Positions 1-64,000 of a stretch of DNA of 64,000 bases are shown here, piece by piece. The position numbers and the translations under genes are program-made. Origin of the DNA: Saprospiraceae bacterium (lineage in GTDB: Bacteria > Bacteroidota > Bacteroidia > Chitinophagales > Saprospiraceae); assembly GCA_029251525.1 (NCBI GenBank), contig JAQXDE010000038.1, positions 1 to 64,000 of the forward strand, read 5' to 3'. Position 1 is the first letter of the stretch, and each line of letters opens with the position of its first letter. The notes beneath the pieces were generated by a model. That model searched no databases. It worked only from the letters and a program-made list of their open reading frames with translations, and had not been told where the DNA came from.

Positions 1-868
1 TTTTTTTTGCTCTATAAATATACGCAAAAAATGGATAATGGCTAAACATTTGGTTAAACAATTTGATGATTTTTTTGCTTTGTTTTACCTTATATGTTAT
101 TTACAGTTTTGTATAAGGTTGATAATCAGTATTTTAAGAAAAATTAAAAGTATAATTATTATGATTACATAAACCTTGTGGGACCACTTAAAACATGCGT
201 AACTTATTGTAAATCAATTTGTTACGCATTTTTACTTTTAGTTCGTCAAACAATTGCTAAAGGTTTTTAGCTTTTCTGAATTTTTCTTCCAAAAACCTAG
301 TGTTTCAATTAAAGGTGAGATAATGGATTTCATCGAGTATAGCTACGCTGATTCAATTTCCTTTATGACGTTTTTAAATATTAAAATTTACTTCAGGTGA
401 TTTTATTCTATTTTTGGTAAATAAGTATTATTGGGAAGTTTTAATTTAAAACAGTGTGCTTAAATATTGATCCTAAGCCATACTAGTGTTTTTAGCCATT
501 TCACAATACATTTTTTTCAAGGGTCTCATGATCAATATGGGCTATTCTTATCTGATTATGAATGAGAGGAGGATTTAGGTTATTTGAAAACTAATAACAA
601 TGGGTTGTAGGATAAAAAAAGAAACAAATATAAGCCATTGAAAAGAGTTTACTGGCTTATGTTTAGACAATATCCAACCTATTAAACAAAAAATGTAATA
701 GTTGAAACATCTAAAGTCTACTCCAACAGAGTTAGGTTTACCAACAAACAACAGCAAAAATTTGATCGCCTAGTTTATTGTGAACTCATTAGTTACTAGG
801 CATTTATTTCTAATAAATGTTGAAATAACTACCTAATAGACACCTTGTAATGTCGTTTCTAATAAAAA
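1..868. other. Long stretch without a convincing gene
   Basis: No reading frame here has a protein-like composition with a believable start. The stretch is very AT-rich and holds short open fragments broken by stops, as expected of old decayed sequence. The only clear structure is the inverted repeat at 195-229. A 60-codon minus-strand frame at 575-757 was considered and rejected as composition noise. Confidence 0.5.
195..229. repeat. Imperfect 35-base inverted repeat
   Basis: ATGCGTAAC (195-203) is matched by GTTACGCAT (221-229). The pairing continues inward with ATTG/CAAT after two mismatches, leaving a TAAAT loop. There is no T-run directly after it, so it is not an obvious terminator. 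It could be a protein-binding palindrome or the end of a lost element. Confidence 0.5.
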
Positions 869-970
869 TTAATCTTCACCTGCCTTTTTGAATTCTTGCA
901 ATCCAAAATAGAAGCCAATTCCGAATAATAGAGTAACAAATCCTGCGAAATATGGGATAAATTCAATCAT
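869..970 (-). CDS. Very small membrane protein, 33 residues
   Basis: I do not recognise this protein. It begins MIEFIPYFAGFVTLLFGIG and ends in a charged tail (QEFKKAGED), so it is one hydrophobic helix with a short polar C-terminus. Its ATG overlaps the stop of the preceding small gene as ATGA (967-970), the classic arrangement for translational coupling, and this is the main reason to believe it is real. The architecture resembles the one-helix subunits of respiratory or photosynthetic membrane complexes, but that is only an analogy. It is too short for ordinary gene callers. Confidence 0.6.
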   Translation of the reverse strand: MIEFIPYFAGFVTLLFGIGFYFGLQEFKKAGED

Positions 971-1149
971 TTGTTTTCAATTTTTAATAGTTTAAGATAA
1001 ATAGCAAACCCGAGAATAGAGGGTACCCATAAACCTATAAAAAGTGCTCCTTCTTTTTCCCCTTGGAACCACATAACCTCAGAAAAGATAAGAGACATGA
1101 TAGCCAGAGAGAGCATAATAATATCTGTTTTGCTTATTTTTTTGAACAT
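967..1149 (-). CDS. Small two-helix membrane protein, 60 residues
   Basis: A short basic N-terminus (MFKKISKTD) precedes two hydrophobic segments, roughly residues 10-26 and 36-55, joined by a loop with WFQGEKEGAL. I do not recognise the family with certainty. The stop codon overlaps the start of the 33-residue membrane gene, so the two are almost certainly one transcript and may form one complex in the inner membrane. The pair stands among decayed sequence yet both frames are intact, which suggests selection. No enzyme motif is visible. Confidence 0.65.
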   Translation of the reverse strand: MFKKISKTDIIMLSLAIMSLIFSEVMWFQGEKEGALFIGLWVPSILGFAIYLKLLKIENK

Positions 1150-1616
1150 AATTTTAATTATTTATAGTAATTTTTATAAATATATTAATTTTGTTTAACA
1201 ATTGCAACTTAAAAGTTAAACAAAACAAAATAAGATTACTATTTAGAAAATTAATAATCGCATTTTGATCGTAGTGTATTGATAATCAATGTTTTATATA
1301 TAGAGGCTATTCTCTATTATTTATTTTAAATTTTCAACAAAAAATGAAAATTTTCAACAAAATGGTAAATCTTAATGTTAAATCAATGGAATATAAAGAT
1401 GGGTTTCTTAAATATTAAACATGAGTAAATCTTTAATCTAAAATTTGATAATGCTGTAAGGCTTTTATTAGGATAAAATTCATCAGGCAAAAGTGCATTA
1501 AGAAACAGTTAAGGAAGGAAATTTTTTAAAGCATAATCAACGTCGCCAATGAAAAAACTTTTACCAAAATATCATGAAATGGGTATCCAGTCCATAACTA
1601 TGTTTAATTTTTAGTA
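1150..1616. other. AT-rich intergenic stretch
   Basis: No supported gene. A short frame near 1549 (MKKLLPKYHEMG...) stops after fewer than 20 codons and is probably a remnant. Near 1340-1370 the phrase 'aaaattttcaacaaaa' occurs twice in tandem. Confidence 0.4.
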
Positions 1617-1950
1617 GTCCAAATTTACGATACAACATTTTGACCATAAGTTACTCAAAGTATTAAAGCCAATATGTCAGAATGGAGGGTGGTCCACTTG
1701 GAAGTACCTAAATCTTGTCAAATTAATGTGGATGAGCAAGATTACTGAAGAACAAAAATATGAAAACGAGGCCATTGTGTAGCTGAAATAGTTTGGTTAC
1801 CTTTTCCTTAAGTATTTTGGGGATACGGATAGTTTTTAATAGAATAGGTAGTATTGATTCCTAAATAATAAATGGTCTGGATTTTAATAAAGTTAAAACT
1901 GTTGCTTCTGTTCAAATTGATGAAGCAAAACATTCTCTTCTAAACAATTA
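1617..1950 (+). pseudogene. Fragments of a decayed gene, family unknown
   Basis: Three open fragments in different frames look like pieces of protein. The first (about 1617-1780) contains GGWSTWKYLNLVKLMWM and KITEEQKYENEAIV. A second, shifted by one base, reads VAEIVWLPFP. The last (about 1875-1950) reads DFNKVKTVASVQIDEAKHS and ends at a stop 13 bases before the flavin reductase start. Frameshifts and stops between them argue for one dead gene, or two. I cannot name the parent family. The position beside a flavin reductase and SDR genes makes a light-response or photolyase-cluster member a reasonable guess. Confidence 0.4.
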
Positions 1951-1963
1951 AATAATTTTACAA

Positions 1964-2578
1964 ATGGTTTATATTTCTCGAAAAGATGTTGATGAGATGG
2001 ACAAAATCTATCGTATCAATTTAATAAATAGCTGCACTGGTTATAAGTCTGCCAATCTTATTGGGACAAAATCAAGTAAGGGTATCTTGAATGTCGCAGT
2101 GTTCAGTTCCATTACACACATGGGAAGTAACCCTCCACTATTGGGTTTTGTAATTCGACCTATAACGGTAAACAGAGATACGTATTTGAATATTAAAGAG
2201 ACGGGAAAATTTACGGTAAACCATATTCATCAATCTATCATTGCTGATGCACATCATACTTCTGCTAACTATGATAGTGAGATATCTGAATTTGATCAGA
2301 CAGATCTAGAACCAGAATTTTTAAATGGTTTTGAAGCGCCTTATGTGAAAGGTGCACCTGTTCGATTGGGATGTACATTTTTGAACGAGTATCCGATTTT
2401 GGAAAATGATACTCGCCTAGTAATAGCTGAAATTTCTGAAATTCATTTTAATGAAGGGATCCAAATAGCCGATGGTAGTCTTCAACTTGATAAAGCTGAA
2501 ACCGTTGCAATTAACGGGCTTGATGGATATGCTTTGCCAAAACTACTAGAACGATTCGAATATGCGAAACCTAAATAA
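1964..2578 (+). CDS. Flavin reductase-like FMN-binding protein
   Basis: A 204-residue protein of the flavin reductase-like split-barrel family (PF01613 type), which binds FMN and reduces flavin or acts as a flavoprotein in the cytoplasm. Visible marks are the N-terminal LINSCTGYKSANLIGT segment, NVAVFSSITHMGSNPP in the FMN-phosphate region, and the later FTVNHI strand. Length is normal for the family and the frame is intact. The ATG is preceded by an A/T-only leader without Shine-Dalgarno, as expected in Bacteroidota. Homologues often sit beside photolyase, CIA30 and SDR genes, as the next three loci partly show. The substrate is unknown. Confidence 0.85.
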   Translation: MVYISRKDVDEMDKIYRINLINSCTGYKSANLIGTKSSKGILNVAVFSSITHMGSNPPLLGFVIRPITVNRDTYLNIKETGKFTVNHIHQSIIADAHHTSANYDSEISEFDQTDLEPEFLNGFEAPYVKGAPVRLGCTFLNEYPILENDTRLVIAEISEIHFNEGIQIADGSLQLDKAETVAINGLDGYALPKLLERFEYAKPK

Positions 2579-2734
2579 ATTTGCAGGATGTATTCAGTAA
2601 AGATTAAATGAAAAGTAATACTTGATGGTGATAAATATTAAGAAAAGTTTCAAAATTTTTGAGTGAATTTGACCTGCCCTAGTTGTTAGGATATTTTGGT
2701 TATATCAGCTCTAAATGGTTTTAAAATTAAAAAA

Positions 2735-3337
2735 ATGCAATATCAAGTTTTTATAATTGCAGTCTTATTATTAGTACTTTTTCAAAAAAGTATAGGTCAA
2801 GACTCAAAAAATAATTCTGAAATGGTAATTGAAAATTTTCAAAAAGAATTTCACCTTGATTGGAGAATCGTTAATGATGGTGTGATGGGGGGGCTCTCTT
2901 CTAGTAAAATTGAAATACACGCAGAAGGACAAGCTAAATTTTCTGGTCGTGTTTCGTTAGAAAATTATGGAGGTTTTGCATCAATAAGAGGGTTAATCAG
3001 TGGTGAAAAATTAGTAGGAATTCGGAAAATTGAGATTCGAGTAAAAGGTGATGGAAAAAAATATGACTTTCGTATTCGAACAAATAATCGCTTTGATAGA
3101 GTTTCTTATAAATTAGAATTCCAAACAAAGAAAAATCAATGGACGACGCATGAATTTTTGCTTTCAGAATTTGTTCCGACATTTAGAGGTAGGATTTTAA
3201 AAAATATTCCTCCAATAGAAGCTAGCGAAATTAAACAAGTGGGAATCCTAATTGCAGGTAAGCAGGAAGGATATTTTGAGTTGATTCTAGATTATTTGAA
3301 AGGAACTTTCAAAGTCGAAGAAAAAGCAATTAAGTAA
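2735..3337 (+). CDS. CIA30-like exported protein
   Basis: About 200 residues, similar to the complex I intermediate-associated protein 30 (CIA30) family, a galactose-binding-like beta-sandwich. The DWRIVNDGVMGGLSSSK motif and the later FRGRILKNIPP are typical. In bacteria these proteins are not tied to complex I assembly and their role is unclear. I chose the internal ATG at 2735 over an upstream TTG because it gives a clean signal peptide (MQYQVFIIAVLLLVLF...SIG) with predicted cleavage before Gln. It is therefore probably periplasmic. It lies between the flavin reductase and the dead SDR, within the presumed light-related group. Confidence 0.8.
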   Translation: MQYQVFIIAVLLLVLFQKSIGQDSKNNSEMVIENFQKEFHLDWRIVNDGVMGGLSSSKIEIHAEGQAKFSGRVSLENYGGFASIRGLISGEKLVGIRKIEIRVKGDGKKYDFRIRTNNRFDRVSYKLEFQTKKNQWTTHEFLLSEFVPTFRGRILKNIPPIEASEIKQVGILIAGKQEGYFELILDYLKGTFKVEEKAIK

Positions 3338-3453
3338 GGATAGTTTTAGTGTATATCGTCCAGATTTTTTCTCGAAGAGTAGTTGTTTCGATGTCCTATT
3401 TTGTTGTAAAATGGTTGCAATAGTTATTGCCTAAATTACTAAAAATAACTTCG

Positions 3454-3750
3454 AAAAATTACTTAATCATTAGTGAGTCACCTGAAACTGGAAAAGCATT
3501 AGGTGAAATTCTGTCTAGTCAAAACCATCAATCTTTTGTAACTTGTAATAAATCAAACCAAGAAGGTACCTCAAATATTCACTATCAGAACTTGAATGTG
3601 ATGGATGAACAAATTGAATTAAGTTCATTGCCTTGATTAGTTAGATGGATTTGTACATTGTATATGAAAAATCAATTTGAAACCATTTTCCAGAACTTCA
3701 ACTAATTAATTTATTGAAGATTTTCAAATGCAGGTAAATGGGAAAATTTA
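3454..3750 (+). pseudogene. Decayed short-chain dehydrogenase (SDR)
   Basis: The frame reads KNYLIISESPETGKALGEIL, which matches the N-terminus of a short-chain dehydrogenase except that the coenzyme-binding GASSGIG is ruined to SESPETG. It continues with HYQNLNVMDEQIELSSLP and then stops near 3636. In another frame the sequence goes on as LDGFVHCI..KINLKPFSR and then FIEDFQMQVNGKI, which is recognisable SDR sequence (normally LDGLVYCPG...INLKPF). A frameshift, stops, loss of the Rossmann motif and loss of the C-terminal half all show this is dead. It sits between intact CIA30 and DUF2867-type genes. Confidence 0.75.
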
Positions 3751-3973
3751 AGTTTGGTAGTTTGTTTTTCCCAGACTTAAATCAACTGAAAGAATATCCA
3801 TTTTTTTTGTGGAGTATTCCTGATGAATTTTGATAAAATTCTTGAAAAAAAATGAATACTGCTGAAAAGTTTTTAGCTAAACTTTAGATTATCTGTTTAT
3901 GTTCTTTTCCCATGTTTTGAGAATCGGATAGAATTTACAAAGTACTTTAAATTAATTGTATAAAAAACAGATC

Positions 3974-5428
3974 ATGAAAATTTTACTCACAGGTGCAACT
4001 GGTTACATTGGAAAAAGACTTTTGCCTTTGTTAATAGAACAAGGACACGAAGTCATTGCTTGTACTCGTGATAAAAATAGATTTGAAATTTTAGAATCAT
4101 GGAAAGATAAAGTGGAGGTAATAGAAGTTGATTTTTTGGATAAGCCTAATCTTCAGAAATTTAAAAAACGATTTGATGTTGCTTATTATTTGATGCATTC
4201 AATGTCAGTATCTATTGGTGATTTTGAGGAAAAGGAAAGTAGGGCTGCCGAACATTTCAAAATATATATGAATGCTTCCACCGTTCGTCAAATTATTTAT
4301 CTTACAGGTATTGTAAATGAAAGTGAGAATCTTTCAGCTCACCTTGAATCACGTTTGGGAGTAGAAAACATTCTGAATTCTTGTAAAGCTCCTTTGACTG
4401 CCTTACGTGCTGGAATCATTGTTGGTTCAGGAAGTGCATCATTTGAAATAATAAGAGATTTAGCGGAAAAACTTCCTATTATGATAACTCCAAAATGGTT
4501 AAACACAAAGTGTCAGCCTATTAGTATTCGAAATGTGATTCAATATCTGACAGGTGTATTAATGCATGAAGAATGTTTTAATAAGAATTTTGATATTGGA
4601 AGTGGAGAAATCCTTACTTATAAGGAAATGCTATTAGGTTATGCTGAGGTCAGAAACTTAAATCGTTTTATTTTTATTGCTCCTGTGATGACACCACGTT
4701 TATCTTCTTATTGGTTATATTTTGTGACTTCAACTTCATATCCCCTTGCAGTAAATTTGGTGAACAGTATGAAAGTAAATGTTATCGGCAGAAATAATGA
4801 TTTACAAAAAATGTTGAATATCGAGAATATCTCATATCAAGAAGCGGTAAAAAAAGCTTTTCAATACATAGAACAAAATATGGTGGTGTCAAGTTGGAAA
4901 GATAGTTTTGTCAGTAGCTTAGATAAGCGAACTTTGGAAGAAAATATGGAAGTGCCAAAGTTCGGATGTTTTAGAGACAAGAAAAAAAGACCAATCTCGA
5001 TTTATGAAACAGAAAGAGTTTTAAGCAACATTTGGTCTATAGGAGGAAGTAGAGGGTGGTATTTTGGAAATATTTTATGGCGTATTCGTGGTTTTATGGA
5101 TAAACTTGTTGGTGGAGTCGGATTACGAAGGGGACGTACTCACTTATCCAAAATAGATGCTGGTGATGCTTTGGATTTTTGGAGAGTACTTGTTGCTGAC
5201 AAAGAGAAAAAAAGATTATTGCTTTATGCTGAAATGATTTTGCCAGGTGATGCGTGGTTAGAATTTAAAATTGTAAAAGAAGGAGAATTTTTATTTTTAA
5301 AGCAAACTGCAACCTTTCGTCCCAATGGGATTTTGGGAAGACTATATTGGTATTCGGTTTTGCCTTTTCACTATTTTGTTTTTAATGGAATGATTAACAA
5401 TATCATTAAATTTCAAAAGATAGATTAA
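3974..5428 (+). CDS. NAD(P)-binding SDR with C-terminal DUF2867 domain
   Basis: A 484-residue two-domain protein. The N-terminus begins MKILLTGATGYIGKRLLPLL, an extended-SDR Rossmann fold with the GxxGxxG signature. The C-terminal third (from about residue 330, with YFGNILWRIRGFMDKLVGG and DALDFWRVL) matches the DUF2867 domain. Homologues are annotated as NAD(P)H-binding or NmrA-like oxidoreductases of unknown substrate. The ATG at 3974 was chosen over an upstream TTG at 3956 because the Rossmann strand starts immediately after it. It is the last member of the flavin reductase/CIA30/SDR group and, unlike the SDR before it, is intact. Confidence 0.85.
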   Translation: MKILLTGATGYIGKRLLPLLIEQGHEVIACTRDKNRFEILESWKDKVEVIEVDFLDKPNLQKFKKRFDVAYYLMHSMSVSIGDFEEKESRAAEHFKIYMNASTVRQIIYLTGIVNESENLSAHLESRLGVENILNSCKAPLTALRAGIIVGSGSASFEIIRDLAEKLPIMITPKWLNTKCQPISIRNVIQYLTGVLMHEECFNKNFDIGSGEILTYKEMLLGYAEVRNLNRFIFIAPVMTPRLSSYWLYFVTSTSYPLAVNLVNSMKVNVIGRNNDLQKMLNIENISYQEAVKKAFQYIEQNMVVSSWKDSFVSSLDKRTLEENMEVPKFGCFRDKKKRPISIYETERVLSNIWSIGGSRGWYFGNILWRIRGFMDKLVGGVGLRRGRTHLSKIDAGDALDFWRVLVADKEKKRLLLYAEMILPGDAWLEFKIVKEGEFLFLKQTATFRPNGILGRLYWYSVLPFHYFVFNGMINNIIKFQKID

Positions 5429-6034
5429 ATAAATACTTATAATAATAAGGACTCTTAATTTTTGGAGTCGTGTAGTGCAAATTAAAAAGATTAAATCAAA
5501 GGTGTACCCAAAATTATAATCGTCTTTATTTAATACATTCAATGTTATGAATGTAAGTAATAAACAAATTAACATTCAAGGTTTAAGTCATTGAATTTCT
5601 TTCAAGGCCAAATCATATAGTTAATTGGAATTCTGCATTTGATTAATGAAAATGTTCTAAAGCTGGGGATAGTCTTGAACATAATAATGGAAGTGTGGTA
5701 TTTGTATAGTGGAACCTACAACAAAATAAGATTGCAGTAACTAATTTAGTTAGCAATGGATGATAATAGAAATGGAATCATTTATTAAATGAAAAAATGA
5801 GAATTATAGACTTAACTGAAACTATTCAAATTGATATTGAACTATAAAATAAAATAAAGCTAAGTAAGCTTACATTTTTTAAGGCGAAATATAGTTTTTA
5901 GTTAAATAGGAGGTCCAAGAGGGTTGTTTTGGTATATAGACTTTTGTTATTCCTCAATATTTTGTCTTATCAATACCATTGAATTTAAAAGTAGTTATTG
6001 TTCTTTTATATAGATAGAAGAAGGTATTCCTGAA
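5429..6034. other. Intergenic stretch between convergent genes
   Basis: About 600 bases of AT-rich sequence lie between two convergent genes, the plus-strand reductase and minus-strand blh. I see no intact gene and no clear terminator hairpin. Scattered short frames suggest old coding remnants, but none is identifiable. Confidence 0.4.
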
Positions 6035-6961
6035 TCAACTTTTATTCATTTTTCCATAAAATCCATCCATTACAATACTATGAGGTAGAGTTATTATTGA
6101 TATTAAAATTAAACCAAGAAGGATACTGGATACTGATATCCAATCCCAATAACTTAATAATAGTAGTAGGCCCCCACCAATAATACTCAGGAAAGAATAT
6201 GGTAAAAGCATCCAAACAAATTTTTGAAAGCTAAAAACTCTTTTTCGCTTTTTCAAGTAATTGAATTCCTCGACGAGTACTCTGGCAGAATGTAATGTTG
6301 AAAAATATAAAGTAAATCCAATAATTACAGGTAATGTGAAAAATGATAGGTGAATTAACCCCAATAGAAATATTTCCATGAAAAAGCGTTGAGTGGAAAT
6401 AGCTTTTTCCCAAAGCCAGTAGCATAGGGCCATGAAAAATAGTAATGAACTAACGGCTAATAAGATGGAATGGAAATTTTCGTTCAATGCAATTTGTAAT
6501 ATTTCTAGATCTGAATATTGTGAAAATAGTATAGACAATTCGTTGGCTCGATAATAAATTAAGCTAGAAAGAACGGATAAACCCCAAGTTAAGTTAGAAA
6601 CCCACAAACTCATTTTTGAAACACTTTGAATATCTGAGAACTGGGATTGTCCAAAATGAAAGGCAGAAACTAAAAGAAAAAAAATGAAACTCCAAAGAGG
6701 GAGTACTAGCCAAGCTAAAACATAACCAGCCATGAGACTGAAATAGAAAAAGTAGAATTGAAAAGTAGATACAGCTCTATTTTCTTCAAAAAAAATAATG
6801 TGATCAATAGCACCATGCGGTATTCCCACAGAAAAAATGAAAATTCCTGCAACAATCAATTGACTATCTAAACTTATAAATTCTGAGCTTGAAAAAAGAG
6901 TTAGAACCAAATACCACCCACAAATAAAAATAAAGCTAGTAAATTTCATCTTGTATCGCAT
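6035..6961 (-). CDS. blh: Beta-carotene 15,15'-dioxygenase (Blh family)
   Basis: An integral membrane protein of 308 residues that cleaves beta-carotene into two molecules of retinal, the rhodopsin chromophore. The Blh/Brp signature histidines are all visible: GIPHGAIDH (His49, His54), SAFHFGQSQ (His102), STLHSARV (His224) and TLPHSIVMD (His294). The rest is hydrophobic helices, consistent with the multi-span fold. It lies 73 bases downstream of the proteorhodopsin gene on the same strand, the usual genetic pairing, so the two together give a working light-driven pump if beta-carotene is made elsewhere. The start could be Met1 or Met5; both follow an AT-rich leader. Confidence 0.95.
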   Translation of the reverse strand: MRYKMKFTSFIFICGWYLVLTLFSSSEFISLDSQLIVAGIFIFSVGIPHGAIDHIIFFEENRAVSTFQFYFFYFSLMAGYVLAWLVLPLWSFIFFLLVSAFHFGQSQFSDIQSVSKMSLWVSNLTWGLSVLSSLIYYRANELSILFSQYSDLEILQIALNENFHSILLAVSSLLFFMALCYWLWEKAISTQRFFMEIFLLGLIHLSFFTLPVIIGFTLYFSTLHSARVLVEEFNYLKKRKRVFSFQKFVWMLLPYSFLSIIGGGLLLLLSYWDWISVSSILLGLILISIITLPHSIVMDGFYGKMNKS

Positions 6962-6977
6962 TTATTTCTCTTAAATA

Positions 6978-7004
6978 GGAGGTGCACTGTGTAGGTGCAC
7001 CTCC
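6978..7004 (-). promoter_or_regulatory. Perfect hairpin between proteorhodopsin and blh
   Basis: A 10-base-pair perfect stem, GGAGGTGCAC (6978-6987) and GTGCACCTCC (6995-7004), has a 7-base loop. In the mRNA it falls after the rhodopsin stop and 17 bases before the blh ATG. No run of U follows it towards blh, so it is more likely a stability or attenuation element than a full terminator. It could keep rhodopsin mRNA high and Blh low. Confidence 0.6.
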
Positions 7005-7034
7005 AACTGCCTTTTTTTTATTGAAAAACTTAGG

Positions 7035-7781
7035 CTAAGCTCCTTTAATTCTAGCTGTTTCTGAAATGGCAATGTTATATACTACCAAACCAAATCCAAT
7101 CTTATTGATAGCATCCGCAATGTTGTACCATAAGTCAACCATTCCTGAATCCCATCCTAAAGCAGTATTTAACCATCCGCCTTCCATGCACATATATCCT
7201 ATTGGGTAAATAGCCCAACCTACTAATACAAACCATGCCAATGTTCTTACACCTCTTTTAACTACATCAGAATTACTAGCTTCAGCTAGCTTAGCAACTT
7301 CACCTAACCATACTGCGTGAAGTATATATAGGTAACCTAAAGTTGATAATACTCCCCACATTACAGAGTGAGAAGTACTTCCTCCCTCAGGGTTAAATGC
7401 TTCACCAATGTAACCTGCAACAAGCATCCAAACAGAAGCTAAAATTAGTTTCCAAAGAAGACTCTTTTTGGCCCCTGCAACTTTTGTTAACAAGTAGAAT
7501 TCAACACACATTAATGGTACGGTAAGAGTCCAGTCTACATATCTAAAAAATGTAGGGCTGTCACCTGTTGCTCCCCAGTAATCACGCATGTATCCGTAAT
7601 GAACAGCTGCTATTCCTGTAATTAATGCTGAAACAAGTAATGACATTTTCCATTTGTCATCTACTCTGCTTCTTTCGAACAAGAAGAAAACTGCTGCTGC
7701 TGCCATTGCCATGTAGCCGATAAAAAACGTGAACCCAACGTAATCGTTTGGTGCCATCGCTTTGATTTCTAATAACATCAT
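7035..7781 (-). CDS. Proteorhodopsin, green-type proton pump
   Basis: A 248-residue seven-helix retinal protein of the inner membrane that exports protons in light. Key residues are present: Asp83 (acceptor), Thr87 and Glu94 (donor) in RYVDWTLTVPLMCVEF, which is the DTE proton-pump pattern; His61 in the HYGYMRDYW segment; Asp223 and the retinal Schiff-base Lys227 in IADAINKIGFG. Met91 is at the spectral-tuning position (105 in the classic numbering), which predicts green absorption. Blh follows on the same transcript. There is no strong Shine-Dalgarno. A candidate -7 box lies at 7963-7970. All helices are intact, so a functional pump is expected. Confidence 0.97.
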   Translation of the reverse strand: MMLLEIKAMAPNDYVGFTFFIGYMAMAAAAVFFLFERSRVDDKWKMSLLVSALITGIAAVHYGYMRDYWGATGDSPTFFRYVDWTLTVPLMCVEFYLLTKVAGAKKSLLWKLILASVWMLVAGYIGEAFNPEGGSTSHSVMWGVLSTLGYLYILHAVWLGEVAKLAEASNSDVVKRGVRTLAWFVLVGWAIYPIGYMCMEGGWLNTALGWDSGMVDLWYNIADAINKIGFGLVVYNIAISETARIKGA

Positions 7782-8483
7782 TTCGTTTTGTTTTTAAAAT
7801 ATTAAAAAATAAATTGATTAATAACCGATACCATTTCGGATTTTTCACTCAACTTTTCAGTCAAGAATCCGAAGAGATATTTTTACAATATAAGAACTTT
7901 TTATAAGATAAGAGCTTCATTTATAAAACTTTTTATCTTGCTCTTTTTTGCATTGGAAACGTCAAATTTAATATTTTGTTTATTATTTAAGAATATTTTT
8001 AAAAAATAAATATTTTGCTAAATATAAGATATGTAGTTTAATAAATTGATTACCAATAAGTTATAGTGCTTTTATTTTGAAAAAAAAATATTATTTAAAT
8101 TTGCTCCACATATTGTTTAATCATTTGTATCAATAATATAAACAAAAAATACTTTAAAAAATTTTCATTTTTTTTATTGAGTTAGGTGTTTAGCCTCAAA
8201 AAATGAATACTTCTAGTGCCTTCGAAACTAACCGCAAAATTTAAAAGTTTATCTAAATGTTGATTGTATTTGTAGGCAAGTTGATTCAATAAATGAATAG
8301 AATAATAGATTTATGATTTAAAGCAATTCGACAGTTTTAGCTTACATAAGTTTATGTGAATTAATTTTAATTAACCTTTAGAATGATAAAAATAAAACTC
8401 ATTAATGATTTTTATCATCATGAAGTTTTTCAGTTTGCAATAAATTTGCTTAATCAAATTAATTAAATTGAAAATTTAAAAAC
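7782..8483. other. Divergent intergenic region before proteorhodopsin
   Basis: About 700 bases lie between proteorhodopsin (minus) and the truncated stress gene (plus). CAAATTTA at 7963-7970 reads TAAATTTG on the minus strand, matching the Bacteroidota -7 consensus TAnnTTTG, but no good -33 TTG stands at the right distance. Use of this site would give a leader of roughly 175 bases. The rest is extremely AT-rich and I see no gene. Confidence 0.4.
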
Positions 8484-8744
8484 ATGAAAAATATATTAGT
8501 AGCAACAGATTTTTCAGTTTGCGCAATTAATGCTATGAATATGGGTTTAGCATTGGCGGAGTATTTTGATGCAACTATTCATTATTTAACGACTATAGAT
8601 GATAATCGAAATGGGCAAGCATTGGACTTTCCATTAATTACAAAATCTGGTGTGAAAAAAGAATTTATAGAAAATGTAAATGTATTGTTTGAAAAAATAA
8701 ATCTGCAGCTAATCCAGTGCTATTTTCAGGATTTAAAAAGATAG
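8484..8744 (+). pseudogene. Truncated universal stress protein
   Basis: The frame starts with MKNILVATDFSVCAINAMNMGLA, the N-terminal strand and helix of a UspA-family protein (normally ATDFS.CA.NA), and follows with HYLTTIDDN. It ends after 86 residues, whereas UspA domains are about 140-150 residues and Bacteroidota versions are often tandem. The nucleotide-binding glycine motif of the C-terminal half is missing. The downstream 460 bases do not continue the domain in any frame I could follow. I call it a broken gene. It sits beside a dead CBS gene, so the whole 8.4-9.0 kb stretch is decaying. Confidence 0.65.
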
Positions 8745-8755
8745 GGTTTTTTGTC

Positions 8756-9001
8756 TTAATATTTCTTGCAAATATACTGTTGTGAGTTTCCCAGTAGTAT
8801 CATTGGAAAGTAGGTACGCAATTTTTTAGAGAAATTATATTTACTAATGACTCCTTCGATCATCGTCATTTTATCCACAATAGGTAGATGATGAAATGGG
8901 TTAGTGTCAAAAGGTGATTTATTTTTACTTCATAAAGTATCTAATCTAATAGTAGTTAAATCTGTTGTAATTAGATCTCTTAATGAAGTTCGCGTATTCA
9001 T
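8756..9001 (-). pseudogene. Dead CBS-domain protein
   Basis: The minus-strand frame from the ATG at 9001 reads MNTRTSLRDLITTDLTTIRLDTL, then an in-frame TGA, then a segment containing PFHHLPIVDK and IEGVISKYNFSKK, which are typical CBS-domain strands, before a final TAA. It resembles the intact CBS gene just downstream in layout, but is too diverged to be a recent copy. The internal stop and degenerate C-terminus make a functional product unlikely. Confidence 0.65.
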
Positions 9002-9025
9002 AATAATTTGATTTAGGTTGAATAA

Positions 9026-9058
9026 AATCCTTCCTAAATTTTACTTCTAGGAAGGATT
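9026..9058. terminator. Perfect 11-base-pair hairpin
   Basis: AATCCTTCCTA (9026-9036) pairs perfectly with TAGGAAGGATT (9048-9058) across an 11-base loop. There is no long T-run on either side, only a short A-rich flank on the left, so its termination strength is doubtful. It lies between the dead and the intact CBS genes and may be a surviving terminator or a protein-binding palindrome. Confidence 0.4.
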
Positions 9059-9222
9059 AATATTGCTTCTTCTCGGTTTTTTATAAGGTGAAGTTTTATA
9101 GATGCATCAGTATTCAAATTATCATTATGTACATGTGCTCATTTTATTGATAAACTCAATTTGTCAGCCAATCATTTAGTATACAAAAACGCATATATTT
9201 CTCATTTATAAATGTTTAGTTT

Positions 9223-9657
9223 TTATAAATTAACCTTAGAAGTTTCTTCATTTATTGTCTTGATTATGTCAAATGTAGTAACGATGCCAACTAATTTATC
9301 ATTCTCGACAACTGGTAAAGCTCTGAACAAATTTTTACTAAAAATATCTAAAGCAACATTGATACGATCTGTTGGCTCTAATTTGCCAACACCTCGAGTC
9401 ATGATAACTTCTGCATTGTAATTATTAAGACGTGTTTCATTGATGATTTTTTCTAAAGTATTATCACCTAAACCTTTCATAAAAAGTAGTAAATCTTCTC
9501 TACTGATGATTCCAACAACTTTGTTTGATCGAGTAACTGGTATATGATGAATAGCATTTAGCTTAAAAATATCTCTGACGCGAGTCAAACGATCTCTTTC
9601 GGCAACACTAATTACATCTTTAGTCATAATGGTAGAAACGGGAGCTAAAACATTCAT
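9223..9657 (-). CDS. Tandem CBS-domain protein
   Basis: A 144-residue cytoplasmic protein made of two CBS domains: residues about 8-60 (VSTIMTKDVISVAERDRL ... IHHIPVTRSNKVVGIISRED) and 80-137 (VIMTRGVGKLEPTDRINV ... LFRALPVVENDKLVGIVTT). Stand-alone CBS pairs usually bind adenine nucleotides and sense energy state. Its partner is not shown by the context. The gene is monocistronic, 177 bases from the divergent outer-membrane gene at 9835. Length and both domains are complete, in contrast to the dead CBS gene to its left. Confidence 0.85.
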   Translation of the reverse strand: MNVLAPVSTIMTKDVISVAERDRLTRVRDIFKLNAIHHIPVTRSNKVVGIISREDLLLFMKGLGDNTLEKIINETRLNNYNAEVIMTRGVGKLEPTDRINVALDIFSKNLFRALPVVENDKLVGIVTTFDIIKTINEETSKVNL

Positions 9658-9834
9658 AATTTATTTTTTTGTGAATAATTATTTTAGCTACAAGTTGGGA
9701 AGAAGTACTGGGGGAAACGATGATTTTTATCTTCCAAACGTGGTGATATTTGTCACTTTCTATTTCTTATAACTCAATCAACTTCTCAAAAACAATTGTT
9801 ATCTTACTAAAAAAAGATCTAAGTAAAAATAGTA

Positions 9835-10983
9835 ATGAGTTTTTTTGAGAGAAAATATACGTTACATATACTATTCTTCATCATCTCTTTCGTTTCATTT
9901 GGACAAGAAAAGGTGGAGTGGGAAGGCCAGTTTATTATTGCAGGAAGTTATTCTCCAGACAATCAATTAGCAGGGTTCTTAGGAACAAGATATATTCCAG
10001 AGGCGAGTTATTTAATTCCAGTGGATTCTGCTCAAACTAAATATTTCGATTTCGAGGCTTCAGCTAATATCAATGGAGATATTTTGTTTTCCCCATTTGA
10101 TACATCGAGTAGTATTGGCAATGTTCAACCTTATCGAGTTTGGGCTAGGTATAATACTAATCAATTTGAGTTGCGAGTTGGTTTGCAAAAAATTGATTTT
10201 GGATCAGCTTCACTGCTTCGGCCAATTCAATGGTTTAACCAAATTGATCCACGAGATCCATTGCAATTGACAAATGGAGTTTATGGAGTTTTAGGCAGAT
10301 ATTACTTTTTAAATAATGCTAATATTTGGTTGTGGACATTATATGGCAATGAAAAAACGAGAGGCTTTGATGCCTTAGAAACGAATAAGAAGGTTCCAGA
10401 GTTCGGTGGACGAATTCAGTATCCAACTAAAAAAGGAGAAATCGCACTATCCTATCATCATCGTTCCGCAAGTTCTACGAGCATAGAATTTATTCCTCAG
10501 TTTGAAAAAATCCCTGAGCATCGGTTTGGTTTGGATGGGAAATGGGATGTTGAATTTGGACTATGGTTCGAAACTGCTTTGATTTACAAAACCAAAGATT
10601 TAGGGTTTTTGACACATCAAGCATTTTTTAATATCGGAATGGATTACACATTTGGAATTGGTAACGGTATGAATGTAATATTAGAACATTTGACTGTAGC
10701 ATTGGATAATCGATTTTTAGGAATGGAAAATACATCAAATGTCACCGCCGCAATGGCGTCTTACCCACTGAGTTTTTTTGATAATATAAGTGGTGTATTT
10801 TTATACAATTGGACTGCGGGGAATTTTACATTTAATATAAATTACAATCATCAGTTTGAAAAAATATCAGCTTACTTGATGGTCTATTATAATCCATCCG
10901 CCGTTTCTGGAATCCAACAAAATGATTTAGTGAATCAATTTTCAGGATCAGGAATTCGATTGATGATTGTTTACAATCATTAA
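9835..10983 (+). CDS. Outer-membrane beta-barrel protein of an export operon
   Basis: 382 residues with a signal peptide (YTLHILFFIISFVSFG) and predicted cleavage before QEKVEW. The mature part alternates polar and aromatic residues in the manner of a beta-barrel porin (FELRVGLQKIDFGSA, GEIALSYHHRSASS), and the last strand ends IRLMIVYNH. The fold recalls alginate-export or DUF-type porins; the substrate cannot be read from sequence. It is co-directional with the ABC ATPase, two permeases and LolA-like gene that follow, so it is probably their outer-membrane component. The 224-base gap to the ATPase may hold a second promoter. Confidence 0.75.
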   Translation: MSFFERKYTLHILFFIISFVSFGQEKVEWEGQFIIAGSYSPDNQLAGFLGTRYIPEASYLIPVDSAQTKYFDFEASANINGDILFSPFDTSSSIGNVQPYRVWARYNTNQFELRVGLQKIDFGSASLLRPIQWFNQIDPRDPLQLTNGVYGVLGRYYFLNNANIWLWTLYGNEKTRGFDALETNKKVPEFGGRIQYPTKKGEIALSYHHRSASSTSIEFIPQFEKIPEHRFGLDGKWDVEFGLWFETALIYKTKDLGFLTHQAFFNIGMDYTFGIGNGMNVILEHLTVALDNRFLGMENTSNVTAAMASYPLSFFDNISGVFLYNWTAGNFTFNINYNHQFEKISAYLMVYYNPSAVSGIQQNDLVNQFSGSGIRLMIVYNH

Positions 10984-11207
10984 TTGATGTAATACACTGT
11001 TTGAAATTAAAATCAAACGTTAGAAAAGTATCAATTTTATAAACAGTCTTGGTTTTTTTTTAAGAAAAAAATGAAAAACGAAGTGGATTTTAAATATGCA
11101 CAAACATCAATAACTGCAATTAAAAATCACTAAACCAAACTGACAAAAATCATAAAACCAAAAACCATTATAATCCATTTTCGACCATCAAATACAAACT
11201 CGATAAT

Positions 11208-11921
11208 ATGAAAAACGGATCTATTATTTCAATTAAAAATGTAACCAAACGTTTTCCCGTGGGAGAAGGCGAATTTACCGCGTTGAAAAATATCAACCTT
11301 GAATTCCAAAGTGGAGAGTTCGCAGGATTAGTTGGACCAAGTGGTTCAGGGAAAACGACATTACTAAATATCATAGGTTCACTAGATTCTCCAACAGAAG
11401 GAGAAGCCTTAGTTTTAGGAAAAAGTATCTCCAAACTATCGCATAAAGAATCAGCCCTACTTAGAAATAAACACATCGGATTTATTTTTCAAGTATACAA
11501 TTTGTTACCAGTTTACACTGTCTATGAAAATGTAGAATTTGCACTTCTACTTCAAAATATTCCAAAGGTGCAAAGACAAAAAATGGTCATGGAAGCATTA
11601 GATTGGGTGGGACTCGCAAGCATGGCTGACAAAAAACCAGACAAACTTTCGGGCGGTGAAGGTCAACGAGTTGCCATCGCAAGAGCCATAGTAAAAAAAC
11701 CAGTAATCGTAATTGCCGATGAACCTTCCGCAAATCTAGATGCTGAAAATACTTATGCAATTCTCAAAACGATGAGAGAGTTAAATAAAAATTTAGGAAC
11801 CACATTTTTATTTTCAACGCATGATGAAAAAGTAATGGGCCACCTAGATCGTATCATTCACCTCCGAGACGGAGCAGTTGAAGAAGATGAAATTATCAAT
11901 GTAAAAACTTTAACGAAATGA
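11208..11921 (+). CDS. ABC transporter ATPase, LolD/MacB type
   Basis: 237 residues, a complete nucleotide-binding domain that powers the two permeases encoded next. Visible motifs are Walker A GPSGSGKT (43-50), Q-loop FIFQVYNLLP, signature LSGGEGQRVAIARA (Glu replaces the common Gln), Walker B VIVIADEPSANLD and the switch His in STHDEK. The family (LolD, MacB, FtsE) drives mechanotransmission across the inner membrane rather than ordinary channel transport. Its stop overlaps the first permease start by four bases, so translation is coupled. Context with a LolA-like protein suggests movement of lipid, lipoprotein or another hydrophobic cargo to the outer membrane. Confidence 0.92.
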   Translation: MKNGSIISIKNVTKRFPVGEGEFTALKNINLEFQSGEFAGLVGPSGSGKTTLLNIIGSLDSPTEGEALVLGKSISKLSHKESALLRNKHIGFIFQVYNLLPVYTVYENVEFALLLQNIPKVQRQKMVMEALDWVGLASMADKKPDKLSGGEGQRVAIARAIVKKPVIVIADEPSANLDAENTYAILKTMRELNKNLGTTFLFSTHDEKVMGHLDRIIHLRDGAVEEDEIINVKTLTK

Positions 11922-13075
11922 AATTAGCATTTCAATTAGCCTATAAAAATTTAGTTGGAGCAGGTCTACGAACCTGGCTCAACGTAGGTGTTTTGGCCTT
12001 TTCATTTATCATCATTATTTTTTACAATGGATTAATTGATGGTTGGAATGAGCAAGCCAAACATGATAGCATCGCTTGGGAATATGGGAATGGGCAATTA
12101 CTTCATGCTGATTATGATCCTTTCGATCCATTCACAATTTTAGATGGGCATGGTGTTTTGGAAAATGAACTAAGTAAAAACTTAGCCCCAATCTTACTTC
12201 GTCAAGCTTCGATTTATCCAGAAGGCAGAATGTTTTCCGTTGCTCTAAAAGGTATCGATGTCAATCAAACTACTCTCAAACTTCCAACAGCCTCCCTAAA
12301 AAATAGCAACGCAAAAATACCTGCAATGATGGGGATAAATATGGCGGACGCCGCAAACCTAAAAAAAGGAGATGAAGTTCTCCTTCGATGGAGAGATCAA
12401 GGTGGAACTTTTGATGCAGCAAAAATTACAGTTGTCGATATTTTTGAAACGAATGTGCCAACCGTTGACATGGGGCAAGTATGGATTCCAATTAGAAAAA
12501 TGTGGGAAATGACAGGTTTGGAAAATCATACAACGTTTTATGTAGCCAATGAAAACTTCCAACCAAGCAATATTTCAGGTTGGAAATATCAAAGTCAAGA
12601 AACATTGCTAAGCGATCTGAATGAAATCATTGCTATGAAAAAAATAAGTGGTTCAATCATGTATTTGCTTCTTTTGGCGATTGCATTGTTAGCCATTTTT
12701 GATACTCAAGTACTTTCCGTTTTTCGAAGACAAAAAGAAATTGGAACCTACATTTCATTGGGAATGACACGAGCTCAAGTTGTTGGACTATTTACAGTCG
12801 AAGGAAGTATGTATAGTATTTTTGCAATGATTTTGGGGAGCATAGTTGGGATTCCATTATTTGCCTATTTAGCAAAAATAGGAATTGGAATGCCTGCCGC
12901 TTCGAGAGATATGGGCGTTCCTTTGGCAGAAAGAATTTTTCCAGTTTTTGGAATTCAGTTGATAGTTGGAACAATTCTCTTGGTGGTCATCGCATCAACG
13001 ATTGTTAGTTTTTTACCTGCTCGAAAAATTGCCAAAATGAATCCCGTTTTAGCATTAAAAGGAAAATTACAATGA
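11918..13075 (+). CDS. FtsX/MacB-type ABC permease, first of two
   Basis: 385 residues. One helix near the N-terminus (WLNVGVLAFSFIIIIFYNGL) is followed by a periplasmic domain of about 200 residues, then three C-terminal helices (near IMYLLLLAIALLAIF, GSMYSIFAMILGSIVG and IQLIVGTILLVVIAST), the four-helix FtsX plan. The coupling region RRQKEIGTYISLGMTRAQV is typical of LolC/LolE and MacB. It overlaps its neighbours by four bases on each side. The periplasmic domain does not show a recognisable LolA-binding hook by eye. It probably forms a heterodimer with the next permease. Confidence 0.9.
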   Translation: MKLAFQLAYKNLVGAGLRTWLNVGVLAFSFIIIIFYNGLIDGWNEQAKHDSIAWEYGNGQLLHADYDPFDPFTILDGHGVLENELSKNLAPILLRQASIYPEGRMFSVALKGIDVNQTTLKLPTASLKNSNAKIPAMMGINMADAANLKKGDEVLLRWRDQGGTFDAAKITVVDIFETNVPTVDMGQVWIPIRKMWEMTGLENHTTFYVANENFQPSNISGWKYQSQETLLSDLNEIIAMKKISGSIMYLLLLAIALLAIFDTQVLSVFRRQKEIGTYISLGMTRAQVVGLFTVEGSMYSIFAMILGSIVGIPLFAYLAKIGIGMPAASRDMGVPLAERIFPVFGIQLIVGTILLVVIASTIVSFLPARKIAKMNPVLALKGKLQ

Positions 13076-14346
13076 TACAATTTTTATTAAAAGGAATTTT
13101 ACGAGACAAAAGTCGAAGCATTTTGCCCATTATAGTGGTGAGTATCGGAGTGGCTTTGACTGTTGTGTTGAGTGCATATATGAATGGTGCATTTGGAGAT
13201 ATGATTGATCAAAATGCTCGATTCGAAACTGGTCATGTAAAAATAATGACTAAGGCTTACGCTAAAAATATTGCGCAACTACCAAACGATCTAGCACTCT
13301 TGGAAGTTGATGAATTGACTAAATCTTTAGAAAAAGATTATCCCGAAATGCAATGGGTCAATCGAATTCGTTTCGGTGGATTGATCGATGTGCCTGATGG
13401 TCAAGGCGAATCAAAAGGACAAGGTCCAGCTGCTGGAATGGCCATCAATTTATTCGATGAAAAAAGTGGTGAAGCAAAAAGAATGAATATTGAAAAGTCA
13501 TTGGTAAAAGGTATGATGCCTAAAAAAAATGGCGAGGCAATTATTGGTGATGACTTTGCTAAAAAATTAAATGTAAATATTGGAGATGAAGTTACTTACT
13601 TCGGAACGACGATGAATGGAAGTATGACTTTCCAAAACTTTGTAGTAAGTGGAACGATTCGATTTGGCGCAGCAGCAATAGATCGAGGAGTAATTATGGT
13701 GGATATTTCTGATGCGCAGAGGATGTTAGATATGGAAAATGGAACGGGCGAGTTGCTAGGTTTCTCCAAACTCAATATTTATGAGGATGAAAAGGTGGAA
13801 TTTCTTGCAAGTAATTTTAATGAAAAATATGCTGATGATAAAGATGAATTTACTCCAATCATGATGCCTTTGAGAGCGCAAAATAATCTTGGAGAAATCA
13901 TTGACTATTCCAATTATATGTCAGGCATTTTTATCTTTATTTTTGTCTTTGCAATGTCGATAGTTTTGTGGAACACAGGATTATTAGGAGGACTTCGAAG
14001 ATACCAAGAATTTGGAATTCGATTGGCATTAGGCGAGGCTAAGGGGACGATTTATCGACGGTTAATTATGGAGGCAATACTCATTGGGATGATTGGTTCG
14101 ATTGTGGGAACGTTGATTGGATTGGCAGGTGCATATTATTTACAAATTGTCGGAATTGATATCAGCGGATATATGGATAATTCGACGATGTTGATGCCTT
14201 CGGTTTTGCGAGCAAAGGTGACATTTGAGCTATTTTTTATTGGATTTATTCCAGGATTATTAGCGATGGTTTTTGGAAATATGTTGTCTGGAATTGGAAT
14301 TTATAAAAGAGAGACAGCCCAACTTTTTAAAGAGTTAGAAGTGTAA
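13072..14346 (+). CDS. FtsX/MacB-type ABC permease, second of two
   Basis: 424 residues with the same plan as its upstream partner: N-terminal helix (ILPIIVVSIGVALTVVLSAY), a large periplasmic domain, then three helices near the C-terminus with GGLRRYQEFGIRLALGEAKG as the coupling segment. Two different permeases beside one ATPase is the LolCDE arrangement, although such pairs also occur in uncharacterised exporters. Start and stop of the upstream gene overlap as ATGA. The 92-base gap to the LolA-like gene is AT-rich with no terminator. Confidence 0.9.
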   Translation: MIQFLLKGILRDKSRSILPIIVVSIGVALTVVLSAYMNGAFGDMIDQNARFETGHVKIMTKAYAKNIAQLPNDLALLEVDELTKSLEKDYPEMQWVNRIRFGGLIDVPDGQGESKGQGPAAGMAINLFDEKSGEAKRMNIEKSLVKGMMPKKNGEAIIGDDFAKKLNVNIGDEVTYFGTTMNGSMTFQNFVVSGTIRFGAAAIDRGVIMVDISDAQRMLDMENGTGELLGFSKLNIYEDEKVEFLASNFNEKYADDKDEFTPIMMPLRAQNNLGEIIDYSNYMSGIFIFIFVFAMSIVLWNTGLLGGLRRYQEFGIRLALGEAKGTIYRRLIMEAILIGMIGSIVGTLIGLAGAYYLQIVGIDISGYMDNSTMLMPSVLRAKVTFELFFIGFIPGLLAMVFGNMLSGIGIYKRETAQLFKELEV

Positions 14347-14438
14347 AAAATCAACTTTTCTTTGAGTATTTTTTTTTGAAAAAAACATCTTATTGATAAA
14401 TGACTCAAAAATTTGTACTGTGTGAAAAAAAATAAAAA

Positions 14439-15188
14439 ATGAAAAATTCATCAATCATATTAATAATTAGTTTGAGTTGTTTAGTCTTCAATGTAGAGGC
14501 ACAAAAAATGCCTGATGCCCATGTAATAATTGATAAAGTTGATGCGAATATGGTTTCCAAAACTAGCATAGTTAAATCAAGAATGATCATCCAAGGTCGT
14601 CGGAAAAGCCGAGTAGTTGTCTCCAAAGGATATACAGAAGGAAATAATAAAAGTTTCACAGAGTATCTAGCACCTGCGAGAGAAAAAGGTACTAAAATGT
14701 TGAAGTTGGAAGACAAGTTATGGATTTATTCTCCATCTACGGATCGTACGATTCAATTGTCAGGACACATGCTTCGGCAGTCAGTGATGGGATCTGATTT
14801 GTCGTATGAAGATATGATGGAAGATCGACAATTGATTGATATGTATGATGCAAAAGTTGCTGGTGAGGAAACTATTGAAGATCGACAAACCTGGATTCTA
14901 GAGCTGAATGCAAAGGTCGATGATGTTAGTTATGCGAAACGAAAAATGTGGATAGATCAGAAAAGATTTGTACCATTAAAAGAAGATCTTTTTGCAAAAA
15001 GCGGAGAATTGTTGAAACGAACAAGAATGAGTGATTTTGAAAAGATAGATGGAAGGTGGTATCCTAAGAAAGTGAATTATAAAGATATGTTGAAGTTAGG
15101 AAAGGGAACAGATTTTATTATTATTGAGATAGAATTTGATCCCGAAATTCCTGCGTATATTTTTAGTAAGGCATCTTTGAAAAAATGA
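14439..15188 (+). CDS. LolA-like outer-membrane lipoprotein-sorting protein
   Basis: 249 residues with a signal peptide (IILIISLSCLVFNVEA) and predicted cleavage before QKMPD. The mature domain matches the 'outer membrane lipoprotein-sorting' LolA-like family (PF17131 type): repeated amphipathic strands such as KSRMIIQGRRKSRVV, KLEDKLWIYSPSTDRTIQLS and RKMWIDQKRFVPLKEDLF. LolA relatives carry hydrophobic cargo through the periplasm. As the last gene of the barrel-ATPase-permease-permease series, it is the likely periplasmic shuttle. It differs from housekeeping LolA, so a dedicated cargo is plausible but unproven. A strong bidirectional terminator follows. Confidence 0.88.
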   Translation: MKNSSIILIISLSCLVFNVEAQKMPDAHVIIDKVDANMVSKTSIVKSRMIIQGRRKSRVVVSKGYTEGNNKSFTEYLAPAREKGTKMLKLEDKLWIYSPSTDRTIQLSGHMLRQSVMGSDLSYEDMMEDRQLIDMYDAKVAGEETIEDRQTWILELNAKVDDVSYAKRKMWIDQKRFVPLKEDLFAKSGELLKRTRMSDFEKIDGRWYPKKVNYKDMLKLGKGTDFIIIEIEFDPEIPAYIFSKASLKK

Positions 15189-15210
15189 CACCTTAGCTCC
15201 TGTTTTGAAG

Positions 15211-15253
15211 AAAAAAGTCTTTCCCGATTTTTAAAACCGGGAAAGACTTTTTT
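15211..15253. terminator. Bidirectional terminator
   Basis: AAAAAAGTCTTTCCCG (15211-15226) pairs perfectly with CGGGAAAGACTTTTTT (15238-15253), giving a stem with an A-run on one side and a T-run on the other. It ends both the LolA-like gene and the convergent ComEA-like gene. Confidence 0.9.
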
Positions 15254-15265
15254 CTTTAATAAATT

Positions 15266-16447
15266 TTAGGTTTTTAAATAGTGTTTTATTTTTTCTAACC
15301 ACTCTACATTCAAAGCACCAATTCGTAATAATTCATTTATATTATTATAGTTACCATGCATCTTTCGGTAACTACAAATTAACTTGGCCTGATTCCAAGA
15401 AATATAAGGATGAGATTTTAGCTCACTTTCTGTTGCTTGATTTAAATTTATTTTTTGCAAGATAGAAGAAGGTTTGAGTTTATTTTTTATTTTTTGGAAA
15501 GAGCTATCAGGTAAGCCATATGTTTCTCCAACCTGTTCGATGGTATAAAATCCACCTAGTTGACCTCTAAAAGTTATAATTCTTTTTGAGAAAGAAGGAC
15601 CAATCCCTGAAAGTTTTTGCCAATCCTCAACCGAAGAATTATTTATATCAATGACAATGTTTATATATTTATTTTCTGCTTTTGAGAGGTTATTTTTTTG
15701 CTGAAAAGTATTCTTGGATGCCATTTTTTCTTGTGGAATAATTTCGATAAACGGTTCTATTTTTTGATAAATATTTTCTTTTAAAGAGTAAATTTTTTTC
15801 AAATCCTCTTTTACTTGAAAAGTGGCTCCACTATTTCGATATTTAATAATTGTGTTCGCTACATGCTGAGGGATTCCATTTTGCAACAATATTTTTACAT
15901 CTGATGTGTTAGGGTCAAATATAATATGATTTTCGATGGATGCATCATAATCTTTTAGGATTTCGTTTTTCGCAAAAGGTTTAAATTTATTTTCTTTCAT
16001 TTTAATTTGGATAAATTTTTCAAGCCGCTTGAAGTCTGATTCTTTTAAACCATAGACTTTTTTAAAATCTTCTTTTTTAAAAAACATGGCCCCTTTGTTT
16101 CGATAATTGATAATCGTATTGGTTGTTTTTGGTGAAATACCTAAGTTGATAAAGTCTTCTTCTGAAGCTGAATTTGGGTCAAAATAAAATAAGTTGAATT
16201 GCTTCCGAGGAGTTATTTTCGAGAAATTGTTTTTTGGAAATGCAAGTGGTTGAGAATAAATATCCGCTTTTTGAAATACTTGAATTTCATTTATAAATGT
16301 GCTAAAATCAGTTGTCTTTTTTTTTTCAAAAAAAGAATAAATTAATGGTGCAAAAGAAATAAGGCTACTTATGAAAACGACGACAAAAAGCCCATTTCTC
16401 TCTTGGCGAGTCAGGTACATGTATTCGTAAAACTGTTTTATCATCAC
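15266..16447 (-). CDS. ComEA-like protein with four helix-hairpin-helix repeats
   Basis: 393 residues. A basic N-terminus and one membrane helix (near residues 19-38) anchor it in the inner membrane, leaving a periplasmic DNA-binding part. Four helix-hairpin-helix units follow, beginning FDPNSASEEDFINLGI, FDPNTSDVKILLQNGI, INNSSVEDWQKLSGIGPS and INLNQATESELKSHPYI. The third has the canonical GIGPSFSKRI hairpin; the others are more diverged. ComEA binds incoming DNA during natural transformation. It lies 82 bases downstream of comEC on the same strand, which supports that role. Most ComEA proteins carry one unit, so four is notable, although multi-unit forms are common in Bacteroidota. Confidence 0.85.
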   Translation of the reverse strand: MMIKQFYEYMYLTRQERNGLFVVVFISSLISFAPLIYSFFEKKKTTDFSTFINEIQVFQKADIYSQPLAFPKNNFSKITPRKQFNLFYFDPNSASEEDFINLGISPKTTNTIINYRNKGAMFFKKEDFKKVYGLKESDFKRLEKFIQIKMKENKFKPFAKNEILKDYDASIENHIIFDPNTSDVKILLQNGIPQHVANTIIKYRNSGATFQVKEDLKKIYSLKENIYQKIEPFIEIIPQEKMASKNTFQQKNNLSKAENKYINIVIDINNSSVEDWQKLSGIGPSFSKRIITFRGQLGGFYTIEQVGETYGLPDSSFQKIKNKLKPSSILQKINLNQATESELKSHPYISWNQAKLICSYRKMHGNYNNINELLRIGALNVEWLEKIKHYLKT

Positions 16448-16529
16448 ATGTTATTTTTTATGTTGGGGCAACCAAAAGAGATTGTCCTTAAAATCATTAA
16501 AATTAAAAATGCATGTTATTGCAAATAAA

Positions 16530-18626
16530 TTATTTGAAAACTATTTCAAGAGCACCCTGCTCAAAAGTATCATAGTATGGAATGTTTAATTTTTGACAAT
16601 CTGTTTTCCAGTTTTTAACTTTCCATTGTGAATTAGAAGTATCGAAGATTATTTTTTTAAAAATAAAATTCTGAGAAATATCCTCCATTTTGAAATTTGG
16701 ATTATTTTGGATTATGATAAAATCTACATTGATTTTTATTCCTTTTTTGAATTGGAAAGTATCATCAAGTAGCGCGATTTTTTTATCTAAAAATTGAATA
16801 AAAGGTTTTTGGTAAAAGATATTTTCAGATTGGAATTTTAAATTTTCAAAATGAATTTGCTGAGTTTTTTTTATACCGTTAGCCCATCGATTATTTTGAG
16901 TAGCAAACGACAGATTCTTTTCTAAAATGTCTTTTTGGCAAAAACTGAAACCATTTTTTCCATCAAAAAAATCAATAATGGTATTTTTGTAAGAATGGTA
17001 AATGATTATCTTCTTCTGTGTAGTTTCCCTTATCGAAATGCATGAATAATTGGTCGAAATGAAGAATAGAAAAACAGAGGCAGAAAGCAACCATTTTAAT
17101 TTTTTAGTGCTCAAAGCGAGGACAATATTGCCAATCATCAAGTACATTAAAACAACGGTTCCAGAACCAATCCAAATGCCAGTCCAAACACTCGATGGAA
17201 ATCTTTGAATCAAAAATATAGCTTCATTCATCAACCAAATAGAATAGTATAAAATCCATCCTGGAATAAATCCTAGGCTCGGAATAAAACTTTCTACAAA
17301 TAATAGTATCATCCCACTTCCAAGAATTATCGTTGCAGCAGGAATCACGATCACACCCGACAACCAAGCAAAAAGTGGAATTGAATGAAAATAGTAAATG
17401 CTAATTGGCAATGTTCCAATTTGTGCTGCTAAGGAAAGCGAAACTAAGTTCCAGATATTTCTAAGAAAACCGTTTACGATAATTAGACTACGGTAGATTT
17501 TTGGATGAAAATATATAATACTTGTGATTGCGAAATAAGATAATTGGAAGCTTACATTCATCAAAAGATAAGGATTCCAAATCAACAAAATGGTAGCTGA
17601 AATCGCTAAAGAATTATAAATATTAGTTGTCTGATTTAAAAATAGTCCTATGATCAAAAAGGTGAACATAGTAGCAGCCCGGAGGACGGATGGAGATCCT
17701 CCGGAAATTAGTGCAAACGACCAAACTATTCCGATCAAAATAAATACTCTGGTAAGTTGCCAAGTTAAGGTTCTAGACTTAATTAAATTTAACAATACAT
17801 TTACAAACCAAGCGACTAACCCAACATGCAGTCCCGAAACAGCTAAAACATGCAAAGCGCCAGTATTTGCGTAGGCTGTTCTGACTTCGTCATCGATTTC
17901 ATTTTTATGACCCAGTATTAAGGCATTGCCCACGGATAATTCGCGGGATGTGATTAAATGGGTTTTTAAAATATTTAGAAAGTAGTGACGGATTTGAATG
18001 GTTTTTCTTCGGATTAATTTACCTTGATTGATAATTGACTTTTGCCACATGGAAGGTTTGTTTACAAAAACTTGATAGTGGATGTTTTTAAAATTTAGAA
18101 ATTTTTTATAGTTAAATGCATGTGGATTTTTAGGCAGTTCTACTTTGTGGATTCCTCCTCGAAGGGCAATGATGTCACCATAATTTAGTTGGTGGGTGGA
18201 ATCATTTTTCAGGTATGTTAAAATTTTGCCTGAACATTTTTTCAAAGAATCTAGATGTGTTCCTATTAGTTGGGTTGATAAAGTTACTTTTAAATATTTT
18301 CCAAAAACTGGTGTAGTTTCAATTTTTCCAATAATGATATTTTCGGATTTAAGATAATTTTGGAAATGATTTTTATTTTGTAAGTCGTTAAAATGATAAC
18401 ACCATAAATAACCCAATGAAAACAAAAGGGTATGTGCAAGTATTCCATGTAAATGACTATAGTGATTAGGTAGTTTTTTGAATAAAAGTATAAGCCGAAT
18501 GAGAGTTGCAAATAATAGAGTCCCATACCAACTCGGATGGTTGTTATCTAAAATTATAGAGAGTAAAATTCCTGAAGCAAAAGGTAGGAGGAATTTTACA
18601 AAAGGTATTTCCTTCCAGTTAATCAT
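16530..18626 (-). CDS. comEC: ComEC/Rec2-type DNA uptake channel
   Basis: 698 residues. The N-terminus has two to three membrane helices and a DUF4131-like part, followed by the Competence domain with the hallmark ALHVLAVSGLHVGLVAW and about eight further helices. ComEC imports single-stranded DNA across the inner membrane in transformation. The final 150 residues (from about IIIYHSYKN) are soluble and low in recognisable motifs; no metallo-beta-lactamase HxHxDH motif is visible, as in many Bacteroidota versions. The ComEA-like gene follows directly, so both are probably co-transcribed. The gene is full length with no frameshift. Confidence 0.92.
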   Translation of the reverse strand: MINWKEIPFVKFLLPFASGILLSIILDNNHPSWYGTLLFATLIRLILLFKKLPNHYSHLHGILAHTLLFSLGYLWCYHFNDLQNKNHFQNYLKSENIIIGKIETTPVFGKYLKVTLSTQLIGTHLDSLKKCSGKILTYLKNDSTHQLNYGDIIALRGGIHKVELPKNPHAFNYKKFLNFKNIHYQVFVNKPSMWQKSIINQGKLIRRKTIQIRHYFLNILKTHLITSRELSVGNALILGHKNEIDDEVRTAYANTGALHVLAVSGLHVGLVAWFVNVLLNLIKSRTLTWQLTRVFILIGIVWSFALISGGSPSVLRAATMFTFLIIGLFLNQTTNIYNSLAISATILLIWNPYLLMNVSFQLSYFAITSIIYFHPKIYRSLIIVNGFLRNIWNLVSLSLAAQIGTLPISIYYFHSIPLFAWLSGVIVIPAATIILGSGMILLFVESFIPSLGFIPGWILYYSIWLMNEAIFLIQRFPSSVWTGIWIGSGTVVLMYLMIGNIVLALSTKKLKWLLSASVFLFFISTNYSCISIRETTQKKIIIYHSYKNTIIDFFDGKNGFSFCQKDILEKNLSFATQNNRWANGIKKTQQIHFENLKFQSENIFYQKPFIQFLDKKIALLDDTFQFKKGIKINVDFIIIQNNPNFKMEDISQNFIFKKIIFDTSNSQWKVKNWKTDCQKLNIPYYDTFEQGALEIVFK

Positions 18627-18819
18627 ATTTTCTCAAGCTTGTATGACTCATAAATTAATGATTTAAAAACTATTATTTTAATATTGTTTTTTATAAATTA
18701 TCATTAAATACTTAGATTGTTATGTTTGATATGAGGTAACAATATGTGTAAGAAAATCTAGATGAATTACGAGATTGATTTTTTTTTTGATTACCTTAGA
18801 AACGTAAAAACAAACAAAC

Positions 18820-20634
18820 TTGAAATTAAAATCGAAAATCAAAAACCACCTCATCTCTCAAATCGACTTCCGTCGGTTATTTGATATTTTACCCTATCAA
18901 TTTGCAAAATTTCCAAATAAAGCTGCACTCGTTCAAAAACAAAATTTAGGCTGGCAGAAATTCAGTACAGATGAATGCATTACTCAGATTAATCGAGTAA
19001 GTGCTGGGCTATTAAATTTGGGGTTGAAACGAGGAGAGAAGATTGCTATCATGACACAAGTGGGTAGTCCTCGATGGAATTTTTTAGATTTTGGTGCACA
19101 GCAAGTTGGTGGAGTTTTAGTGCCGATTCATGCTCAGGCAAGAACACATGAAATTGAATATATTTTAAATGACGCGGGCGTGAAGTTTTTGGTAGTGGCG
19201 AACCGTGAATTTTATGAAAGGGTTATACCATTAACAGAAAAAGTAGTGAGCTTGAAAAGGGTTTTTACTTTGGAAAAGTTGCCAGAGATTCCTCATTTTG
19301 ATGATTTGTCAGAGGAGCCAACAGATCGACATTTAGCAGAGTTTGAAGGACGTAAAGCCTCTATTCACGAAGATGATTTGGCTACAATTATTTATACCTC
19401 AGGCACTACTGGAAATCCAAAAGGAGTGATGCTTTCGCATAAGAATTTGGTGTCAAATATTAAAGCAACTATATCTCTAGTTCCAATTAATTGTGATAAA
19501 CGTACTTTTAGTTTTTTACCAATGAGCCATGTTTTTGAGCGAATGGTTACTTATACGTATATGGCAGTTGGTGCTTCAGTTTATTATGCAGAGCGTCGTG
19601 ATACTTTAGTAGAAAATATAAAAGAAATCCGTCCTCATTATTTTGCGAGTGTTCCTCGTTTTTTAGAAAGAACTTACGATACGATTGTAGAAGAAGGAGA
19701 GAATAAAGGAAAAATTTCCAAACGGATTTTGCATTGGGCAATTCGATTGGGTGAACGATATGATAGTCAAATGGGATTGATTTATTTTTTGCAATTAAAG
19801 ATTGCAGACTTTCTTATCTATCGACTTTGGCGCAATGCTCTAGGTGGAAAAGTAGAAGGTGTTGTAGTGGGGGCTGCTGCATTACAACCTCGTTTAGGGA
19901 AGTTGTTTTCAGCTGCAGGGATTGATATAAGGGAAGGATATGGTATGACTGAAACATCGCCGGTGATTTCTTTTAATCGCTTTGAACCAGGTGGAATTCA
20001 TTTTGGAACAGTTGGAATTCCAGTTCCGGGGGTGGAAGTTAAAATTGATAGCCCTGATAAAAATGGAGATGGAGTAATTTTAGTTAAAGGCCCGAATGTT
20101 ATGATGGGTTACCATAATTTACCAGAGCGAACGATGGCAGTCTTGGATGAAGACGGTTGGTTGATGACGGGGGATGTTGGGCAATTTATTCATAAAAGAT
20201 TTTTAAAAATTACAGGACGTAAAAAAGATATTTTTAAAACTTCGAGTGGGAAATATATCGTACCTACAGTTTTGGAGCAAAAATTAAATGCATCTCCATT
20301 TATTGATAATTGTATGGTATTGGGTTTTCAAAAGCCTTTTGTCACAGCACTTATTACTCCTAATTTTTCTCAATTAAAAAAGTGGTGTGTTGAAAATAAT
20401 GTGCATTGGACAGCTCCGCAATTTATGGTGATTAATCCCAAAGTGGAAAAATTTATGAAAAAAGTTGTAGCAGAAGTGAACACTTATTTAAAAAAAGAAG
20501 AACGAATTCATAAATTTTATTTGTTATTTGAACCATGGGAAGTGGCGACAGGGGAATTGACCTATACTTTGAAGTTGAAGCGAAATTTTGTTTTTGAAAA
20601 ATATAGAAAGGATATTGAAAAGATGTATGAATGA
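18820..20634 (+). CDS. Long-chain fatty-acid CoA ligase (AMP-forming)
   Basis: 604 residues of the AMP-binding (ANL) superfamily, converting fatty acid, ATP and CoA to acyl-CoA. Motifs: TIIYTSGTTGNPKGVMLSHK (phosphate loop, about residues 189-208), GYGMTETSPV, GWLMTGDVG and the C-terminal hinge GRKKDIFKTSSGKYI with the catalytic Lys region. Sequence and length match the FadD/FAA group. The start is a TTG at 18820: the family's usual LFDILPYQ segment begins about 20 residues later and no ATG lies before residue 78, so a non-ATG start is needed. It is probably a single-gene transcript. Confidence 0.9.
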   Translation: MKLKSKIKNHLISQIDFRRLFDILPYQFAKFPNKAALVQKQNLGWQKFSTDECITQINRVSAGLLNLGLKRGEKIAIMTQVGSPRWNFLDFGAQQVGGVLVPIHAQARTHEIEYILNDAGVKFLVVANREFYERVIPLTEKVVSLKRVFTLEKLPEIPHFDDLSEEPTDRHLAEFEGRKASIHEDDLATIIYTSGTTGNPKGVMLSHKNLVSNIKATISLVPINCDKRTFSFLPMSHVFERMVTYTYMAVGASVYYAERRDTLVENIKEIRPHYFASVPRFLERTYDTIVEEGENKGKISKRILHWAIRLGERYDSQMGLIYFLQLKIADFLIYRLWRNALGGKVEGVVVGAAALQPRLGKLFSAAGIDIREGYGMTETSPVISFNRFEPGGIHFGTVGIPVPGVEVKIDSPDKNGDGVILVKGPNVMMGYHNLPERTMAVLDEDGWLMTGDVGQFIHKRFLKITGRKKDIFKTSSGKYIVPTVLEQKLNASPFIDNCMVLGFQKPFVTALITPNFSQLKKWCVENNVHWTAPQFMVINPKVEKFMKKVVAEVNTYLKKEERIHKFYLLFEPWEVATGELTYTLKLKRNFVFEKYRKDIEKMYE

Positions 20635-20754
20635 CAAAAAGGTGATATTTTTTAATAAAATTTTAGGCTAAGAATTCGGTAGACTTGTATGTTTTCATAA
20701 AAAAGAATTACTTTGTTTTTATGTTGTTTTAAATGACTTCAAAAAATCAAGTAA

Positions 20755-23040
20755 ATGAAAAATCTAATTTTAATAGTATTTTGTTCAGTACTTTCCTATT
20801 CCTCTCTTACTGCTCAATCCAATTTTAAAGAAGCAGTAACCATTTTTCAAATATCCAGCCAGCAGAGAGGTAATTCTCAATTTAAAAAAGCAAAGGAAGC
20901 TAGAATTGAGCTGGCAAAGAAAATTTATAAATATTCCCAAGTAAAGTATTTACCTGGGAAAACAAAAGTACCTGAAACTGAAATTGACCAACTTATCATA
21001 GAAGATGGGGACGGAATTGGAATGTCTCAACCTGAGGTAGATTACGCCGAAGATTATGAAGTTGCATTTGGCACTTCAGAGGCAATGGAGATTAGAAGTA
21101 CTCCCCCTCAAACCACCTCCCCAATAGATAAAAAAAGAATTGAAGAGGAAATTGCAAACGAGTTGCAATTAATTATAAATATTCGTGATAATAGTGGTAA
21201 AGAAATTTGTAAATGTGCCCAAGATCCTGAAAAATATAAAGAGATAGAATTAAAATATTTGGCTGACATCAATAATTATTTTTCAAAAATAAAAAGTGAT
21301 GCTTTTAATCAGGGGGGAGCTAGAGGTACTGCAGCTAATAATGGTAATGACGCAACAGGAGTGTTTGGAATTTCTCAAGCTGAGATTATTCAAGGAATTG
21401 TAGAGTGGAGTATTACTAGAGCAAAACGAGAATTACTCCAAGCATTTTTGCAAGAATGGCTATATAAAGTTCAAAGCGAAAAGACATTGCAGACCGTTTT
21501 TCCTAATACATTGAATTTGTTAAAAACCTCGGAGATTACAGCCGTTATTAGCCAAGGTGATGTATGGAAATCTGCCTTTGTTCAAGACTTTGATAATCTC
21601 CCTTATCATATTCCTTCCTTAGTTTCTCAAATTATAGATGAAACTAAATTGGATAAAATTGAGAAAGATGAATTGAATGGTATGTTAAGAACTATTCTAG
21701 CTATATACCCAGAATTAAACAAAGGAAAGAAGCTAGAAGAATGGTTACCTATTTTGGCGAAAACTATTCAACTAAATCTTGATAAAAAATCTACTTCAAT
21801 TATAGAAAGAGGAGTTGTAGGTATAAATCTTCTTTTGCAGAATGTTCGAACGGGACAAACTCATCTTACACCATCCCAAATAATAAATTTACAAGATAAG
21901 GAATTCAAAATCTTATGGAACCTTATTTTTATTAGAAACTATAAGAAGGTAGGATTTATATTTTCGGATGCTTTGACAGAGATTTCTTGCGAGGATTTAT
22001 ACAACAAGACGATCAATAAAGTTAATGCTTTGCAACTCAAGATGGCAGAAGTATCAGACATAGTAACCAATATTAAAGAATTACAAGAATTGATTAAAAA
22101 AGTTGCTGCAAAAGAAAATAGTCCCAATTTTAATGAAATTCATAAGTACTTTTTAATAGCAATGGATATAACCGATGATGCTTTTGGTCTTGCTAATCTA
22201 ATTAAAGAAGAAACTTCTCCTGGACTTATTAAGAAATATAAAGAGTTGATCAAACCATTTGCTGGCAGAGTAATGGAAATTAATGAGGGGATAGGAGTGA
22301 AAAACTATGGAAAGGTTGTTACCAATCTAATTGGCATATTTGACCTTTTTATTGCAAATATGTCGGATGATGGTGCAAAGGAAAAATATATAAAAGTTGT
22401 AGGCTACGTACATACATATGGTAAATTTATGGTTAACCTTTTAACTGCCGAAAATAAAGAAGAGGTAAAGTCAGCGTTGGAGGATGCTGCTATGAAAATG
22501 GGCGGGTATATGGTTAAACAAACAAGTAAAAGATCTTTATTTGTAAATGTATATCCAGGCGCATCATTCGGGAGTGAAAATTTGATGAATCAAAATAATG
22601 TTTTTACAGATTCAAATGGGAATGCAACAAATCAAAGTAATGGCCAATATATTGGGGCAACTCTTCCAATTGGAGTGCAATGGTCTTGGGGTACTGAAGA
22701 ACATGGTAGCAACGGAATTTTCTTTCAGTTTTTTGATTTAGGATCGGTGTTGAGTTATAGTTTAAACAATGCAGACTCATTAACAATTAATAATGACTTT
22801 GGATTTAAAGAAGTTTTTTCTCCAGGGATTTTGTATTCACATACTTTTAATAAAACACCGATAAACCTAGCGGCAGGCATTACCTATACTCCTGACTTAA
22901 TAGAATTTACTCAATTGGGATCTACCTTTCAAGCTAATTCCTTACGAATAGGAATTAACCTTACAGTAGATGTATCCGTTTTTACACTTTATGCGAGTAA
23001 GGAAAAGACTAAGTCTAATTTTGACTATCATGATTTTTAA
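20755..23040 (+). CDS. Large secreted protein, helical with C-terminal barrel-like part; unknown
   Basis: I do not recognise this 761-residue protein. A signal peptide (LILIVFCSVLSYSSLTA) with cleavage before QSNF directs it to the envelope. Residues about 25-600 are mainly charged helices (KAKEARIELAKKIYKYS, AEVSDIVTNIKELQELIKKV) with an acidic stretch near 80-105 and a short GGARGTAANNGND linker near 190. The last 160 residues turn to beta structure: LFVNVYPGASFGSE, YIGATLPIGVQWSWG and LRIGINLTVDVSVFTLYAS, like half of an outer-membrane barrel. The trypsin-like protease gene follows after 60 bases on the same strand, suggesting an operon. No catalytic motif is visible. It may be a structural or substrate partner of the protease. 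Confidence 0.75.
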   Translation: MKNLILIVFCSVLSYSSLTAQSNFKEAVTIFQISSQQRGNSQFKKAKEARIELAKKIYKYSQVKYLPGKTKVPETEIDQLIIEDGDGIGMSQPEVDYAEDYEVAFGTSEAMEIRSTPPQTTSPIDKKRIEEEIANELQLIINIRDNSGKEICKCAQDPEKYKEIELKYLADINNYFSKIKSDAFNQGGARGTAANNGNDATGVFGISQAEIIQGIVEWSITRAKRELLQAFLQEWLYKVQSEKTLQTVFPNTLNLLKTSEITAVISQGDVWKSAFVQDFDNLPYHIPSLVSQIIDETKLDKIEKDELNGMLRTILAIYPELNKGKKLEEWLPILAKTIQLNLDKKSTSIIERGVVGINLLLQNVRTGQTHLTPSQIINLQDKEFKILWNLIFIRNYKKVGFIFSDALTEISCEDLYNKTINKVNALQLKMAEVSDIVTNIKELQELIKKVAAKENSPNFNEIHKYFLIAMDITDDAFGLANLIKEETSPGLIKKYKELIKPFAGRVMEINEGIGVKNYGKVVTNLIGIFDLFIANMSDDGAKEKYIKVVGYVHTYGKFMVNLLTAENKEEVKSALEDAAMKMGGYMVKQTSKRSLFVNVYPGASFGSENLMNQNNVFTDSNGNATNQSNGQYIGATLPIGVQWSWGTEEHGSNGIFFQFFDLGSVLSYSLNNADSLTINNDFGFKEVFSPGILYSHTFNKTPINLAAGITYTPDLIEFTQLGSTFQANSLRIGINLTVDVSVFTLYASKEKTKSNFDYHDF

Positions 23041-23100
23041 AATAAATAGATAGCGATTGATATAAAGAATGAAAATATAATTTTAATTAAAAAAAATGTC

Positions 23101-24015
23101 ATGTCAAATATATCATATGAGGAATATAACAAAGCTTTAAAAGAATTTGCTGAGAATGAAATCCTTACTCGATTTGAGCAATCAGAAAAGGATGCATCAT
23201 TTAAAATAGTAGGTATTTTCAGAAGTGGTAGAGGGAAGGATAAAAAAATTGTGGTACTTATAGATAAAGTTTCTGATGAAAAGGCCATTCATGAAATCGC
23301 CAAAAAGTATTTTAAGAATTTGAATTATCAAGTAAAAAATGTTGATGATATAGCTACAGGTTCATCATTGACCAATGGGGCAGGAATTAAACTAAAAGAA
23401 AGTAATGATTTTGGGACACTTGGAGGGATTTTTAAACGGAAAAATTCTAATGCATTTTTTGGATTATCAAATAATCATGTTATTGCTCATTGTAATTTAG
23501 GTGCAAAAGGAGATATTATTCGAACTAAAGATGGTAATCAGGTGGGAGAACTTATTGATTTTTTCAACTTGTCTCCTAAAGGGCCATCAATGAAAGTGAA
23601 TACAATCGATGCTGCTATTTTTAAAATAACAGATACTCTTAATATGGATTGGCAACCAAGTTTCCCACAAGGGGTAGCAAATGCTCAGATTAATCGGAGG
23701 GTTTATAAAAAGGGAGCAAAAACAGGAGTAACCTTTGGAATAATCACTGCGATCAAGGGAAGTGCTGATATAAACTTGAGAAATACAAATTATCATTTTA
23801 AAGATTTATTTGCCATTGAGAGAGATCCTGATCCTGCCAATCCAAATCCATTTCCTGAATTTATAGATTTTGGAGATTCAGGAAGTTTGGTTTTAACTCT
23901 AAACAATTTAATCATTGGAATTATCCTAGCTAAAATGGGTAAATATGCATACGCTTGTCCGATAAAATATATTAAGAATTTTGGACTTGAATTTTGGAAT
24001 CCAGAGGTAACTTAA
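23101..24015 (+). CDS. Trypsin-like serine protease without signal peptide
   Basis: 304 residues. The catalytic triad is readable: His126 in GLSNNHVIAH, Asp170 in NTIDAAIFKI and Ser260 in FGDSGSLV, with Gly258 and Asp259 before it as in chymotrypsin-fold proteases. The first 85 residues (FKIVGIFRSGRGKDKKIVVLIDK) form an extra N-terminal domain, a layout like Nal1-type or other bacterial S1/S64-like peptidases. There is no signal peptide or membrane helix, so it is probably cytoplasmic unless exported by another route, whereas its upstream partner is exported. A terminator follows at 24037. The substrate is unknown. Confidence 0.8.
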   Translation: MSNISYEEYNKALKEFAENEILTRFEQSEKDASFKIVGIFRSGRGKDKKIVVLIDKVSDEKAIHEIAKKYFKNLNYQVKNVDDIATGSSLTNGAGIKLKESNDFGTLGGIFKRKNSNAFFGLSNNHVIAHCNLGAKGDIIRTKDGNQVGELIDFFNLSPKGPSMKVNTIDAAIFKITDTLNMDWQPSFPQGVANAQINRRVYKKGAKTGVTFGIITAIKGSADINLRNTNYHFKDLFAIERDPDPANPNPFPEFIDFGDSGSLVLTLNNLIIGIILAKMGKYAYACPIKYIKNFGLEFWNPEVT

Positions 24016-24036
24016 CGCTCAGTTAAAGGATATGTG

Positions 24037-24073
24037 ATCCCGAATTTTCAAAATTGGAATTTGGGATTTTTTT
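24037..24073 (+). terminator. Rho-independent terminator
   Basis: ATCCCGAATT (24037-24046) pairs with AATTTGGGAT (24058-24067), one G-U pair included, followed by seven T. It ends the secreted-protein/protease operon. Confidence 0.85.
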
Positions 24074-24451
24074 GGATCAATTATTTCTCTCTACTAATAA
24101 TAATAAAAACTTTTCAACTAGAGGGAGGGTTTTATTATTGAATAAAGCAAATTTGGAAATAAGCAGAATTAATTTTGGAGAGGCCATATTTTGGCTGATG
24201 GCTGATTTGTAGAAACGATTAGAAAGGATTGCTCCGCATGTCATAGTAAAAGATTGTTGGATGATTTGAATATTAGTCAATTAAGTTTTCATTTGTGAAT
24301 GTGGACACGAATAATAAAATGAAGTTTTCCAACCATAAAAAAGAAAATTTGCCTTTGTGAATAACTTTTTAAAAAAAGATTGTTTTGAGAAAAAGGAAAC
24401 CTCTATTTTCGCATTTAAAGTATTTTTTCAAATTACTCATCATTATCTATT
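24074..24451. other. Intergenic stretch with possible coding remnant
   Basis: On the plus strand, about 24125-24270 reads LNKANLEISRINFGEAIFW, a stop, then LERIAPHVIVKDCWMI. It looks like a broken gene tail but I cannot name it. Closer to xth, TATTTTCG near 24401 is one base from the -7 consensus, with a TTG about 21 bases before it, so it may be the xth promoter. Confidence 0.35.
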
Positions 24452-25219
24452 ATGAAAAAAATTATTTCCTACAACGTTAACGGAATTCGTGCAGCAGTTA
24501 AAAAAGGGTTTTGGGATTTTATGAAAGAAGGCGGATTTGATGTAGTGTGCTTGCAAGAAACAAAAGCTCATGTAGATCAAGTTGATGTTGCGCCATTAGA
24601 AGAAATGGGATATCATCATCAATGGTTTTCTGCTCAGAAAAAAGGATATAGTAGTGTGGCTATTTTTTCCAAAGCAGCACCTGATAATGTTGTGATCGGT
24701 TGTGGAATAAAAAAGTATGATGATGAAGGACGAATCATTCGGGCAGATTTTGGAGATTGGTCGATATTGAATTGTTATTTTCCATCAGGAAGTTCGGGCG
24801 AAGAACGACAAGCATTTAAAATGGAATTCTTAGATGACTTCTTTAAATGGATTGAAAAATTAAAGAAGGAACGACCAAATTTGATCGTTGTAGGAGATTA
24901 TAACATTGCTCATACGGAAATGGATATTCATAACCCAAAGAGTAATAAAAAGAGTTCGGGGTTTTTGCCAGGAGAAAGAGATTGGATGACGAGGTGGTTG
25001 GCAAGTGGATTCACAGATGCTTATCGATATATTAATCCAGAAGGGGAGGAGTATAGTTGGTGGACTTACCGATTTGGTGCTAGGAAGAATAATAAGGGAT
25101 GGAGAATTGATTATCAATCAGTTTCGGATTCTTTGAAGGATAAAATTTTTAGTGCGAGACAGTTGGGTGATGCACATCATTCAGATCATTGTCCTGTTTT
25201 TATGGAGATTGATTTGTAA
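24452..25219 (+). CDS. xth: Exodeoxyribonuclease III / AP endonuclease
   Basis: 255 residues, a complete EEP-fold nuclease that cuts DNA at abasic sites and trims 3' ends in base-excision repair. Metal and catalytic motifs: SYNVNGIRA (Asn), VVCLQETKA (Glu), LIVVGDYNIAH (Asp and Asn) and the C-terminal HHSDHCPVF (Asp-His). WRIDYQSVS matches the RIDY segment of ExoIII. It is a cytoplasmic enzyme, apparently monocistronic, ending at the bidirectional terminator at 25241-25279. Nothing is unusual about its length or sequence. Confidence 0.95.
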   Translation: MKKIISYNVNGIRAAVKKGFWDFMKEGGFDVVCLQETKAHVDQVDVAPLEEMGYHHQWFSAQKKGYSSVAIFSKAAPDNVVIGCGIKKYDDEGRIIRADFGDWSILNCYFPSGSSGEERQAFKMEFLDDFFKWIEKLKKERPNLIVVGDYNIAHTEMDIHNPKSNKKSSGFLPGERDWMTRWLASGFTDAYRYINPEGEEYSWWTYRFGARKNNKGWRIDYQSVSDSLKDKIFSARQLGDAHHSDHCPVFMEIDL

Positions 25220-25240
25220 TCATTGCAATTTAATTTAAAT

Positions 25241-25279
25241 AAAAAAGCTTCCAGAACTTTAAGTCCTGGAAGCTTTTTT
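25241..25279. terminator. Bidirectional terminator
   Basis: AAAAAAGCTTCCAG (25241-25254) pairs perfectly with CTGGAAGCTTTTTT (25266-25279). It serves xth and the convergent SGNH hydrolase gene, whose stop lies two bases beyond. Confidence 0.9.
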
Positions 25280-25280
25280 A

Positions 25281-26072
25281 TTATTTCATCATTTTTTTAA
25301 AAACATCCAACCAAACTTCCGCCATCAAATACCCTCCTCCCAACGAAGGATGAACTCCATCTGGGCACCAGTATTCAACACTAGCAACTTCCAATGCATC
25401 ATCAAACGTTTTTTGAAAAGGAACCCAATTCGTGTTGTAATCTGATGATATTTTTCTTGCAATATTTTGATAAGCCATGAATGCAGGAAACCACTCTTTT
25501 TCAACAATGGCACTTCCTCCTTTTACAACAAAAGGTTCGCAAACTATAATCTTGCAATCAGGTAATTGTTTTAAGGTACGATCCAATAATTTGCGAAAAT
25601 CATCTTCGTAACTCCTAGCGGTGCCTTTATAACCATGGCTCAACGTATGCCAAAAATCATTTACTCCAATCAAAATGCTCAAAACATCAGGTTGGATTTG
25701 TAAACAGTCTTCTTCCCAACGATTAGCTAATTGAAAAACTTTATGTCCACTAATGCCGCGATTGTAACATTGAATATTTGAAGTTGGATTTTTTCCTAAC
25801 AATTCACTTGCAACTGGCAAAACATAACCACTTCCTAATCCACCCCATGCATCATTTGCATAATAATGATCTCTTTTTCTTCCTGCATCGGTAATAGAAT
25901 CACCTTGGAAAAGTATGGTTAGATCTTTAGGTAATTTTAAATTTGTTTTTTCTTTTTCATAAAGACTAGGTTCAGCCTGAAGGTTTCCTAAACCTAAAAC
26001 CCCTGCGGATGCAAGTGTTGTTTTTTTCAAAAAAGTTCTTCTATTATTAAAATTTAATTTTCCGTTTTGCAT
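25281..26072 (-). CDS. Tat-exported SGNH/GDSL hydrolase
   Basis: 263 residues. The N-terminus has a twin-arginine signal, NNRRTFLKKTTLASAGVLGL, so it should be exported folded to the periplasm. SGNH blocks are clear: FQGDSITDAG (nucleophile Ser59), NRGISGHK (Gly), ILIGVNDFWH (Asn) and the C-terminal DGVHPS (Asp-His). This family holds esterases that deacetylate carbohydrates or lysophospholipids; the exact substrate cannot be read here. It follows the aldehyde dehydrogenase gene on the same strand with only 20 bases between, so the two may be co-transcribed, though no shared pathway is obvious. Confidence 0.9.
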   Translation of the reverse strand: MQNGKLNFNNRRTFLKKTTLASAGVLGLGNLQAEPSLYEKEKTNLKLPKDLTILFQGDSITDAGRKRDHYYANDAWGGLGSGYVLPVASELLGKNPTSNIQCYNRGISGHKVFQLANRWEEDCLQIQPDVLSILIGVNDFWHTLSHGYKGTARSYEDDFRKLLDRTLKQLPDCKIIVCEPFVVKGGSAIVEKEWFPAFMAYQNIARKISSDYNTNWVPFQKTFDDALEVASVEYWCPDGVHPSLGGGYLMAEVWLDVFKKMMK

Positions 26073-26092
26073 GGTTTATTGGTTTTAAGAAA

Positions 26093-27547
26093 TCAAGAAA
26101 ATTTAATGCACACATTTTTAGGTTCAGTAAAAAATTTCATTGCTTCTAAACCACCTTCTCGACCAACACCTGAATTTTTTACACCACCAAAAGGAGTTCG
26201 TAGATCACGAACCATCCAACAATTCACCCATACAATTCCTGCGTCTATATTTTCTGCCATTCGGTTGGCTTTTGAAATGTCTTTTGTCCAAATCGTGGCA
26301 GATAAACCATAATTTGTTCCATTAGCAAAACCCAAAACTTCTTCTTCTGTATCGAAAGGAGTGATGGTTACTACAGGACCGAAAATCTCTTCTTGAATTG
26401 TTCTACAGTCTTGAGTCAGACCCTCAATGACGGATGGACGAAGGAAATATCCATCAGCGTTTTCACCTTTCATTTTGACAGGAGTTCCTCCACAAAGAAT
26501 AGTCCCTCCTTCAACCTCTGCAAGAGTTAGGTAACTCATTACTTTTTCCATATGAGCTTTTGAAACGAGTGCACCTAGATCGGTTACAGTTGAAAATGGA
26601 TCGCCTATTTTTAAAAATTGGGTTCGCTTGACAAGTTCATCTCGAAATTTCTCATAGATCGCCCGTTCAACATAAATGCGAGAACCACATAAGCAAATTT
26701 GTCCATTATTTGAAAAGGAAGATCGTAAAGTGGTCATCATCATTTCATCAAAATCACAATCCGCGAAAATGATATTAGGATTTTTTCCACCTAATTCTAA
26801 TGAGAGTTTTTTAAACATTGGACCTGCTGTTGCGATAATTTTTTTTCCAGTTTCAGTGCCTCCTGTGAATGAGATAGCTTTGATGCGAGGATGTTCTACT
26901 ATAGCTTGACCTGTTTTTGCCCCAAATCCATGGATAATGTTTAAAACACCTTCTGGTAATCCAGCTTCGATACAAGCTTTTGAAAGCATATATGCAGTCA
27001 TTGGGGTCATCTCTGACGGTTTGCCAATTACACAATTTCCAGTTGCAAGAGCTGGTGCGATTTTCCATGTAAATAAATAAAGTGGCAGATTCCATGGTGA
27101 AATGCAACCTACAACACCTATTGGCTGGCGTAAAGTATAGTTGATAGCTTCATTTGGCATTGCATGTGACTCTGAGGAAAAGTGCAAAAGAGATGTTGCA
27201 AAAAACCTAATATTTTGATGTGCGCGAGGAATGTCAACACTCCGAGCCATTGCAAATGGTTTTCCAGAGTCGATACTTTCTGCTTTAGCAAATTCATCTA
27301 AATTTTGTTCTATGATATCAGCTATTCTGGTCAAAATTCGGAATCGCTTAGCTGGTTCCATTTTTTTCCATTCAGGTAAAGCACGTTCTGCTGCCTCAAT
27401 AGCTAGTTGCACATCTTTCTCATCTGAGTCAGGAATATGAGAATAAACTTGACCAATCGCAGGATTATAATTGTCAAAGTATTCGCCTGAGATGGCTGGA
27501 ACGAGTGCACCATTGATATAGTTTTTAATGTATTTATCTGGGCTCAT
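26093..27547 (-). CDS. NAD-dependent aldehyde dehydrogenase, ALDH8/muconic-semialdehyde type
   Basis: 484 residues, full-length ALDH fold. Catalytic Cys is in NNGQICLCGSR and the general-base Glu in LSLELGGKNPN; the NAD site shows ISPWNLPLYLF and ISFTGGTETGKKI. Overall similarity is to the 2-hydroxymuconic/2-aminomuconic semialdehyde dehydrogenase (ALDH8) group used in tryptophan or aromatic degradation. No kynurenine-pathway gene stands beside it in this window, so the physiological aldehyde remains open. It is cytoplasmic. The cyclase-like lipoprotein gene follows upstream on the same strand after 46 bases. Confidence 0.88.
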   Translation of the reverse strand: MSPDKYIKNYINGALVPAISGEYFDNYNPAIGQVYSHIPDSDEKDVQLAIEAAERALPEWKKMEPAKRFRILTRIADIIEQNLDEFAKAESIDSGKPFAMARSVDIPRAHQNIRFFATSLLHFSSESHAMPNEAINYTLRQPIGVVGCISPWNLPLYLFTWKIAPALATGNCVIGKPSEMTPMTAYMLSKACIEAGLPEGVLNIIHGFGAKTGQAIVEHPRIKAISFTGGTETGKKIIATAGPMFKKLSLELGGKNPNIIFADCDFDEMMMTTLRSSFSNNGQICLCGSRIYVERAIYEKFRDELVKRTQFLKIGDPFSTVTDLGALVSKAHMEKVMSYLTLAEVEGGTILCGGTPVKMKGENADGYFLRPSVIEGLTQDCRTIQEEIFGPVVTITPFDTEEEVLGFANGTNYGLSATIWTKDISKANRMAENIDAGIVWVNCWMVRDLRTPFGGVKNSGVGREGGLEAMKFFTEPKNVCIKFS

Positions 27548-27593
27548 CTTCTATGAATAATTAGTTTCAAAAAAATTATAAATATTTTGTTTT

Positions 27594-28601
27594 TTAAAAT
27601 ACGCCAGCTGCCTCCTTGTAAACTACTGCTAAAACTGTTTGTCCAACAGCTCTCAATGTTTTTTTATCAATGATATTCATATTATCATCATGGGTGTGCC
27701 AGTAATTTCCAAAGCCACTCCGAGTTGTAGAAGGTCGATTGATGATATCGATCATTGGAATATTTGCAATTTCGTTGACAAATTTATGATCATCAATCAA
27801 TGGTCCTGAAGCTTCATTGACGAAGAAATTTCCATACCCCCTTTCCTGTGCAATCTTCCAAACTTTATTCATCACTTTGGGGGCATAATTCATGGAGACT
27901 TGATCTTTGGTAAAACGAGCATTTTTTGAACCAGCCATGTCAAGTAAAATTCCGAATTTTGGTTTGTGGCTTGTGTGTAAATTTTTCGCCCAGTGCTGAG
28001 AACCTAAACACCATTCTGTTTCTTTTCCTCCACTAGAGCCTTGATCTTCTGCATCAAATAAAACAATATCAATTCCCAAATCAATTTTATTGAGACTTAT
28101 TTGTCGTGCAATTTCGATTAACATTCCTACGCCACTTGCTCCATCATCTGCACCAAGGATAGCTTCTTTTTGTTTTTTTTCATCTGTATCTTGGTCGCCA
28201 ATATGTCGAGTGTCCCAATGTGCTGCAAGAACAACTCGATGCGAGTTTGAAGGATTAAATTGAGCTATGACATTGGTTGAGTTAAGTAATTTGTTTTGAA
28301 AAGACCTTACTTGAAAATTTTGTTCGATAACTTCTGCTCCGTATGATTTGAATTTTTGGACATACCAATTTTTAGTGGTAGTATGAGCTTTTGTATTTGG
28401 AACTCGTGGACCGAAATCTACTTGTTTTTTTGTGAAAAGATAGGCAGAGTCTCGATGAAATTTTGGAATGCTAACAGTTTTTTTGGAAGAATCCTTTAGG
28501 GTAATCGTAGGAGTTTTTGGTTTTGGATCGGCAGTGCAACCATTGCATCCGATTAAAAAAAGTGCAACAAAAAAATAAAAAGGGGTTAATCGTCTCAACA
28601 T
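27594..28601 (-). CDS. M28-fold lipoprotein, probable glutaminyl-peptide cyclotransferase
   Basis: About 335 residues. I chose the internal ATG at 28601 because it starts a lipoprotein signal (MLRRLTPFYFFVALFLIGC, lipobox Cys19), so the protein is membrane-anchored in the envelope. Zinc-site motifs of the M28/glutaminyl-cyclase fold are present: LAAHWDTRH, LGADDGASGVGMLIEIAR, VLFDAEDQG and the final YWHTHDDN. The WCLGSQHWA segment resembles Bacteroidota glutaminyl cyclases such as the Porphyromonas enzyme. Such an enzyme turns N-terminal Gln into pyroglutamate. An aminopeptidase role is the alternative. All signal-peptidase-I substrates I found in this window expose Gln at the mature N-terminus, which favours the cyclase. 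Confidence 0.75.
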   Translation of the reverse strand: MLRRLTPFYFFVALFLIGCNGCTADPKPKTPTITLKDSSKKTVSIPKFHRDSAYLFTKKQVDFGPRVPNTKAHTTTKNWYVQKFKSYGAEVIEQNFQVRSFQNKLLNSTNVIAQFNPSNSHRVVLAAHWDTRHIGDQDTDEKKQKEAILGADDGASGVGMLIEIARQISLNKIDLGIDIVLFDAEDQGSSGGKETEWCLGSQHWAKNLHTSHKPKFGILLDMAGSKNARFTKDQVSMNYAPKVMNKVWKIAQERGYGNFFVNEASGPLIDDHKFVNEIANIPMIDIINRPSTTRSGFGNYWHTHDDNMNIIDKKTLRAVGQTVLAVVYKEAAGVF

Positions 28602-28801
28602 TCTATTTAGTTTTAGTTCTTCAAAAATCAAGTGATAAAGTTAAACAAATAATTGAAGTTGGAAAGAGGATTTAGCCTTTCACGACCTATTCCAATAAAT
28701 TAGTAATAAATATAAAAAATAAACATAGCGTTTTATGAATTTTAAGCTAGTAGCAAAGACTAACTATTCTCGGATTAGGCTATTAAAAACTTCCTGAAAT
28801 A

Positions 28802-28832
28802 TTTGTAAAACCTATCAAAAACACTATCTTTG
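28802..28832 (+). promoter_or_regulatory. Promoter of the rpsF operon
   Basis: TTTG at 28802-28805, a 19-base spacer, and TATCTTTG at 28825-28832 match the Bacteroidota sigma consensus (TTTG / TAnnTTTG) perfectly. The start of transcription is expected near 28839, about 45 bases before rpsF. Confidence 0.8.
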
Positions 28833-28882
28833 CATCCGTTTTCATAAATTATATTAATTCACTAAAAAAATACTTCACGTAA

Positions 28883-29350
28883 ATGAGAAATTACGAAGTA
28901 AATTTCATCGTAGATTCAGTACTGTCGGGCGATGAAATAAATGCGACAGCTCAGACTTATTTCGATATGTTGACATCTAATGAAGCAACTATTGTTGATA
29001 AAGGAGAGATGGGATTACGCCAATTGGCTTACCCAATTAAAGGACGCACCACAGGTGTTTACTTTTGTACAGAATTTCAAGTACCAAGTGGTGCTATTAT
29101 TGCTCAGCTCGAATTGGCACTTCGCCGAGATGAGCGTATCATGAGATTTTTATCTGTAAAATTAGATAAATTCGGAGTTAAATATAACGACGACAAGCGT
29201 AACGGATTAATCGGAAAGAAAAAAGACAAAGTAAAGTCTGAAATCAAAAAGGAAGTAGCTGCTGAGAAAAAAGCTACTCCTGCTAAAAAAGCTGATGCTC
29301 CTGCTAAAGCTGCTCCTGCTCCTGTTGCAAAAGCAGAGGAAGAAGAGTAA
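28883..29350 (+). CDS. rpsF: Ribosomal protein S6
   Basis: 155 residues. The S6 fold is recognisable from MRNYEVNFIVDSVLSGDE, MGLRQLAYPIKGRTTGVYF and RRDERIMRFLSVKLD. S6 binds S18 on the 30S platform. The core ends near residue 115; a Lys/Ala-rich tail of about 40 residues follows (KKEVAAEKKATPAKKADAP), an extension common in Bacteroidota and probably disordered. It is first in the rpsF-rpsR-rplI operon, without an ssb gene between, and is driven by the promoter at 28802-28832. AT-rich leader, no Shine-Dalgarno. Confidence 0.97.
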   Translation: MRNYEVNFIVDSVLSGDEINATAQTYFDMLTSNEATIVDKGEMGLRQLAYPIKGRTTGVYFCTEFQVPSGAIIAQLELALRRDERIMRFLSVKLDKFGVKYNDDKRNGLIGKKKDKVKSEIKKEVAAEKKATPAKKADAPAKAAPAPVAKAEEEE

Positions 29351-29397
29351 TTCTTTTTACGATTAATTAATTTTCTAATTATTAAAATAAAAAAATC

Positions 29398-29664
29398 ATG
29401 GCTTCTAGAGACGATATAAAATTTCTTAGTAATCCAAATATTGGTCAGGATAGGAAAAAATATTGCCGATTCAAAAAATTTGGAATCAAGCATATTGACT
29501 ACAAAGATCCTGACTTCTTGTTACAGTTTATTAATGAGCAAGGAAAGATTCTTCCTCGACGAATTACTGGTAACTCTTTAAAATACCAACGGAAAATGTC
29601 TACAGCTGTAAAGCGTGCTCGTCATTTGGCTATTTTACCGTATGTAACGGATTTGTTAAAATAA
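29398..29664 (+). CDS. rpsR: Ribosomal protein S18
   Basis: 88 residues. The core motif [18 protein letters not shown] and LRQF-like [16 protein letters not shown], then [20 protein letters not shown], identify S18. It packs with S6 on the 30S subunit. The gene lies 47 bases after rpsF and 79 before rplI, all on one strand. Only one Cys remains in the N-terminal region, so a zinc-binding CxxC form is not indicated. Confidence 0.97.
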
Positions 29665-29743
29665 ATTTTTTAGGTAGGAAATTTTATTGCCTACCATGAT
29701 CAAGGCAAAATCTTAAATGATTTTCCAAAAAAAAAATTTCATC

Positions 29744-30187
29744 ATGGATATTATATTATTGGCAGATTTAGATAAAGTTGGAGACAAGCACGAAGTGGTA
29801 ACCGTAAAAAATGGTTACGGCCGAAATTTCTTGATTCCTCAAGGGTTGGCATTAATTGCTAATGCTTCCAATATGAAAAAATTGGATGATCTTAAGGCTA
29901 AGGAAAATGCTGCTGAAGCTGCAAAAGTTGATGTTTATAGAGACATAGCTACTAAACTAGAAGGTAAAACTTTGAAGATTGGAGCAAAGGCAGGTACCAG
30001 TGGAAAGATTTTTGGAAGTGTAACTACTATCCAAATCATTCAAGCATTGAAAGAACAATTTGATGTGGAAGTTTTGCGTAAAAGGGTTTCTCTTGAAGAT
30101 ATCAAGGAAGTTGGATCTTATACTGCAACGTTAAATTTACATCCTGAAGTTGTTGTTGAATTACCAATTGAAGTAGCTGCTGAATAA
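29744..30187 (+). CDS. rplI: Ribosomal protein L9
   Basis: About 147 residues, the normal L9 length. The N-terminal domain reads MDIILLADLDKVGDKHEVVTV followed by KNGYGRNFLIPQGLA, then the long connecting helix (KKLDDLKAKENAAEAAK) and C-terminal domain (KIFGSVTTIQI ... KRVSLEDIKEVGSYTA). L9 binds 23S rRNA near the L1 stalk. The ATG at 29744 was chosen over one at 29717, because the earlier one adds nine residues absent from the family. It ends the ribosomal operon before a terminator. Confidence 0.97.
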   Translation: MDIILLADLDKVGDKHEVVTVKNGYGRNFLIPQGLALIANASNMKKLDDLKAKENAAEAAKVDVYRDIATKLEGKTLKIGAKAGTSGKIFGSVTTIQIIQALKEQFDVEVLRKRVSLEDIKEVGSYTATLNLHPEVVVELPIEVAAE

Positions 30188-30212
30188 TTTAGCCTGCTTT
30201 AGTTTTTAAGAT

Positions 30213-30253
30213 AAAAAAGTCCGAGTCATTTGTATGGCTCGGATTATTTTTTT
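30213..30253. terminator. Terminator between rplI and argH
   Basis: AGTCCGAG (30218-30225) pairs with CTCGGATT (30238-30245), with A-run before and T-run after (to 30253). It can serve both convergent operons. Confidence 0.8.
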
Positions 30254-30257
30254 GGGG

Positions 30258-31589
30258 TTAGGAAAGTAATTTTGCAATTTGATTTTCTATTTTTTCAAAA
30301 TCAAATTGCTGATAAATTTTATTCATCTTTTGCTTTATTTGATTATTGCAAAGATTTCCTAAACTACCTTCGTGCGTATGGCTAATATTTTTATCAAAAG
30401 TAAAGTTGTCATTTTCTATATTCATTCCAATAGTTTTATAAGCATCTCGGAAAGATATTCCTTTTAATACTAATCGATTTACTTCTTCCACACTATACAA
30501 GTATTCATATTTTTTTTCACCCAAAATATCTTTGCGAACTTCTATTTTTTTTAAAGCTAAAGTGGTGACTCTCAGACAATCTTTTAAATTTTTGATAGCT
30601 GGGAAAACGGTTTCTTTTAGCAGTTGGAAGTCTCGATGATATCCAGTAGTTAAATTGTTACAAACTCCCATAGTTTGTTGAGGAAGGTTTTGTATTTGAT
30701 TTGACTTAGCTCGAATGAGCTCAAAAATATCTGGATTTTTTTTGTGTGGCATAATACTCGAACCTGTGGTGAATTCTATTGGTAATTTTAGAAAATTATA
30801 ATTTTGATTGGAAAAAAGACAAATATCTGTTGCTAATTTTCCTAAAGTATTGGCAATGGAAGCCATCGCAAAACTTAAAATTAATTCCGTTTTTCCTCTT
30901 CCCATTTGAGCATGAACCACATTATAATTCAAATTATCAAATCCCAAAAGTTGAGTGGTTAATGTTCTATTCAATGGAAAAGAACTTCCATAACCTGCTG
31001 CTGAACCTAACGGATTTTGATTATTGATTTTATGTGCAGAAAGTAACAGTTGCAAGTCATCAGCTAGGGACTCAGCGAATGCGCCAAACCACAAACCGAA
31101 AGAAGATACCATTGCAATTTGTGTATGGGTATAACCTGGCATCAAAACATCTTTATGTTGCTCACTCACACTTTGGAGTTTTTCAAACAATGTTTTTACT
31201 AATTCAGAAATGCTTTGAATTTCTTCTCGGAAAAATAACCGTAAGTCCACCAACACTTGGTCATTTCGAGAACGACCGCTGTGAATCTTTTTCCCAACAT
31301 CGCCTAACTTTTGTGTTAGCATCCATTCGATTTGAGAATGGACATCTTCCATTCCTTCTTCGATTTGAAAATTGTCCTTTTCGATTTCTTGATAAATATT
31401 TTTTAATTCAACTTGTAAATCTTGGAGTTCTTTTTTTTCTAAAAGTCCAATTGATTCCAACATCTCAATATGAGCAAGAGAACCTTGCACATCAAATTTT
31501 GCTAAAAATAAATCGAGCTCTCGATCTTTTCCAACGGTAAAATCTTCAATGGTTTTGTCGAGTGTGAAATCTTTTTGCCAGAGTTTCAT
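30258..31589 (-). CDS. argH: Argininosuccinate lyase
   Basis: 443 residues of the fumarase/aspartase superfamily; the last step of arginine synthesis, splitting argininosuccinate into arginine and fumarate in the cytoplasm. The signature loop GSSIMPHKKNPDIFEL is intact, as are HSGRSRNDQVLVDLRLF and the MPGYTHTQIA motif with the catalytic His. It is the last gene of the eight-gene arg operon, overlapping argE by four bases. Length is slightly short of the usual 455-470, with no missing motif. Confidence 0.96.
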   Translation of the reverse strand: MKLWQKDFTLDKTIEDFTVGKDRELDLFLAKFDVQGSLAHIEMLESIGLLEKKELQDLQVELKNIYQEIEKDNFQIEEGMEDVHSQIEWMLTQKLGDVGKKIHSGRSRNDQVLVDLRLFFREEIQSISELVKTLFEKLQSVSEQHKDVLMPGYTHTQIAMVSSFGLWFGAFAESLADDLQLLLSAHKINNQNPLGSAAGYGSSFPLNRTLTTQLLGFDNLNYNVVHAQMGRGKTELILSFAMASIANTLGKLATDICLFSNQNYNFLKLPIEFTTGSSIMPHKKNPDIFELIRAKSNQIQNLPQQTMGVCNNLTTGYHRDFQLLKETVFPAIKNLKDCLRVTTLALKKIEVRKDILGEKKYEYLYSVEEVNRLVLKGISFRDAYKTIGMNIENDNFTFDKNISHTHEGSLGNLCNNQIKQKMNKIYQQFDFEKIENQIAKLLS

Positions 31590-32647
31590 AAGATTGTTTT
31601 TACTAAAAGTTCAATATAAATATCAATGCCTTTTTCAATTTCTTTTAAATAAATAAATTCATCAGCGGTGTGCGAACGGGCGGAATTTCCACAACCAATT
31701 TTTAATGTTGGAAAAGAAAGTAGGGCTTGATCCGAAAGGGTAGGCGAACCAAAATATCCCAAATCTAAACTCAAACCACTTTGCACCAAAGGATGAGTCA
31801 AAGGAATTTCTGAAGAATTTAAACGAAAGGAACGAGCTTTGATTGTTGATTTTAAATGCTTTTGCAAAATAGCAAAAGCTGCTTGATTTGAATATTTTTC
31901 ATTTGTTCGAACATCAATCACAAAGCTACAAGCATCTGGGACAACATTATGCTGAGTACCTGAATTGATTTGAGTAACTGTCATTTTTGTTTCCCCCAAC
32001 TGATCAGAAACTTTCTCAAATTTATAATTTCGAATCCATTCCAAATCTTCCAATACTTCATAAATTGCATTGATGCCTTCCTCTCTCGCGGCATGTCCTG
32101 CTTTCCCTTTTGCGATTCCATCGACGACCATCAAACCTTTTTCCGCAATCGCCATTTTCATTTCAGTAGGTTCACCAATGATCCCAAAATCTATTTTTCC
32201 AAAATCATCAACAACTGAAGCGATTCCGTTTTTACCTGAAATTTCTTCTTCTGCAGTTGCTGCAAGTATAATGTTATAATTCAGATTTTCTTTTTCATAG
32301 AAAAATAAAAAAGTAGCAATCAAGCTCACTAAACAACCTCCTGCATCATTACTTCCAAGGCCAAATAATTTTCCATTTTCGATTAAAGGCTCATGTGGAT
32401 TTTTAGTCCAAGCTTTTACGGGACGAACTGTGTCGTGATGGGAGTTCAATAAAATTGTTGGAAGTGAATCATTCCAAGATTTATTTTTTATCCACACATT
32501 ATTTCCTTTTCGAAAAGTTGGAATTGATTTTTTTTGAAAAAAGCTTTGAACGCAATCCGCTGTTTTGTTTTCCTCTTTTGAAAATGAAGGAATAGAAATA
32601 TGTGTTTTTAGAAGTTCAATAGATTCTATTTTTAATTTTTGTAACAT
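31586..32647 (-). CDS. argE: Acylornithine/acylcitrulline deacylase (ArgE, M20 family)
   Basis: 353 residues, an M20 zinc amidohydrolase. Metal ligands are in LLNSHHDTVRP (His, Asp), LGSNDAGGCL, AATAEEEISG (Glu-Glu), GIIGEPTEM and the last GNSARSHTADEFI. In this pathway carbamoylation happens before deacylation, so the likely substrate is N-acyl-citrulline. It lies between argB and argH. The active-site set is complete. Confidence 0.9.
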   Translation of the reverse strand: MLQKLKIESIELLKTHISIPSFSKEENKTADCVQSFFQKKSIPTFRKGNNVWIKNKSWNDSLPTILLNSHHDTVRPVKAWTKNPHEPLIENGKLFGLGSNDAGGCLVSLIATFLFFYEKENLNYNIILAATAEEEISGKNGIASVVDDFGKIDFGIIGEPTEMKMAIAEKGLMVVDGIAKGKAGHAAREEGINAIYEVLEDLEWIRNYKFEKVSDQLGETKMTVTQINSGTQHNVVPDACSFVIDVRTNEKYSNQAAFAILQKHLKSTIKARSFRLNSSEIPLTHPLVQSGLSLDLGYFGSPTLSDQALLSFPTLKIGCGNSARSHTADEFIYLKEIEKGIDIYIELLVKTIL

Positions 32648-32664
32648 TATTTTTACATTTTAAA

Positions 32665-33447
32665 TTAAAGTTGAATCAGTGTTCCACTTTGATGATGAAT
32701 TGCTTTTGATCCACAAATAAAAACTTTTTCTACTTTATTCTTTAGTGCAAAAAAAGCATTGTCCATTTTGGGGATCATACCTTCTGAGATAATCCCAGCA
32801 TGTTTATATTTTTGAAAATCCTTAAAACTTATTATTTCAATAATAGAATTATCATCTTCTGGATTTTTTAAAACTCCATTTTTTTCAAAACAAAATTTCA
32901 AAGTAGTTTTAAAAAAATGAGCGAGTGCGACGGCTAGTTCAGAAGCAATAGTGTCAGCGTTGGTATTTAGCAAATGTCCATTTTTATCATGAGTGATCGC
33001 ACAAAAAACAGGTGTTACATCATTGTTTAAAAGTTGTTGCAAAATTGTAGTCTCCACAAAATCAATATCACCTGCAAAGCCATAATCAATATCTTTGAAA
33101 ACTCGTTTGTGCGACTGAATCAAATTCAAATCAGCACCTGTCAAACCCAAAGCATTGCACGGAATTGCTTGAAGTATGCTCACGATTTTTTTATTATAAA
33201 GCCCCGCATAAACCATGGTGACTACATCCAAAGTTGCGAGATCGGTTACTCTTCGACCTTCAATTATTTTAGGAGTAAGTCCCAGTTTTTTGCTCCAGGT
33301 AGTAGCTGATTTTCCTCCTCCATGAACTAGAATTTTTGGGCCTTTAATTTTTGCAAATTGCTCAAGAGTAGATTTTAATTTTTGTTCATCTTCGATAAGT
33401 TTACCACCGATTTTAATAATGGAGAGAGGTGGCTTTTGATTTTTCAT
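32665..33447 (-). CDS. argB: Acylglutamate kinase
   Basis: 260 residues of the amino-acid kinase family, phosphorylating N-acyl-glutamate, second step of the pathway. The phosphate-binding stretch IIKIGGKLIED and LVHGGGKSATTWSKKLG, and GRRVTDLATLDVV are characteristic; the NTNADTIASELAVALAHF segment is the Asp-rich nucleotide region. Its ATG overlaps the argF' stop by four bases. In Bacteroidota with a succinyl-type ArgF', the acyl group may be succinyl instead of acetyl; the sequence of ArgB does not let me decide. Confidence 0.93.
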   Translation of the reverse strand: MKNQKPPLSIIKIGGKLIEDEQKLKSTLEQFAKIKGPKILVHGGGKSATTWSKKLGLTPKIIEGRRVTDLATLDVVTMVYAGLYNKKIVSILQAIPCNALGLTGADLNLIQSHKRVFKDIDYGFAGDIDFVETTILQQLLNNDVTPVFCAITHDKNGHLLNTNADTIASELAVALAHFFKTTLKFCFEKNGVLKNPEDDNSIIEIISFKDFQKYKHAGIISEGMIPKMDNAFFALKNKVEKVFICGSKAIHHQSGTLIQL

Positions 33448-34400
33448 AATTCGTTTTTTTTATTTTTTAATAAATCGAATAAAACTGATTGCGTTGCAAA
33501 AGTTCGATTGTTGGCTTGCTCGATGACCAACGAATTTGGGCCATCCAAAACAGAATCATCAACGACGACATTTCTTCTCACAGGCAAGCAATGCATAAAT
33601 TTTCCATTGTTGGTCAAGGCCATTTTTTCGGAGGATATTTTCCAGCTTTCATCTTGCGAAAGTATTTTTCCATAGTAATTAAATGATGACCAATTCTTTG
33701 CGTAAACAAAATCCGCATTTTTAAATGCTTTATTTTGATTGTATTCGATAGTTGCATTTTTAGAAAAGTCAGGAGATAACTCATATCCTTTTGGATGAGT
33801 GATCGTCAAATCCACATCAGCAAAATTCATCCACTCACAAAAAGAATTGGCAACTACTTGGGGCAATACTTTTGGGTGAGGAGCCCAAGTTAAAACAACT
33901 TTTGGATGCTTCGTTTTTTGATTTTCTTTGATGGTTAAAAAATCAGCCAAGGATTGTAAAGGATGCAAAATGGCAGATTCTAAACTTAAAATCGGAACAC
34001 TTGCGTACTGAATAAATTTTTGTAAAATGAAATCTTGATAATCTTTTTCACGGTCAATAAGGGTTGGAAAACTTCGAACCGCGAGCACATTGACAAATTG
34101 ACTTATTACTGCAGCCGCTTCTTTTATATGTTCGGCTTTGTTACCATTCATGATCACTTCATCTTCAAATTCTATCTGCCAACCATCATTTACATTTAGT
34201 GAAATAATATTCATGCCTAAATTCTGAGCAGCTTTCTGAGTACTCATTCTAGTTCGTAAACTTGGATTGAAGAATACCATTCCCAAGGTTTTTCCTTTTC
34301 CAATTTCAGATTGAGATAAAGGATTATTTTTGAAATCAAATGCTTGTTGGACAAGTTGTTCAACATTGGGAATGTCGTGGATGGAGGTGAAATTTTTCAT
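33444..34400 (-). CDS. argF': N-acyl-ornithine carbamoyltransferase (ArgF')
   Basis: 318 residues, a transcarbamylase of the AOTCase/SOTCase branch that carbamoylates acylated ornithine. The carbamoyl-phosphate site reads FFNPSLRTRMSTQ, and TWAPHPKVLPQVVANSF, ITHPKGYEL and FMHCLPVRRN are branch-typical. At the position that separates the types (Glu92 in Xanthomonas acetylornithine enzyme, Pro90 in the Bacteroides succinylornithine enzyme) this protein appears to have Ala89 in NGNKAEHIKEA. Small residues there are known to favour succinyl-ornithine, so a succinylated pathway is predicted. The alignment was by eye. It lies between argD and argB. Confidence 0.93.
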   Translation of the reverse strand: MKNFTSIHDIPNVEQLVQQAFDFKNNPLSQSEIGKGKTLGMVFFNPSLRTRMSTQKAAQNLGMNIISLNVNDGWQIEFEDEVIMNGNKAEHIKEAAAVISQFVNVLAVRSFPTLIDREKDYQDFILQKFIQYASVPILSLESAILHPLQSLADFLTIKENQKTKHPKVVLTWAPHPKVLPQVVANSFCEWMNFADVDLTITHPKGYELSPDFSKNATIEYNQNKAFKNADFVYAKNWSSFNYYGKILSQDESWKISSEKMALTNNGKFMHCLPVRRNVVVDDSVLDGPNSLVIEQANNRTFATQSVLFDLLKNKKNEL

Positions 34401-34409
34401 TTTTGATAA

Positions 34410-35561
34410 TTAAATGGGTGACGGAGTTGGAATTAATTTTAGAGCCGTTTCTAATTTTTTTATAAAAAAATCAACGTGCTCTTTTTGGATATTTAAAGGA
34501 GGTAAAACCCTCATTACATTTGGATTGGAAGAAGAACCCGTAAATATTTTTTCTTTAAAGAGTAAATGCTTTCGTAATTCTTTGATAGGAAAATCGAATT
34601 CTAAACCTATCATTAAACCACTTCCTCGCACTTCGGAAATACCTTCGACTGTTTTTAATTTTTCTAAAAAATAATTTCCTAACTCCTTTGAATGAGCAAT
34701 CAAGTTTTCTTTTTTTAAAATATCTAAAACAGCAATTCCTGCAGCACAAGCCAAATGGTTTCCTCCGAAAGTGGTTCCGAGTAAACCATATTTAGCTTTG
34801 AATTTTGGATGAATCAAAACGCCACCGATTGGAAAACCATTTCCCATTCCTTTAGCAATTGTGATAATGTCAGGAGTGATTGTTGATTTTTGGAAAGCGA
34901 AAAATTCACCGCTTCGTCCATAACCAGATTGAATTTCATCGAGGATAAGAATGGTATTATATTTTTTGCAAAGTGATTCTAAAACTTCTAAGAATTTTGG
35001 TTTTGGGATTTCGACTCCTCCGATTCCTTGAATGCCTTCTATGATGACCGCGCAAACATTACCTTTTTTTAGTGAAGCTTCGATTGTCTCGATTTCATTG
35101 AAATTATGTAATTCCGTTTCGAAAGTTTTATTAATGGGAGCTTGGATTTTTACATTGTCGGTCACACTGACAGCAGCGGAGGTCCTTCCATGGAAACCTT
35201 TTTTGAATGCAATGATTTTGGTTTTTTTATTTTGGAAAGAAGCAAGTTTGAGTGCATTTTCGTTGGCTTCAGCACCAGAGTTGCAAAGGAATAAATTGTA
35301 TTCTTCACAGTTGGAAAGCTTGCCTAGTTTTTTGGCTAATTCAATTTGTAAATCATTTTTTAAGGAGTTAGAATAGAATCCTAAGTGTTGTAGTTGTATT
35401 GTTAATTTTTTTACGAAATGAGGATGACTGTGTCCGACGGAGATGACTGCATGACCTCCGTATAGGTCTAAATATTTATTTCCTTGACCATCGAAAATAT
35501 AACACCCTTCCCCTTTTACAGGATGAATATCGAAGAGTGGATAGACGTCAAATAGTTTCAT
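34410..35561 (-). CDS. argD: Acylornithine aminotransferase
   Basis: 383 residues, a PLP-dependent class III aminotransferase converting acyl-glutamate semialdehyde to acyl-ornithine. The fold shows MKLFDVYPLFDIHPVKGEG at the start, LCNSGAEANENALKLA, LILDEIQSGYGRSGEFFAF and the PLP lysine in ITIAKGMGNGFPIGG, then TTFGGNHLACAAG. An in-frame extension to 35741 was rejected because it is basic, low in similarity to anything and overlaps argC; the ATG at 35561 gives the family's normal start. The gap to argC is 20 bases. Confidence 0.95.
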   Translation of the reverse strand: MKLFDVYPLFDIHPVKGEGCYIFDGQGNKYLDLYGGHAVISVGHSHPHFVKKLTIQLQHLGFYSNSLKNDLQIELAKKLGKLSNCEEYNLFLCNSGAEANENALKLASFQNKKTKIIAFKKGFHGRTSAAVSVTDNVKIQAPINKTFETELHNFNEIETIEASLKKGNVCAVIIEGIQGIGGVEIPKPKFLEVLESLCKKYNTILILDEIQSGYGRSGEFFAFQKSTITPDIITIAKGMGNGFPIGGVLIHPKFKAKYGLLGTTFGGNHLACAAGIAVLDILKKENLIAHSKELGNYFLEKLKTVEGISEVRGSGLMIGLEFDFPIKELRKHLLFKEKIFTGSSSNPNVMRVLPPLNIQKEHVDFFIKKLETALKLIPTPSPI

Positions 35562-35581
35562 GATTTTTTTTTTTTTGGAAA

Positions 35582-36547
35582 CTAAAATACCATTGCTTTT
35601 AAATTCAAACCTTCTGTTTCTCCTAAGCCAAATATCAAGTTCATATTTTGAATTGCTTGACCAGAAGCACCTTTGATGAGGTTGTCTATCAAGCTTATGA
35701 TGAAAACTTTGTCGCCTTCTTTTTTTATAAAAAGGACACACTTGTTGGTGTTGACAACTTGTTTGAGACTTGGATTCTTTTGAGTGATAAAAACGAAAGG
35801 TTCTTCTTTGTAATAATTTTTGAAGAGATGATTTAATTCGTTTTCACTCAGGTCAGTTTTAGTATAAACCGATGCAAAAATTCCTCTAGCGAAATTTCCA
35901 CGAATGGGAATGAAATTAATTTCGCTATGAAAATCATTTTGTAATTGTTGAATGCTATGTTTAATCTCACCAAGATGTTGATGTGAAAATGGTTTGTAAA
36001 CTGACACATTATTATTTCTCCAGCTGAAGTGAGTTGTTGAAGATGGATTTTGTCCAGCCCCGGTCGAACCAGTAATTGCATGGACGTGAATGTCATCTTT
36101 TAAATTTTGAGATTTTGCCAAAGGCAGTAAGGCCAATTGAATCGCAGTTGCAAAACATCCACAGTTGGCAATGTGCGAACTAGTTTGAATTTGTTTTTTA
36201 TTCAATTCAGGCAAGCCATAAACAAAATTATTTCCTTCCTCCTTTATTCTAAAATCAGAACTGAGGTCAATAATTTTAGTTTGTTTAGAAAAAGTATGTT
36301 TCGTTAAAAATGATTTTGAATTACCATGGCCAGAACATAAAAACAATACATTTACACCTAGATTTATATTTTTAGAAAAAGATAAATAAGTTTCTCCCAA
36401 AAGATCTTGGTGAATGTCGCTGACCAATTTTCCATCTTGACTATTGCTATGGATAAAATCAATTTTCACTTTGGGATGATGTAGTAAAATTCGAATGAGT
36501 TCTCCTGCGGTGTAACCTGCACCTCCGATGATTCCTATTTTTATCAT
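35582..36547 (-). CDS. argC: N-acyl-gamma-glutamyl-phosphate reductase
   Basis: 321 residues. The N-terminal Rossmann part begins MIKIGIIGGAGYTAGELIRIL (GxxGxxG for NADP) and the catalytic Cys lies in IANCGCFATAIQLALLPL. GSTGAGQNPSSTTHFSWR and HQHLGEIKHSIQQL are typical of the dimerisation domain. It reduces acyl-glutamyl phosphate to the semialdehyde. It sits between argG and argD in the operon. Length fits the short ArgC class. Confidence 0.95.
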   Translation of the reverse strand: MIKIGIIGGAGYTAGELIRILLHHPKVKIDFIHSNSQDGKLVSDIHQDLLGETYLSFSKNINLGVNVLFLCSGHGNSKSFLTKHTFSKQTKIIDLSSDFRIKEEGNNFVYGLPELNKKQIQTSSHIANCGCFATAIQLALLPLAKSQNLKDDIHVHAITGSTGAGQNPSSTTHFSWRNNNVSVYKPFSHQHLGEIKHSIQQLQNDFHSEINFIPIRGNFARGIFASVYTKTDLSENELNHLFKNYYKEEPFVFITQKNPSLKQVVNTNKCVLFIKKEGDKVFIISLIDNLIKGASGQAIQNMNLIFGLGETEGLNLKAMVF

Positions 36548-36558
36548 GATTATTATTT

Positions 36559-37770
36559 TTAGAATTGACTTAAAATTTCTGCTCCGTTTACAGCTCTGTG
36601 AATTTTGGTAGCATTACCTAATATTTTTGTAAAACCTCTCACGTCTTCGCCAGACCATCCTTTATTCATCTCGCCATACGCTCCAAATTTTGCATTCATT
36701 AGATCGAAGTCAGATTCGATGCCGAGTAATTCAAAACGATAGGGGAGTAGCTTTATAAAACTTTTTCCGCTAACATTTTGCTGAGTATCGGTTAGGAAAT
36801 TTTCAATATTTCGCATCACAGGTTCTAGCAATTGCCCTTCGTGGAGAAGCATCCCGTACCAATTGGCGAGTTGCTCTTTCCAATATTGTTGCCATTTGGT
36901 AAGGGTGTGTTTTTCGAGTAGGTGATGAGCTTTGATGATAATGAGAGGTGCTGCCGCCTCGAAGCCAACTCGACCTTTGATTCCAATAATTGTATCGCCG
37001 ACATGAGTATCTCGACCGATGGCAAAAGGCGCTGCGAGTTGTTGCAATGCTCGGATGGCTTCTACAGGATGAGCGTACCTTTCTCCATTGATTCCGATGA
37101 GTTCTCCTTTCTCTAATAATAGTTCTACATTCTTCGAAGAGTTATTTTTAAGTTGACTAGGGAATGCAGATTCGGGAAGAGCTTGATGAGAAGTAAGTGT
37201 TTCGTTACCGCCAATACTTGTTCCCCAAAGTCCTTGATTGATGGAGTACTTTGCTTTTTCCCAAGAGATATTGATTCCATGTTTTTTCAAGTATTCAATC
37301 TCCGCTTCTCTGCTCAATTGGTTGTCTCGAATAGGTGTGATGATTTCAATATCATTGCCTAGTACATTAAATACCAAATCAAATCTCACTTGATCGTTGC
37401 CAGCACCAGTGCTTCCATGAGCAATTGTTTTTGCACCAATAAGTTGAGCATGTTGTGCAACTCCGATTGCTTGAAATATTCTCTCCGCGCTGACTGAAAG
37501 AGGGTAAGTATTATTTTTTAAAATATTTCCGAAGATGAGATAACGGACACATTTTTCATAAAAAGTAAAAGTGTTATCAATGCAGGTGAAAGATTTTGCT
37601 CCGAGCAAGTATGCTTTTTCTTCGACAGTTTTAATTTCTTCTTTTTCAAAACCACCTGTGTTGATAAGGACTGCGTGAACTTCCATATTTTTTTCGATAG
37701 TCAAGTATTTGACGCAAAAGGAAGTATCTAAACCTCCGCTGTATGCTAGAACTACTTTTTGGTTTTTCAT
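36559..37770 (-). CDS. argG: Argininosuccinate synthase
   Basis: 403 residues. The ATP pyrophosphatase loop LAYSGGLDTSFCVKYL is at the N-terminus, and HGSTGAGNDQVRFDL and RDNQLSREAEIEYLKKHG follow. It joins citrulline and aspartate using ATP. Parts of the C-terminal half differ from the E. coli form, as expected for the short ArgG branch of Bacteroidota. It is second in the operon, two bases after the GNAT gene stop. Confidence 0.95.
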   Translation of the reverse strand: MKNQKVVLAYSGGLDTSFCVKYLTIEKNMEVHAVLINTGGFEKEEIKTVEEKAYLLGAKSFTCIDNTFTFYEKCVRYLIFGNILKNNTYPLSVSAERIFQAIGVAQHAQLIGAKTIAHGSTGAGNDQVRFDLVFNVLGNDIEIITPIRDNQLSREAEIEYLKKHGINISWEKAKYSINQGLWGTSIGGNETLTSHQALPESAFPSQLKNNSSKNVELLLEKGELIGINGERYAHPVEAIRALQQLAAPFAIGRDTHVGDTIIGIKGRVGFEAAAPLIIIKAHHLLEKHTLTKWQQYWKEQLANWYGMLLHEGQLLEPVMRNIENFLTDTQQNVSGKSFIKLLPYRFELLGIESDFDLMNAKFGAYGEMNKGWSGEDVRGFTKILGNATKIHRAVNGAEILSQF

Positions 37771-37771
37771 T

Positions 37772-38350
37772 TTATGAATGTTTTTTTTCTGAAATTAAAT
37801 AGGTTAAATTGTATTCCATTTGGTTTTTAGAAGGAGCGAGCATTCCTGTGCATAGGCATATCTTACGATTGTTGCGTGTGAGAATATCAAAATTAGGACA
37901 ACTTCTACAGCTTTTCCAGAAGGCATCGTCTTGAGGTAATTCTGAAAAAGTTACAGGATGATATCCTAAGGAAGAATTGATTTTCATGACAGGTAGGCTT
38001 GTTGTAATTCCAAATATTTTCGCATTAGGAAATTTATTTCTAGCGTGATTAAAAACATGACTTTTTATTTTTTTTGCTAAACCATATCCTCTGAAATTGG
38101 GTGCAACGATGAGTCCTGAGTTGGCGACATATTTTCCATGTTCCCAAGTTTCGATATAACAAAATCCTATGAAGGTGTTTTTTAACAATGCTATTACCGC
38201 ATTACCACTTTTAATTTTTTGTTCAATATAATTGATATTTCTTTTTGCAATACCAGTTCCTCTCAATTTGGCAGATTGCTCAATTGTTTTGCAAACCTCT
38301 TCAGCGTATTTTAAATGTGTGTCTGTTGCAACTTTTATTTCGAATTTCAT
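37772..38350 (-). CDS. GNAT acyltransferase, likely first arginine-pathway enzyme
   Basis: 192 residues, counting from the ATG at 38350 (an upstream in-frame ATG adds 24 unconvincing residues). The acetyl-CoA loop is VAPNFRGYGLAKKI (R-G-x-G-x-A), and the fold is a single GNAT domain. As the first gene of a complete arg operon lacking argA and argJ, it is the best candidate for the N-acylglutamate synthase; the acyl donor could be acetyl- or succinyl-CoA. The C-terminus carries CRSCPNF and KICLC, two paired cysteines that look like a small metal site. That feature appears in similar arg-operon GNATs of Bacteroidota to my recollection, but I cannot verify it here. Confidence 0.8.
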   Translation of the reverse strand: MKFEIKVATDTHLKYAEEVCKTIEQSAKLRGTGIAKRNINYIEQKIKSGNAVIALLKNTFIGFCYIETWEHGKYVANSGLIVAPNFRGYGLAKKIKSHVFNHARNKFPNAKIFGITTSLPVMKINSSLGYHPVTFSELPQDDAFWKSCRSCPNFDILTRNNRKICLCTGMLAPSKNQMEYNLTYLISEKKHS

Positions 38351-38510
38351 TTTTGATAAGTTTTTAGAATAGACAATAAAATACCTAGCCGTCCGAAGGG
38401 TGCTTTGTCTTAGATGAAACAAATATCGAACTGGTAAAGACTAATAAAATAGAATGTAAGTGTATTGTTGCATTGTAGGGTAAATTCAGATTACTCTGAA
38501 TACTCCTTAT

Positions 38511-38682
38511 TAAAAAGTGATCTTTCTTGGAAAGAACGGTAGAAACAAAATTCTACCCGCAAAGGTATTATATGTTGAAATTACGCCCGATAGGGCGGCA
38601 TGAACGAGAGAAGAAACGACGAGGCGACGGTGCTAGGACAGCACTCGAAAATGAACTTTTGTATGTCGTTGTTTTTAACATT
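38511..38682 (-). ncRNA. Candidate structured leader RNA of the arginine operon
   Basis: Downstream of the minus-strand promoter at 38689-38720 the predicted transcript folds into a run of hairpins: GUGCU/AGCAC (38630-38644) extended by CGA/UCG, CGCCC-UAUC-GGGCG (38584-38597), GGTAGAA/TTCTACC (38538-38557) and TCTTTC/GAAAGA (38521-38535) followed by five U. The block 38582-38647 is about 60% G+C in a strongly AT-rich genome. No protein frame is convincing. It may be a cis-regulatory leader or attenuator of the arg operon (first ATG at 38350), or a free small RNA ended by the last hairpin. No known family was recognised. Confidence 0.5.
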
Positions 38683-38688
38683 GTTGAC

Positions 38689-38720
38689 CAAATGTAAACT
38701 TGGTTTTCGAGAAAAGCAAA
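38689..38720 (-). promoter_or_regulatory. Promoter for the arginine operon leader
   Basis: On the minus strand, TTTG (complement of 38717-38720), a 20-base spacer and TACATTTG (complement of 38689-38696) match the Bacteroidota consensus exactly. Start of transcription is expected near 38682. A second TACCTTTG at 38560-38567 lacks a -33 element. Confidence 0.7.
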
Positions 38721-38882
38721 ATTTTGGAATTTATGCTATCGAATGATAGTAAAATTTAATTTGGATTTTTTTGAGAAATCATTATTTATAGAATGGGTTG
38801 TTTTGATCATTAATAATATTTACCATGTTTAGGATTATATTAAAAAGGATAATTTTTTTTGAGAAATAAATATATTATAAAA

Positions 38883-38925
38883 AAAAAGCCTTTTTAGTGT
38901 TCCAGAAAGCCTTTTTAATAGCTTA
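38883..38925 (-). terminator. Weak terminator after the LEA-like gene
   Basis: On the minus strand two copies of AAAAAGGCTTT lie 21 bases apart, the second followed by a long T-run. An AAAAAG/CTTTTT pairing is possible but imperfect. Confidence 0.35.
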
Positions 38926-38929
38926 ATAT

Positions 38930-39421
38930 TTATTTAATATTAGTTGAATTGTCCACTAAGTTGTCTGTATTGTCAATGACATTACCTAAAACATCACCTG
39001 TTATTTCCTCAGTATGATTATTGCTTTCATCAACAGAGTCGTTAGCGTCTTTAACGACCTGGCCTACTATATTTTTTAAACTATCAATTAAATCACCTGT
39101 ATTACTAGAGATCGTATCATCAGCATTTTTAATGTTTTTTACAACATTATCAGCCACATCAACTAAATCTTTTATTTTTTTAGGTGTATTATCGATCGTA
39201 TCGTCGGCCATATCAATCACAATTTCTGTCACTTGTTTTGCACTTTCTGCAAAATTGCTTGCTTTATCTAAAACAGTTTCTTTCATGTCTTTTGCAACCT
39301 CTTTTGCATCTTTGGCGATGTCACTTGCTTTTTCGTTAACATCATCTGCTATATCTACAGCATTTTCAACTAAAACTTTTGTAGGACCAAAAAATCCCTT
39401 AATAAAATTGAATAATTTCAT
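38930..39421 (-). CDS. LEA-like amphipathic repeat protein
   Basis: 163 residues from the ATG at 39421, where MKLFNFIKGFFGPTKVLV forms a short hydrophobic start. The rest is repeats built around aDDVadaka-like units (DIADDVNEKASDIAKDAKEV, VIDMADDTIDN, DAVNDS-type), rich in Asp, Lys, Val and Asn, with no Cys. This periodic amphipathic pattern recalls LEA, apolipoprotein or YtxH-like stress proteins, which often are disordered until dehydrated or membrane-bound. No enzyme motif. It is a single gene beside the tRNA. Function is a guess. Confidence 0.6.
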   Translation of the reverse strand: MKLFNFIKGFFGPTKVLVENAVDIADDVNEKASDIAKDAKEVAKDMKETVLDKASNFAESAKQVTEIVIDMADDTIDNTPKKIKDLVDVADNVVKNIKNADDTISSNTGDLIDSLKNIVGQVVKDANDSVDESNNHTEEITGDVLGNVIDNTDNLVDNSTNIK

Positions 39422-39627
39422 ATTTGCTAAGTTTTTTGTGATTAAATAACTGCGTCTATAAATGCGAAACAATTTTCATTGCCCTTCAAGATAAAAAACT
39501 TTCTTTAAGGTCTATAAATCTTCTTTAATCAATTTATTACGATTGAGAGAAGTTCCTTATCCTTATTTTCTTTTTACTAAAAAAAAATCCCATGAAAGAT
39601 AATTAAATCTTCATGGGAAATTTCTTG

Positions 39628-39701
39628 TAGCGAGAGGCGGGCTTGAACCGCCGACCTCGGGATTATGAATCACGCGCTCTAACCAGCTGAGCTACCTCGC
39701 C
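39628..39701 (-). tRNA. tRNA with anticodon CAU, probably Met
   Basis: A 74-base cloverleaf on the minus strand: acceptor GGCGAGG pairs with TCTCGCT (G-U at both ends), D-arm AGCTCAGCTGGTTAGAGC, anticodon loop TTCATAA, and T-arm GGCGG-TTCAAGC-CCGCC. CCA is not encoded. The G1-U72 pair and lack of initiator features argue for elongator Met, although Ile2 with modified CAU cannot be excluded by eye. The anticodon stem CGTGA/TCCCG has a U-C mismatch in the middle. A consensus promoter lies just upstream. Confidence 0.92.
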
Positions 39702-39726
39702 ATAATTAACTTTTCGTAAGCGGGTG

Positions 39727-39758
39727 CAAATATACTAGTTTTTACTTTTTAAAAACAA
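39727..39758 (-). promoter_or_regulatory. Promoter of the CAU tRNA
   Basis: Minus strand: TTG (complement of 39756-39758), 21 bases, then TATATTTG (complement of 39727-39734). It stands about 25 bases before the tRNA 5' end and matches the Bacteroidota consensus. Confidence 0.75.
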
Positions 39759-39863
39759 CTTTTAAAAGATATTTTCCACACTATTTTGACTATTTTTTAG
39801 CGTGTAGATTTCAAGAGAATTTGTATTTTTAGCAATCCTAAAGTATAACAAAGGAATAAAATA

Positions 39864-41057
39864 ATGAAGAACCACATATTTACAATTTTCAAAAAGGAAA
39901 TGCTTGACATGTTGCGAGATCGACGAACGGTGATTACGATGATAGTTATGCCAATTTTATTGATGCCAATAATTATTTCCTTAAGTAGTTATATTGCAAG
40001 TGATCGAATAAAAAAGGCACAAGCTAAGGATATCAAAATTGCAATTAGTGCGAATGAAAATGGAGTTGATCTCGTTAAAAGGTTCAAACGCCAAAAAGAT
40101 GTTCAAATTATAGAAGGGGTTAATAAAAAAGACTTTGAAGAACTTATTAGAAATGATAGTTTAGATTTGGCGATTGATATTAGTGAAGATTTTGATTCTC
40201 GAATCGAAAATGGAAAAACAGCTGAGGTCCAAGTATTTTTTGATTCAACAGATGAAGGATTGTTTATGAAGCGCCTAAAAAACACAATTGATAATTATAA
40301 GGAATTTATAGTGAAGTCACGTTTGGTTTTACTTGGGGAAGAAATGAATTTAATTAAACCTATAAAAACTAGTGAACAAGACGTGTATACACAAACAGAA
40401 TCTCTTGGGAAAAGGATAGGAGGATTTTTGCCATATATTTTTGTTATATTTTGTTTGATGGGAGCAATGTATCCTGCCATTGATTTATTTACAGGTGAAA
40501 AGGAAAGAGGAACAATGGAAACTATTTTGAGTGTTCCAGCAAGTCGATTGCAAATTTTGTTAGGCAAAATGTTAGTAGTAGTGCTCTCAGGAGTTATCTC
40601 GGGAGTTTTAATGATAATAGGTTTATACTTAGCTTTGAAACTGAATCCAGATGTTCCAGGTTGGGTGATTACTATGGCAAATGAACTATTAAGTTCACAA
40701 TCATTAGGATTGATAATTTTGATGTTGATTCCATTGACAACATTTTTTGCAGGAATCCTAATTCCAACGAGTATTTATGCGAAATCTTTCAAGGAAGCTC
40801 AAAGTTTAATTCAACCGTTAATAATTGTTGTTACTATACCATTGGTGATTGCGATGATGCCAGGATTTAAGTTAGATGCTTTTACTGCTTTAATCCCAAT
40901 TTTGAATGTTGCATTGGCAACCAAAGAAATTGTAGCAGGTACTATTAATTATGGGCTATTGAGTTTAGTATTTGTGTCCCTTTTTGTTTTTGCAGGAATT
41001 GGAATAGCCATTTGTGTGAGATGGTTTGGAGCGGAAAGGAATATTCTGAGAACATAA
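39864..41057 (+). CDS. ABC-2 type permease, NatB-like
   Basis: 397 residues. One helix near the N-terminus (VITMIVMPILLMPIIISLSSYI), an extracytoplasmic domain of about 150 residues, then five to six helices in the C-terminal half. DLFTGEKERGTMETILSVPASRLQILLGK is the conserved ABC-2 coupling segment seen in NatB/CcmB-like sodium or drug exporters. No ATPase gene is next to it, so its NatA-like partner must be encoded elsewhere, or the protein pairs with a shared ATPase. It is flanked by the tRNA and a convergent methyltransferase gene, apparently monocistronic. Confidence 0.85.
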   Translation: MKNHIFTIFKKEMLDMLRDRRTVITMIVMPILLMPIIISLSSYIASDRIKKAQAKDIKIAISANENGVDLVKRFKRQKDVQIIEGVNKKDFEELIRNDSLDLAIDISEDFDSRIENGKTAEVQVFFDSTDEGLFMKRLKNTIDNYKEFIVKSRLVLLGEEMNLIKPIKTSEQDVYTQTESLGKRIGGFLPYIFVIFCLMGAMYPAIDLFTGEKERGTMETILSVPASRLQILLGKMLVVVLSGVISGVLMIIGLYLALKLNPDVPGWVITMANELLSSQSLGLIILMLIPLTTFFAGILIPTSIYAKSFKEAQSLIQPLIIVVTIPLVIAMMPGFKLDAFTALIPILNVALATKEIVAGTINYGLLSLVFVSLFVFAGIGIAICVRWFGAERNILRT

Positions 41058-41122
41058 CTTTTTTGATTTGAGGTAATGAACGGTTAATAATTCTTGAAGT
41101 ATTAATTGTTCATTATTTAGGA

Positions 41123-41761
41123 TTACTTTATTTTTCTAATCATCATAATGCCATCTCGAATTGGCAGTAACACATTTTCCACTCTAGAATCAGCTTGAAT
41201 TTTTTTATTAAATTCATCTAAAATCCTTGTATCAGTATTCTTTTTTTCTTCAACAACTTTTCCATCCCATAGCACATTGTCAACAAGTAGGAAGCCACCA
41301 GTTTTTAATTTGTCAAAAAGCAAATCATAATAATGGGCATATTCTCTTTTTCCAGCATCTAGAAAGATTAAATCAAATTGTATTTCCAAGGTTGGAATAA
41401 TTGCTTTTGCATCTCCAATGTGTAATTTAATCTTATCATTTAAGTTGGCTTTTTTAACAAAGTCTCGAATGATATATTCAAATTCTTCATTCGCCTCAAT
41501 GGTATGCAAAATTCCATCTTTTGGCATTCCCTTCGCAAAACAAATCGCAGCATACCCTGTAAATGTTCCAATTTCTAAAATAGCTTTTGGTTGAATCATT
41601 TGACTCAAAAAAGTAAATAGTTGTCCTTGTACATGACCGGAGACCATCTGGGGAGCTAGCGTTTTAAGATGAGTAGCTCGTTCGAGTTGGTGGAGAACTT
41701 CCGAAGGAGGGGAAGAGTGTTGCTCACAGTATTGATTTATTTTTTTTAAAGAAAAGTGCAT
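41123..41761 (-). CDS. SAM-dependent O-methyltransferase (family 3)
   Basis: 212 residues, similar to caffeoyl-CoA O-methyltransferase-type bacterial enzymes. The SAM motif is ILEIGTFTGYAAICFAKGMP, followed by LHTIEANEEFE; the metal/substrate region shows FDLIFLDAGKREYAHYYDLL and LLVDNVLWDGKV. Members methylate catechol-like or other hydroxyl groups with a divalent cation. The substrate is unknown here. The glycerophosphodiesterase-like gene is 38 bases upstream on the same strand, so it probably ends a four-gene unit with the EamA gene first. Confidence 0.88.
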   Translation of the reverse strand: MHFSLKKINQYCEQHSSPPSEVLHQLERATHLKTLAPQMVSGHVQGQLFTFLSQMIQPKAILEIGTFTGYAAICFAKGMPKDGILHTIEANEEFEYIIRDFVKKANLNDKIKLHIGDAKAIIPTLEIQFDLIFLDAGKREYAHYYDLLFDKLKTGGFLLVDNVLWDGKVVEEKKNTDTRILDEFNKKIQADSRVENVLLPIRDGIMMIRKIK

Positions 41762-41799
41762 TTCGTATTTTTTAAGAATTATTAAATGTAAAGGTATTG

Positions 41800-42630
41800 C
41801 TATTGTTTTAGAACATCCACTAAATATTTTACTTTGTCAGTTTGGATAAAATCAGGACTCTTTTGTATGGCATCTAAATTTTCATTTTTGGTGAGTAGTC
41901 CAAATAAACCTATACGCAGTCCAGCATGGTGAGCTTCTTTGATTTGCTCGGCATCAATAGTTGAATTAGGTATGATCATTCCATAGTAATTCATGGATTT
42001 TGTATATTCAAAACCTTTTTCAAATTCCTCCAAGAATAATAATTTTAGGTCTGGACGCATCTCTTGTAGCTTTTCCAAATAAGGTTTTCTTCTACTTTCG
42101 ATAAAAACATTTTCTGCCATATCATGATTGTTTAAAACTTTTATTAAGGCATTCCAATGTTTTAAAATATATTCGTCAGGATGATTTGATTCGTGTAATT
42201 TAAAATCCAGAGAAAACATAGATTCTTTTTTATTCTCAATGTTTTTAAAAAGTTGATTTAAGGATAGTATTCTATATTCTGCAAAAGGAGGATTTTTATA
42301 AATCGCTTGATTGATTTCATTCCAATTTTTCTCATAAATCATTCCATCAAGGTTTGTTTGTTCTTGCAATGTTTTGTCATGAAATAGCACCAAAACGGAA
42401 TCTTTAGTCATTTGGATATCCACTTCTACTCCTTTAGCACCTATTGCCAACGCACATTGAATAGACTCAAAGGTATTAATGGGGAACTGGGAGGAAATAC
42501 CCATTCCTGCATGGCCAAAGGGAACGATTTTGTTCCCGCTAAGATTTTCTACAAATGAAAGGTCAATATTATTTTTCCCACATGAAAGTAAAAGTGAGAA
42601 TGATATTAATGTGATGAAAATAGTTTTCAT
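41800..42630 (-). CDS. Glycerophosphodiester phosphodiesterase-like lipoprotein
   Basis: 276 residues with a lipoprotein signal (FITLISFSLLLSC, lipobox Cys17). The GDPD barrel is recognisable: VPFGHAGMGISSQFPINTFES at the start, then GVEVDIQMTKDSVLVLFHDKTL (Glu69, Asp71 metal ligands, His84). GDPD enzymes hydrolyse deacylated phospholipids to glycerol-3-phosphate. The canonical His-Arg-Gly is His40-Ala41-Gly here and PEN has become PIN, so the phosphate-binding Arg is missing. Substrate or activity may differ from the classic enzymes. It overlaps the upstream small barrel gene by four bases. Confidence 0.8.
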   Translation of the reverse strand: MKTIFITLISFSLLLSCGKNNIDLSFVENLSGNKIVPFGHAGMGISSQFPINTFESIQCALAIGAKGVEVDIQMTKDSVLVLFHDKTLQEQTNLDGMIYEKNWNEINQAIYKNPPFAEYRILSLNQLFKNIENKKESMFSLDFKLHESNHPDEYILKHWNALIKVLNNHDMAENVFIESRRKPYLEKLQEMRPDLKLLFLEEFEKGFEYTKSMNYYGMIIPNSTIDAEQIKEAHHAGLRIGLFGLLTKNENLDAIQKSPDFIQTDKVKYLVDVLKQ

Positions 42631-43151
42631 GAATTATTTTTTTCAACAAAAGAATACCCAAAGTTCAAACTTCCCCAATTTCTAAATCTAGTGTAATGTT
42701 CAAAAAGAGGATTGTAAGATATCTGGACGGAGTAAGGTTTTCCTTTTTTTTGGAAGCGATAGGCTATGGTAAGATTGGCGCTCATTGAGTTGCGACGAGT
42801 TTTTGAATTAAAATTATTAGATGCTTTTACGATACTTGAGATAGTTTGACCAATACCTAAAATTGCATGATGACTTTTATATCTTAAACCACCCTGAATA
42901 TTAATTGGAAAAAGTAAATCAGGGTTTATTTTTCTTTCAAAATCTTTGAATCGGTAAAATGAAACACCTGTTTTCCCAGAAAGAAAAAAATCTTTCTGGG
43001 AAAAGAAAATTCGCTCATAATTCAGCGATCCGTAGCCTCCAATTCCTCCTATATCTATAATAATAGAATGTTTTAGGAAAGTGTTATTTTGGCTTTTTAG
43101 AATAAAAGGTAAAAGTAAAAAAAAGAAAAATATCTTTTTTGATGCAAGCAT
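42627..43151 (-). CDS. Small outer-membrane beta-barrel protein, unknown
   Basis: 174 residues. A signal peptide (KKIFFFFLLLPFILKS) precedes QNNTF at the predicted mature end. The remainder reads as amphipathic beta strands (HSIIIDIGGIGGYGSLNYERIF, FLSGKTGVSFYRF, SVQISYNPLFEHYTRF) ending in GSLNFGYSFVEKNNS, about eight strands in length. I do not recognise a named family. It sits between the EamA transporter and the GDPD lipoprotein, overlapping both, and so is translated with them. Function unknown. Confidence 0.65.
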   Translation of the reverse strand: MLASKKIFFFFLLLPFILKSQNNTFLKHSIIIDIGGIGGYGSLNYERIFFSQKDFFLSGKTGVSFYRFKDFERKINPDLLFPINIQGGLRYKSHHAILGIGQTISSIVKASNNFNSKTRRNSMSANLTIAYRFQKKGKPYSVQISYNPLFEHYTRFRNWGSLNFGYSFVEKNNS

Positions 43152-44032
43152 TAATTTTTATTTTCTTTCAAAAAAGGAGACATAAAAACTGCTCCTAAAA
43201 TTATTAAAACGCCTAAGTAAAAGCCTGCTGATAATCGCTCATTCAAGAAAAAGTAGGCGATTAGGATTCCGTATACCGGTTCCAGGTTATAGGTCAACAT
43301 AGAGGTAAAAGCTGATAAGTGCTTTAACGCCCGAAGTGAAAGTACATAAGCTAGCGTAGTACAAACCAATGCCAAGAGAATTAAGAAAGCCCAATCCCAG
43401 CCAATTGGAAGAAAAGCAATATTTTTATCGAAATGAAAAATGAATGGTAAAAGTAAGCTGACAAATAACCACCCACTGCTCATTTCCAAAAAAGTAATAT
43501 CTTTTGGGTCAGCTTCGTTTATAATCATTTTATTCCAAACAGAAAAAACTGCTGCAAGAAAAGCAGAAATTAATCCCACTAAAATCCCCAGCCACATATC
43601 TGAATTTACATTTCCAACGACCAATACCATCCCTGGAATGACTAGAATTCCGAGCAGTAAATCCTTTTTTTGAAATTTAGTTTTTAAAACCAAAGGTTCT
43701 AGGAAGGCGGTGAAGAGTGCAGTGGTTGCCATACATATTAGGGTGATGGATGAACTACCTGATAATTTTACAGAACCAAAAAAACAAATCCAATGCAAAG
43801 CAACAATTGCTCCGATAACTATATATTGCCACAAAAATTGTTTGGGTATTTTTCTTAATGATTTTCCAAAATTGATGAAAAAAAATAAACTAATAGATGT
43901 AAATAATACTCGCCACCAAACAATTGAAATGGCTGGAATGGATATTAATTTGTCATTTCCTAAAATGGCGGTAAAGCCAAAAAATAGGACTGCAATATGA
44001 AGTTGGAGATATGCTTTTTGTGTTCGATTCAT
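43151..44032 (-). CDS. EamA/DMT-family transporter
   Basis: 293 residues with about ten hydrophobic helices in two EamA halves (residues about 8-140 and 150-290). Family motifs: ISIVWWRVLFTSISLFFF near the start, LVCTTLAYVLSLRALKHLS and TYNLEPVYGILIAYFFLNE in the second half. Drug/metabolite transporters export amino acids, metabolites or drugs through the inner membrane; the cargo here is open. It is first in a unit with the small barrel protein (stop and start overlap as TAATG), the GDPD-like lipoprotein and the methyltransferase. It is divergent from the peroxiredoxin gene. Confidence 0.92.
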   Translation of the reverse strand: MNRTQKAYLQLHIAVLFFGFTAILGNDKLISIPAISIVWWRVLFTSISLFFFINFGKSLRKIPKQFLWQYIVIGAIVALHWICFFGSVKLSGSSSITLICMATTALFTAFLEPLVLKTKFQKKDLLLGILVIPGMVLVVGNVNSDMWLGILVGLISAFLAAVFSVWNKMIINEADPKDITFLEMSSGWLFVSLLLPFIFHFDKNIAFLPIGWDWAFLILLALVCTTLAYVLSLRALKHLSAFTSMLTYNLEPVYGILIAYFFLNERLSAGFYLGVLIILGAVFMSPFLKENKN

Positions 44033-44132
44033 TCAACAATATTGGTGATTCATTGTTCGAAGTTTTTATCTTTACACAAGTTTATATAAACTTTTTTAGA
44101 ATTGTATTTTTTAATAAAAAAATAAAAATAAA

Positions 44133-44603
44133 ATGGAAATTACTGTTGGGAGTCAAGCACCAAATTTTACGCTAAGAAATACTGAAAAGGCAGAAGTGTC
44201 TCTCGAAAATTATAAAGGAAAAAAAGTAGTATTATTATTTTTTCCTTTGGCCTTTACCGGTGTTTGTACAACTGAATTATGTTCTATGCGAGATGATATT
44301 GCTTCATATTCAGATTTAGATGCAGACATCTTAGCAATTTCAGTTGATTCATTATTTGTGTTGGATCAATTCAAAAAAGTGGAGAATTATAATTTTACTT
44401 TGCTGTCTGATTTTAACAAAGAAGTTTCCCGCGCTTATGGAGCATTGTACGAAGATTTTGTTTTAGATATGAAAGGTGTCTCAAAACGTTCTGCATTCGT
44501 TATTGATAAGGAAGGAATGGTGCAGTATGCTGAAGTTTTGGAATCAGCTGGAGATTTACCAAATTTTGAAGCAGTAAAAGCAAAATTGGCTGAGTTGAAA
44601 TGA
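44133..44603 (+). CDS. Peroxiredoxin, AhpE-like
   Basis: 156 residues, thioredoxin fold. The peroxidatic Cys45 lies in PLAFTGVCTTELC; a second Cys50 in the same turn could form a short-range disulphide, and no other resolving Cys is seen. FTLRNTEKAEVSL and SKRSAFVIDKEGMVQYAEV are typical of the AhpE/AhpC-TSA family. It reduces peroxides in the cytoplasm. TATCTTTA at about 44069, with a TTG 22 bases before it, is a near-consensus promoter. It is monocistronic. Confidence 0.92.
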   Translation: MEITVGSQAPNFTLRNTEKAEVSLENYKGKKVVLLFFPLAFTGVCTTELCSMRDDIASYSDLDADILAISVDSLFVLDQFKKVENYNFTLLSDFNKEVSRAYGALYEDFVLDMKGVSKRSAFVIDKEGMVQYAEVLESAGDLPNFEAVKAKLAELK

Positions 44604-44762
44604 TAAAGGTTTTCGATCCTTAAATATCAATAGTAATGAAATTTCAAAAAACTCTCTAAGCTCAGATTAGTTTAATTTGGAGATTAATGAAAAGTTAGCC
44701 AACTAACTTTTAAAAGTTTTGCTCGTTTTTATACTTTTAATAAAATAAAGAAAAATAACCAC

Positions 44763-44794
44763 TTGCTTTTTCTCATTATAAATTCTTATATTTG
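44763..44794 (+). promoter_or_regulatory. Promoter of clpS
   Basis: TTG at 44763-44765, a 21-base spacer and TATATTTG at 44787-44794 match the Bacteroidota consensus. Expected start of transcription is near 44801, leaving a leader of about 28 bases. Confidence 0.75.
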
Positions 44795-44828
44795 AAAAGC
44801 ATTTTTTGAAAAAAAAATAATTAGTATA

Positions 44829-45131
44829 ATGGTAAAATTTCATACTCAGGAAGAGACGGATGTAGATGTGCTAGAAGAGGTTATGGAGGAGATTGGAAAT
44901 CAATCACAATTAGTTGTTTATAATGATGATCATAATACTTTTGATTGGGTAATTGATTGTTTTGTTGACGTCCTTCGGCATAGCCCAGAACAAGCAGAGC
45001 AGTGCGCTATGTTGATTCATTTCAAAGGGAAAGCAATTGTAAAAACAGCTTCGTTTGATGAATTAAGACCTAAAAAAAATGCTTTAATTGAGAAGGGACT
45101 TTCAGCTGTAATTGAAGAAATTCCTGCATAA
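44829..45131 (+). CDS. clpS: ClpS adaptor of the ClpAP/ClpCP protease
   Basis: 100 residues. The ClpS fold shows LVVYNDDHNTFDWVIDCF, LRHSPEQAEQCAMLIHFKGKA and a C-terminal helix. The Asn32-Asp33-Asp34 group and His64 form the N-degron pocket that binds proteins with bulky N-terminal residues and hands them to the Clp unfoldase. The acidic N-terminal tail of about 25 residues is somewhat longer than in E. coli. It is a single gene with its own promoter and terminator. Confidence 0.92.
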   Translation: MVKFHTQEETDVDVLEEVMEEIGNQSQLVVYNDDHNTFDWVIDCFVDVLRHSPEQAEQCAMLIHFKGKAIVKTASFDELRPKKNALIEKGLSAVIEEIPA

Positions 45132-45149
45132 GTTATTTTTATAAGAGTT

Positions 45150-45189
45150 AAAAAAAGGATTCAGCGGTAAACGTTGGATCCTTTTTTTT
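45150..45189 (+). terminator. Terminator after clpS
   Basis: AAAAAAGGATTCAGCG (45151-45166) pairs with the CGTTGGATCC stretch (45172-45181) and T-run to 45189, with G-U pairs. The stem is strong and the T-run long. Confidence 0.85.
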
Positions 45190-45487
45190 GATGAGTAACC
45201 ACATTTGAAATTGGTCATGTTTCCCTCAACTATTAATTAAGAACTGTTAATTTTCTTTGAGGTGATTTTTTTATTCATTAATTAGTATTTCTGTAATATC
45301 ATGCCTTTTAACCTGGAGCAATATTAATAATCTTCATGTTACTTATTATTTTCCCCATAAAATGCTTTGTAAGTCATTGATTTTCAATAAATTAGCAATT
45401 AAGATAAATGTCTTTGTGTTTTATGAAATTATCTTAAAAAAAAACAATACATTTACAAATATTTTTTCAAAAAAAATCATCGTATAA

Positions 45488-46354
45488 ATGAGACTCTTGC
45501 TGGGTATTCTAGTATTTGGATTGTGGGGATCTTTTGCGCGTTATTGGTACGTCTGCAAAATCAAAAATAGTTGCGAACTGCAAGAAGTTGTTGAAAAGCC
45601 AACTATTCCTGAACGTCTTAAAAATCTCAACCTTTCTTTTGGTTATGAGAATATTTTGGAAGGGTATAATCAGTTTTCTTTTCAGAATGGTATTTCTCAA
45701 CCTACCATTGATTCCAATAATTTAGCATTTCTATTTGAAATCGTTTCCTACTTAATTGATAATGAAGATAAAAAATTAAAAATCACAGGAAGATTTTTAG
45801 AGAATGAAAGTGATATTCAAATTAACTTTAATGACAATTTAGGAATCGCACGAGGAAAGGCAATAGAAAAATTGCTGATTGACTTAGGTATACCTGGAGA
45901 TCGAATTTCATTGGATTATGCAATGGTTCAAGGTGATGTGTTAACTGAGCCAACTGTATTTGAAATTTTGGAAATTTCAGACACTAAATTAGCCGATGTG
46001 CAATTTACTTTTAATAATATGACTTTTTTGGAATCTAATTTTGAAATAAATTCTGATGAATTTAATCCAAGAGAAGCTTTTTTAAGTTATGCTGATTCGA
46101 TGAAAACTTATTTTGAATTGAATCCAGATAAAACTTTAAAAGTTATTGGACACACAGATAATACAGGAAAGGTTTCTCACAATAGAGACTTGGGGTACCG
46201 AAGAGCGAAAAGTGCAAGGCTTTACATTGCTAACCAAGTAGGCATTCAAACTGAGATAAGAATTGAAACTAAAGGTGAAAAAGAACCAATGGCAAATAAT
46301 AAAACGCCTGAAGGACGGGCAAAAAACAGAAGGGTAAACTTAATAATAGAATAA
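45488..46354 (+). CDS. OmpA-domain protein with N-terminal membrane anchor
   Basis: 288 residues. A hydrophobic N-terminus (LLLGILVFGLWGSFARYWY) anchors it, with the rest periplasmic. A degenerate OmpA-like repeat (about residues 65-150, with GIARGKAIEKLLIDLGI) is followed by a full OmpA/MotB peptidoglycan-binding domain: LKVIGHTDNTGKVSHNRDLG then RRAKSARLYI and NRRVNLII. It probably attaches something to the cell wall. The next gene, 21 bases on, codes for a membrane coiled-coil protein, suggesting a two-part envelope structure. Confidence 0.85.
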   Translation: MRLLLGILVFGLWGSFARYWYVCKIKNSCELQEVVEKPTIPERLKNLNLSFGYENILEGYNQFSFQNGISQPTIDSNNLAFLFEIVSYLIDNEDKKLKITGRFLENESDIQINFNDNLGIARGKAIEKLLIDLGIPGDRISLDYAMVQGDVLTEPTVFEILEISDTKLADVQFTFNNMTFLESNFEINSDEFNPREAFLSYADSMKTYFELNPDKTLKVIGHTDNTGKVSHNRDLGYRRAKSARLYIANQVGIQTEIRIETKGEKEPMANNKTPEGRAKNRRVNLIIE

Positions 46355-46375
46355 CCTGAAATACTCAAAATAATC

Positions 46376-47365
46376 ATGGATAAATTTAAAACATTTTGGA
46401 CAGACCTTTTTACTTCAATGGATACAGAGGATAGTATTGTAGTATTGGTTTTTTTAGGCGTATCTTTTTTCATAGGGCTTTTGTTTGGGGCTTGGGTAAG
46501 AGCCGGCAAAATCAAAAGGTTAAAGCGAGAATTGGTTGAAAAAAACTTGGGGGCAAAATCGCTTCGTACTCAATATGATTCATTAGTAGAGCAGTTTGAG
46601 AAAAAAGAGGAGGATTTGAAGATTGCGGAAACACGTACTAACGAAGCGGCTGAGGATATTATTCGGTTGACGAATGAACAAAATCACTTTCAGACTGAAT
46701 TAAAATCAGCTCGCGAAGAAATGGAGAGGTTGCAGGAAGAGAATCTTAATTATGTAAATCGCATAAAGGGAGGTATTATTACTGACACTAATACAGTTGT
46801 AGATACCTCTTCCTCAGATGATAACGGATTGAGTAATTCGATTAATGTGATTGATGAAGTACAAAATGATCGGTTATCCTTGATCGAAGAAAAATTGGAA
46901 AAGTTAGTTTTGGAAAATTTAAGTTTAAAAGTAGAAATGGGAAACCTTGAGCGCGCAACAGGGGTTTCTACTGGAATTGATACTGAAACAGCAGAAGAGG
47001 TTCTAGATTTAAGTGATGTGCAAAATGATGAAATTCCAAATACTTTTGATGAAGAAGTATTAGAGGAAGACTTTGGTGAAATGTCACCGCAAGAAAGAGG
47101 TGAACGAGCAAAAGCTAAAATAGGGTTGTTGCTTGGGGAAAAAATTCCCGAGGCTAATGTTTCAGAGAAAGATGATTTGAAAAAAATAGAGGGAATCGGT
47201 CCTTTTATCGAAATGAGATTAAACGATATAGGTATTTTTACTTTTGAGCAAGTGAGTATGTTGAATGAGGAATCGATTAGTTTGATCACCGATGCTATTC
47301 AATTTTTCCCAGGAAGAATTGAGAAAGATGATTGGGTGGGACAAGCTGCAAGTTATATTGGGTAA
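46376..47365 (+). CDS. Membrane coiled-coil protein with C-terminal helix-hairpin-helix
   Basis: 329 residues. One membrane helix (about residues 22-40, VVLVFLGVSFFIGLLFGAWV) is followed by a coiled coil to about 125 (KRLKRELVEKNLGAKS, LKSAREEMERLQEEN), a variable acidic part, a second short coiled coil, and a C-terminal KKIEGIGPFIEMRLNDIGI segment. The last is a helix-hairpin-helix like those in DUF4332 and ribosomal L21-type fusions, here probably a protein-interaction module. The acidic stretch DFGEMSPQERGERAKAKIG precedes it. It shares a transcript with the OmpA-like gene. Function unknown; a cell-envelope scaffold is plausible. Confidence 0.75.
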   Translation: MDKFKTFWTDLFTSMDTEDSIVVLVFLGVSFFIGLLFGAWVRAGKIKRLKRELVEKNLGAKSLRTQYDSLVEQFEKKEEDLKIAETRTNEAAEDIIRLTNEQNHFQTELKSAREEMERLQEENLNYVNRIKGGIITDTNTVVDTSSSDDNGLSNSINVIDEVQNDRLSLIEEKLEKLVLENLSLKVEMGNLERATGVSTGIDTETAEEVLDLSDVQNDEIPNTFDEEVLEEDFGEMSPQERGERAKAKIGLLLGEKIPEANVSEKDDLKKIEGIGPFIEMRLNDIGIFTFEQVSMLNEESISLITDAIQFFPGRIEKDDWVGQAASYIG

Positions 47366-47466
47366 ATATTATTTTTTCCAGGAATACTAAAACCAAATTG
47401 AAAACACAAAACGAATAACAAAAAGATTGTTTCTGAAAAATGGAGCAGCATAACCATGTTTTATTA

Positions 47467-47501
47467 AAGCGAGTTGTCGAAAGACAGTTCGCTTTTTTTT
47501 T
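47467..47501 (+). terminator. Strong terminator with GAAA tetraloop
   Basis: AAGCGAGTTGTC (47467-47478) pairs over 12 positions with GACAGTTCGCTT (two G-U pairs), closed by GAAA, followed by eight or more T. It ends the OmpA/coiled-coil operon. Confidence 0.92.
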
Positions 47502-47749
47502 CTGAGAGAGATCTCATTCTCAAAGTTCTTAAACCATTAATGATTTGCATTTATAAAGAAGTTGTAAACAAAATTTAATTTTAATTATTTTTTTAAAACA
47601 AGAATTTTTGTCTGTTATGAATATATTTGTTAACTTCATTAAGTTGATTATTAGAATTATGCAAAACTATATTTTTTATTTTTTAACCACGGAGTAAAAA
47701 TACCTTTTTTAGATGGACAAAAACTTTGAACAAATATGTCGGTATTGAA

Positions 47750-47779
47750 ATAGGCGATTAGAATTTGCTAATCGCCTAT
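47750..47779 (+). promoter_or_regulatory. Perfect 12-base-pair hairpin before the EF-G paralogue
   Basis: ATAGGCGATTAG (47750-47761) and CTAATCGCCTAT (47768-47779) pair perfectly across AATTTG. No T-run follows, so it is not a terminator. It lies about 109 bases before the chosen start and probably in the mRNA leader, where it could control stability or translation. Confidence 0.6.
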
Positions 47780-47887
47780 CTTGTACAACATCCCGACTTG
47801 ATGAGTTACAACAGATCAAGCTATCGTTCAAAAACATATCCTTCTCTTTTGAGGTCTACTTCTATTCCTACAAAATTCAACTTACCT

Positions 47888-50014
47888 ATGGCTTACGATA
47901 CAAATAATATAAGGAATGTAGTTCTTCTTGGACACCCAGGGTGCGGTAAAACTACCTTTGCAGAAACCATGCTTTTTGAATCGGGTGCGATCAAACGCAG
48001 AGGTACAGTAGAAGATCAAAACACTATATCTGATTATACATTTATCGAAATGGAAAGAAAGAATTCGATTTTCAGTTCATTGATGCATGCAAAATGGAGG
48101 AACTGTAAAATCAATATTATAGATACACCGGGTTTTGATGATTTTATTGGAGAGGTTATTTCAAGTTTAAAAGTAGCTGATACCGCTTTGATGATTTTGA
48201 ATGCTAAAGGAGGGGTAGAAGTTGGAACTGAGCTGATGTGGGAATATATTGAGAAGTTTAAAACACCTGCTATGTTTGTTGTCAATCAACTAGATCATGA
48301 CAAAGCAGATTATGATACAACTTTAGAGCAAGCCAAACAACGATTTGGAAATAAAGTAATTCCAATTCAATTTCCTTTGCATACCGGTATAGGACTGAAT
48401 TCCATCGTCGACTGTTTGCGGATGATAATGTACGTTTTCCCAGATGGAGGAGGCAAACCCCAAAAGCAACCAATCCCAGATTTGGTAATGGAGAAAGCTC
48501 AAGAAATTCATAATCAGTTAGTTGAAGCTGCAGCTGAAAATGAAGAAGGATTGATGGAGAAATTCTTTGAGGAAGGAAACTTAAATGAAAATGACTTAGC
48601 TAAAGGATTAACCATTGCACTAGCGAATCAAAGTATTTATCCAGTATTCTGCTGTTCAGCTACCCGAAATATGGGGAGTGGCAGAATTATGGGATTTATA
48701 AATGATATTGCTCCATCACCTGCAGATCGACCAGACGCAGTTTTAGAAGATGGAGGTACATTAAAGTGCGATTCAAACGGCGAACCTGCTGTTTTTATTT
48801 ATAAAACCATGTCGGAACCAAGAGTGGGAACAGTATCGTATTTCAAAGTATATTCTGGTAAATTATCAGGTGGAACAGAATTACATAATTCTCGAACTCG
48901 AAATGGAGAACGTTTCGGACAATTATATGAGGTAAATGGAAAATCAAGGGATGCTGTGGATGGGTTGTCTGCGGGTGATATTGGTGTTACTGTAAAATTA
49001 AAAGAAGCGTTGACTAATGATACTTTGGGGGGGAAAGGAATTATGAAACGAATCGATCCAATTCATTTCCCAGAACCAAGGATTCGCACGGCGGTAAATC
49101 CACCAAGTAAAGCGGATATGGAAAAACTAGTCAAAGCATTGCATCAAATAGCAGCAGAAGATCCAACTTTAATTGTCGAACAATCTGCAACTTTAAAACA
49201 GACAATCATTCACGGGCAAGGTCAATTACATTTGGATATTACAAAATATCGAATTGAGAAAGTGAATAATATTTCTATGGAATTTTTACGTCCAAGAATT
49301 TCATATCGAGAAACGATAACCAAAGAAGCGAGCAACGTTTACCGACATAAAAAACAAAGTGGAGGTTCGGGGCAGTTTGGAGAAGTACATATGCGTATTG
49401 AACCGTACTATGAAGATATGGCAGCTCCAGCAGGGTTGAATGTTAGAAGGACAGAAGAAGAAGAATTACCTTGGGGTGGGAAACTAATGTTCCTTTGGTG
49501 TATTGTCGGAGGTTCAATAGATGCCAAGTATTCCAATGCGATCAAGAAAGGTGTGATGTCAAAAATGGAAGAGGGGCCACTAACCGGTTCCTATTGCCAA
49601 GATATTAGGGTATCTATCTATGATGGGAAAATGCACCCAGTAGATTCTAATGATATGGCCTTTATGTTGGCATCGACGAATGCATTTAAAAATTCATTTA
49701 ATGAAGCTCGACCACAGCTATTAGAACCAATTTACGAGTTAGAAGTACTTTGTTCAGGCGATGTATTGGGTGAAGTGATGGGTGATTTGCAAACAAGACG
49801 TGCCATGATTATGGGAATGGATGCTGAAGGTCATTATCAAAAAATCAAAGCTAAAGTACCGATTGCAGAAATGTATCAATACTCTTCGACCTTACGATCT
49901 ATTACTCAGGGACGCGCAAAATTTACTCGAAAGTTTTGTGAATATATGGCGGTTACTCCAGATGTTCAAAAAGAGTTAATTAGTATGTATCAAGCAGAGC
50001 TACAGGAGGCGTAG
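47888..50014 (+). CDS. Elongation factor G paralogue with altered GTPase motifs
   Basis: 708 residues from the ATG at 47888; the upstream TTG frame includes the hairpin and a poorly conserved stretch. All EF-G domains are present, with HGQGQLHLDI and SGGSGQFGEVHMRIEP in domains III-IV. The GTPase differs from canonical EF-G: P-loop GHPGCGKT (15-22), switch II DTPGFDDF (79-86) with Phe83 where the catalytic His stands, and NQLD (133-136) instead of NKxD. This fits the Bacteroidota EF-G2 group; in Bacteroides EF-G2 is reported to work without GTPase activity during carbon starvation. It probably translocates ribosomes slowly or under stress. Confidence 0.85.
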   Translation: MAYDTNNIRNVVLLGHPGCGKTTFAETMLFESGAIKRRGTVEDQNTISDYTFIEMERKNSIFSSLMHAKWRNCKINIIDTPGFDDFIGEVISSLKVADTALMILNAKGGVEVGTELMWEYIEKFKTPAMFVVNQLDHDKADYDTTLEQAKQRFGNKVIPIQFPLHTGIGLNSIVDCLRMIMYVFPDGGGKPQKQPIPDLVMEKAQEIHNQLVEAAAENEEGLMEKFFEEGNLNENDLAKGLTIALANQSIYPVFCCSATRNMGSGRIMGFINDIAPSPADRPDAVLEDGGTLKCDSNGEPAVFIYKTMSEPRVGTVSYFKVYSGKLSGGTELHNSRTRNGERFGQLYEVNGKSRDAVDGLSAGDIGVTVKLKEALTNDTLGGKGIMKRIDPIHFPEPRIRTAVNPPSKADMEKLVKALHQIAAEDPTLIVEQSATLKQTIIHGQGQLHLDITKYRIEKVNNISMEFLRPRISYRETITKEASNVYRHKKQSGGSGQFGEVHMRIEPYYEDMAAPAGLNVRRTEEEELPWGGKLMFLWCIVGGSIDAKYSNAIKKGVMSKMEEGPLTGSYCQDIRVSIYDGKMHPVDSNDMAFMLASTNAFKNSFNEARPQLLEPIYELEVLCSGDVLGEVMGDLQTRRAMIMGMDAEGHYQKIKAKVPIAEMYQYSSTLRSITQGRAKFTRKFCEYMAVTPDVQKELISMYQAELQEA

Positions 50015-50042
50015 GTTTTTTCAAAAAATGCATTTTTATAAA

Positions 50043-50072
50043 AAGCGGCACTTGATATTTCGAGTGCCGCTT
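50043..50072. terminator. Terminator between convergent genes
   Basis: AAGCGGCACT (50043-50052) pairs with AGTGCCGCTT (50063-50072). The plus side is followed by GTGTTTG and the minus side by a T-rich run, so it serves the EF-G paralogue and tonB-like gene. Confidence 0.75.
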
Positions 50073-50126
50073 GTGTTTGTTCATGGTTTTTGTTTGTTGT
50101 ATAAATATTGTTTAGTCTTCTGCGAA

Positions 50127-50951
50127 TTATATTCCTGCTCCTTCAAAAACATATGTCATTTTACCACATTGTTTTTTAGGAGCAGAATAGTCTCTGGCAA
50201 ATTTATATTTGGTAGTCAAGTCCACCGCTTTTCTGACTACTGCAAAATTTTTAATCGTCGAAGCATTAGTATCAGGTTTTGCATACACTACTTGTCCTCT
50301 TTGATTGATACATAGTTCGACTACGATTATACCAGAGAGTCTAGTAATTTTTTTTACATCTGCTCTGTAAGTTACTTTTCGATTAAATATCCCAGACCCA
50401 ACATTTTCTCCAAAATCTGATCCGCTGTCTGCATTTCCACTACTTGAAGTTTCGTTATCATTTCCAACTTTAGAGGCAGTCCCTTTTTCTTCTACTTTGC
50501 TATCACCACTTCCTGAATTTTCTACTTCTTCCAATTCTGCAGGAGCCTCTTCGATAACTGATTCATCTACTAATGGCTCATCAGAGACTTCTGTAGGTAT
50601 TTCCAAAGCTGGCTCAGGTTCAGGAGTAGTCAATATTTTTTTCATTGGCTGAGGTTTAAGTTTTGGCACTTCTTCTTTGACAGGATTCTCTATTTTCTTT
50701 TTTCTCTTTTCTACATTTTTAGCTTTTTTCTTTGGACTTTTTATATTGGAAGAACTTTCTTGCTGAGAAAAATCAACAGTGATAAAATTCATCTCTTCCT
50801 TTGGTAAATGATCAGGCGACATCATACCTCCCATAAATGGTAATAACCCCAAAATAATTAAGGCCAAATGGAAATAAAGAGCGATTAATAAACCTCTTTT
50901 CTTATTTTTTTTCTCTTCCTCTTCTTGGTTAGTGTAGGCCGGTGCATTCAT
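50127..50951 (-). CDS. TonB-family energy transducer
   Basis: 274 residues. A cytoplasmic acidic-basic N-terminus (QEEEEKKNKKRG), one membrane helix (ALYFHLALIILGLLPFMGG), a long Pro/Glu/Lys-rich periplasmic linker (KPQPMKKILTTPEPEPALEI) and a C-terminal domain with VVELCINQRGQVVYAKPD. It should pass proton-motive energy from an ExbBD complex to outer-membrane transporters. The usual YP motif of the TonB C-terminus is not obvious, and no exbB/exbD genes are adjacent. A TolA-like role is an alternative. Confidence 0.8.
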   Translation of the reverse strand: MNAPAYTNQEEEEKKNKKRGLLIALYFHLALIILGLLPFMGGMMSPDHLPKEEMNFITVDFSQQESSSNIKSPKKKAKNVEKRKKKIENPVKEEVPKLKPQPMKKILTTPEPEPALEIPTEVSDEPLVDESVIEEAPAELEEVENSGSGDSKVEEKGTASKVGNDNETSSSGNADSGSDFGENVGSGIFNRKVTYRADVKKITRLSGIIVVELCINQRGQVVYAKPDTNASTIKNFAVVRKAVDLTTKYKFARDYSAPKKQCGKMTYVFEGAGI

Positions 50952-51520
50952 ATTCGTCAGTAGTTTTTAATTCAATAATAAAGAGTAGTAGTTCTAACGA
51001 TTTTTGTACAGAAGAATATTGCAGCGTTTTACAGGAAAAAACCGTTAAGGTGCTCCTAATGTTATACAAGGTTTTCTTAAAGTATAATTAAAAACCCTAT
51101 TTGAGCTTAAAGATGGAAAAGCAGAAAGGCTATTTAATTTTTTGAGTAAAAATTTATAGATGGAAAATAATAATAACTAAATAAAAGTTGACTTTATTTT
51201 TTTAAATATAATTATTAAGTTGTTGAATATCAAGTGTTTATAAAGAGGTGAGCGAGAGGTATTAAAATTTAGCAACAAATTGTTTGTTTTAAACTTGCTT
51301 ATTTGAAACAAATTGTTGTAAATTTGTTTCATCTAGAAAGAACAATATACCATATTCTTGGTTTTCAGATTTCCTAGGGAAAGGTAGATACAAACGTGAA
51401 TTAAAATTAAAATCATCACACTATGAATTTGCTCCCCTTTTCTTGAAATTAGAAACACAAGCTGAGGTGAAAAATTAAACATACTTTTCAAAATTGGATT
51501 ACTTAATAATAAAAAGAAAT
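50952..51520. promoter_or_regulatory. Divergent region with repeated palindromes
   Basis: GAAACAAATT (51305-51314) and AATTTGTTTC (51321-51330) form a perfect 10-base inverted repeat, and a near-copy CAACAAATTGTTT lies at 51273-51285. Clustered palindromes between divergent TonB-like and glucosaminidase genes look like operator sites. The rest is AT-rich without a gene; an in-frame TTG at 51494 was not taken as a start. Confidence 0.45.
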
Positions 51521-52381
51521 ATGATGCTTCAAAGATTTACACCCCTTACTTTTGACAAGCAACAGGTTTTCTCACAAACTTCAGAATGGGCTAAACGTAA
51601 CTGGCTAAGAATGCTTGCTTTGTTTTTAATTGCATATGTGCTTGTTCATAAAGATTTAAACTTACAATTGAACTTGAATGGAACGCCCCCTAATGCCTAT
51701 CAAGTTTCTGCATTACCACATAGCAAATCTCCAATTTCAACTGCGATGAATACCTCCTTCTCACAAGCACAAGTAGAGGCAGAATTAACTACAAAGCAAA
51801 GTACCTCTATGAGTAAAAAAGTGAAGAGTAAATCATTATCTAAAATAACCAAAGATAGTAATCCATCTAATACCTATTCCAATATGACCTATTCTTTTGG
51901 GAGTAATGAATCTAGCAAGAGTAAGACTTCAAAAAGAAAAAAGCAAGAAGCATATGTTAATCGATTTGTGGAAGTAGCACAAAAGGAAATGAGAAAGTAT
52001 GGAATTCCTGCAAGCATCACTCTAGCTCAAGGGTTAATTGAGACGAATGCAGGAGATAGTCGATTGGCGAAACAGAATAATAATCATTTTGGAATGAAAT
52101 GTTTCTCTAAAAAATGTGGGAAAGGCCATTGTGCTAATTTTACTGATGATTCACACAAAGATTTTTTCCGAAAATATAAATCTTCATGGGAGAGTTATCG
52201 AGCACATAGTCAGCTCTTAATGGGGAGACGTTACCGGCATTTGAAAAAATTAGGAAATGAAAATTATAGAGACTGGGCTAGAGGATTGAAAAAAGCAGGG
52301 TATGCCACTGACAAACATTATGCAGAAAAATTGATTAACATAATAGATGAATTGAAACTTTATAAGTTTGACAATGAGTAA
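51521..52381 (+). CDS. Membrane-anchored glucosaminidase
   Basis: 286 residues from the ATG at 51521 (ATGATG). A short N-terminus, one membrane helix (WLRMLALFLIAYVLV), a Ser/Lys-rich linker, and from about residue 145 a glucosaminidase domain (PF01832 type): YGIPASITLAQGLIETNAGDS with the catalytic Glu, NNNHFGMKCF and the later SYRAHSQLLMGR. It cleaves the glycan strands of peptidoglycan during growth or division. It ends at the terminator at 52482. Confidence 0.9.
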   Translation: MMLQRFTPLTFDKQQVFSQTSEWAKRNWLRMLALFLIAYVLVHKDLNLQLNLNGTPPNAYQVSALPHSKSPISTAMNTSFSQAQVEAELTTKQSTSMSKKVKSKSLSKITKDSNPSNTYSNMTYSFGSNESSKSKTSKRKKQEAYVNRFVEVAQKEMRKYGIPASITLAQGLIETNAGDSRLAKQNNNHFGMKCFSKKCGKGHCANFTDDSHKDFFRKYKSSWESYRAHSQLLMGRRYRHLKKLGNENYRDWARGLKKAGYATDKHYAEKLINIIDELKLYKFDNE

Positions 52382-52481
52382 ACTAATTTTTAATAGTGAA
52401 CCTAGAAATGGAACATTGAAATTTTAATTTTTTTTTATAACACCACTCATTGGAGTACTAGCTTTGTTTCGTTTGAGAGAT

Positions 52482-52515
52482 AGGTCTTGTATTTAATTAC
52501 AAGGCCTTCTTTCTT
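52482..52515 (+). terminator. Terminator after the glucosaminidase gene
   Basis: AGGTCTTGTA (52482-52491) pairs with TACAAGGCCT (52498-52507), one G-U pair, followed by a T-rich tail. Confidence 0.7.
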
Positions 52516-52589
52516 TTGCAACTAGGTAATTTAGGTCTAAATATTTTCTTAAATAAAAACTATACGTTTTTGTGATGAAATTAATCTCG

Positions 52590-55500
52590 TTATAATTTCA
52601 CAAAACGTTTTACAAAAAAATGATCTTCAATTTTTACCCTTGCAAAATAGATTCCTTGGGGTAACTCTGAAATATTTAAGCGTTGAGTAAATAGTCCAAT
52701 TGATTCATGTATTGTAAAATTAGAAACAATCATTCCTCTTGTATCAAAAATTTCCAGATGAATAAATGAATGGTTTAATGCTGGCATTTCAAATAAAATA
52801 TAATCATTCGAGGGATTTGGGAAAGCATTGAAGAAGAAATTATTTTTTAAATCATCTGTATTGGTTAAGATAATAAGAGTTTGTTGAGTTTCGTCTTTTC
52901 CACAAATATTACTTACTGTAAGTTTAGCAAGATAAGCATCGCCAGGTTGATATTGATAAGTAGGATTTGGAAGTGAACTAGTAGAACCATCACCAAATTC
53001 CCAATGATAAGTATCGCCAAAAAGAGAATGATTCGTGAATGTAGCTATATTGTTATAAATTGAATAATCAAAGTCAGCGACTGGATCATCGATGATATGA
53101 ATTTCAGTTTCGGCCATATCATATCCTAAACTATTAAGCACCCGAAGGGAGACACGGAAGGTACCTGTTTCATTAAAAGTAACGGTGTGTGGACCATTTT
53201 CATCACTAATAGGAGGCATGGCTGTTGCTCCAAAATTCCAAAAAAAATCATTTTCTGTATTTGAATTGGTCAAGAAAGTAATGACATCATCTCCTAGGCA
53301 AAAGTTATTTGTTGCGTTATGTGGGTTGATAATAAGAGAGGCCTCAGGATAAGATTCGCGCTCGTAAACTAAAAAGTTGTCTAAAAATAAATTATTACCA
53401 AAACCATTTATATTTACAAATCGAATGGCAACAGAATTACCGATATGATCACTTAAATCAATTTTCGCAGTTTTCCAATGATAGCTTTGTTGAGGATACC
53501 AAGCAGAAACTTGATCAGGTACTGTTGCTAATTCTTCGCCATTTTTTTCAAAAATAACTTCCTCAAAATGTTCCCCACAATCGGTAGAAAGAATTACTTC
53601 AAGTCCATCTGCAAAATTATTATTGAACTGGGCATACGACCAATCGAACCTTAGAAATGGATCTTGTGACTCAGTCAAATCAATTACCACCGAATGTAAT
53701 TCGTCTTTTTTATCAAGAGCATTATAACTATGGTTGTTCATAAAGATTGCTTCGGTTAATTTTCCATCTCGACCTATGGTTGAGATGCTCTCCCATGAAA
53801 CATCATTGTCGTTATTTAGAGTGTTCCATTTCTCTAAATTTAAAGCTGTACTATCGAAATTATCTCCAAATGGAGTTGATTCTCCTTTTGAAATTTCAAT
53901 ATATTCACTTTTAGTAATTTGGCTAAATCCATAATTATTAGAGACTATCAAAGTAATACTATAAGTTCCTTCATCATTAAAAATTACGGTTGGATTAGCA
54001 CTCGTAGCTGAAGTTCCATCGAGATAAGTAATGGTGTTAGGAATAATATTCCATTGCCACATTGTTGGAACATTGATAGAATTATCAAAGAACTGAACTT
54101 TTTGTCCAGTACAAGTAAATAATTTATTAGCTTTAAAATTTGGATAAGGTGTTGACTGCGCATCAAATAATGCAATATTATCTATGGCAATATCGGTTAG
54201 GAAATCATCTCCAGTTACTCCTCTGAATCTAATATTAATGACTTTATTGGAAAAAGTGGACAAGTCAATTTCTGCCTTTTGCCAATCATTTCCTTGTTCT
54301 CCTAAAAATGTAGGATTAATGTTGTAAAACCAATTTGATCCATCAAAAACATCGACATGTAACCTTCCGGTATTGATACCTTTCATATGATACCAAAAGC
54401 TAAAAACAGGTTGAGCTACATTGGAAAGGTGAAAGCAAGGACTTAATAAATAAGCACTTTGGTTTGTACAGCCTCGAGAGCCTTCGAGATAGAGATATTT
54501 ACCATTGAAGGCATTAGTATTTTGATCAAAGTAAGGCCCTGTTCCTACTGTTGGAGTGGAGCCCTGATGAACGAGCCAATCTGTATCGTCACTTATATAA
54601 TTTGGATCATTATACCAACCTGAATTTAAAATACAAGGAGCATCACAAACTGCTTCTGGATCACAATTTTGTAGATTATCAAAATTTTGAAAATATGGAA
54701 CAGGTAATAGAGAACTCGGAACAATTTTTATTTCAAAAAATATCGAATCATTGAAAATTGCTTGATCGTTTAGGTAAGAAGTCCACACTTTTAATTGATG
54801 ATTACCAATCGTTGTTGCTGGAATTTTTTGATTGAAAATATAATTAATTGTGACTTCTGGAGGAATTGAACTATCGTATATTTCAGAAACAATCGGCAAA
54901 TTATCAAACTGATAAAAAACGGGAATATTCGATTGTAATGAGTTTCCTGAATTAGTAATATTGATACTTACGGTCATTGGATCTTGGAAACAACTTTGCA
55001 TCACGGAGTTAGATGGAGAGGCAATATTGACAATACTAATATCTATTCCCAAGTCACAGTTCAATAAATCAGTTCCATCACTAATCGCTGAAGATCGTCT
55101 TCCTTCCAACCCATTTTCTCCAATTGCAGCCACCGCATACCAATTTTCCTCAGCGGGATTATCAATCGGAATTTCGAAGAAAGGCAAATTTGTAGATGAA
55201 AATATTTCCATGAATCTATCCCCTAATTTATAAATTAGGTAAGAGTTTGCATTTGCCAATGGTTCCCATTCTAGACGAGCTATGTCAGGGCACACTTCTG
55301 CGATGTGCAAATTTTGAGGAACGTCATAAATTGAAAAAGGTGCAAGGCAAATACTTTCTTCATTACCTCTTTTAATTTTGATTTTAGCTTGACTACTTAC
55401 AACGGGAGGTACTTGCCAAAGTGTGCTTCTCTTGTTTCCACTTACTAGGCCAATTAAATCCCAGGAAAGGCCATTGTTATAACTTACTTCGATTTCAAAA

Positions 55501-57467
55501 TTACCAAAATTACCATATGCATCCCAGTGAATTTTTTCGGATTCACCTAGTACTAACTTTTCTCCTCCTTGAGGGTAAGTAAGTGTAATGTCATTTTGTA
55601 CAAATTCATAAACTAAAAAATAAGGTTGCATTCCTTGGGGAATAACTGAACCTTTTACAAAGAAAGAATACAATCCACTTTCAGGTGAATCTATGGTTAC
55701 TTGCTCCACATTATTCAAATCATCGATACCCCTGACAGCGGGTAAATTAAGTAAATTAGAATCAGGTGAGCTATTTAAAATCCATGGTAAATAATTTTCA
55801 TTAGAACTATTTTTAATTTTTAAATCTAAATCATTCACTAATGAAGGTGAACTAATTGTCGAACCTTCAAAGTCGTTCCAGTACAACATAACTCTTAGTT
55901 GTTTTGTCCCTTCCGGAACAGAAACAAAATGTGAATGGGTATTTGAATGTCCTAGTGTTCCATCGAAATATTGTTTATTTTGTAAGACACTTAATGCGCG
56001 TCTAGCATTGATTCTTCCAAAACCATAAGAGAAATCTGGTCCAGGGTTACCTAAATCATCTGCTGTATTTAAAACTATAGATTTAACCAAGGCAGAATTT
56101 GGAAATGTATTAGGATGTTGGCTTTCAAAGGCATCATAAAGTTGGGCGATAGTTCCTGCCACCCCGGGCGCTGCAGCTGAGCTTCCATTTGCAGGGGCAT
56201 AAGAATTGTTAGGTTGAGTAGAAAATTGAGCATCGCCATTGGCCGAAATATCTGGTTTTATCCTTCCATCATTAGCTGGACCACGACTACTTGTAGGAGA
56301 AAGTAGATCATTAGACCCAACATTTGCAACTGTTAAAACATTTTTCCCAATTTTTACTCCACCAGTTATATTTCCCCACCCAGCTCCAGCTCCATAACCG
56401 CAATCTTCATTTCCAGTATTTCCTGCGGAGAAAACATGTATTAATGAAGTGTTATTTTTAACTTGATAATCAGCTAACTGTGCCAAGTAAGTATAACCAC
56501 GATTACAACCATCGCTGTATGATGTTGACGTTATTAAAATATTTCGATTGTTGTAAAGTGTTGTTGCTTTTTTTACTGCATCAAATTCATGAAACATATG
56601 AACTTCAGCATGGCTTGCTGTTCCTTCCATTTGAGGATTTAAATTCCCAGCGCCAGCTAAAATCCCTGCAACCATTTCGCCATGACTTCCTTCGAGATCT
56701 CCTTGTACGTCAGTTTGGTGAGTCCTATTTTTGAAGTCAATATGCGATTCTATCATTCCATCATCTCCAATTGCTACATTAATTCCATCTCCATTGAATT
56801 GTGGATAACCTACAATTTGAGGTGTAAGAGAATTTGACCGATGAATATTTTTCCCAGGAATATATTCTGGTCTATTTATAAGGTCAAAAGGAGAGATGAA
56901 AAATGTTATGGGGAAATCAGCAATAGAAATTAAATCTGAATTATTGCAAATTACTACTGCATTGATCTCATGATAAAATTCATAAATTTCAATGTTGTTT
57001 TTTTGTAAAAACTGTTGAATGAAGGTTTTTGATAGATTGGGGTAGTATTGCAGCAATACTTTTTCATCGGAAAAAATAGAGGAGGCGACTTTTTGATTTG
57101 CCTCTAATTTAGTGATACTTCTAATGTTTAAATTTAGTAATTTTTCTTTTGAAAAATTAGCAGGAATTGCAGCTAAATAAGTTTTATGAGGAAGGTAGTC
57201 GAAAAGTTGAATTCCTGTTTTTTCAATTTTTCTTTTTTCTAATTCAGTTGGAATTTCAAAAAATTGGACGAGTCGATAAAATTGATTTCGTATAACTTCG
57301 TCTCTAGCAATTTTAGGGGAAGTTAAAAATGAATTGATATTCTCTACAGGGGATAGTTTACCAGTCGAGAGGAGTTGGTCAAAATTTCCAATGTGTTTTT
57401 GAGCAAAAATTAGATTTCCAAAACACATCAGAACCACCAAAAATGCAAACGTTTTTGTTTGGTTCAT
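52590..57467 (-). CDS. Giant T9SS-secreted subtilase with MAM and PKD domains
   Basis: 1625 residues. Signal peptide (TFAFLVVLMCFGNLIFA) with mature start QKHIG, a propeptide-like region to about 200, then an S8 protease domain: Asp235/236 in VAIGDDGM, His262 in GSHGEMVAG, oxyanion Asn350 in FSAGN, and Ser430 in NGSSAAAPG. Beyond are a fibronectin-like unit (about 700-800), MAM-like jelly-roll segments (FDGSNWFYNINP; ILSTDCGEHFEEV), two PKD domains (MWQWNIIP, YHWEFGDGSTSS) and a T9SS type A C-terminal signal starting FFFNAFPNPSNDYILFEMPA. It is probably a cell-surface protease for protein degradation. Single gene on the minus strand. Confidence 0.93.
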   Translation of the reverse strand: MNQTKTFAFLVVLMCFGNLIFAQKHIGNFDQLLSTGKLSPVENINSFLTSPKIARDEVIRNQFYRLVQFFEIPTELEKRKIEKTGIQLFDYLPHKTYLAAIPANFSKEKLLNLNIRSITKLEANQKVASSIFSDEKVLLQYYPNLSKTFIQQFLQKNNIEIYEFYHEINAVVICNNSDLISIADFPITFFISPFDLINRPEYIPGKNIHRSNSLTPQIVGYPQFNGDGINVAIGDDGMIESHIDFKNRTHQTDVQGDLEGSHGEMVAGILAGAGNLNPQMEGTASHAEVHMFHEFDAVKKATTLYNNRNILITSTSYSDGCNRGYTYLAQLADYQVKNNTSLIHVFSAGNTGNEDCGYGAGAGWGNITGGVKIGKNVLTVANVGSNDLLSPTSSRGPANDGRIKPDISANGDAQFSTQPNNSYAPANGSSAAAPGVAGTIAQLYDAFESQHPNTFPNSALVKSIVLNTADDLGNPGPDFSYGFGRINARRALSVLQNKQYFDGTLGHSNTHSHFVSVPEGTKQLRVMLYWNDFEGSTISSPSLVNDLDLKIKNSSNENYLPWILNSSPDSNLLNLPAVRGIDDLNNVEQVTIDSPESGLYSFFVKGSVIPQGMQPYFLVYEFVQNDITLTYPQGGEKLVLGESEKIHWDAYGNFGNFEIEVSYNNGLSWDLIGLVSGNKRSTLWQVPPVVSSQAKIKIKRGNEESICLAPFSIYDVPQNLHIAEVCPDIARLEWEPLANANSYLIYKLGDRFMEIFSSTNLPFFEIPIDNPAEENWYAVAAIGENGLEGRRSSAISDGTDLLNCDLGIDISIVNIASPSNSVMQSCFQDPMTVSINITNSGNSLQSNIPVFYQFDNLPIVSEIYDSSIPPEVTINYIFNQKIPATTIGNHQLKVWTSYLNDQAIFNDSIFFEIKIVPSSLLPVPYFQNFDNLQNCDPEAVCDAPCILNSGWYNDPNYISDDTDWLVHQGSTPTVGTGPYFDQNTNAFNGKYLYLEGSRGCTNQSAYLLSPCFHLSNVAQPVFSFWYHMKGINTGRLHVDVFDGSNWFYNINPTFLGEQGNDWQKAEIDLSTFSNKVINIRFRGVTGDDFLTDIAIDNIALFDAQSTPYPNFKANKLFTCTGQKVQFFDNSINVPTMWQWNIIPNTITYLDGTSATSANPTVIFNDEGTYSITLIVSNNYGFSQITKSEYIEISKGESTPFGDNFDSTALNLEKWNTLNNDNDVSWESISTIGRDGKLTEAIFMNNHSYNALDKKDELHSVVIDLTESQDPFLRFDWSYAQFNNNFADGLEVILSTDCGEHFEEVIFEKNGEELATVPDQVSAWYPQQSYHWKTAKIDLSDHIGNSVAIRFVNINGFGNNLFLDNFLVYERESYPEASLIINPHNATNNFCLGDDVITFLTNSNTENDFFWNFGATAMPPISDENGPHTVTFNETGTFRVSLRVLNSLGYDMAETEIHIIDDPVADFDYSIYNNIATFTNHSLFGDTYHWEFGDGSTSSLPNPTYQYQPGDAYLAKLTVSNICGKDETQQTLIILTNTDDLKNNFFFNAFPNPSNDYILFEMPALNHSFIHLEIFDTRGMIVSNFTIHESIGLFTQRLNISELPQGIYFARVKIEDHFFVKRFVKL

Positions 57468-58185
57468 AGTTGAATAAATTGTCTCGAAAGGAGCTAAAAA
57501 GTGGGAAATTCATTATGAAGATAGAATTAAATGCTTTATATCCAAAGAAATTTAGTCTTGAGAAGAGAAAATAATATGGCAAAGCAATTTAGGATAGTTA
57601 GATTTTTAATTCAATCTTAATTGTTATTTAGTATTAATATTCCAATGATTATCGAAAATTGAATATCAGGTAATGTTATATTTAAAGTTCAATTCTGGTT
57701 AATAAAAATTACTGATAGTAAAGTCACATCAACTATAGAGTATTCTTACCCTTCTGTACTATAAGCAACTAATTCGTTAAAGGGTGTAAAGTTTTGTTGA
57801 TCATTTATTAGATTCTGAAACATATCTTTCAGGTTAGATGCATTATCTTTTTTATGAAAAATAATAATAAGTAGATGATTTAATAAAATACAAAGTTGTT
57901 TTTCATAATAATGATGTTTTGGTAGAGGTGACTGATTATCAATCTAGTGGAGTTGCCAAAGATAAGGACTTAGAAAAGTTTATATTAACTTTAAGTTAAG
58001 GAATAAAAAAAAATACCAACTCCCGAGGCAGCATTTTATTGAATTTAAAGGTCTAGTTAAAGTATTTATTCTCAATTTTGACAAAAAAGAGAAGTTGCAG
58101 AAAATTAAGAAGAGTATATGAGTTTTGAGTGGTCACTAAAGTTTGACTTAATTCTCCGTACTTCTTAGGAAAATTTTAAATACTT
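57468..58185. other. Intergenic stretch with possible coding remnant
   Basis: About 700 bases lie upstream of both the protease and the lipoprotein. A short plus-strand frame near 57875-57995 reads FHNNDVLVEVTDYQSSGVAK and ends in a stop, but lacks a start; it may be the tail of a dead gene. No hairpin with a T-run was seen. Confidence 0.35.
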
Positions 58186-59535
58186 ATGAAGCGATTTTTT
58201 CACATAGTATTATTTAGTTGTTTGGTAGTTGCGTGCAATCCAGATAAAGATATTTTTACACGGAATCCAATTTTTTCTGAAGGATTTGTCATTACTAATA
58301 TTTCTGGGCAAGTATTGGATGCAAATCATCAACCGGTAGAGGGTGCCATTGTAATTTTAGATTTATTGCATCGGATGAGTGATGAAAATGGGTTTTTCTA
58401 TTTTAATAATGTTCAAGTTGATTCCAAAAGGGCAGTCTTAAATGTGAATAAAGGTGGTTTTTTTGATGGAGGTCGAGCTATTTTTCCAACCAAAGATAGC
58501 AATACTCCCCTCAAAATTAGATTATTAGAAAAAGTAGTAGTTGCTAATTTTGATGGTGCAGTTGGTGGTGAAATTATCTTGCCGGATGGATCTGTCCTAA
58601 ATATTCCAACTGATGCAGCTTTGAATCAAAACGGAACTAAATTTTCTGATGAAGTACAAGTGTCAGCGTATTCTTTAAGTCTGGATTTTTTAGAAGGATT
58701 ACAAAAAATGCCAACTGATTTAAAAGGACTGGCATTTTCAGGTCAAGAAAAAATATTAGAATCTTATGGGGTTTTTATATTTGATTGGAGTGATGTAAAT
58801 GGTCACAAGTTATGTATTGGTCAAGGTAAAAAAGTGATAATTCAATTTCCTATTTCAAATGGGGTTGTAGCGCAAGCACCTCCAATGCTTGGTTTGTGGT
58901 ATTTTGATGTAGATTTGAATATCTGGAAAGAGGAAGGAATAGCAATTTTTCAAAATGGAAACTATATCGCTGAAGTTGGAAAAACTGGTTTTTGGAATAT
59001 CGCTAATCCTCATGATTTTATATCTGTAAAAGGTGATTTAAAAAATCAGAATGATGGAACTTTAAGTAATATGCCATATAGCCTTGAGATTGAAAATGGA
59101 GGAACTTTGGGATTTGGATGGTCAGATGAGGATGGGAAATTCAATGCGAATGTTCCACAAGATTTAATTTCAATAATTAAAGTACTAGACGAATGTAATG
59201 ACATTGATTATAGCACAGCAATTGGAGCTTTAAGTATGGATTCTCAAATCAGTAATGTAAAGATTAATAATAGTAGTGATTTTTCCCATATTTCAGGGAC
59301 GCTATTAAACTGTGGTGGCAACAATGTTCAGACCGGATACATAATAATAAGCGTTAATTCTAAGATCTATTTTTTCCCTTTTTCTGATGGTTTTTTTCAG
59401 GGCAATATTAACACCTGTAATTTATCTTCAGCGACATTGGTGGCTTACGATGTGGGAAATTCAAAAAAGAGTGAACCATTGCAGTTAGAAATAAATGCGA
59501 TTACTGAAACGGGAGAGATTAGTGTATGTTTTTGA
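58186..59535 (+). CDS. Lipoprotein with carboxypeptidase-regulatory-like domain
   Basis: 449 residues. The signal MKRFFHIVLFSCLVVAC gives a lipobox Cys17. A carboxypeptidase-regulatory-like fold follows (FVITNISGQVLDANHQPVEG then GFFYFNNVQVDSKRA), then beta-rich segments with repeated FDGAVGGEIILPDGSVLNIP and the LLGLWYFDVDLNIWKEEGI motif seen in large Bacteroidota surface proteins. No catalytic motif was seen. It is probably exposed at the outer membrane. Function unknown; SusD-like or T9SS links cannot be shown. Confidence 0.75.
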   Translation: MKRFFHIVLFSCLVVACNPDKDIFTRNPIFSEGFVITNISGQVLDANHQPVEGAIVILDLLHRMSDENGFFYFNNVQVDSKRAVLNVNKGGFFDGGRAIFPTKDSNTPLKIRLLEKVVVANFDGAVGGEIILPDGSVLNIPTDAALNQNGTKFSDEVQVSAYSLSLDFLEGLQKMPTDLKGLAFSGQEKILESYGVFIFDWSDVNGHKLCIGQGKKVIIQFPISNGVVAQAPPMLGLWYFDVDLNIWKEEGIAIFQNGNYIAEVGKTGFWNIANPHDFISVKGDLKNQNDGTLSNMPYSLEIENGGTLGFGWSDEDGKFNANVPQDLISIIKVLDECNDIDYSTAIGALSMDSQISNVKINNSSDFSHISGTLLNCGGNNVQTGYIIISVNSKIYFFPFSDGFFQGNINTCNLSSATLVAYDVGNSKKSEPLQLEINAITETGEISVCF

Positions 59536-60040
59536 TTTAGAAAATTGAAAAAAAGACAAAGAATCAGGGTATTGAAAAAGTTTTTTGTCATTTTATAAAG
59601 ATTTTTAATTCGAGTTCTTTTTTATGAAAAAGTATTAATAGTAAATGATGAGTTTCAGACCTCGATCTTTATTATTTTTAACTGCTACTAATGAAAGCAC
59701 CAATTCTGATAACAGCAATTTTCAGAAATACCTCAAATTAAAGATTTAAACTTGGTAGAAAGTATAAATCACTTTGTGATGGACTCTGCCTTGTTTATTG
59801 TTCTAATTTTAAAATGTCTAAATCAAATCTTAAGTAAGTTTAGGTTTACGTGTTTTCTCTAGTTAGCCTATTTTTAGTCAAATAAAATCAAAAATTGAGC
59901 CCTGGGTTTTGAGATATTTTACTAATTTTAAGAACGTTTGATAATTAATCTATTTTAGGTAAATAAATCTCACCCAAATTCCTTTTTATTGAAGTAAATA
60001 AACATTTTGCCGTTAAACCGGTAGGCTAAAATATTCTCAT
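59536..60040. other. Intergenic stretch before the sigma factor
   Basis: About 500 AT-rich bases. No gene, strong hairpin or clear promoter was found; the sigma factor start at 60041 is a TTG. Confidence 0.35.
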
Positions 60041-60577
60041 TTGGATCAAAATGAACTCATAACTGGATGCATCCGCGGAAACCGACAATACCAGATGGCA
60101 TTGTTCCAAAAATACTCAGGTAAGCTTTTGGCGGTATGTACTAGATACACTCGGCATCGTATGGAGGCTGAGGATGTTTTGCAGGATGCTTTCATAAAAA
60201 TATTTAGGAATTTAGAAAAATTTGAAGGTAAGGGATCTTTTGAAGGTTGGATGCGTAGAATAGTAGTTAACACTGCCTTGAAAAATTATAATAAAAGTAG
60301 TTTCAAAAAAGAAAGAATAGGGTTAGAAGATTATCAAGAAGCTTCAATGGATCCAGATGTAATCTCTTCATTGTATAAAGAAGAATTGTTGAAAGTTATA
60401 GAAGAATTACCAAACGGCTATCGAGTTGTTTTTAATTTGTACGTAATTGAAGGATTTAGTCATAGAGAAATTGCTCAAGAGTTGAAGATACAAGAAAGCA
60501 CCTCTCGCTCTCAGTTAGTAAAAGCAAGGAAAATGTTGCAATCTAAAATAACTCAAATAATGAGAATAGTAGCATGA
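60041..60577 (+). CDS. ECF-type RNA polymerase sigma factor
   Basis: 178 residues. Region 2: AEDVLQDAFIKIFRNLEKFEG and GSFEGWMRRIVVNTALKNY; region 4: ELPNGYRVVFNLYVIEGFSHREIAQELKIQESTSRSQL. It is typical of Bacteroidota ECF sigmas that turn on a small set of promoters. The TTG start is supported by the family pattern MDQNELITGCIRGNRQYQMALFQ; no ATG lies near it. It overlaps the next gene by four bases, so its regulator or target is translated with it. Confidence 0.93.
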   Translation: MDQNELITGCIRGNRQYQMALFQKYSGKLLAVCTRYTRHRMEAEDVLQDAFIKIFRNLEKFEGKGSFEGWMRRIVVNTALKNYNKSSFKKERIGLEDYQEASMDPDVISSLYKEELLKVIEELPNGYRVVFNLYVIEGFSHREIAQELKIQESTSRSQLVKARKMLQSKITQIMRIVA

Positions 60578-62055
60578 AAAAATACAAACTAGCAGATCGA
60601 ATCATAAGGGAAAAAGTGGATCAACACTCCATGAAAGCTCCTATGCATTTATTTACAGGAATTGCAAATACATTGGACGCAGATTTAAAAACTGCGCCAA
60701 TTCTCAAGAAGAATTATTGGAGAAACGGAGTTTGGATGTTTGTATTGTTAGCTTTAATTGTAGGAGGTAGCGGAATTTGGTTTTTGACCTCTAATAATAA
60801 TTCATCGAATGAAACCGAGACTAAAATGTCGATTACATTAAACGATAACGATACAAATACTAACATTGAAAAATCTAATAATGTAGTAAGTGATTTAATA
60901 GTGAGCGATAATCTTTCTTCGAATAACAGACTAGAAACAATAAATTCTAACTTAACTGTTTCTTGGTATGAGAAAAGTAAAGTTGACCAAACTGAAACTA
61001 ACTTAAAATTAAGTTCAGTTAATAATCCATTTCCTAATAATACTTCTTTTGAAGCGACTACTCCAAAAAATATTTTAACCAAAAAGGGGCTGAATTCAAA
61101 AATGGGTAATTCTTTAAATATTTCAACTCCTATTTTCCCAATCGAACAAACTAGTCTAAGAAAAACCAAAGGATTTTTTGTTGAAAAACCAATTGCTGAG
61201 GTTGTAAGTAAAAATGTTTCTGCCACAACATTAGCAAAAAAAGTTTATTATTTACCAAGCCTCGCTCAATTGGCAACTAGTTCAGTTGATCATTCTTCTC
61301 CATATCGATTGGCAGTAGAACCATCATGTGGTATAAAATCAGATGGTTCAAGAGTGAAATTTACCACATCTATCGACGCATTTTTTTCGCCAGATTATGC
61401 CAACCAAATGTTGGAATATAAATCAGAGGATTTCAAAGAGCATGCTCAATTAAGAACAGATACTGAAAAACCGTATTACTCATTTAACACGGGAATAAGA
61501 GTTAATTTCTTGACAGAATTTGGCTGGGCAATTCGAACAGGATTAGTTTATAGTCAGATAAATGAAATTCTAGAAACTCAATACACAGAGATTGTGACTA
61601 CTTTTGATGCTAATGGGAATGTGATCGGAACGATAGAAGGAACTAGAGATGTAAATATTCGGAACAAATATAAAATGATAGATATTCCAATTGTTTTTGG
61701 ATATGAAGTTTCAATGAGAAAATTTGATTTGAATGTTAATGGAGGAGTTTATATGAATTTAAAATCAATGCAAAGTGGTGCTTTCTTTTCTCCTATCGAA
61801 GATCGAGTTATTTATTTTACGGAGGGTCACTCTGATAATTATGATATTTTTAAAAGTAATATTGGACTAAGTATTTTTATGGGGTTAGGATTTAATTTCG
61901 ATTTAACTAATTCTTTTAATCTAGATAAAAAAATTCAACTGATTATTGAGCCTCATACCCGTTTTTACCCTAAGTCGTTCGCAGTAGAAAATTATATTTT
62001 AAATCAAAAATATTTTTCTACTGGTGTGATGATTGGATTGAGAAAATATTTATGA
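60574..62055 (+). CDS. Membrane protein with C-terminal barrel, probable anti-sigma
   Basis: 493 residues. A short cytoplasmic segment (residues 1-50, with RIIREKVDQHSMKAPMHLF), a membrane helix (51-71, GVWMFVLLALIVGGSGIWFL), a long Asn/Ser-rich periplasmic linker (about 72-240) and a beta-rich domain like outer-membrane PorT/OmpA-type barrels (RTDTEKPYYSFNTGIRVNF, VNGGVYMNLKS, LIIEPHTRFYPKSF). Coupling with the sigma gene suggests the cytoplasmic part holds the sigma factor. No zinc anti-sigma motif (HxxxCxxC) is present. A single chain with both inner-membrane anchor and outer-membrane-type barrel is unusual. Confidence 0.75.
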   Translation: MKKYKLADRIIREKVDQHSMKAPMHLFTGIANTLDADLKTAPILKKNYWRNGVWMFVLLALIVGGSGIWFLTSNNNSSNETETKMSITLNDNDTNTNIEKSNNVVSDLIVSDNLSSNNRLETINSNLTVSWYEKSKVDQTETNLKLSSVNNPFPNNTSFEATTPKNILTKKGLNSKMGNSLNISTPIFPIEQTSLRKTKGFFVEKPIAEVVSKNVSATTLAKKVYYLPSLAQLATSSVDHSSPYRLAVEPSCGIKSDGSRVKFTTSIDAFFSPDYANQMLEYKSEDFKEHAQLRTDTEKPYYSFNTGIRVNFLTEFGWAIRTGLVYSQINEILETQYTEIVTTFDANGNVIGTIEGTRDVNIRNKYKMIDIPIVFGYEVSMRKFDLNVNGGVYMNLKSMQSGAFFSPIEDRVIYFTEGHSDNYDIFKSNIGLSIFMGLGFNFDLTNSFNLDKKIQLIIEPHTRFYPKSFAVENYILNQKYFSTGVMIGLRKYL

Positions 62056-62103
62056 TCTAAAAAGAATAATATTAATAAGGTTATGATTAAGAAGTAATCG
62101 TAT

Positions 62104-62550
62104 TTAATTTCTTCTTTTTTCAAAAAAGGAAGTCATTAATTCTGCACATTTTTGGTGAGAAATTCCAAACTCTACTTTCGTCTTTGGATGCAACATTCTT
62201 TTACCATAAATCATAAAGCCATTTTTATCATCATTAGCCCCATAGACAATTCTCCCAAATTGTGCCCAACCAGCAGCTCCTGCACACATTGGACAAGGTT
62301 CTAAAGTTACATATAGTGTACAATCATGTAAGTATTTATTTCCCAAATGGTCAGCTGCTGCTGTAATTGCTAACATTTCTGCGTGAGCAGTTACGTCATT
62401 CAGTAATTGGGTTTGATTGTGTGCTCTAGCAATAATTTGGTTTTCACAAACTATTATAGCACCTACAGGTATTTCTCCTTTTTCAAAAGCCTTACTAGCT
62501 TCTAAAATGGCTTGGTTCATAAAATGAACATCTGAATGAATACTGAGCAT
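62104..62550 (-). CDS. tadA: tRNA adenosine(34) deaminase
   Basis: 148 residues of the cytidine/adenosine deaminase fold. Zinc ligands and proton shuttle: His56-Ala-Glu58 in TAHAEMLAI and Cys86, Cys89 in EPCPMCAGA. It deaminates A34 of tRNA-Arg to inosine, and is essential in most bacteria. Start at 62550 (MLSIHSDVHFMNQAI); a later Met11 is possible. It is divergent from guaB. Confidence 0.93.
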   Translation of the reverse strand: MLSIHSDVHFMNQAILEASKAFEKGEIPVGAIIVCENQIIARAHNQTQLLNDVTAHAEMLAITAAADHLGNKYLHDCTLYVTLEPCPMCAGAAGWAQFGRIVYGANDDKNGFMIYGKRMLHPKTKVEFGISHQKCAELMTSFFEKRRN

Positions 62551-62642
62551 ATTTTTTTTTACAAAAGACTTAAAAACCTTTCAATCATCAAAATTTTTTT
62601 AGATAAATACCTATTCATAATTTCTTTTTTTTAAAAAAATTC

Positions 62643-62650
62643 TAACTTTG
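62643..62650 (+). promoter_or_regulatory. -7 element of guaB promoter
   Basis: TAACTTTG fits TAnnTTTG and ends three bases before the guaB ATG at 62654. Usual spacing puts the transcription start within a base or two of the ATG, so the mRNA would be leaderless or nearly so. A -33 TTG is not clear. Confidence 0.55.
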
Positions 62651-62653
62651 CGA

Positions 62654-64000
62654 ATGGAAATTCAAAAAAAAGTCAGTCAGACGATAAAATCTTACCAAAC
62701 CAAATTTTTAGAAGAGTCTCTCACCTTCGACGATGTTCTCTTGGTTCCTCGGTATTCAGAGGTTCTTCCTCGAGAAGTCGATATTTCAACTCAGCTAACG
62801 CGTAATCTTCGATTAAATATCCCTATAGTTTCTGCTGCTATGGATACAGTGACCGACAATAAGTTGGCCATTGCAATTGCACGCCAAGGAGGGATTGGAA
62901 TGATTCATAAAAATATGTCTATCGAAGCCCAGGCAGAGCAGGTACGAAGTGTGAAACGTTCCGAAAGTGGAATGATCATAGATCCAGTTACGTTGGATGC
63001 AGATGCAAAAATTGGAGATGCCTTGGCATTAATGAAAAAGTATAAAATTGGTGGAATTCCAATCGTAGATAGTAATAATATTTTAATTGGTATTTTGACG
63101 AATCGAGATTTGCGATTTGAGACTAGAATAAATCGACCAGTTAAAGATTTGATGACTTCTGAGAATTTAATCGTTGCTCCAATTGGAACTGACTTAAAAC
63201 AGGCGACTCAAATATTACAAAAGCATAAAATCGAAAAATTACCTGTCGTTGATGATTACGGAAAATTAGCAGGATTAATCACTTATAAAGATATTATGAA
63301 GGTGGAGGATTATCCAAATTCATGTAAAGATGCTTTCGGTCGATTAGTGGTTGGTGCAGCAGTTGGTGTAACTCATGATATTATGGAAAGAGTCGATGCG
63401 CTGGTTAAAGTTAGTGTGGATGTAATTACAGTAGATACAGCTCATGGTCATTCAAGAGGAGTTTTAGATGCGATTAAGTTAGTTAAAGAAAAATACCCCG
63501 ATTTACAGGTAATAGGAGGAAATGTTGCAACTGGAGCAGGTGCATTAGCTCTTGTGGAGGCAGGTGTAGATGGTGTAAAGGTAGGAGTTGGTCCAGGAAG
63601 TATTTGTACTACTCGAATTGTTGCAGGTGTAGGAGTTCCGCAACTTTCAGCAATTTACAACGCAGCTTCTGCAATTAAAGATACTGGTGTACCTATTATT
63701 GGTGACGGAGGGGTTCGATTTACAGGAGATATTGCAAAAGCAGTAGCAGCAGGAGCTGATACAATTATGGCAGGTTCTCTTTTCGCAGGTGTAGAGGAAG
63801 CACCAGGTGAGACAATTATTTTTGATGGTAGAAAGTTCAAAGTATATAGAGGAATGGGATCTTTGGGGGCGATGGAATTAGGTTCGAAAGATCGTTATTT
63901 TCAGGATGTTGAGGATGATATTAGAAAATTAGTTCCGGAAGGAATTGAAGGTCGAGTACCTTTCAAAGGCTCATTAGCAGAGGTAATGGTGCAATACATA
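62654..64000 (+). CDS. guaB: IMP dehydrogenase, 5' part (runs off the window)
   Basis: 449 codons are present of about 490. N-terminal [18 protein letters not shown], a CBS pair (about residues 105-230, with [18 protein letters not shown] and [15 protein letters not shown]), the NAD/IMP segment [11 protein letters not shown], and the catalytic loop [13 protein letters not shown] with Cys318. It converts IMP to XMP, the first committed step to GTP. The ATG at 62654 gives the family's usual N-terminus. No frameshift is seen in the part shown. Confidence 0.95.

Follow-up and report, generated by a model that had tools for sequence, protein, structure and literature searches.

A candidate arginine attenuator with an arginine-rich leader peptide in front of the arginine operon of a Saprospiraceae bacterium

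How is arginine synthesis controlled in a Saprospiraceae bacterium whose arginine genes follow a long leader with several hairpins? We addressed this question in positions 1–64,000 of contig JAQXDE010000038.1 (assembly GCA_029251525.1); this whole analyzed stretch of 64,000 nucleotides is referred to as the window. Leader and operon lie on the minus strand (Table 1). An earlier note on this DNA had claimed a promoter consisting of TTTG, 20 bases and TACATTTG, a leader exceeding 300 bases, and an operon of eight arginine genes starting at 38350. All three could be confirmed: the promoter occupies 38720–38689, the leader spans approximately 330 bases, and the eight genes run from 38350 to 30258. 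The first gene encodes a GNAT-family acetyltransferase which, judged by its position in the operon, probably acylates glutamate; the frames of the seven genes argG to argH are all open and begin with ATG. Both promoter boxes are also found in three other members of the genus (four-member alignment), and the TTTG represents the −33 element of such promoters. The pattern TAnnTTTG has been named as the −7 box (PMC9723704). Upstream of the leader, on the same strand, lie a tRNA-Met (39701–39627) and an ORF weakly resembling YtxH (39472–38930, below the Pfam cut-off) that is followed by a T-run.

Table 1. Coordinates of promoter, leader elements and operon genes in the window.
Feature	Position	Strand	Description
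Bacteroidota-type promoter	38689..38720	-	TTTG 38720-38717, 20-base spacer, TACATTTG 38696-38689
Leader-peptide ORF	38681..38568	-	37 codons, MLKTTTYKSSFSSAVLAPSPRRFFSRSCRPIGRNFNI; ATG 7 bases after −7 box; stop codon 38570-38568
Hairpin P1	38597..38584	-	CGCCC-TATC-GGGCG; within last Arg codons of ORF; model R1 match
Segment A	38567..38563	-	TACCT; directly after stop codon; pairs with B
Segment B	38558..38551	-	GGGTAGAA; pairs with A or with C
Segment C	38544..38538	-	TTCTACC; 3' arm of terminator-like hairpin B:C, tail GTTCTTTCC
First gene, GNAT-family acetyltransferase	38350..37772	-	PF00583, 30.7 bits (cut-off 20.7)
argG	37770-36559	-	best NCBIfam match, below curated cut-off
argC	36547-35582	-	passes NCBIfam curated cut-off
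argD	35561-34410	-	best NCBIfam match, below curated cut-off (profile scan run on 35618-34410)
N-acetylornithine-type carbamoyltransferase	34400-33444	-	passes NCBIfam curated cut-off
argB	33447-32665	-	passes NCBIfam curated cut-off
argE/dapE-type deacylase	32647-31586	-	best NCBIfam match, below curated cut-off
argH	31589-30258	-	passes NCBIfam curated cut-off

The part of the leader next to the promoter had been described as approximately 170 bases with four to five hairpins. The last of these hairpins (38557–38538) is present; most of the region is an ORF of 37 codons that had been overlooked. The G+C-rich block noted there exists as well (38597–38584), and it consists of the last Arg-Pro-Ile-Gly-Arg codons of the ORF. 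All five Arg codons of the ORF are CGT (four) or CGC (one), two codons that account for 12 of the 61 Arg codons in the eight operon genes (CGA 24, AGA 21, CGT 10, AGG 3, CGC 2, and CGG 1), with the reservation that hairpin P1 also constrains the codons of the ORF. When the four genus members were aligned, the three indels inside the ORF were 3 bases long each, and the first 1-base indel was located at the stop codon of locus L009. Codon changes between the window leader (L006) and L007 comprised 10 non-synonymous and 5 synonymous ones, i.e., no purifying selection on the peptide was visible in this pair; three genus members retain five Arg residues at shifted positions. Reading frame and Arg number are kept, and the peptide sequence is not. 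Judged by the position of the promoter, the ORF would be nearly leaderless. To our knowledge, Bacteroidota are a phylum without Shine-Dalgarno sites. Leaderless mRNAs amount to 5.5% in Flavobacterium psychrophilum (PMC9723704). A second ORF in the leader, MQQYTYILFY (38473–38441), was rejected as a leader peptide, as it contains no Arg and its ATG is absent in L007.

Downstream of the stop codon, segments A, B, and C can form two alternative hairpins. Pairing of A with B uses 38558–38554 of segment B, and pairing of B with C uses 38557–38551, so that A:B and B:C are mutually exclusive; a combination of this kind was rare in dinucleotide shuffles of the window leader (p = 0.016, 60 shuffles). 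B:C (7 pairs, loop of 6, 5 T in 8) is the only terminator-like site on the minus strand in 38300–38960 (two on both strands, 0.2 expected). Its tail is a weak U-tract, and 187 bases separate C from the first gene. Between B:C and the first gene, a block CGGACGGCTAGGTATT at 38395–38380 is near-identical in three of the four genus members.

Taken together, we consider it probable (roughly 0.8) that the leader acts as a ribosome-mediated transcription attenuator which responds to arginine via an Arg-rich leader peptide. The mechanism proposed here is classical attenuation, as in hisL and trpL, which are ribosome-mediated attenuators with leader peptides. Shared features are a biosynthetic operon for one amino acid, a short ORF enriched in codons for that amino acid, and competing hairpins downstream of the ORF. 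The present leader differs from the his and trp attenuators in the amino acid (arginine), a start codon that follows the −7 box by only 7 bases, a U-tract that is weak in most family-set leaders, an extra hairpin (P1) at the end of the ORF, and CATAT motifs. Comparison between genomes supports this reading through the presence and conservation of an ORF biased toward Arg, the two competing hairpins, and a near-exclusion with ArgR; translation, stalling, early termination, and the hairpin prevailing in each state would be its predicted parts. A ribosome would begin to translate at 38681, very close to the 5' end of the transcript, and read toward the Arg codons. With plentiful Arg-tRNA, it would reach the stop codon adjoining A and mask A, B would then pair with C, and transcription would stop early. 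With scarce Arg-tRNA, it would stall at the Arg codons, which end 15 bases short of A, and leave A free to form A:B; B:C could not form, and RNA polymerase would continue into the eight genes. The Arg-codon bias and the competing hairpins lend good support to the earlier note's suggestion that the last hairpin could be an attenuator. Its idea of an arginine-responsive leader fares well on the same grounds, with the modification that the sensor is likely a translated leader peptide and not an arginine-binding RNA fold.

The Arg-rich ORF was then compared across upstream regions of GNAT orthologues, of which 191 were collected (173 non-redundant). A first collection comprised 55 loci, 51 of which were used (L026 and L027 were duplicates, and L024 and L025 were truncated or of poor quality). 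The further 140 regions included 75 family matches and 65 regions picked for genus spread from a sample of 392 genomes; with the earlier loci, the 75 regions cover all 89 family matches except G023. ORFs defined by place (ATG 3–10 bases after TAnnTTTG, 10–60 codons) were found in 60 of the 173 non-redundant leaders, were missing from 113, and occurred twice on reverse strands. Arg made up 23.1% of the residues in these ORFs, compared with 5.4% when the same DNA was read in its two other frames. An ATG ORF with at least four Arg in its last 15 codons was present in 99/173 leaders vs. 13/173 reverse strands, i.e., 65/90 vs. 8/90 in the family set, which was named by hand for this count and for the terminator count below, and 34/83 vs. 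5/83 in the others. With three start codons allowed, an Arg ORF was found in 60% of all 191 leaders, 14% of reverse strands, and 8% of shuffled sequences. A looser rule (three start codons, any 15-codon stretch) separated poorly, with 127 vs. 75 of 173, and our claim therefore rests on the place-anchored and last-15-codon tests. Leaders of Marinifilum and Labilibaculum carry several short Arg-containing ORFs in series, e.g., MIQLFYIRRRRMSAPLGKADLVLLSCNQ, MKSIIFTESRRHLRSNCYPGG..., and MKTNNSLKFRRRWFR... within the 600 bases before the GNAT gene of L040; similar ORFs were seen in L036–L039, L041–L048, L050, and L060. T-run hairpins lie between the serial ORFs in L036 and L040, and such arrangements could possibly represent tandem attenuators.

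A C-terminal R-R-P motif recurs among the peptides of the family set. In fungi, the arginine attenuator peptide causes nascent-peptide ribosome arrest by arginine, and the motif would be consistent with a similar arrest here, triggered by free arginine instead of uncharged tRNA. We regard this as very unlikely: N-terminal peptide sequences vary widely among the leaders, the five Arg in three genus members are kept although their positions move, and the nucleotides encoding RRP and RPIGR are those that form hairpin P1.

Competing hairpins were searched for in the 83 leaders that remained after four near-identical ones had been set aside. The P1 pattern was present in 47 of these and absent from 36, and the 47 were tested over the 62 bases following P1 against dinucleotide shuffles. 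A:B and B:C pairs reached p ≤ 0.05 in 27/47 leaders, with a combined p-value of 2.4e-18 that is overstated because the leaders are related (L006–L008 closely so). The test was not passed by 20/47 leaders, eight of which lack any such pair; the best pair lies off the conserved place in L071, L078, L096, L097, and L127. Terminator-like sites after the Arg-rich ORF were found in 34/75 family leaders (5.7 expected) and 16/52 others (1.8 expected); at a threshold of at least 6 T of 8, the numbers were 12/75 (2.1 expected) and 7/52 (0.9 expected). For the distance from stop codon to A, 34 of the 47 leaders were used, as eight have no hairpin pair and five, with the best pair elsewhere or doubtful, were dropped by hand; two of the 34 lack an ORF stop near P1, leaving 32 leaders. 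The distance is 0 bases in the window, 0–9 bases in 13/32 leaders (window included), and 14–21 bases in 19/32. A ribosome at the stop codon would therefore not mask A in the latter, and the simple masking model appears to fit the window better than the family.

These distances misfit classical wiring in the 19 leaders. Together with a U-tract behind B:C that is weak both in the window and in the majority of family-set leaders, they would suit another output of the same Arg-codon ORF: instead of using the intrinsic terminator B:C, it could act through Rho-dependent termination, through decay of the RNA, or on translation of the first gene. Salmonella orf34-speF provides an Arg-codon precedent, as ribosome pausing at Arg codons of the upstream ORF alters downstream RNA folding (PMC6386406); this leader differs in controlling ornithine decarboxylase, via Rho and RNase G, with two consecutive Arg codons (PMC6386406). 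In our data, however, hairpin pairs that exclude each other are enriched, terminator-like sites exceed expectation six- to ninefold, long T-runs follow hairpins in the two Marinifilaceae-type leaders inspected (L036 and L040), and C lies a long way from the first gene for a direct effect on its start. An output other than the intrinsic terminator is thus unlikely in our judgement.

The his operons of relatives provided a test of specificity. Short ORFs with at least three His in 12 codons were located upstream of hisG in 17 of 18 genomes, including the window's own; his leaders were drawn only from these 18 of 40 genomes, which have a HisG match. In the window's own genome (G000, contig C61 near 22,500, locus L245), a leader peptide with a His run, MIYSAHHHCHHHHQFIQTNGDAMDIVE, precedes hisG. 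Both operons were available for comparison in 11 genomes, in which the arg leaders had four to six Arg and zero to two His in 12 codons; the his leaders had one to three Arg, and at least four His in 10 of the 11. In the eleventh (L247), a His ORF, MTLANLHFHHHHALLS, is located further upstream of hisG.

The His codons in his leaders and the confinement of Arg enrichment to the ORF frame also bear on the idea that the ORF is incidental and the leader is a ligand-binding, riboswitch-like RNA or a separate small RNA, the latter being among the proposals of the earlier note. Folding of the leader is moderately better than chance (z = −1.85 for 38505–38690 and −3.05 for the 340-base fold, 38351–38690), the larger value being in favor of such an RNA. 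A CATAY motif 12–27 bases into the ORF would likewise speak for it, as a pattern at the nucleotide level that occurs in all three frames and in 34/61 leaders vs. 4/177 control windows. On the other hand, no second copy of the leader exists in its own genome (E ≤ 0.001), by which a repeat or mobile element could be rejected as well, and the Rfam covariance models, whose use had been proposed as a check, gave no match at gathering score in the leader (best 26.8 bits vs. a gathering score of 41, on the plus strand). The sole match at gathering score in the whole window was the upstream tRNA, at 39628–39701. Model R1 (P1 and A:B) matched 38597–38531 with 45.3 bits, the window's own sequence being part of the model. 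Of 40 relatives, nine have a single site for this model, in every case in front of the arg operon, and 31 have none; as seven of the nine genomes contributed sequences to the model and the other two are genus relatives of those, the matches show absence elsewhere and not new members. A small RNA is not borne out by this single-copy, operon-bound distribution, and we consider a riboswitch or small RNA with an incidental ORF extremely unlikely.

Conservation in relatives, which had likewise been named as a check, holds for the ORF and the stems, but covariation did not exceed that of shuffled alignments (0.120 vs. 0.109, reached by 129/500 shuffles; 30 sequences, P1 and A:B only). The alignment (A1) used 30 of 35 rows, L069, L078, L094, L109, and L113 having been left out with no test behind the choice. 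As to the CATAY motif, two ACATAY copies flank the Arg region of the window leader, ACATAC (38666–38661) early in the ORF and ACATAT (38575–38570) at its end, and the early copy is conserved in relatives in several frames. A general TTTG-ATG-ACATAY signal was rejected, with 48 genome matches vs. 27 for a reversed-pattern control.

Arg operons are otherwise known to be controlled by the ArgR repressor, which likewise exerts feedback control on arginine biosynthesis, but as a protein. ArgR (PF02863) was found in none of 60 relatives, the window's own genome included; a control search found the domain in 8 of 14 named genomes, among them a Bacteroides. Within the sample of 392 Bacteroidota genomes, 169 had the GNAT gene, 125 had ArgR, and six had both, one of the six (G091) with a borderline ArgR match and an internal stop. 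ArgR is thus nearly exclusive with this operon type, a pattern that rests on few independent events because ArgR presence follows family lines. In the five genomes with clear ArgR (L259–L263), an argR frame occupies the place immediately before the GNAT gene that the leader holds in other species. The ArgR match, 55–121 bases before the GNAT match, sits in an open frame of 157–190 codons whose end precedes the GNAT frame by 16–76 bases. Up to 1,100 bases upstream, no ATG ORF with at least four Arg in its last 15 codons was found. The presence of argR in front of the same operon type suggests that an RNA switch has taken over from a protein repressor in evolution.

Among known systems, leader-peptide attenuation has precedents in the same phylum: clues for it before amino acid operons were described in F. 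psychrophilum, with no arginine operon named in the available main-text passages (PMC9723704). In S. aureus, the rbfL leader peptide uses its Arg codons to detect a shortage of arginine (PMC13009471); it differs in masking the ribosome-binding site of a biofilm regulator, i.e., acting on translation, and in using AGA/AGG codons (PMC13009471). Neither of the known Arg-codon leader peptides, speF and rbfL, precedes an arginine biosynthesis operon according to the available parts of these reports. The available parts of PMC8632094, PMC7366714, PMC4833913, and PMC1262725 contain no mention of an arginine attenuator in Bacteroidota; titles and opening lines of abstracts from a literature search describe none either, and Lopatovskaya et al. 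2010 may list some.

A wider reading is conceivable, which we put forward tentatively and with some doubt: an arginine attenuator could have replaced ArgR throughout those Bacteroidota that have this operon. Its ORF near the promoter would engage ribosome and RNA polymerase almost from the first bases, and the recurring CATAT-A-B-C module together with the hairpin at the stop codon would form the switch, with non-textbook wiring where the stop codon does not touch A. Already as proposed above, the attenuator would explain how arginine synthesis is regulated in the large share of Bacteroidota that do without the usual repressor. Its leader would also lend itself to a simple codon-swap test of how ribosome and RNA polymerase are coupled in a phylum that lacks Shine-Dalgarno sites and makes few leaderless transcripts.
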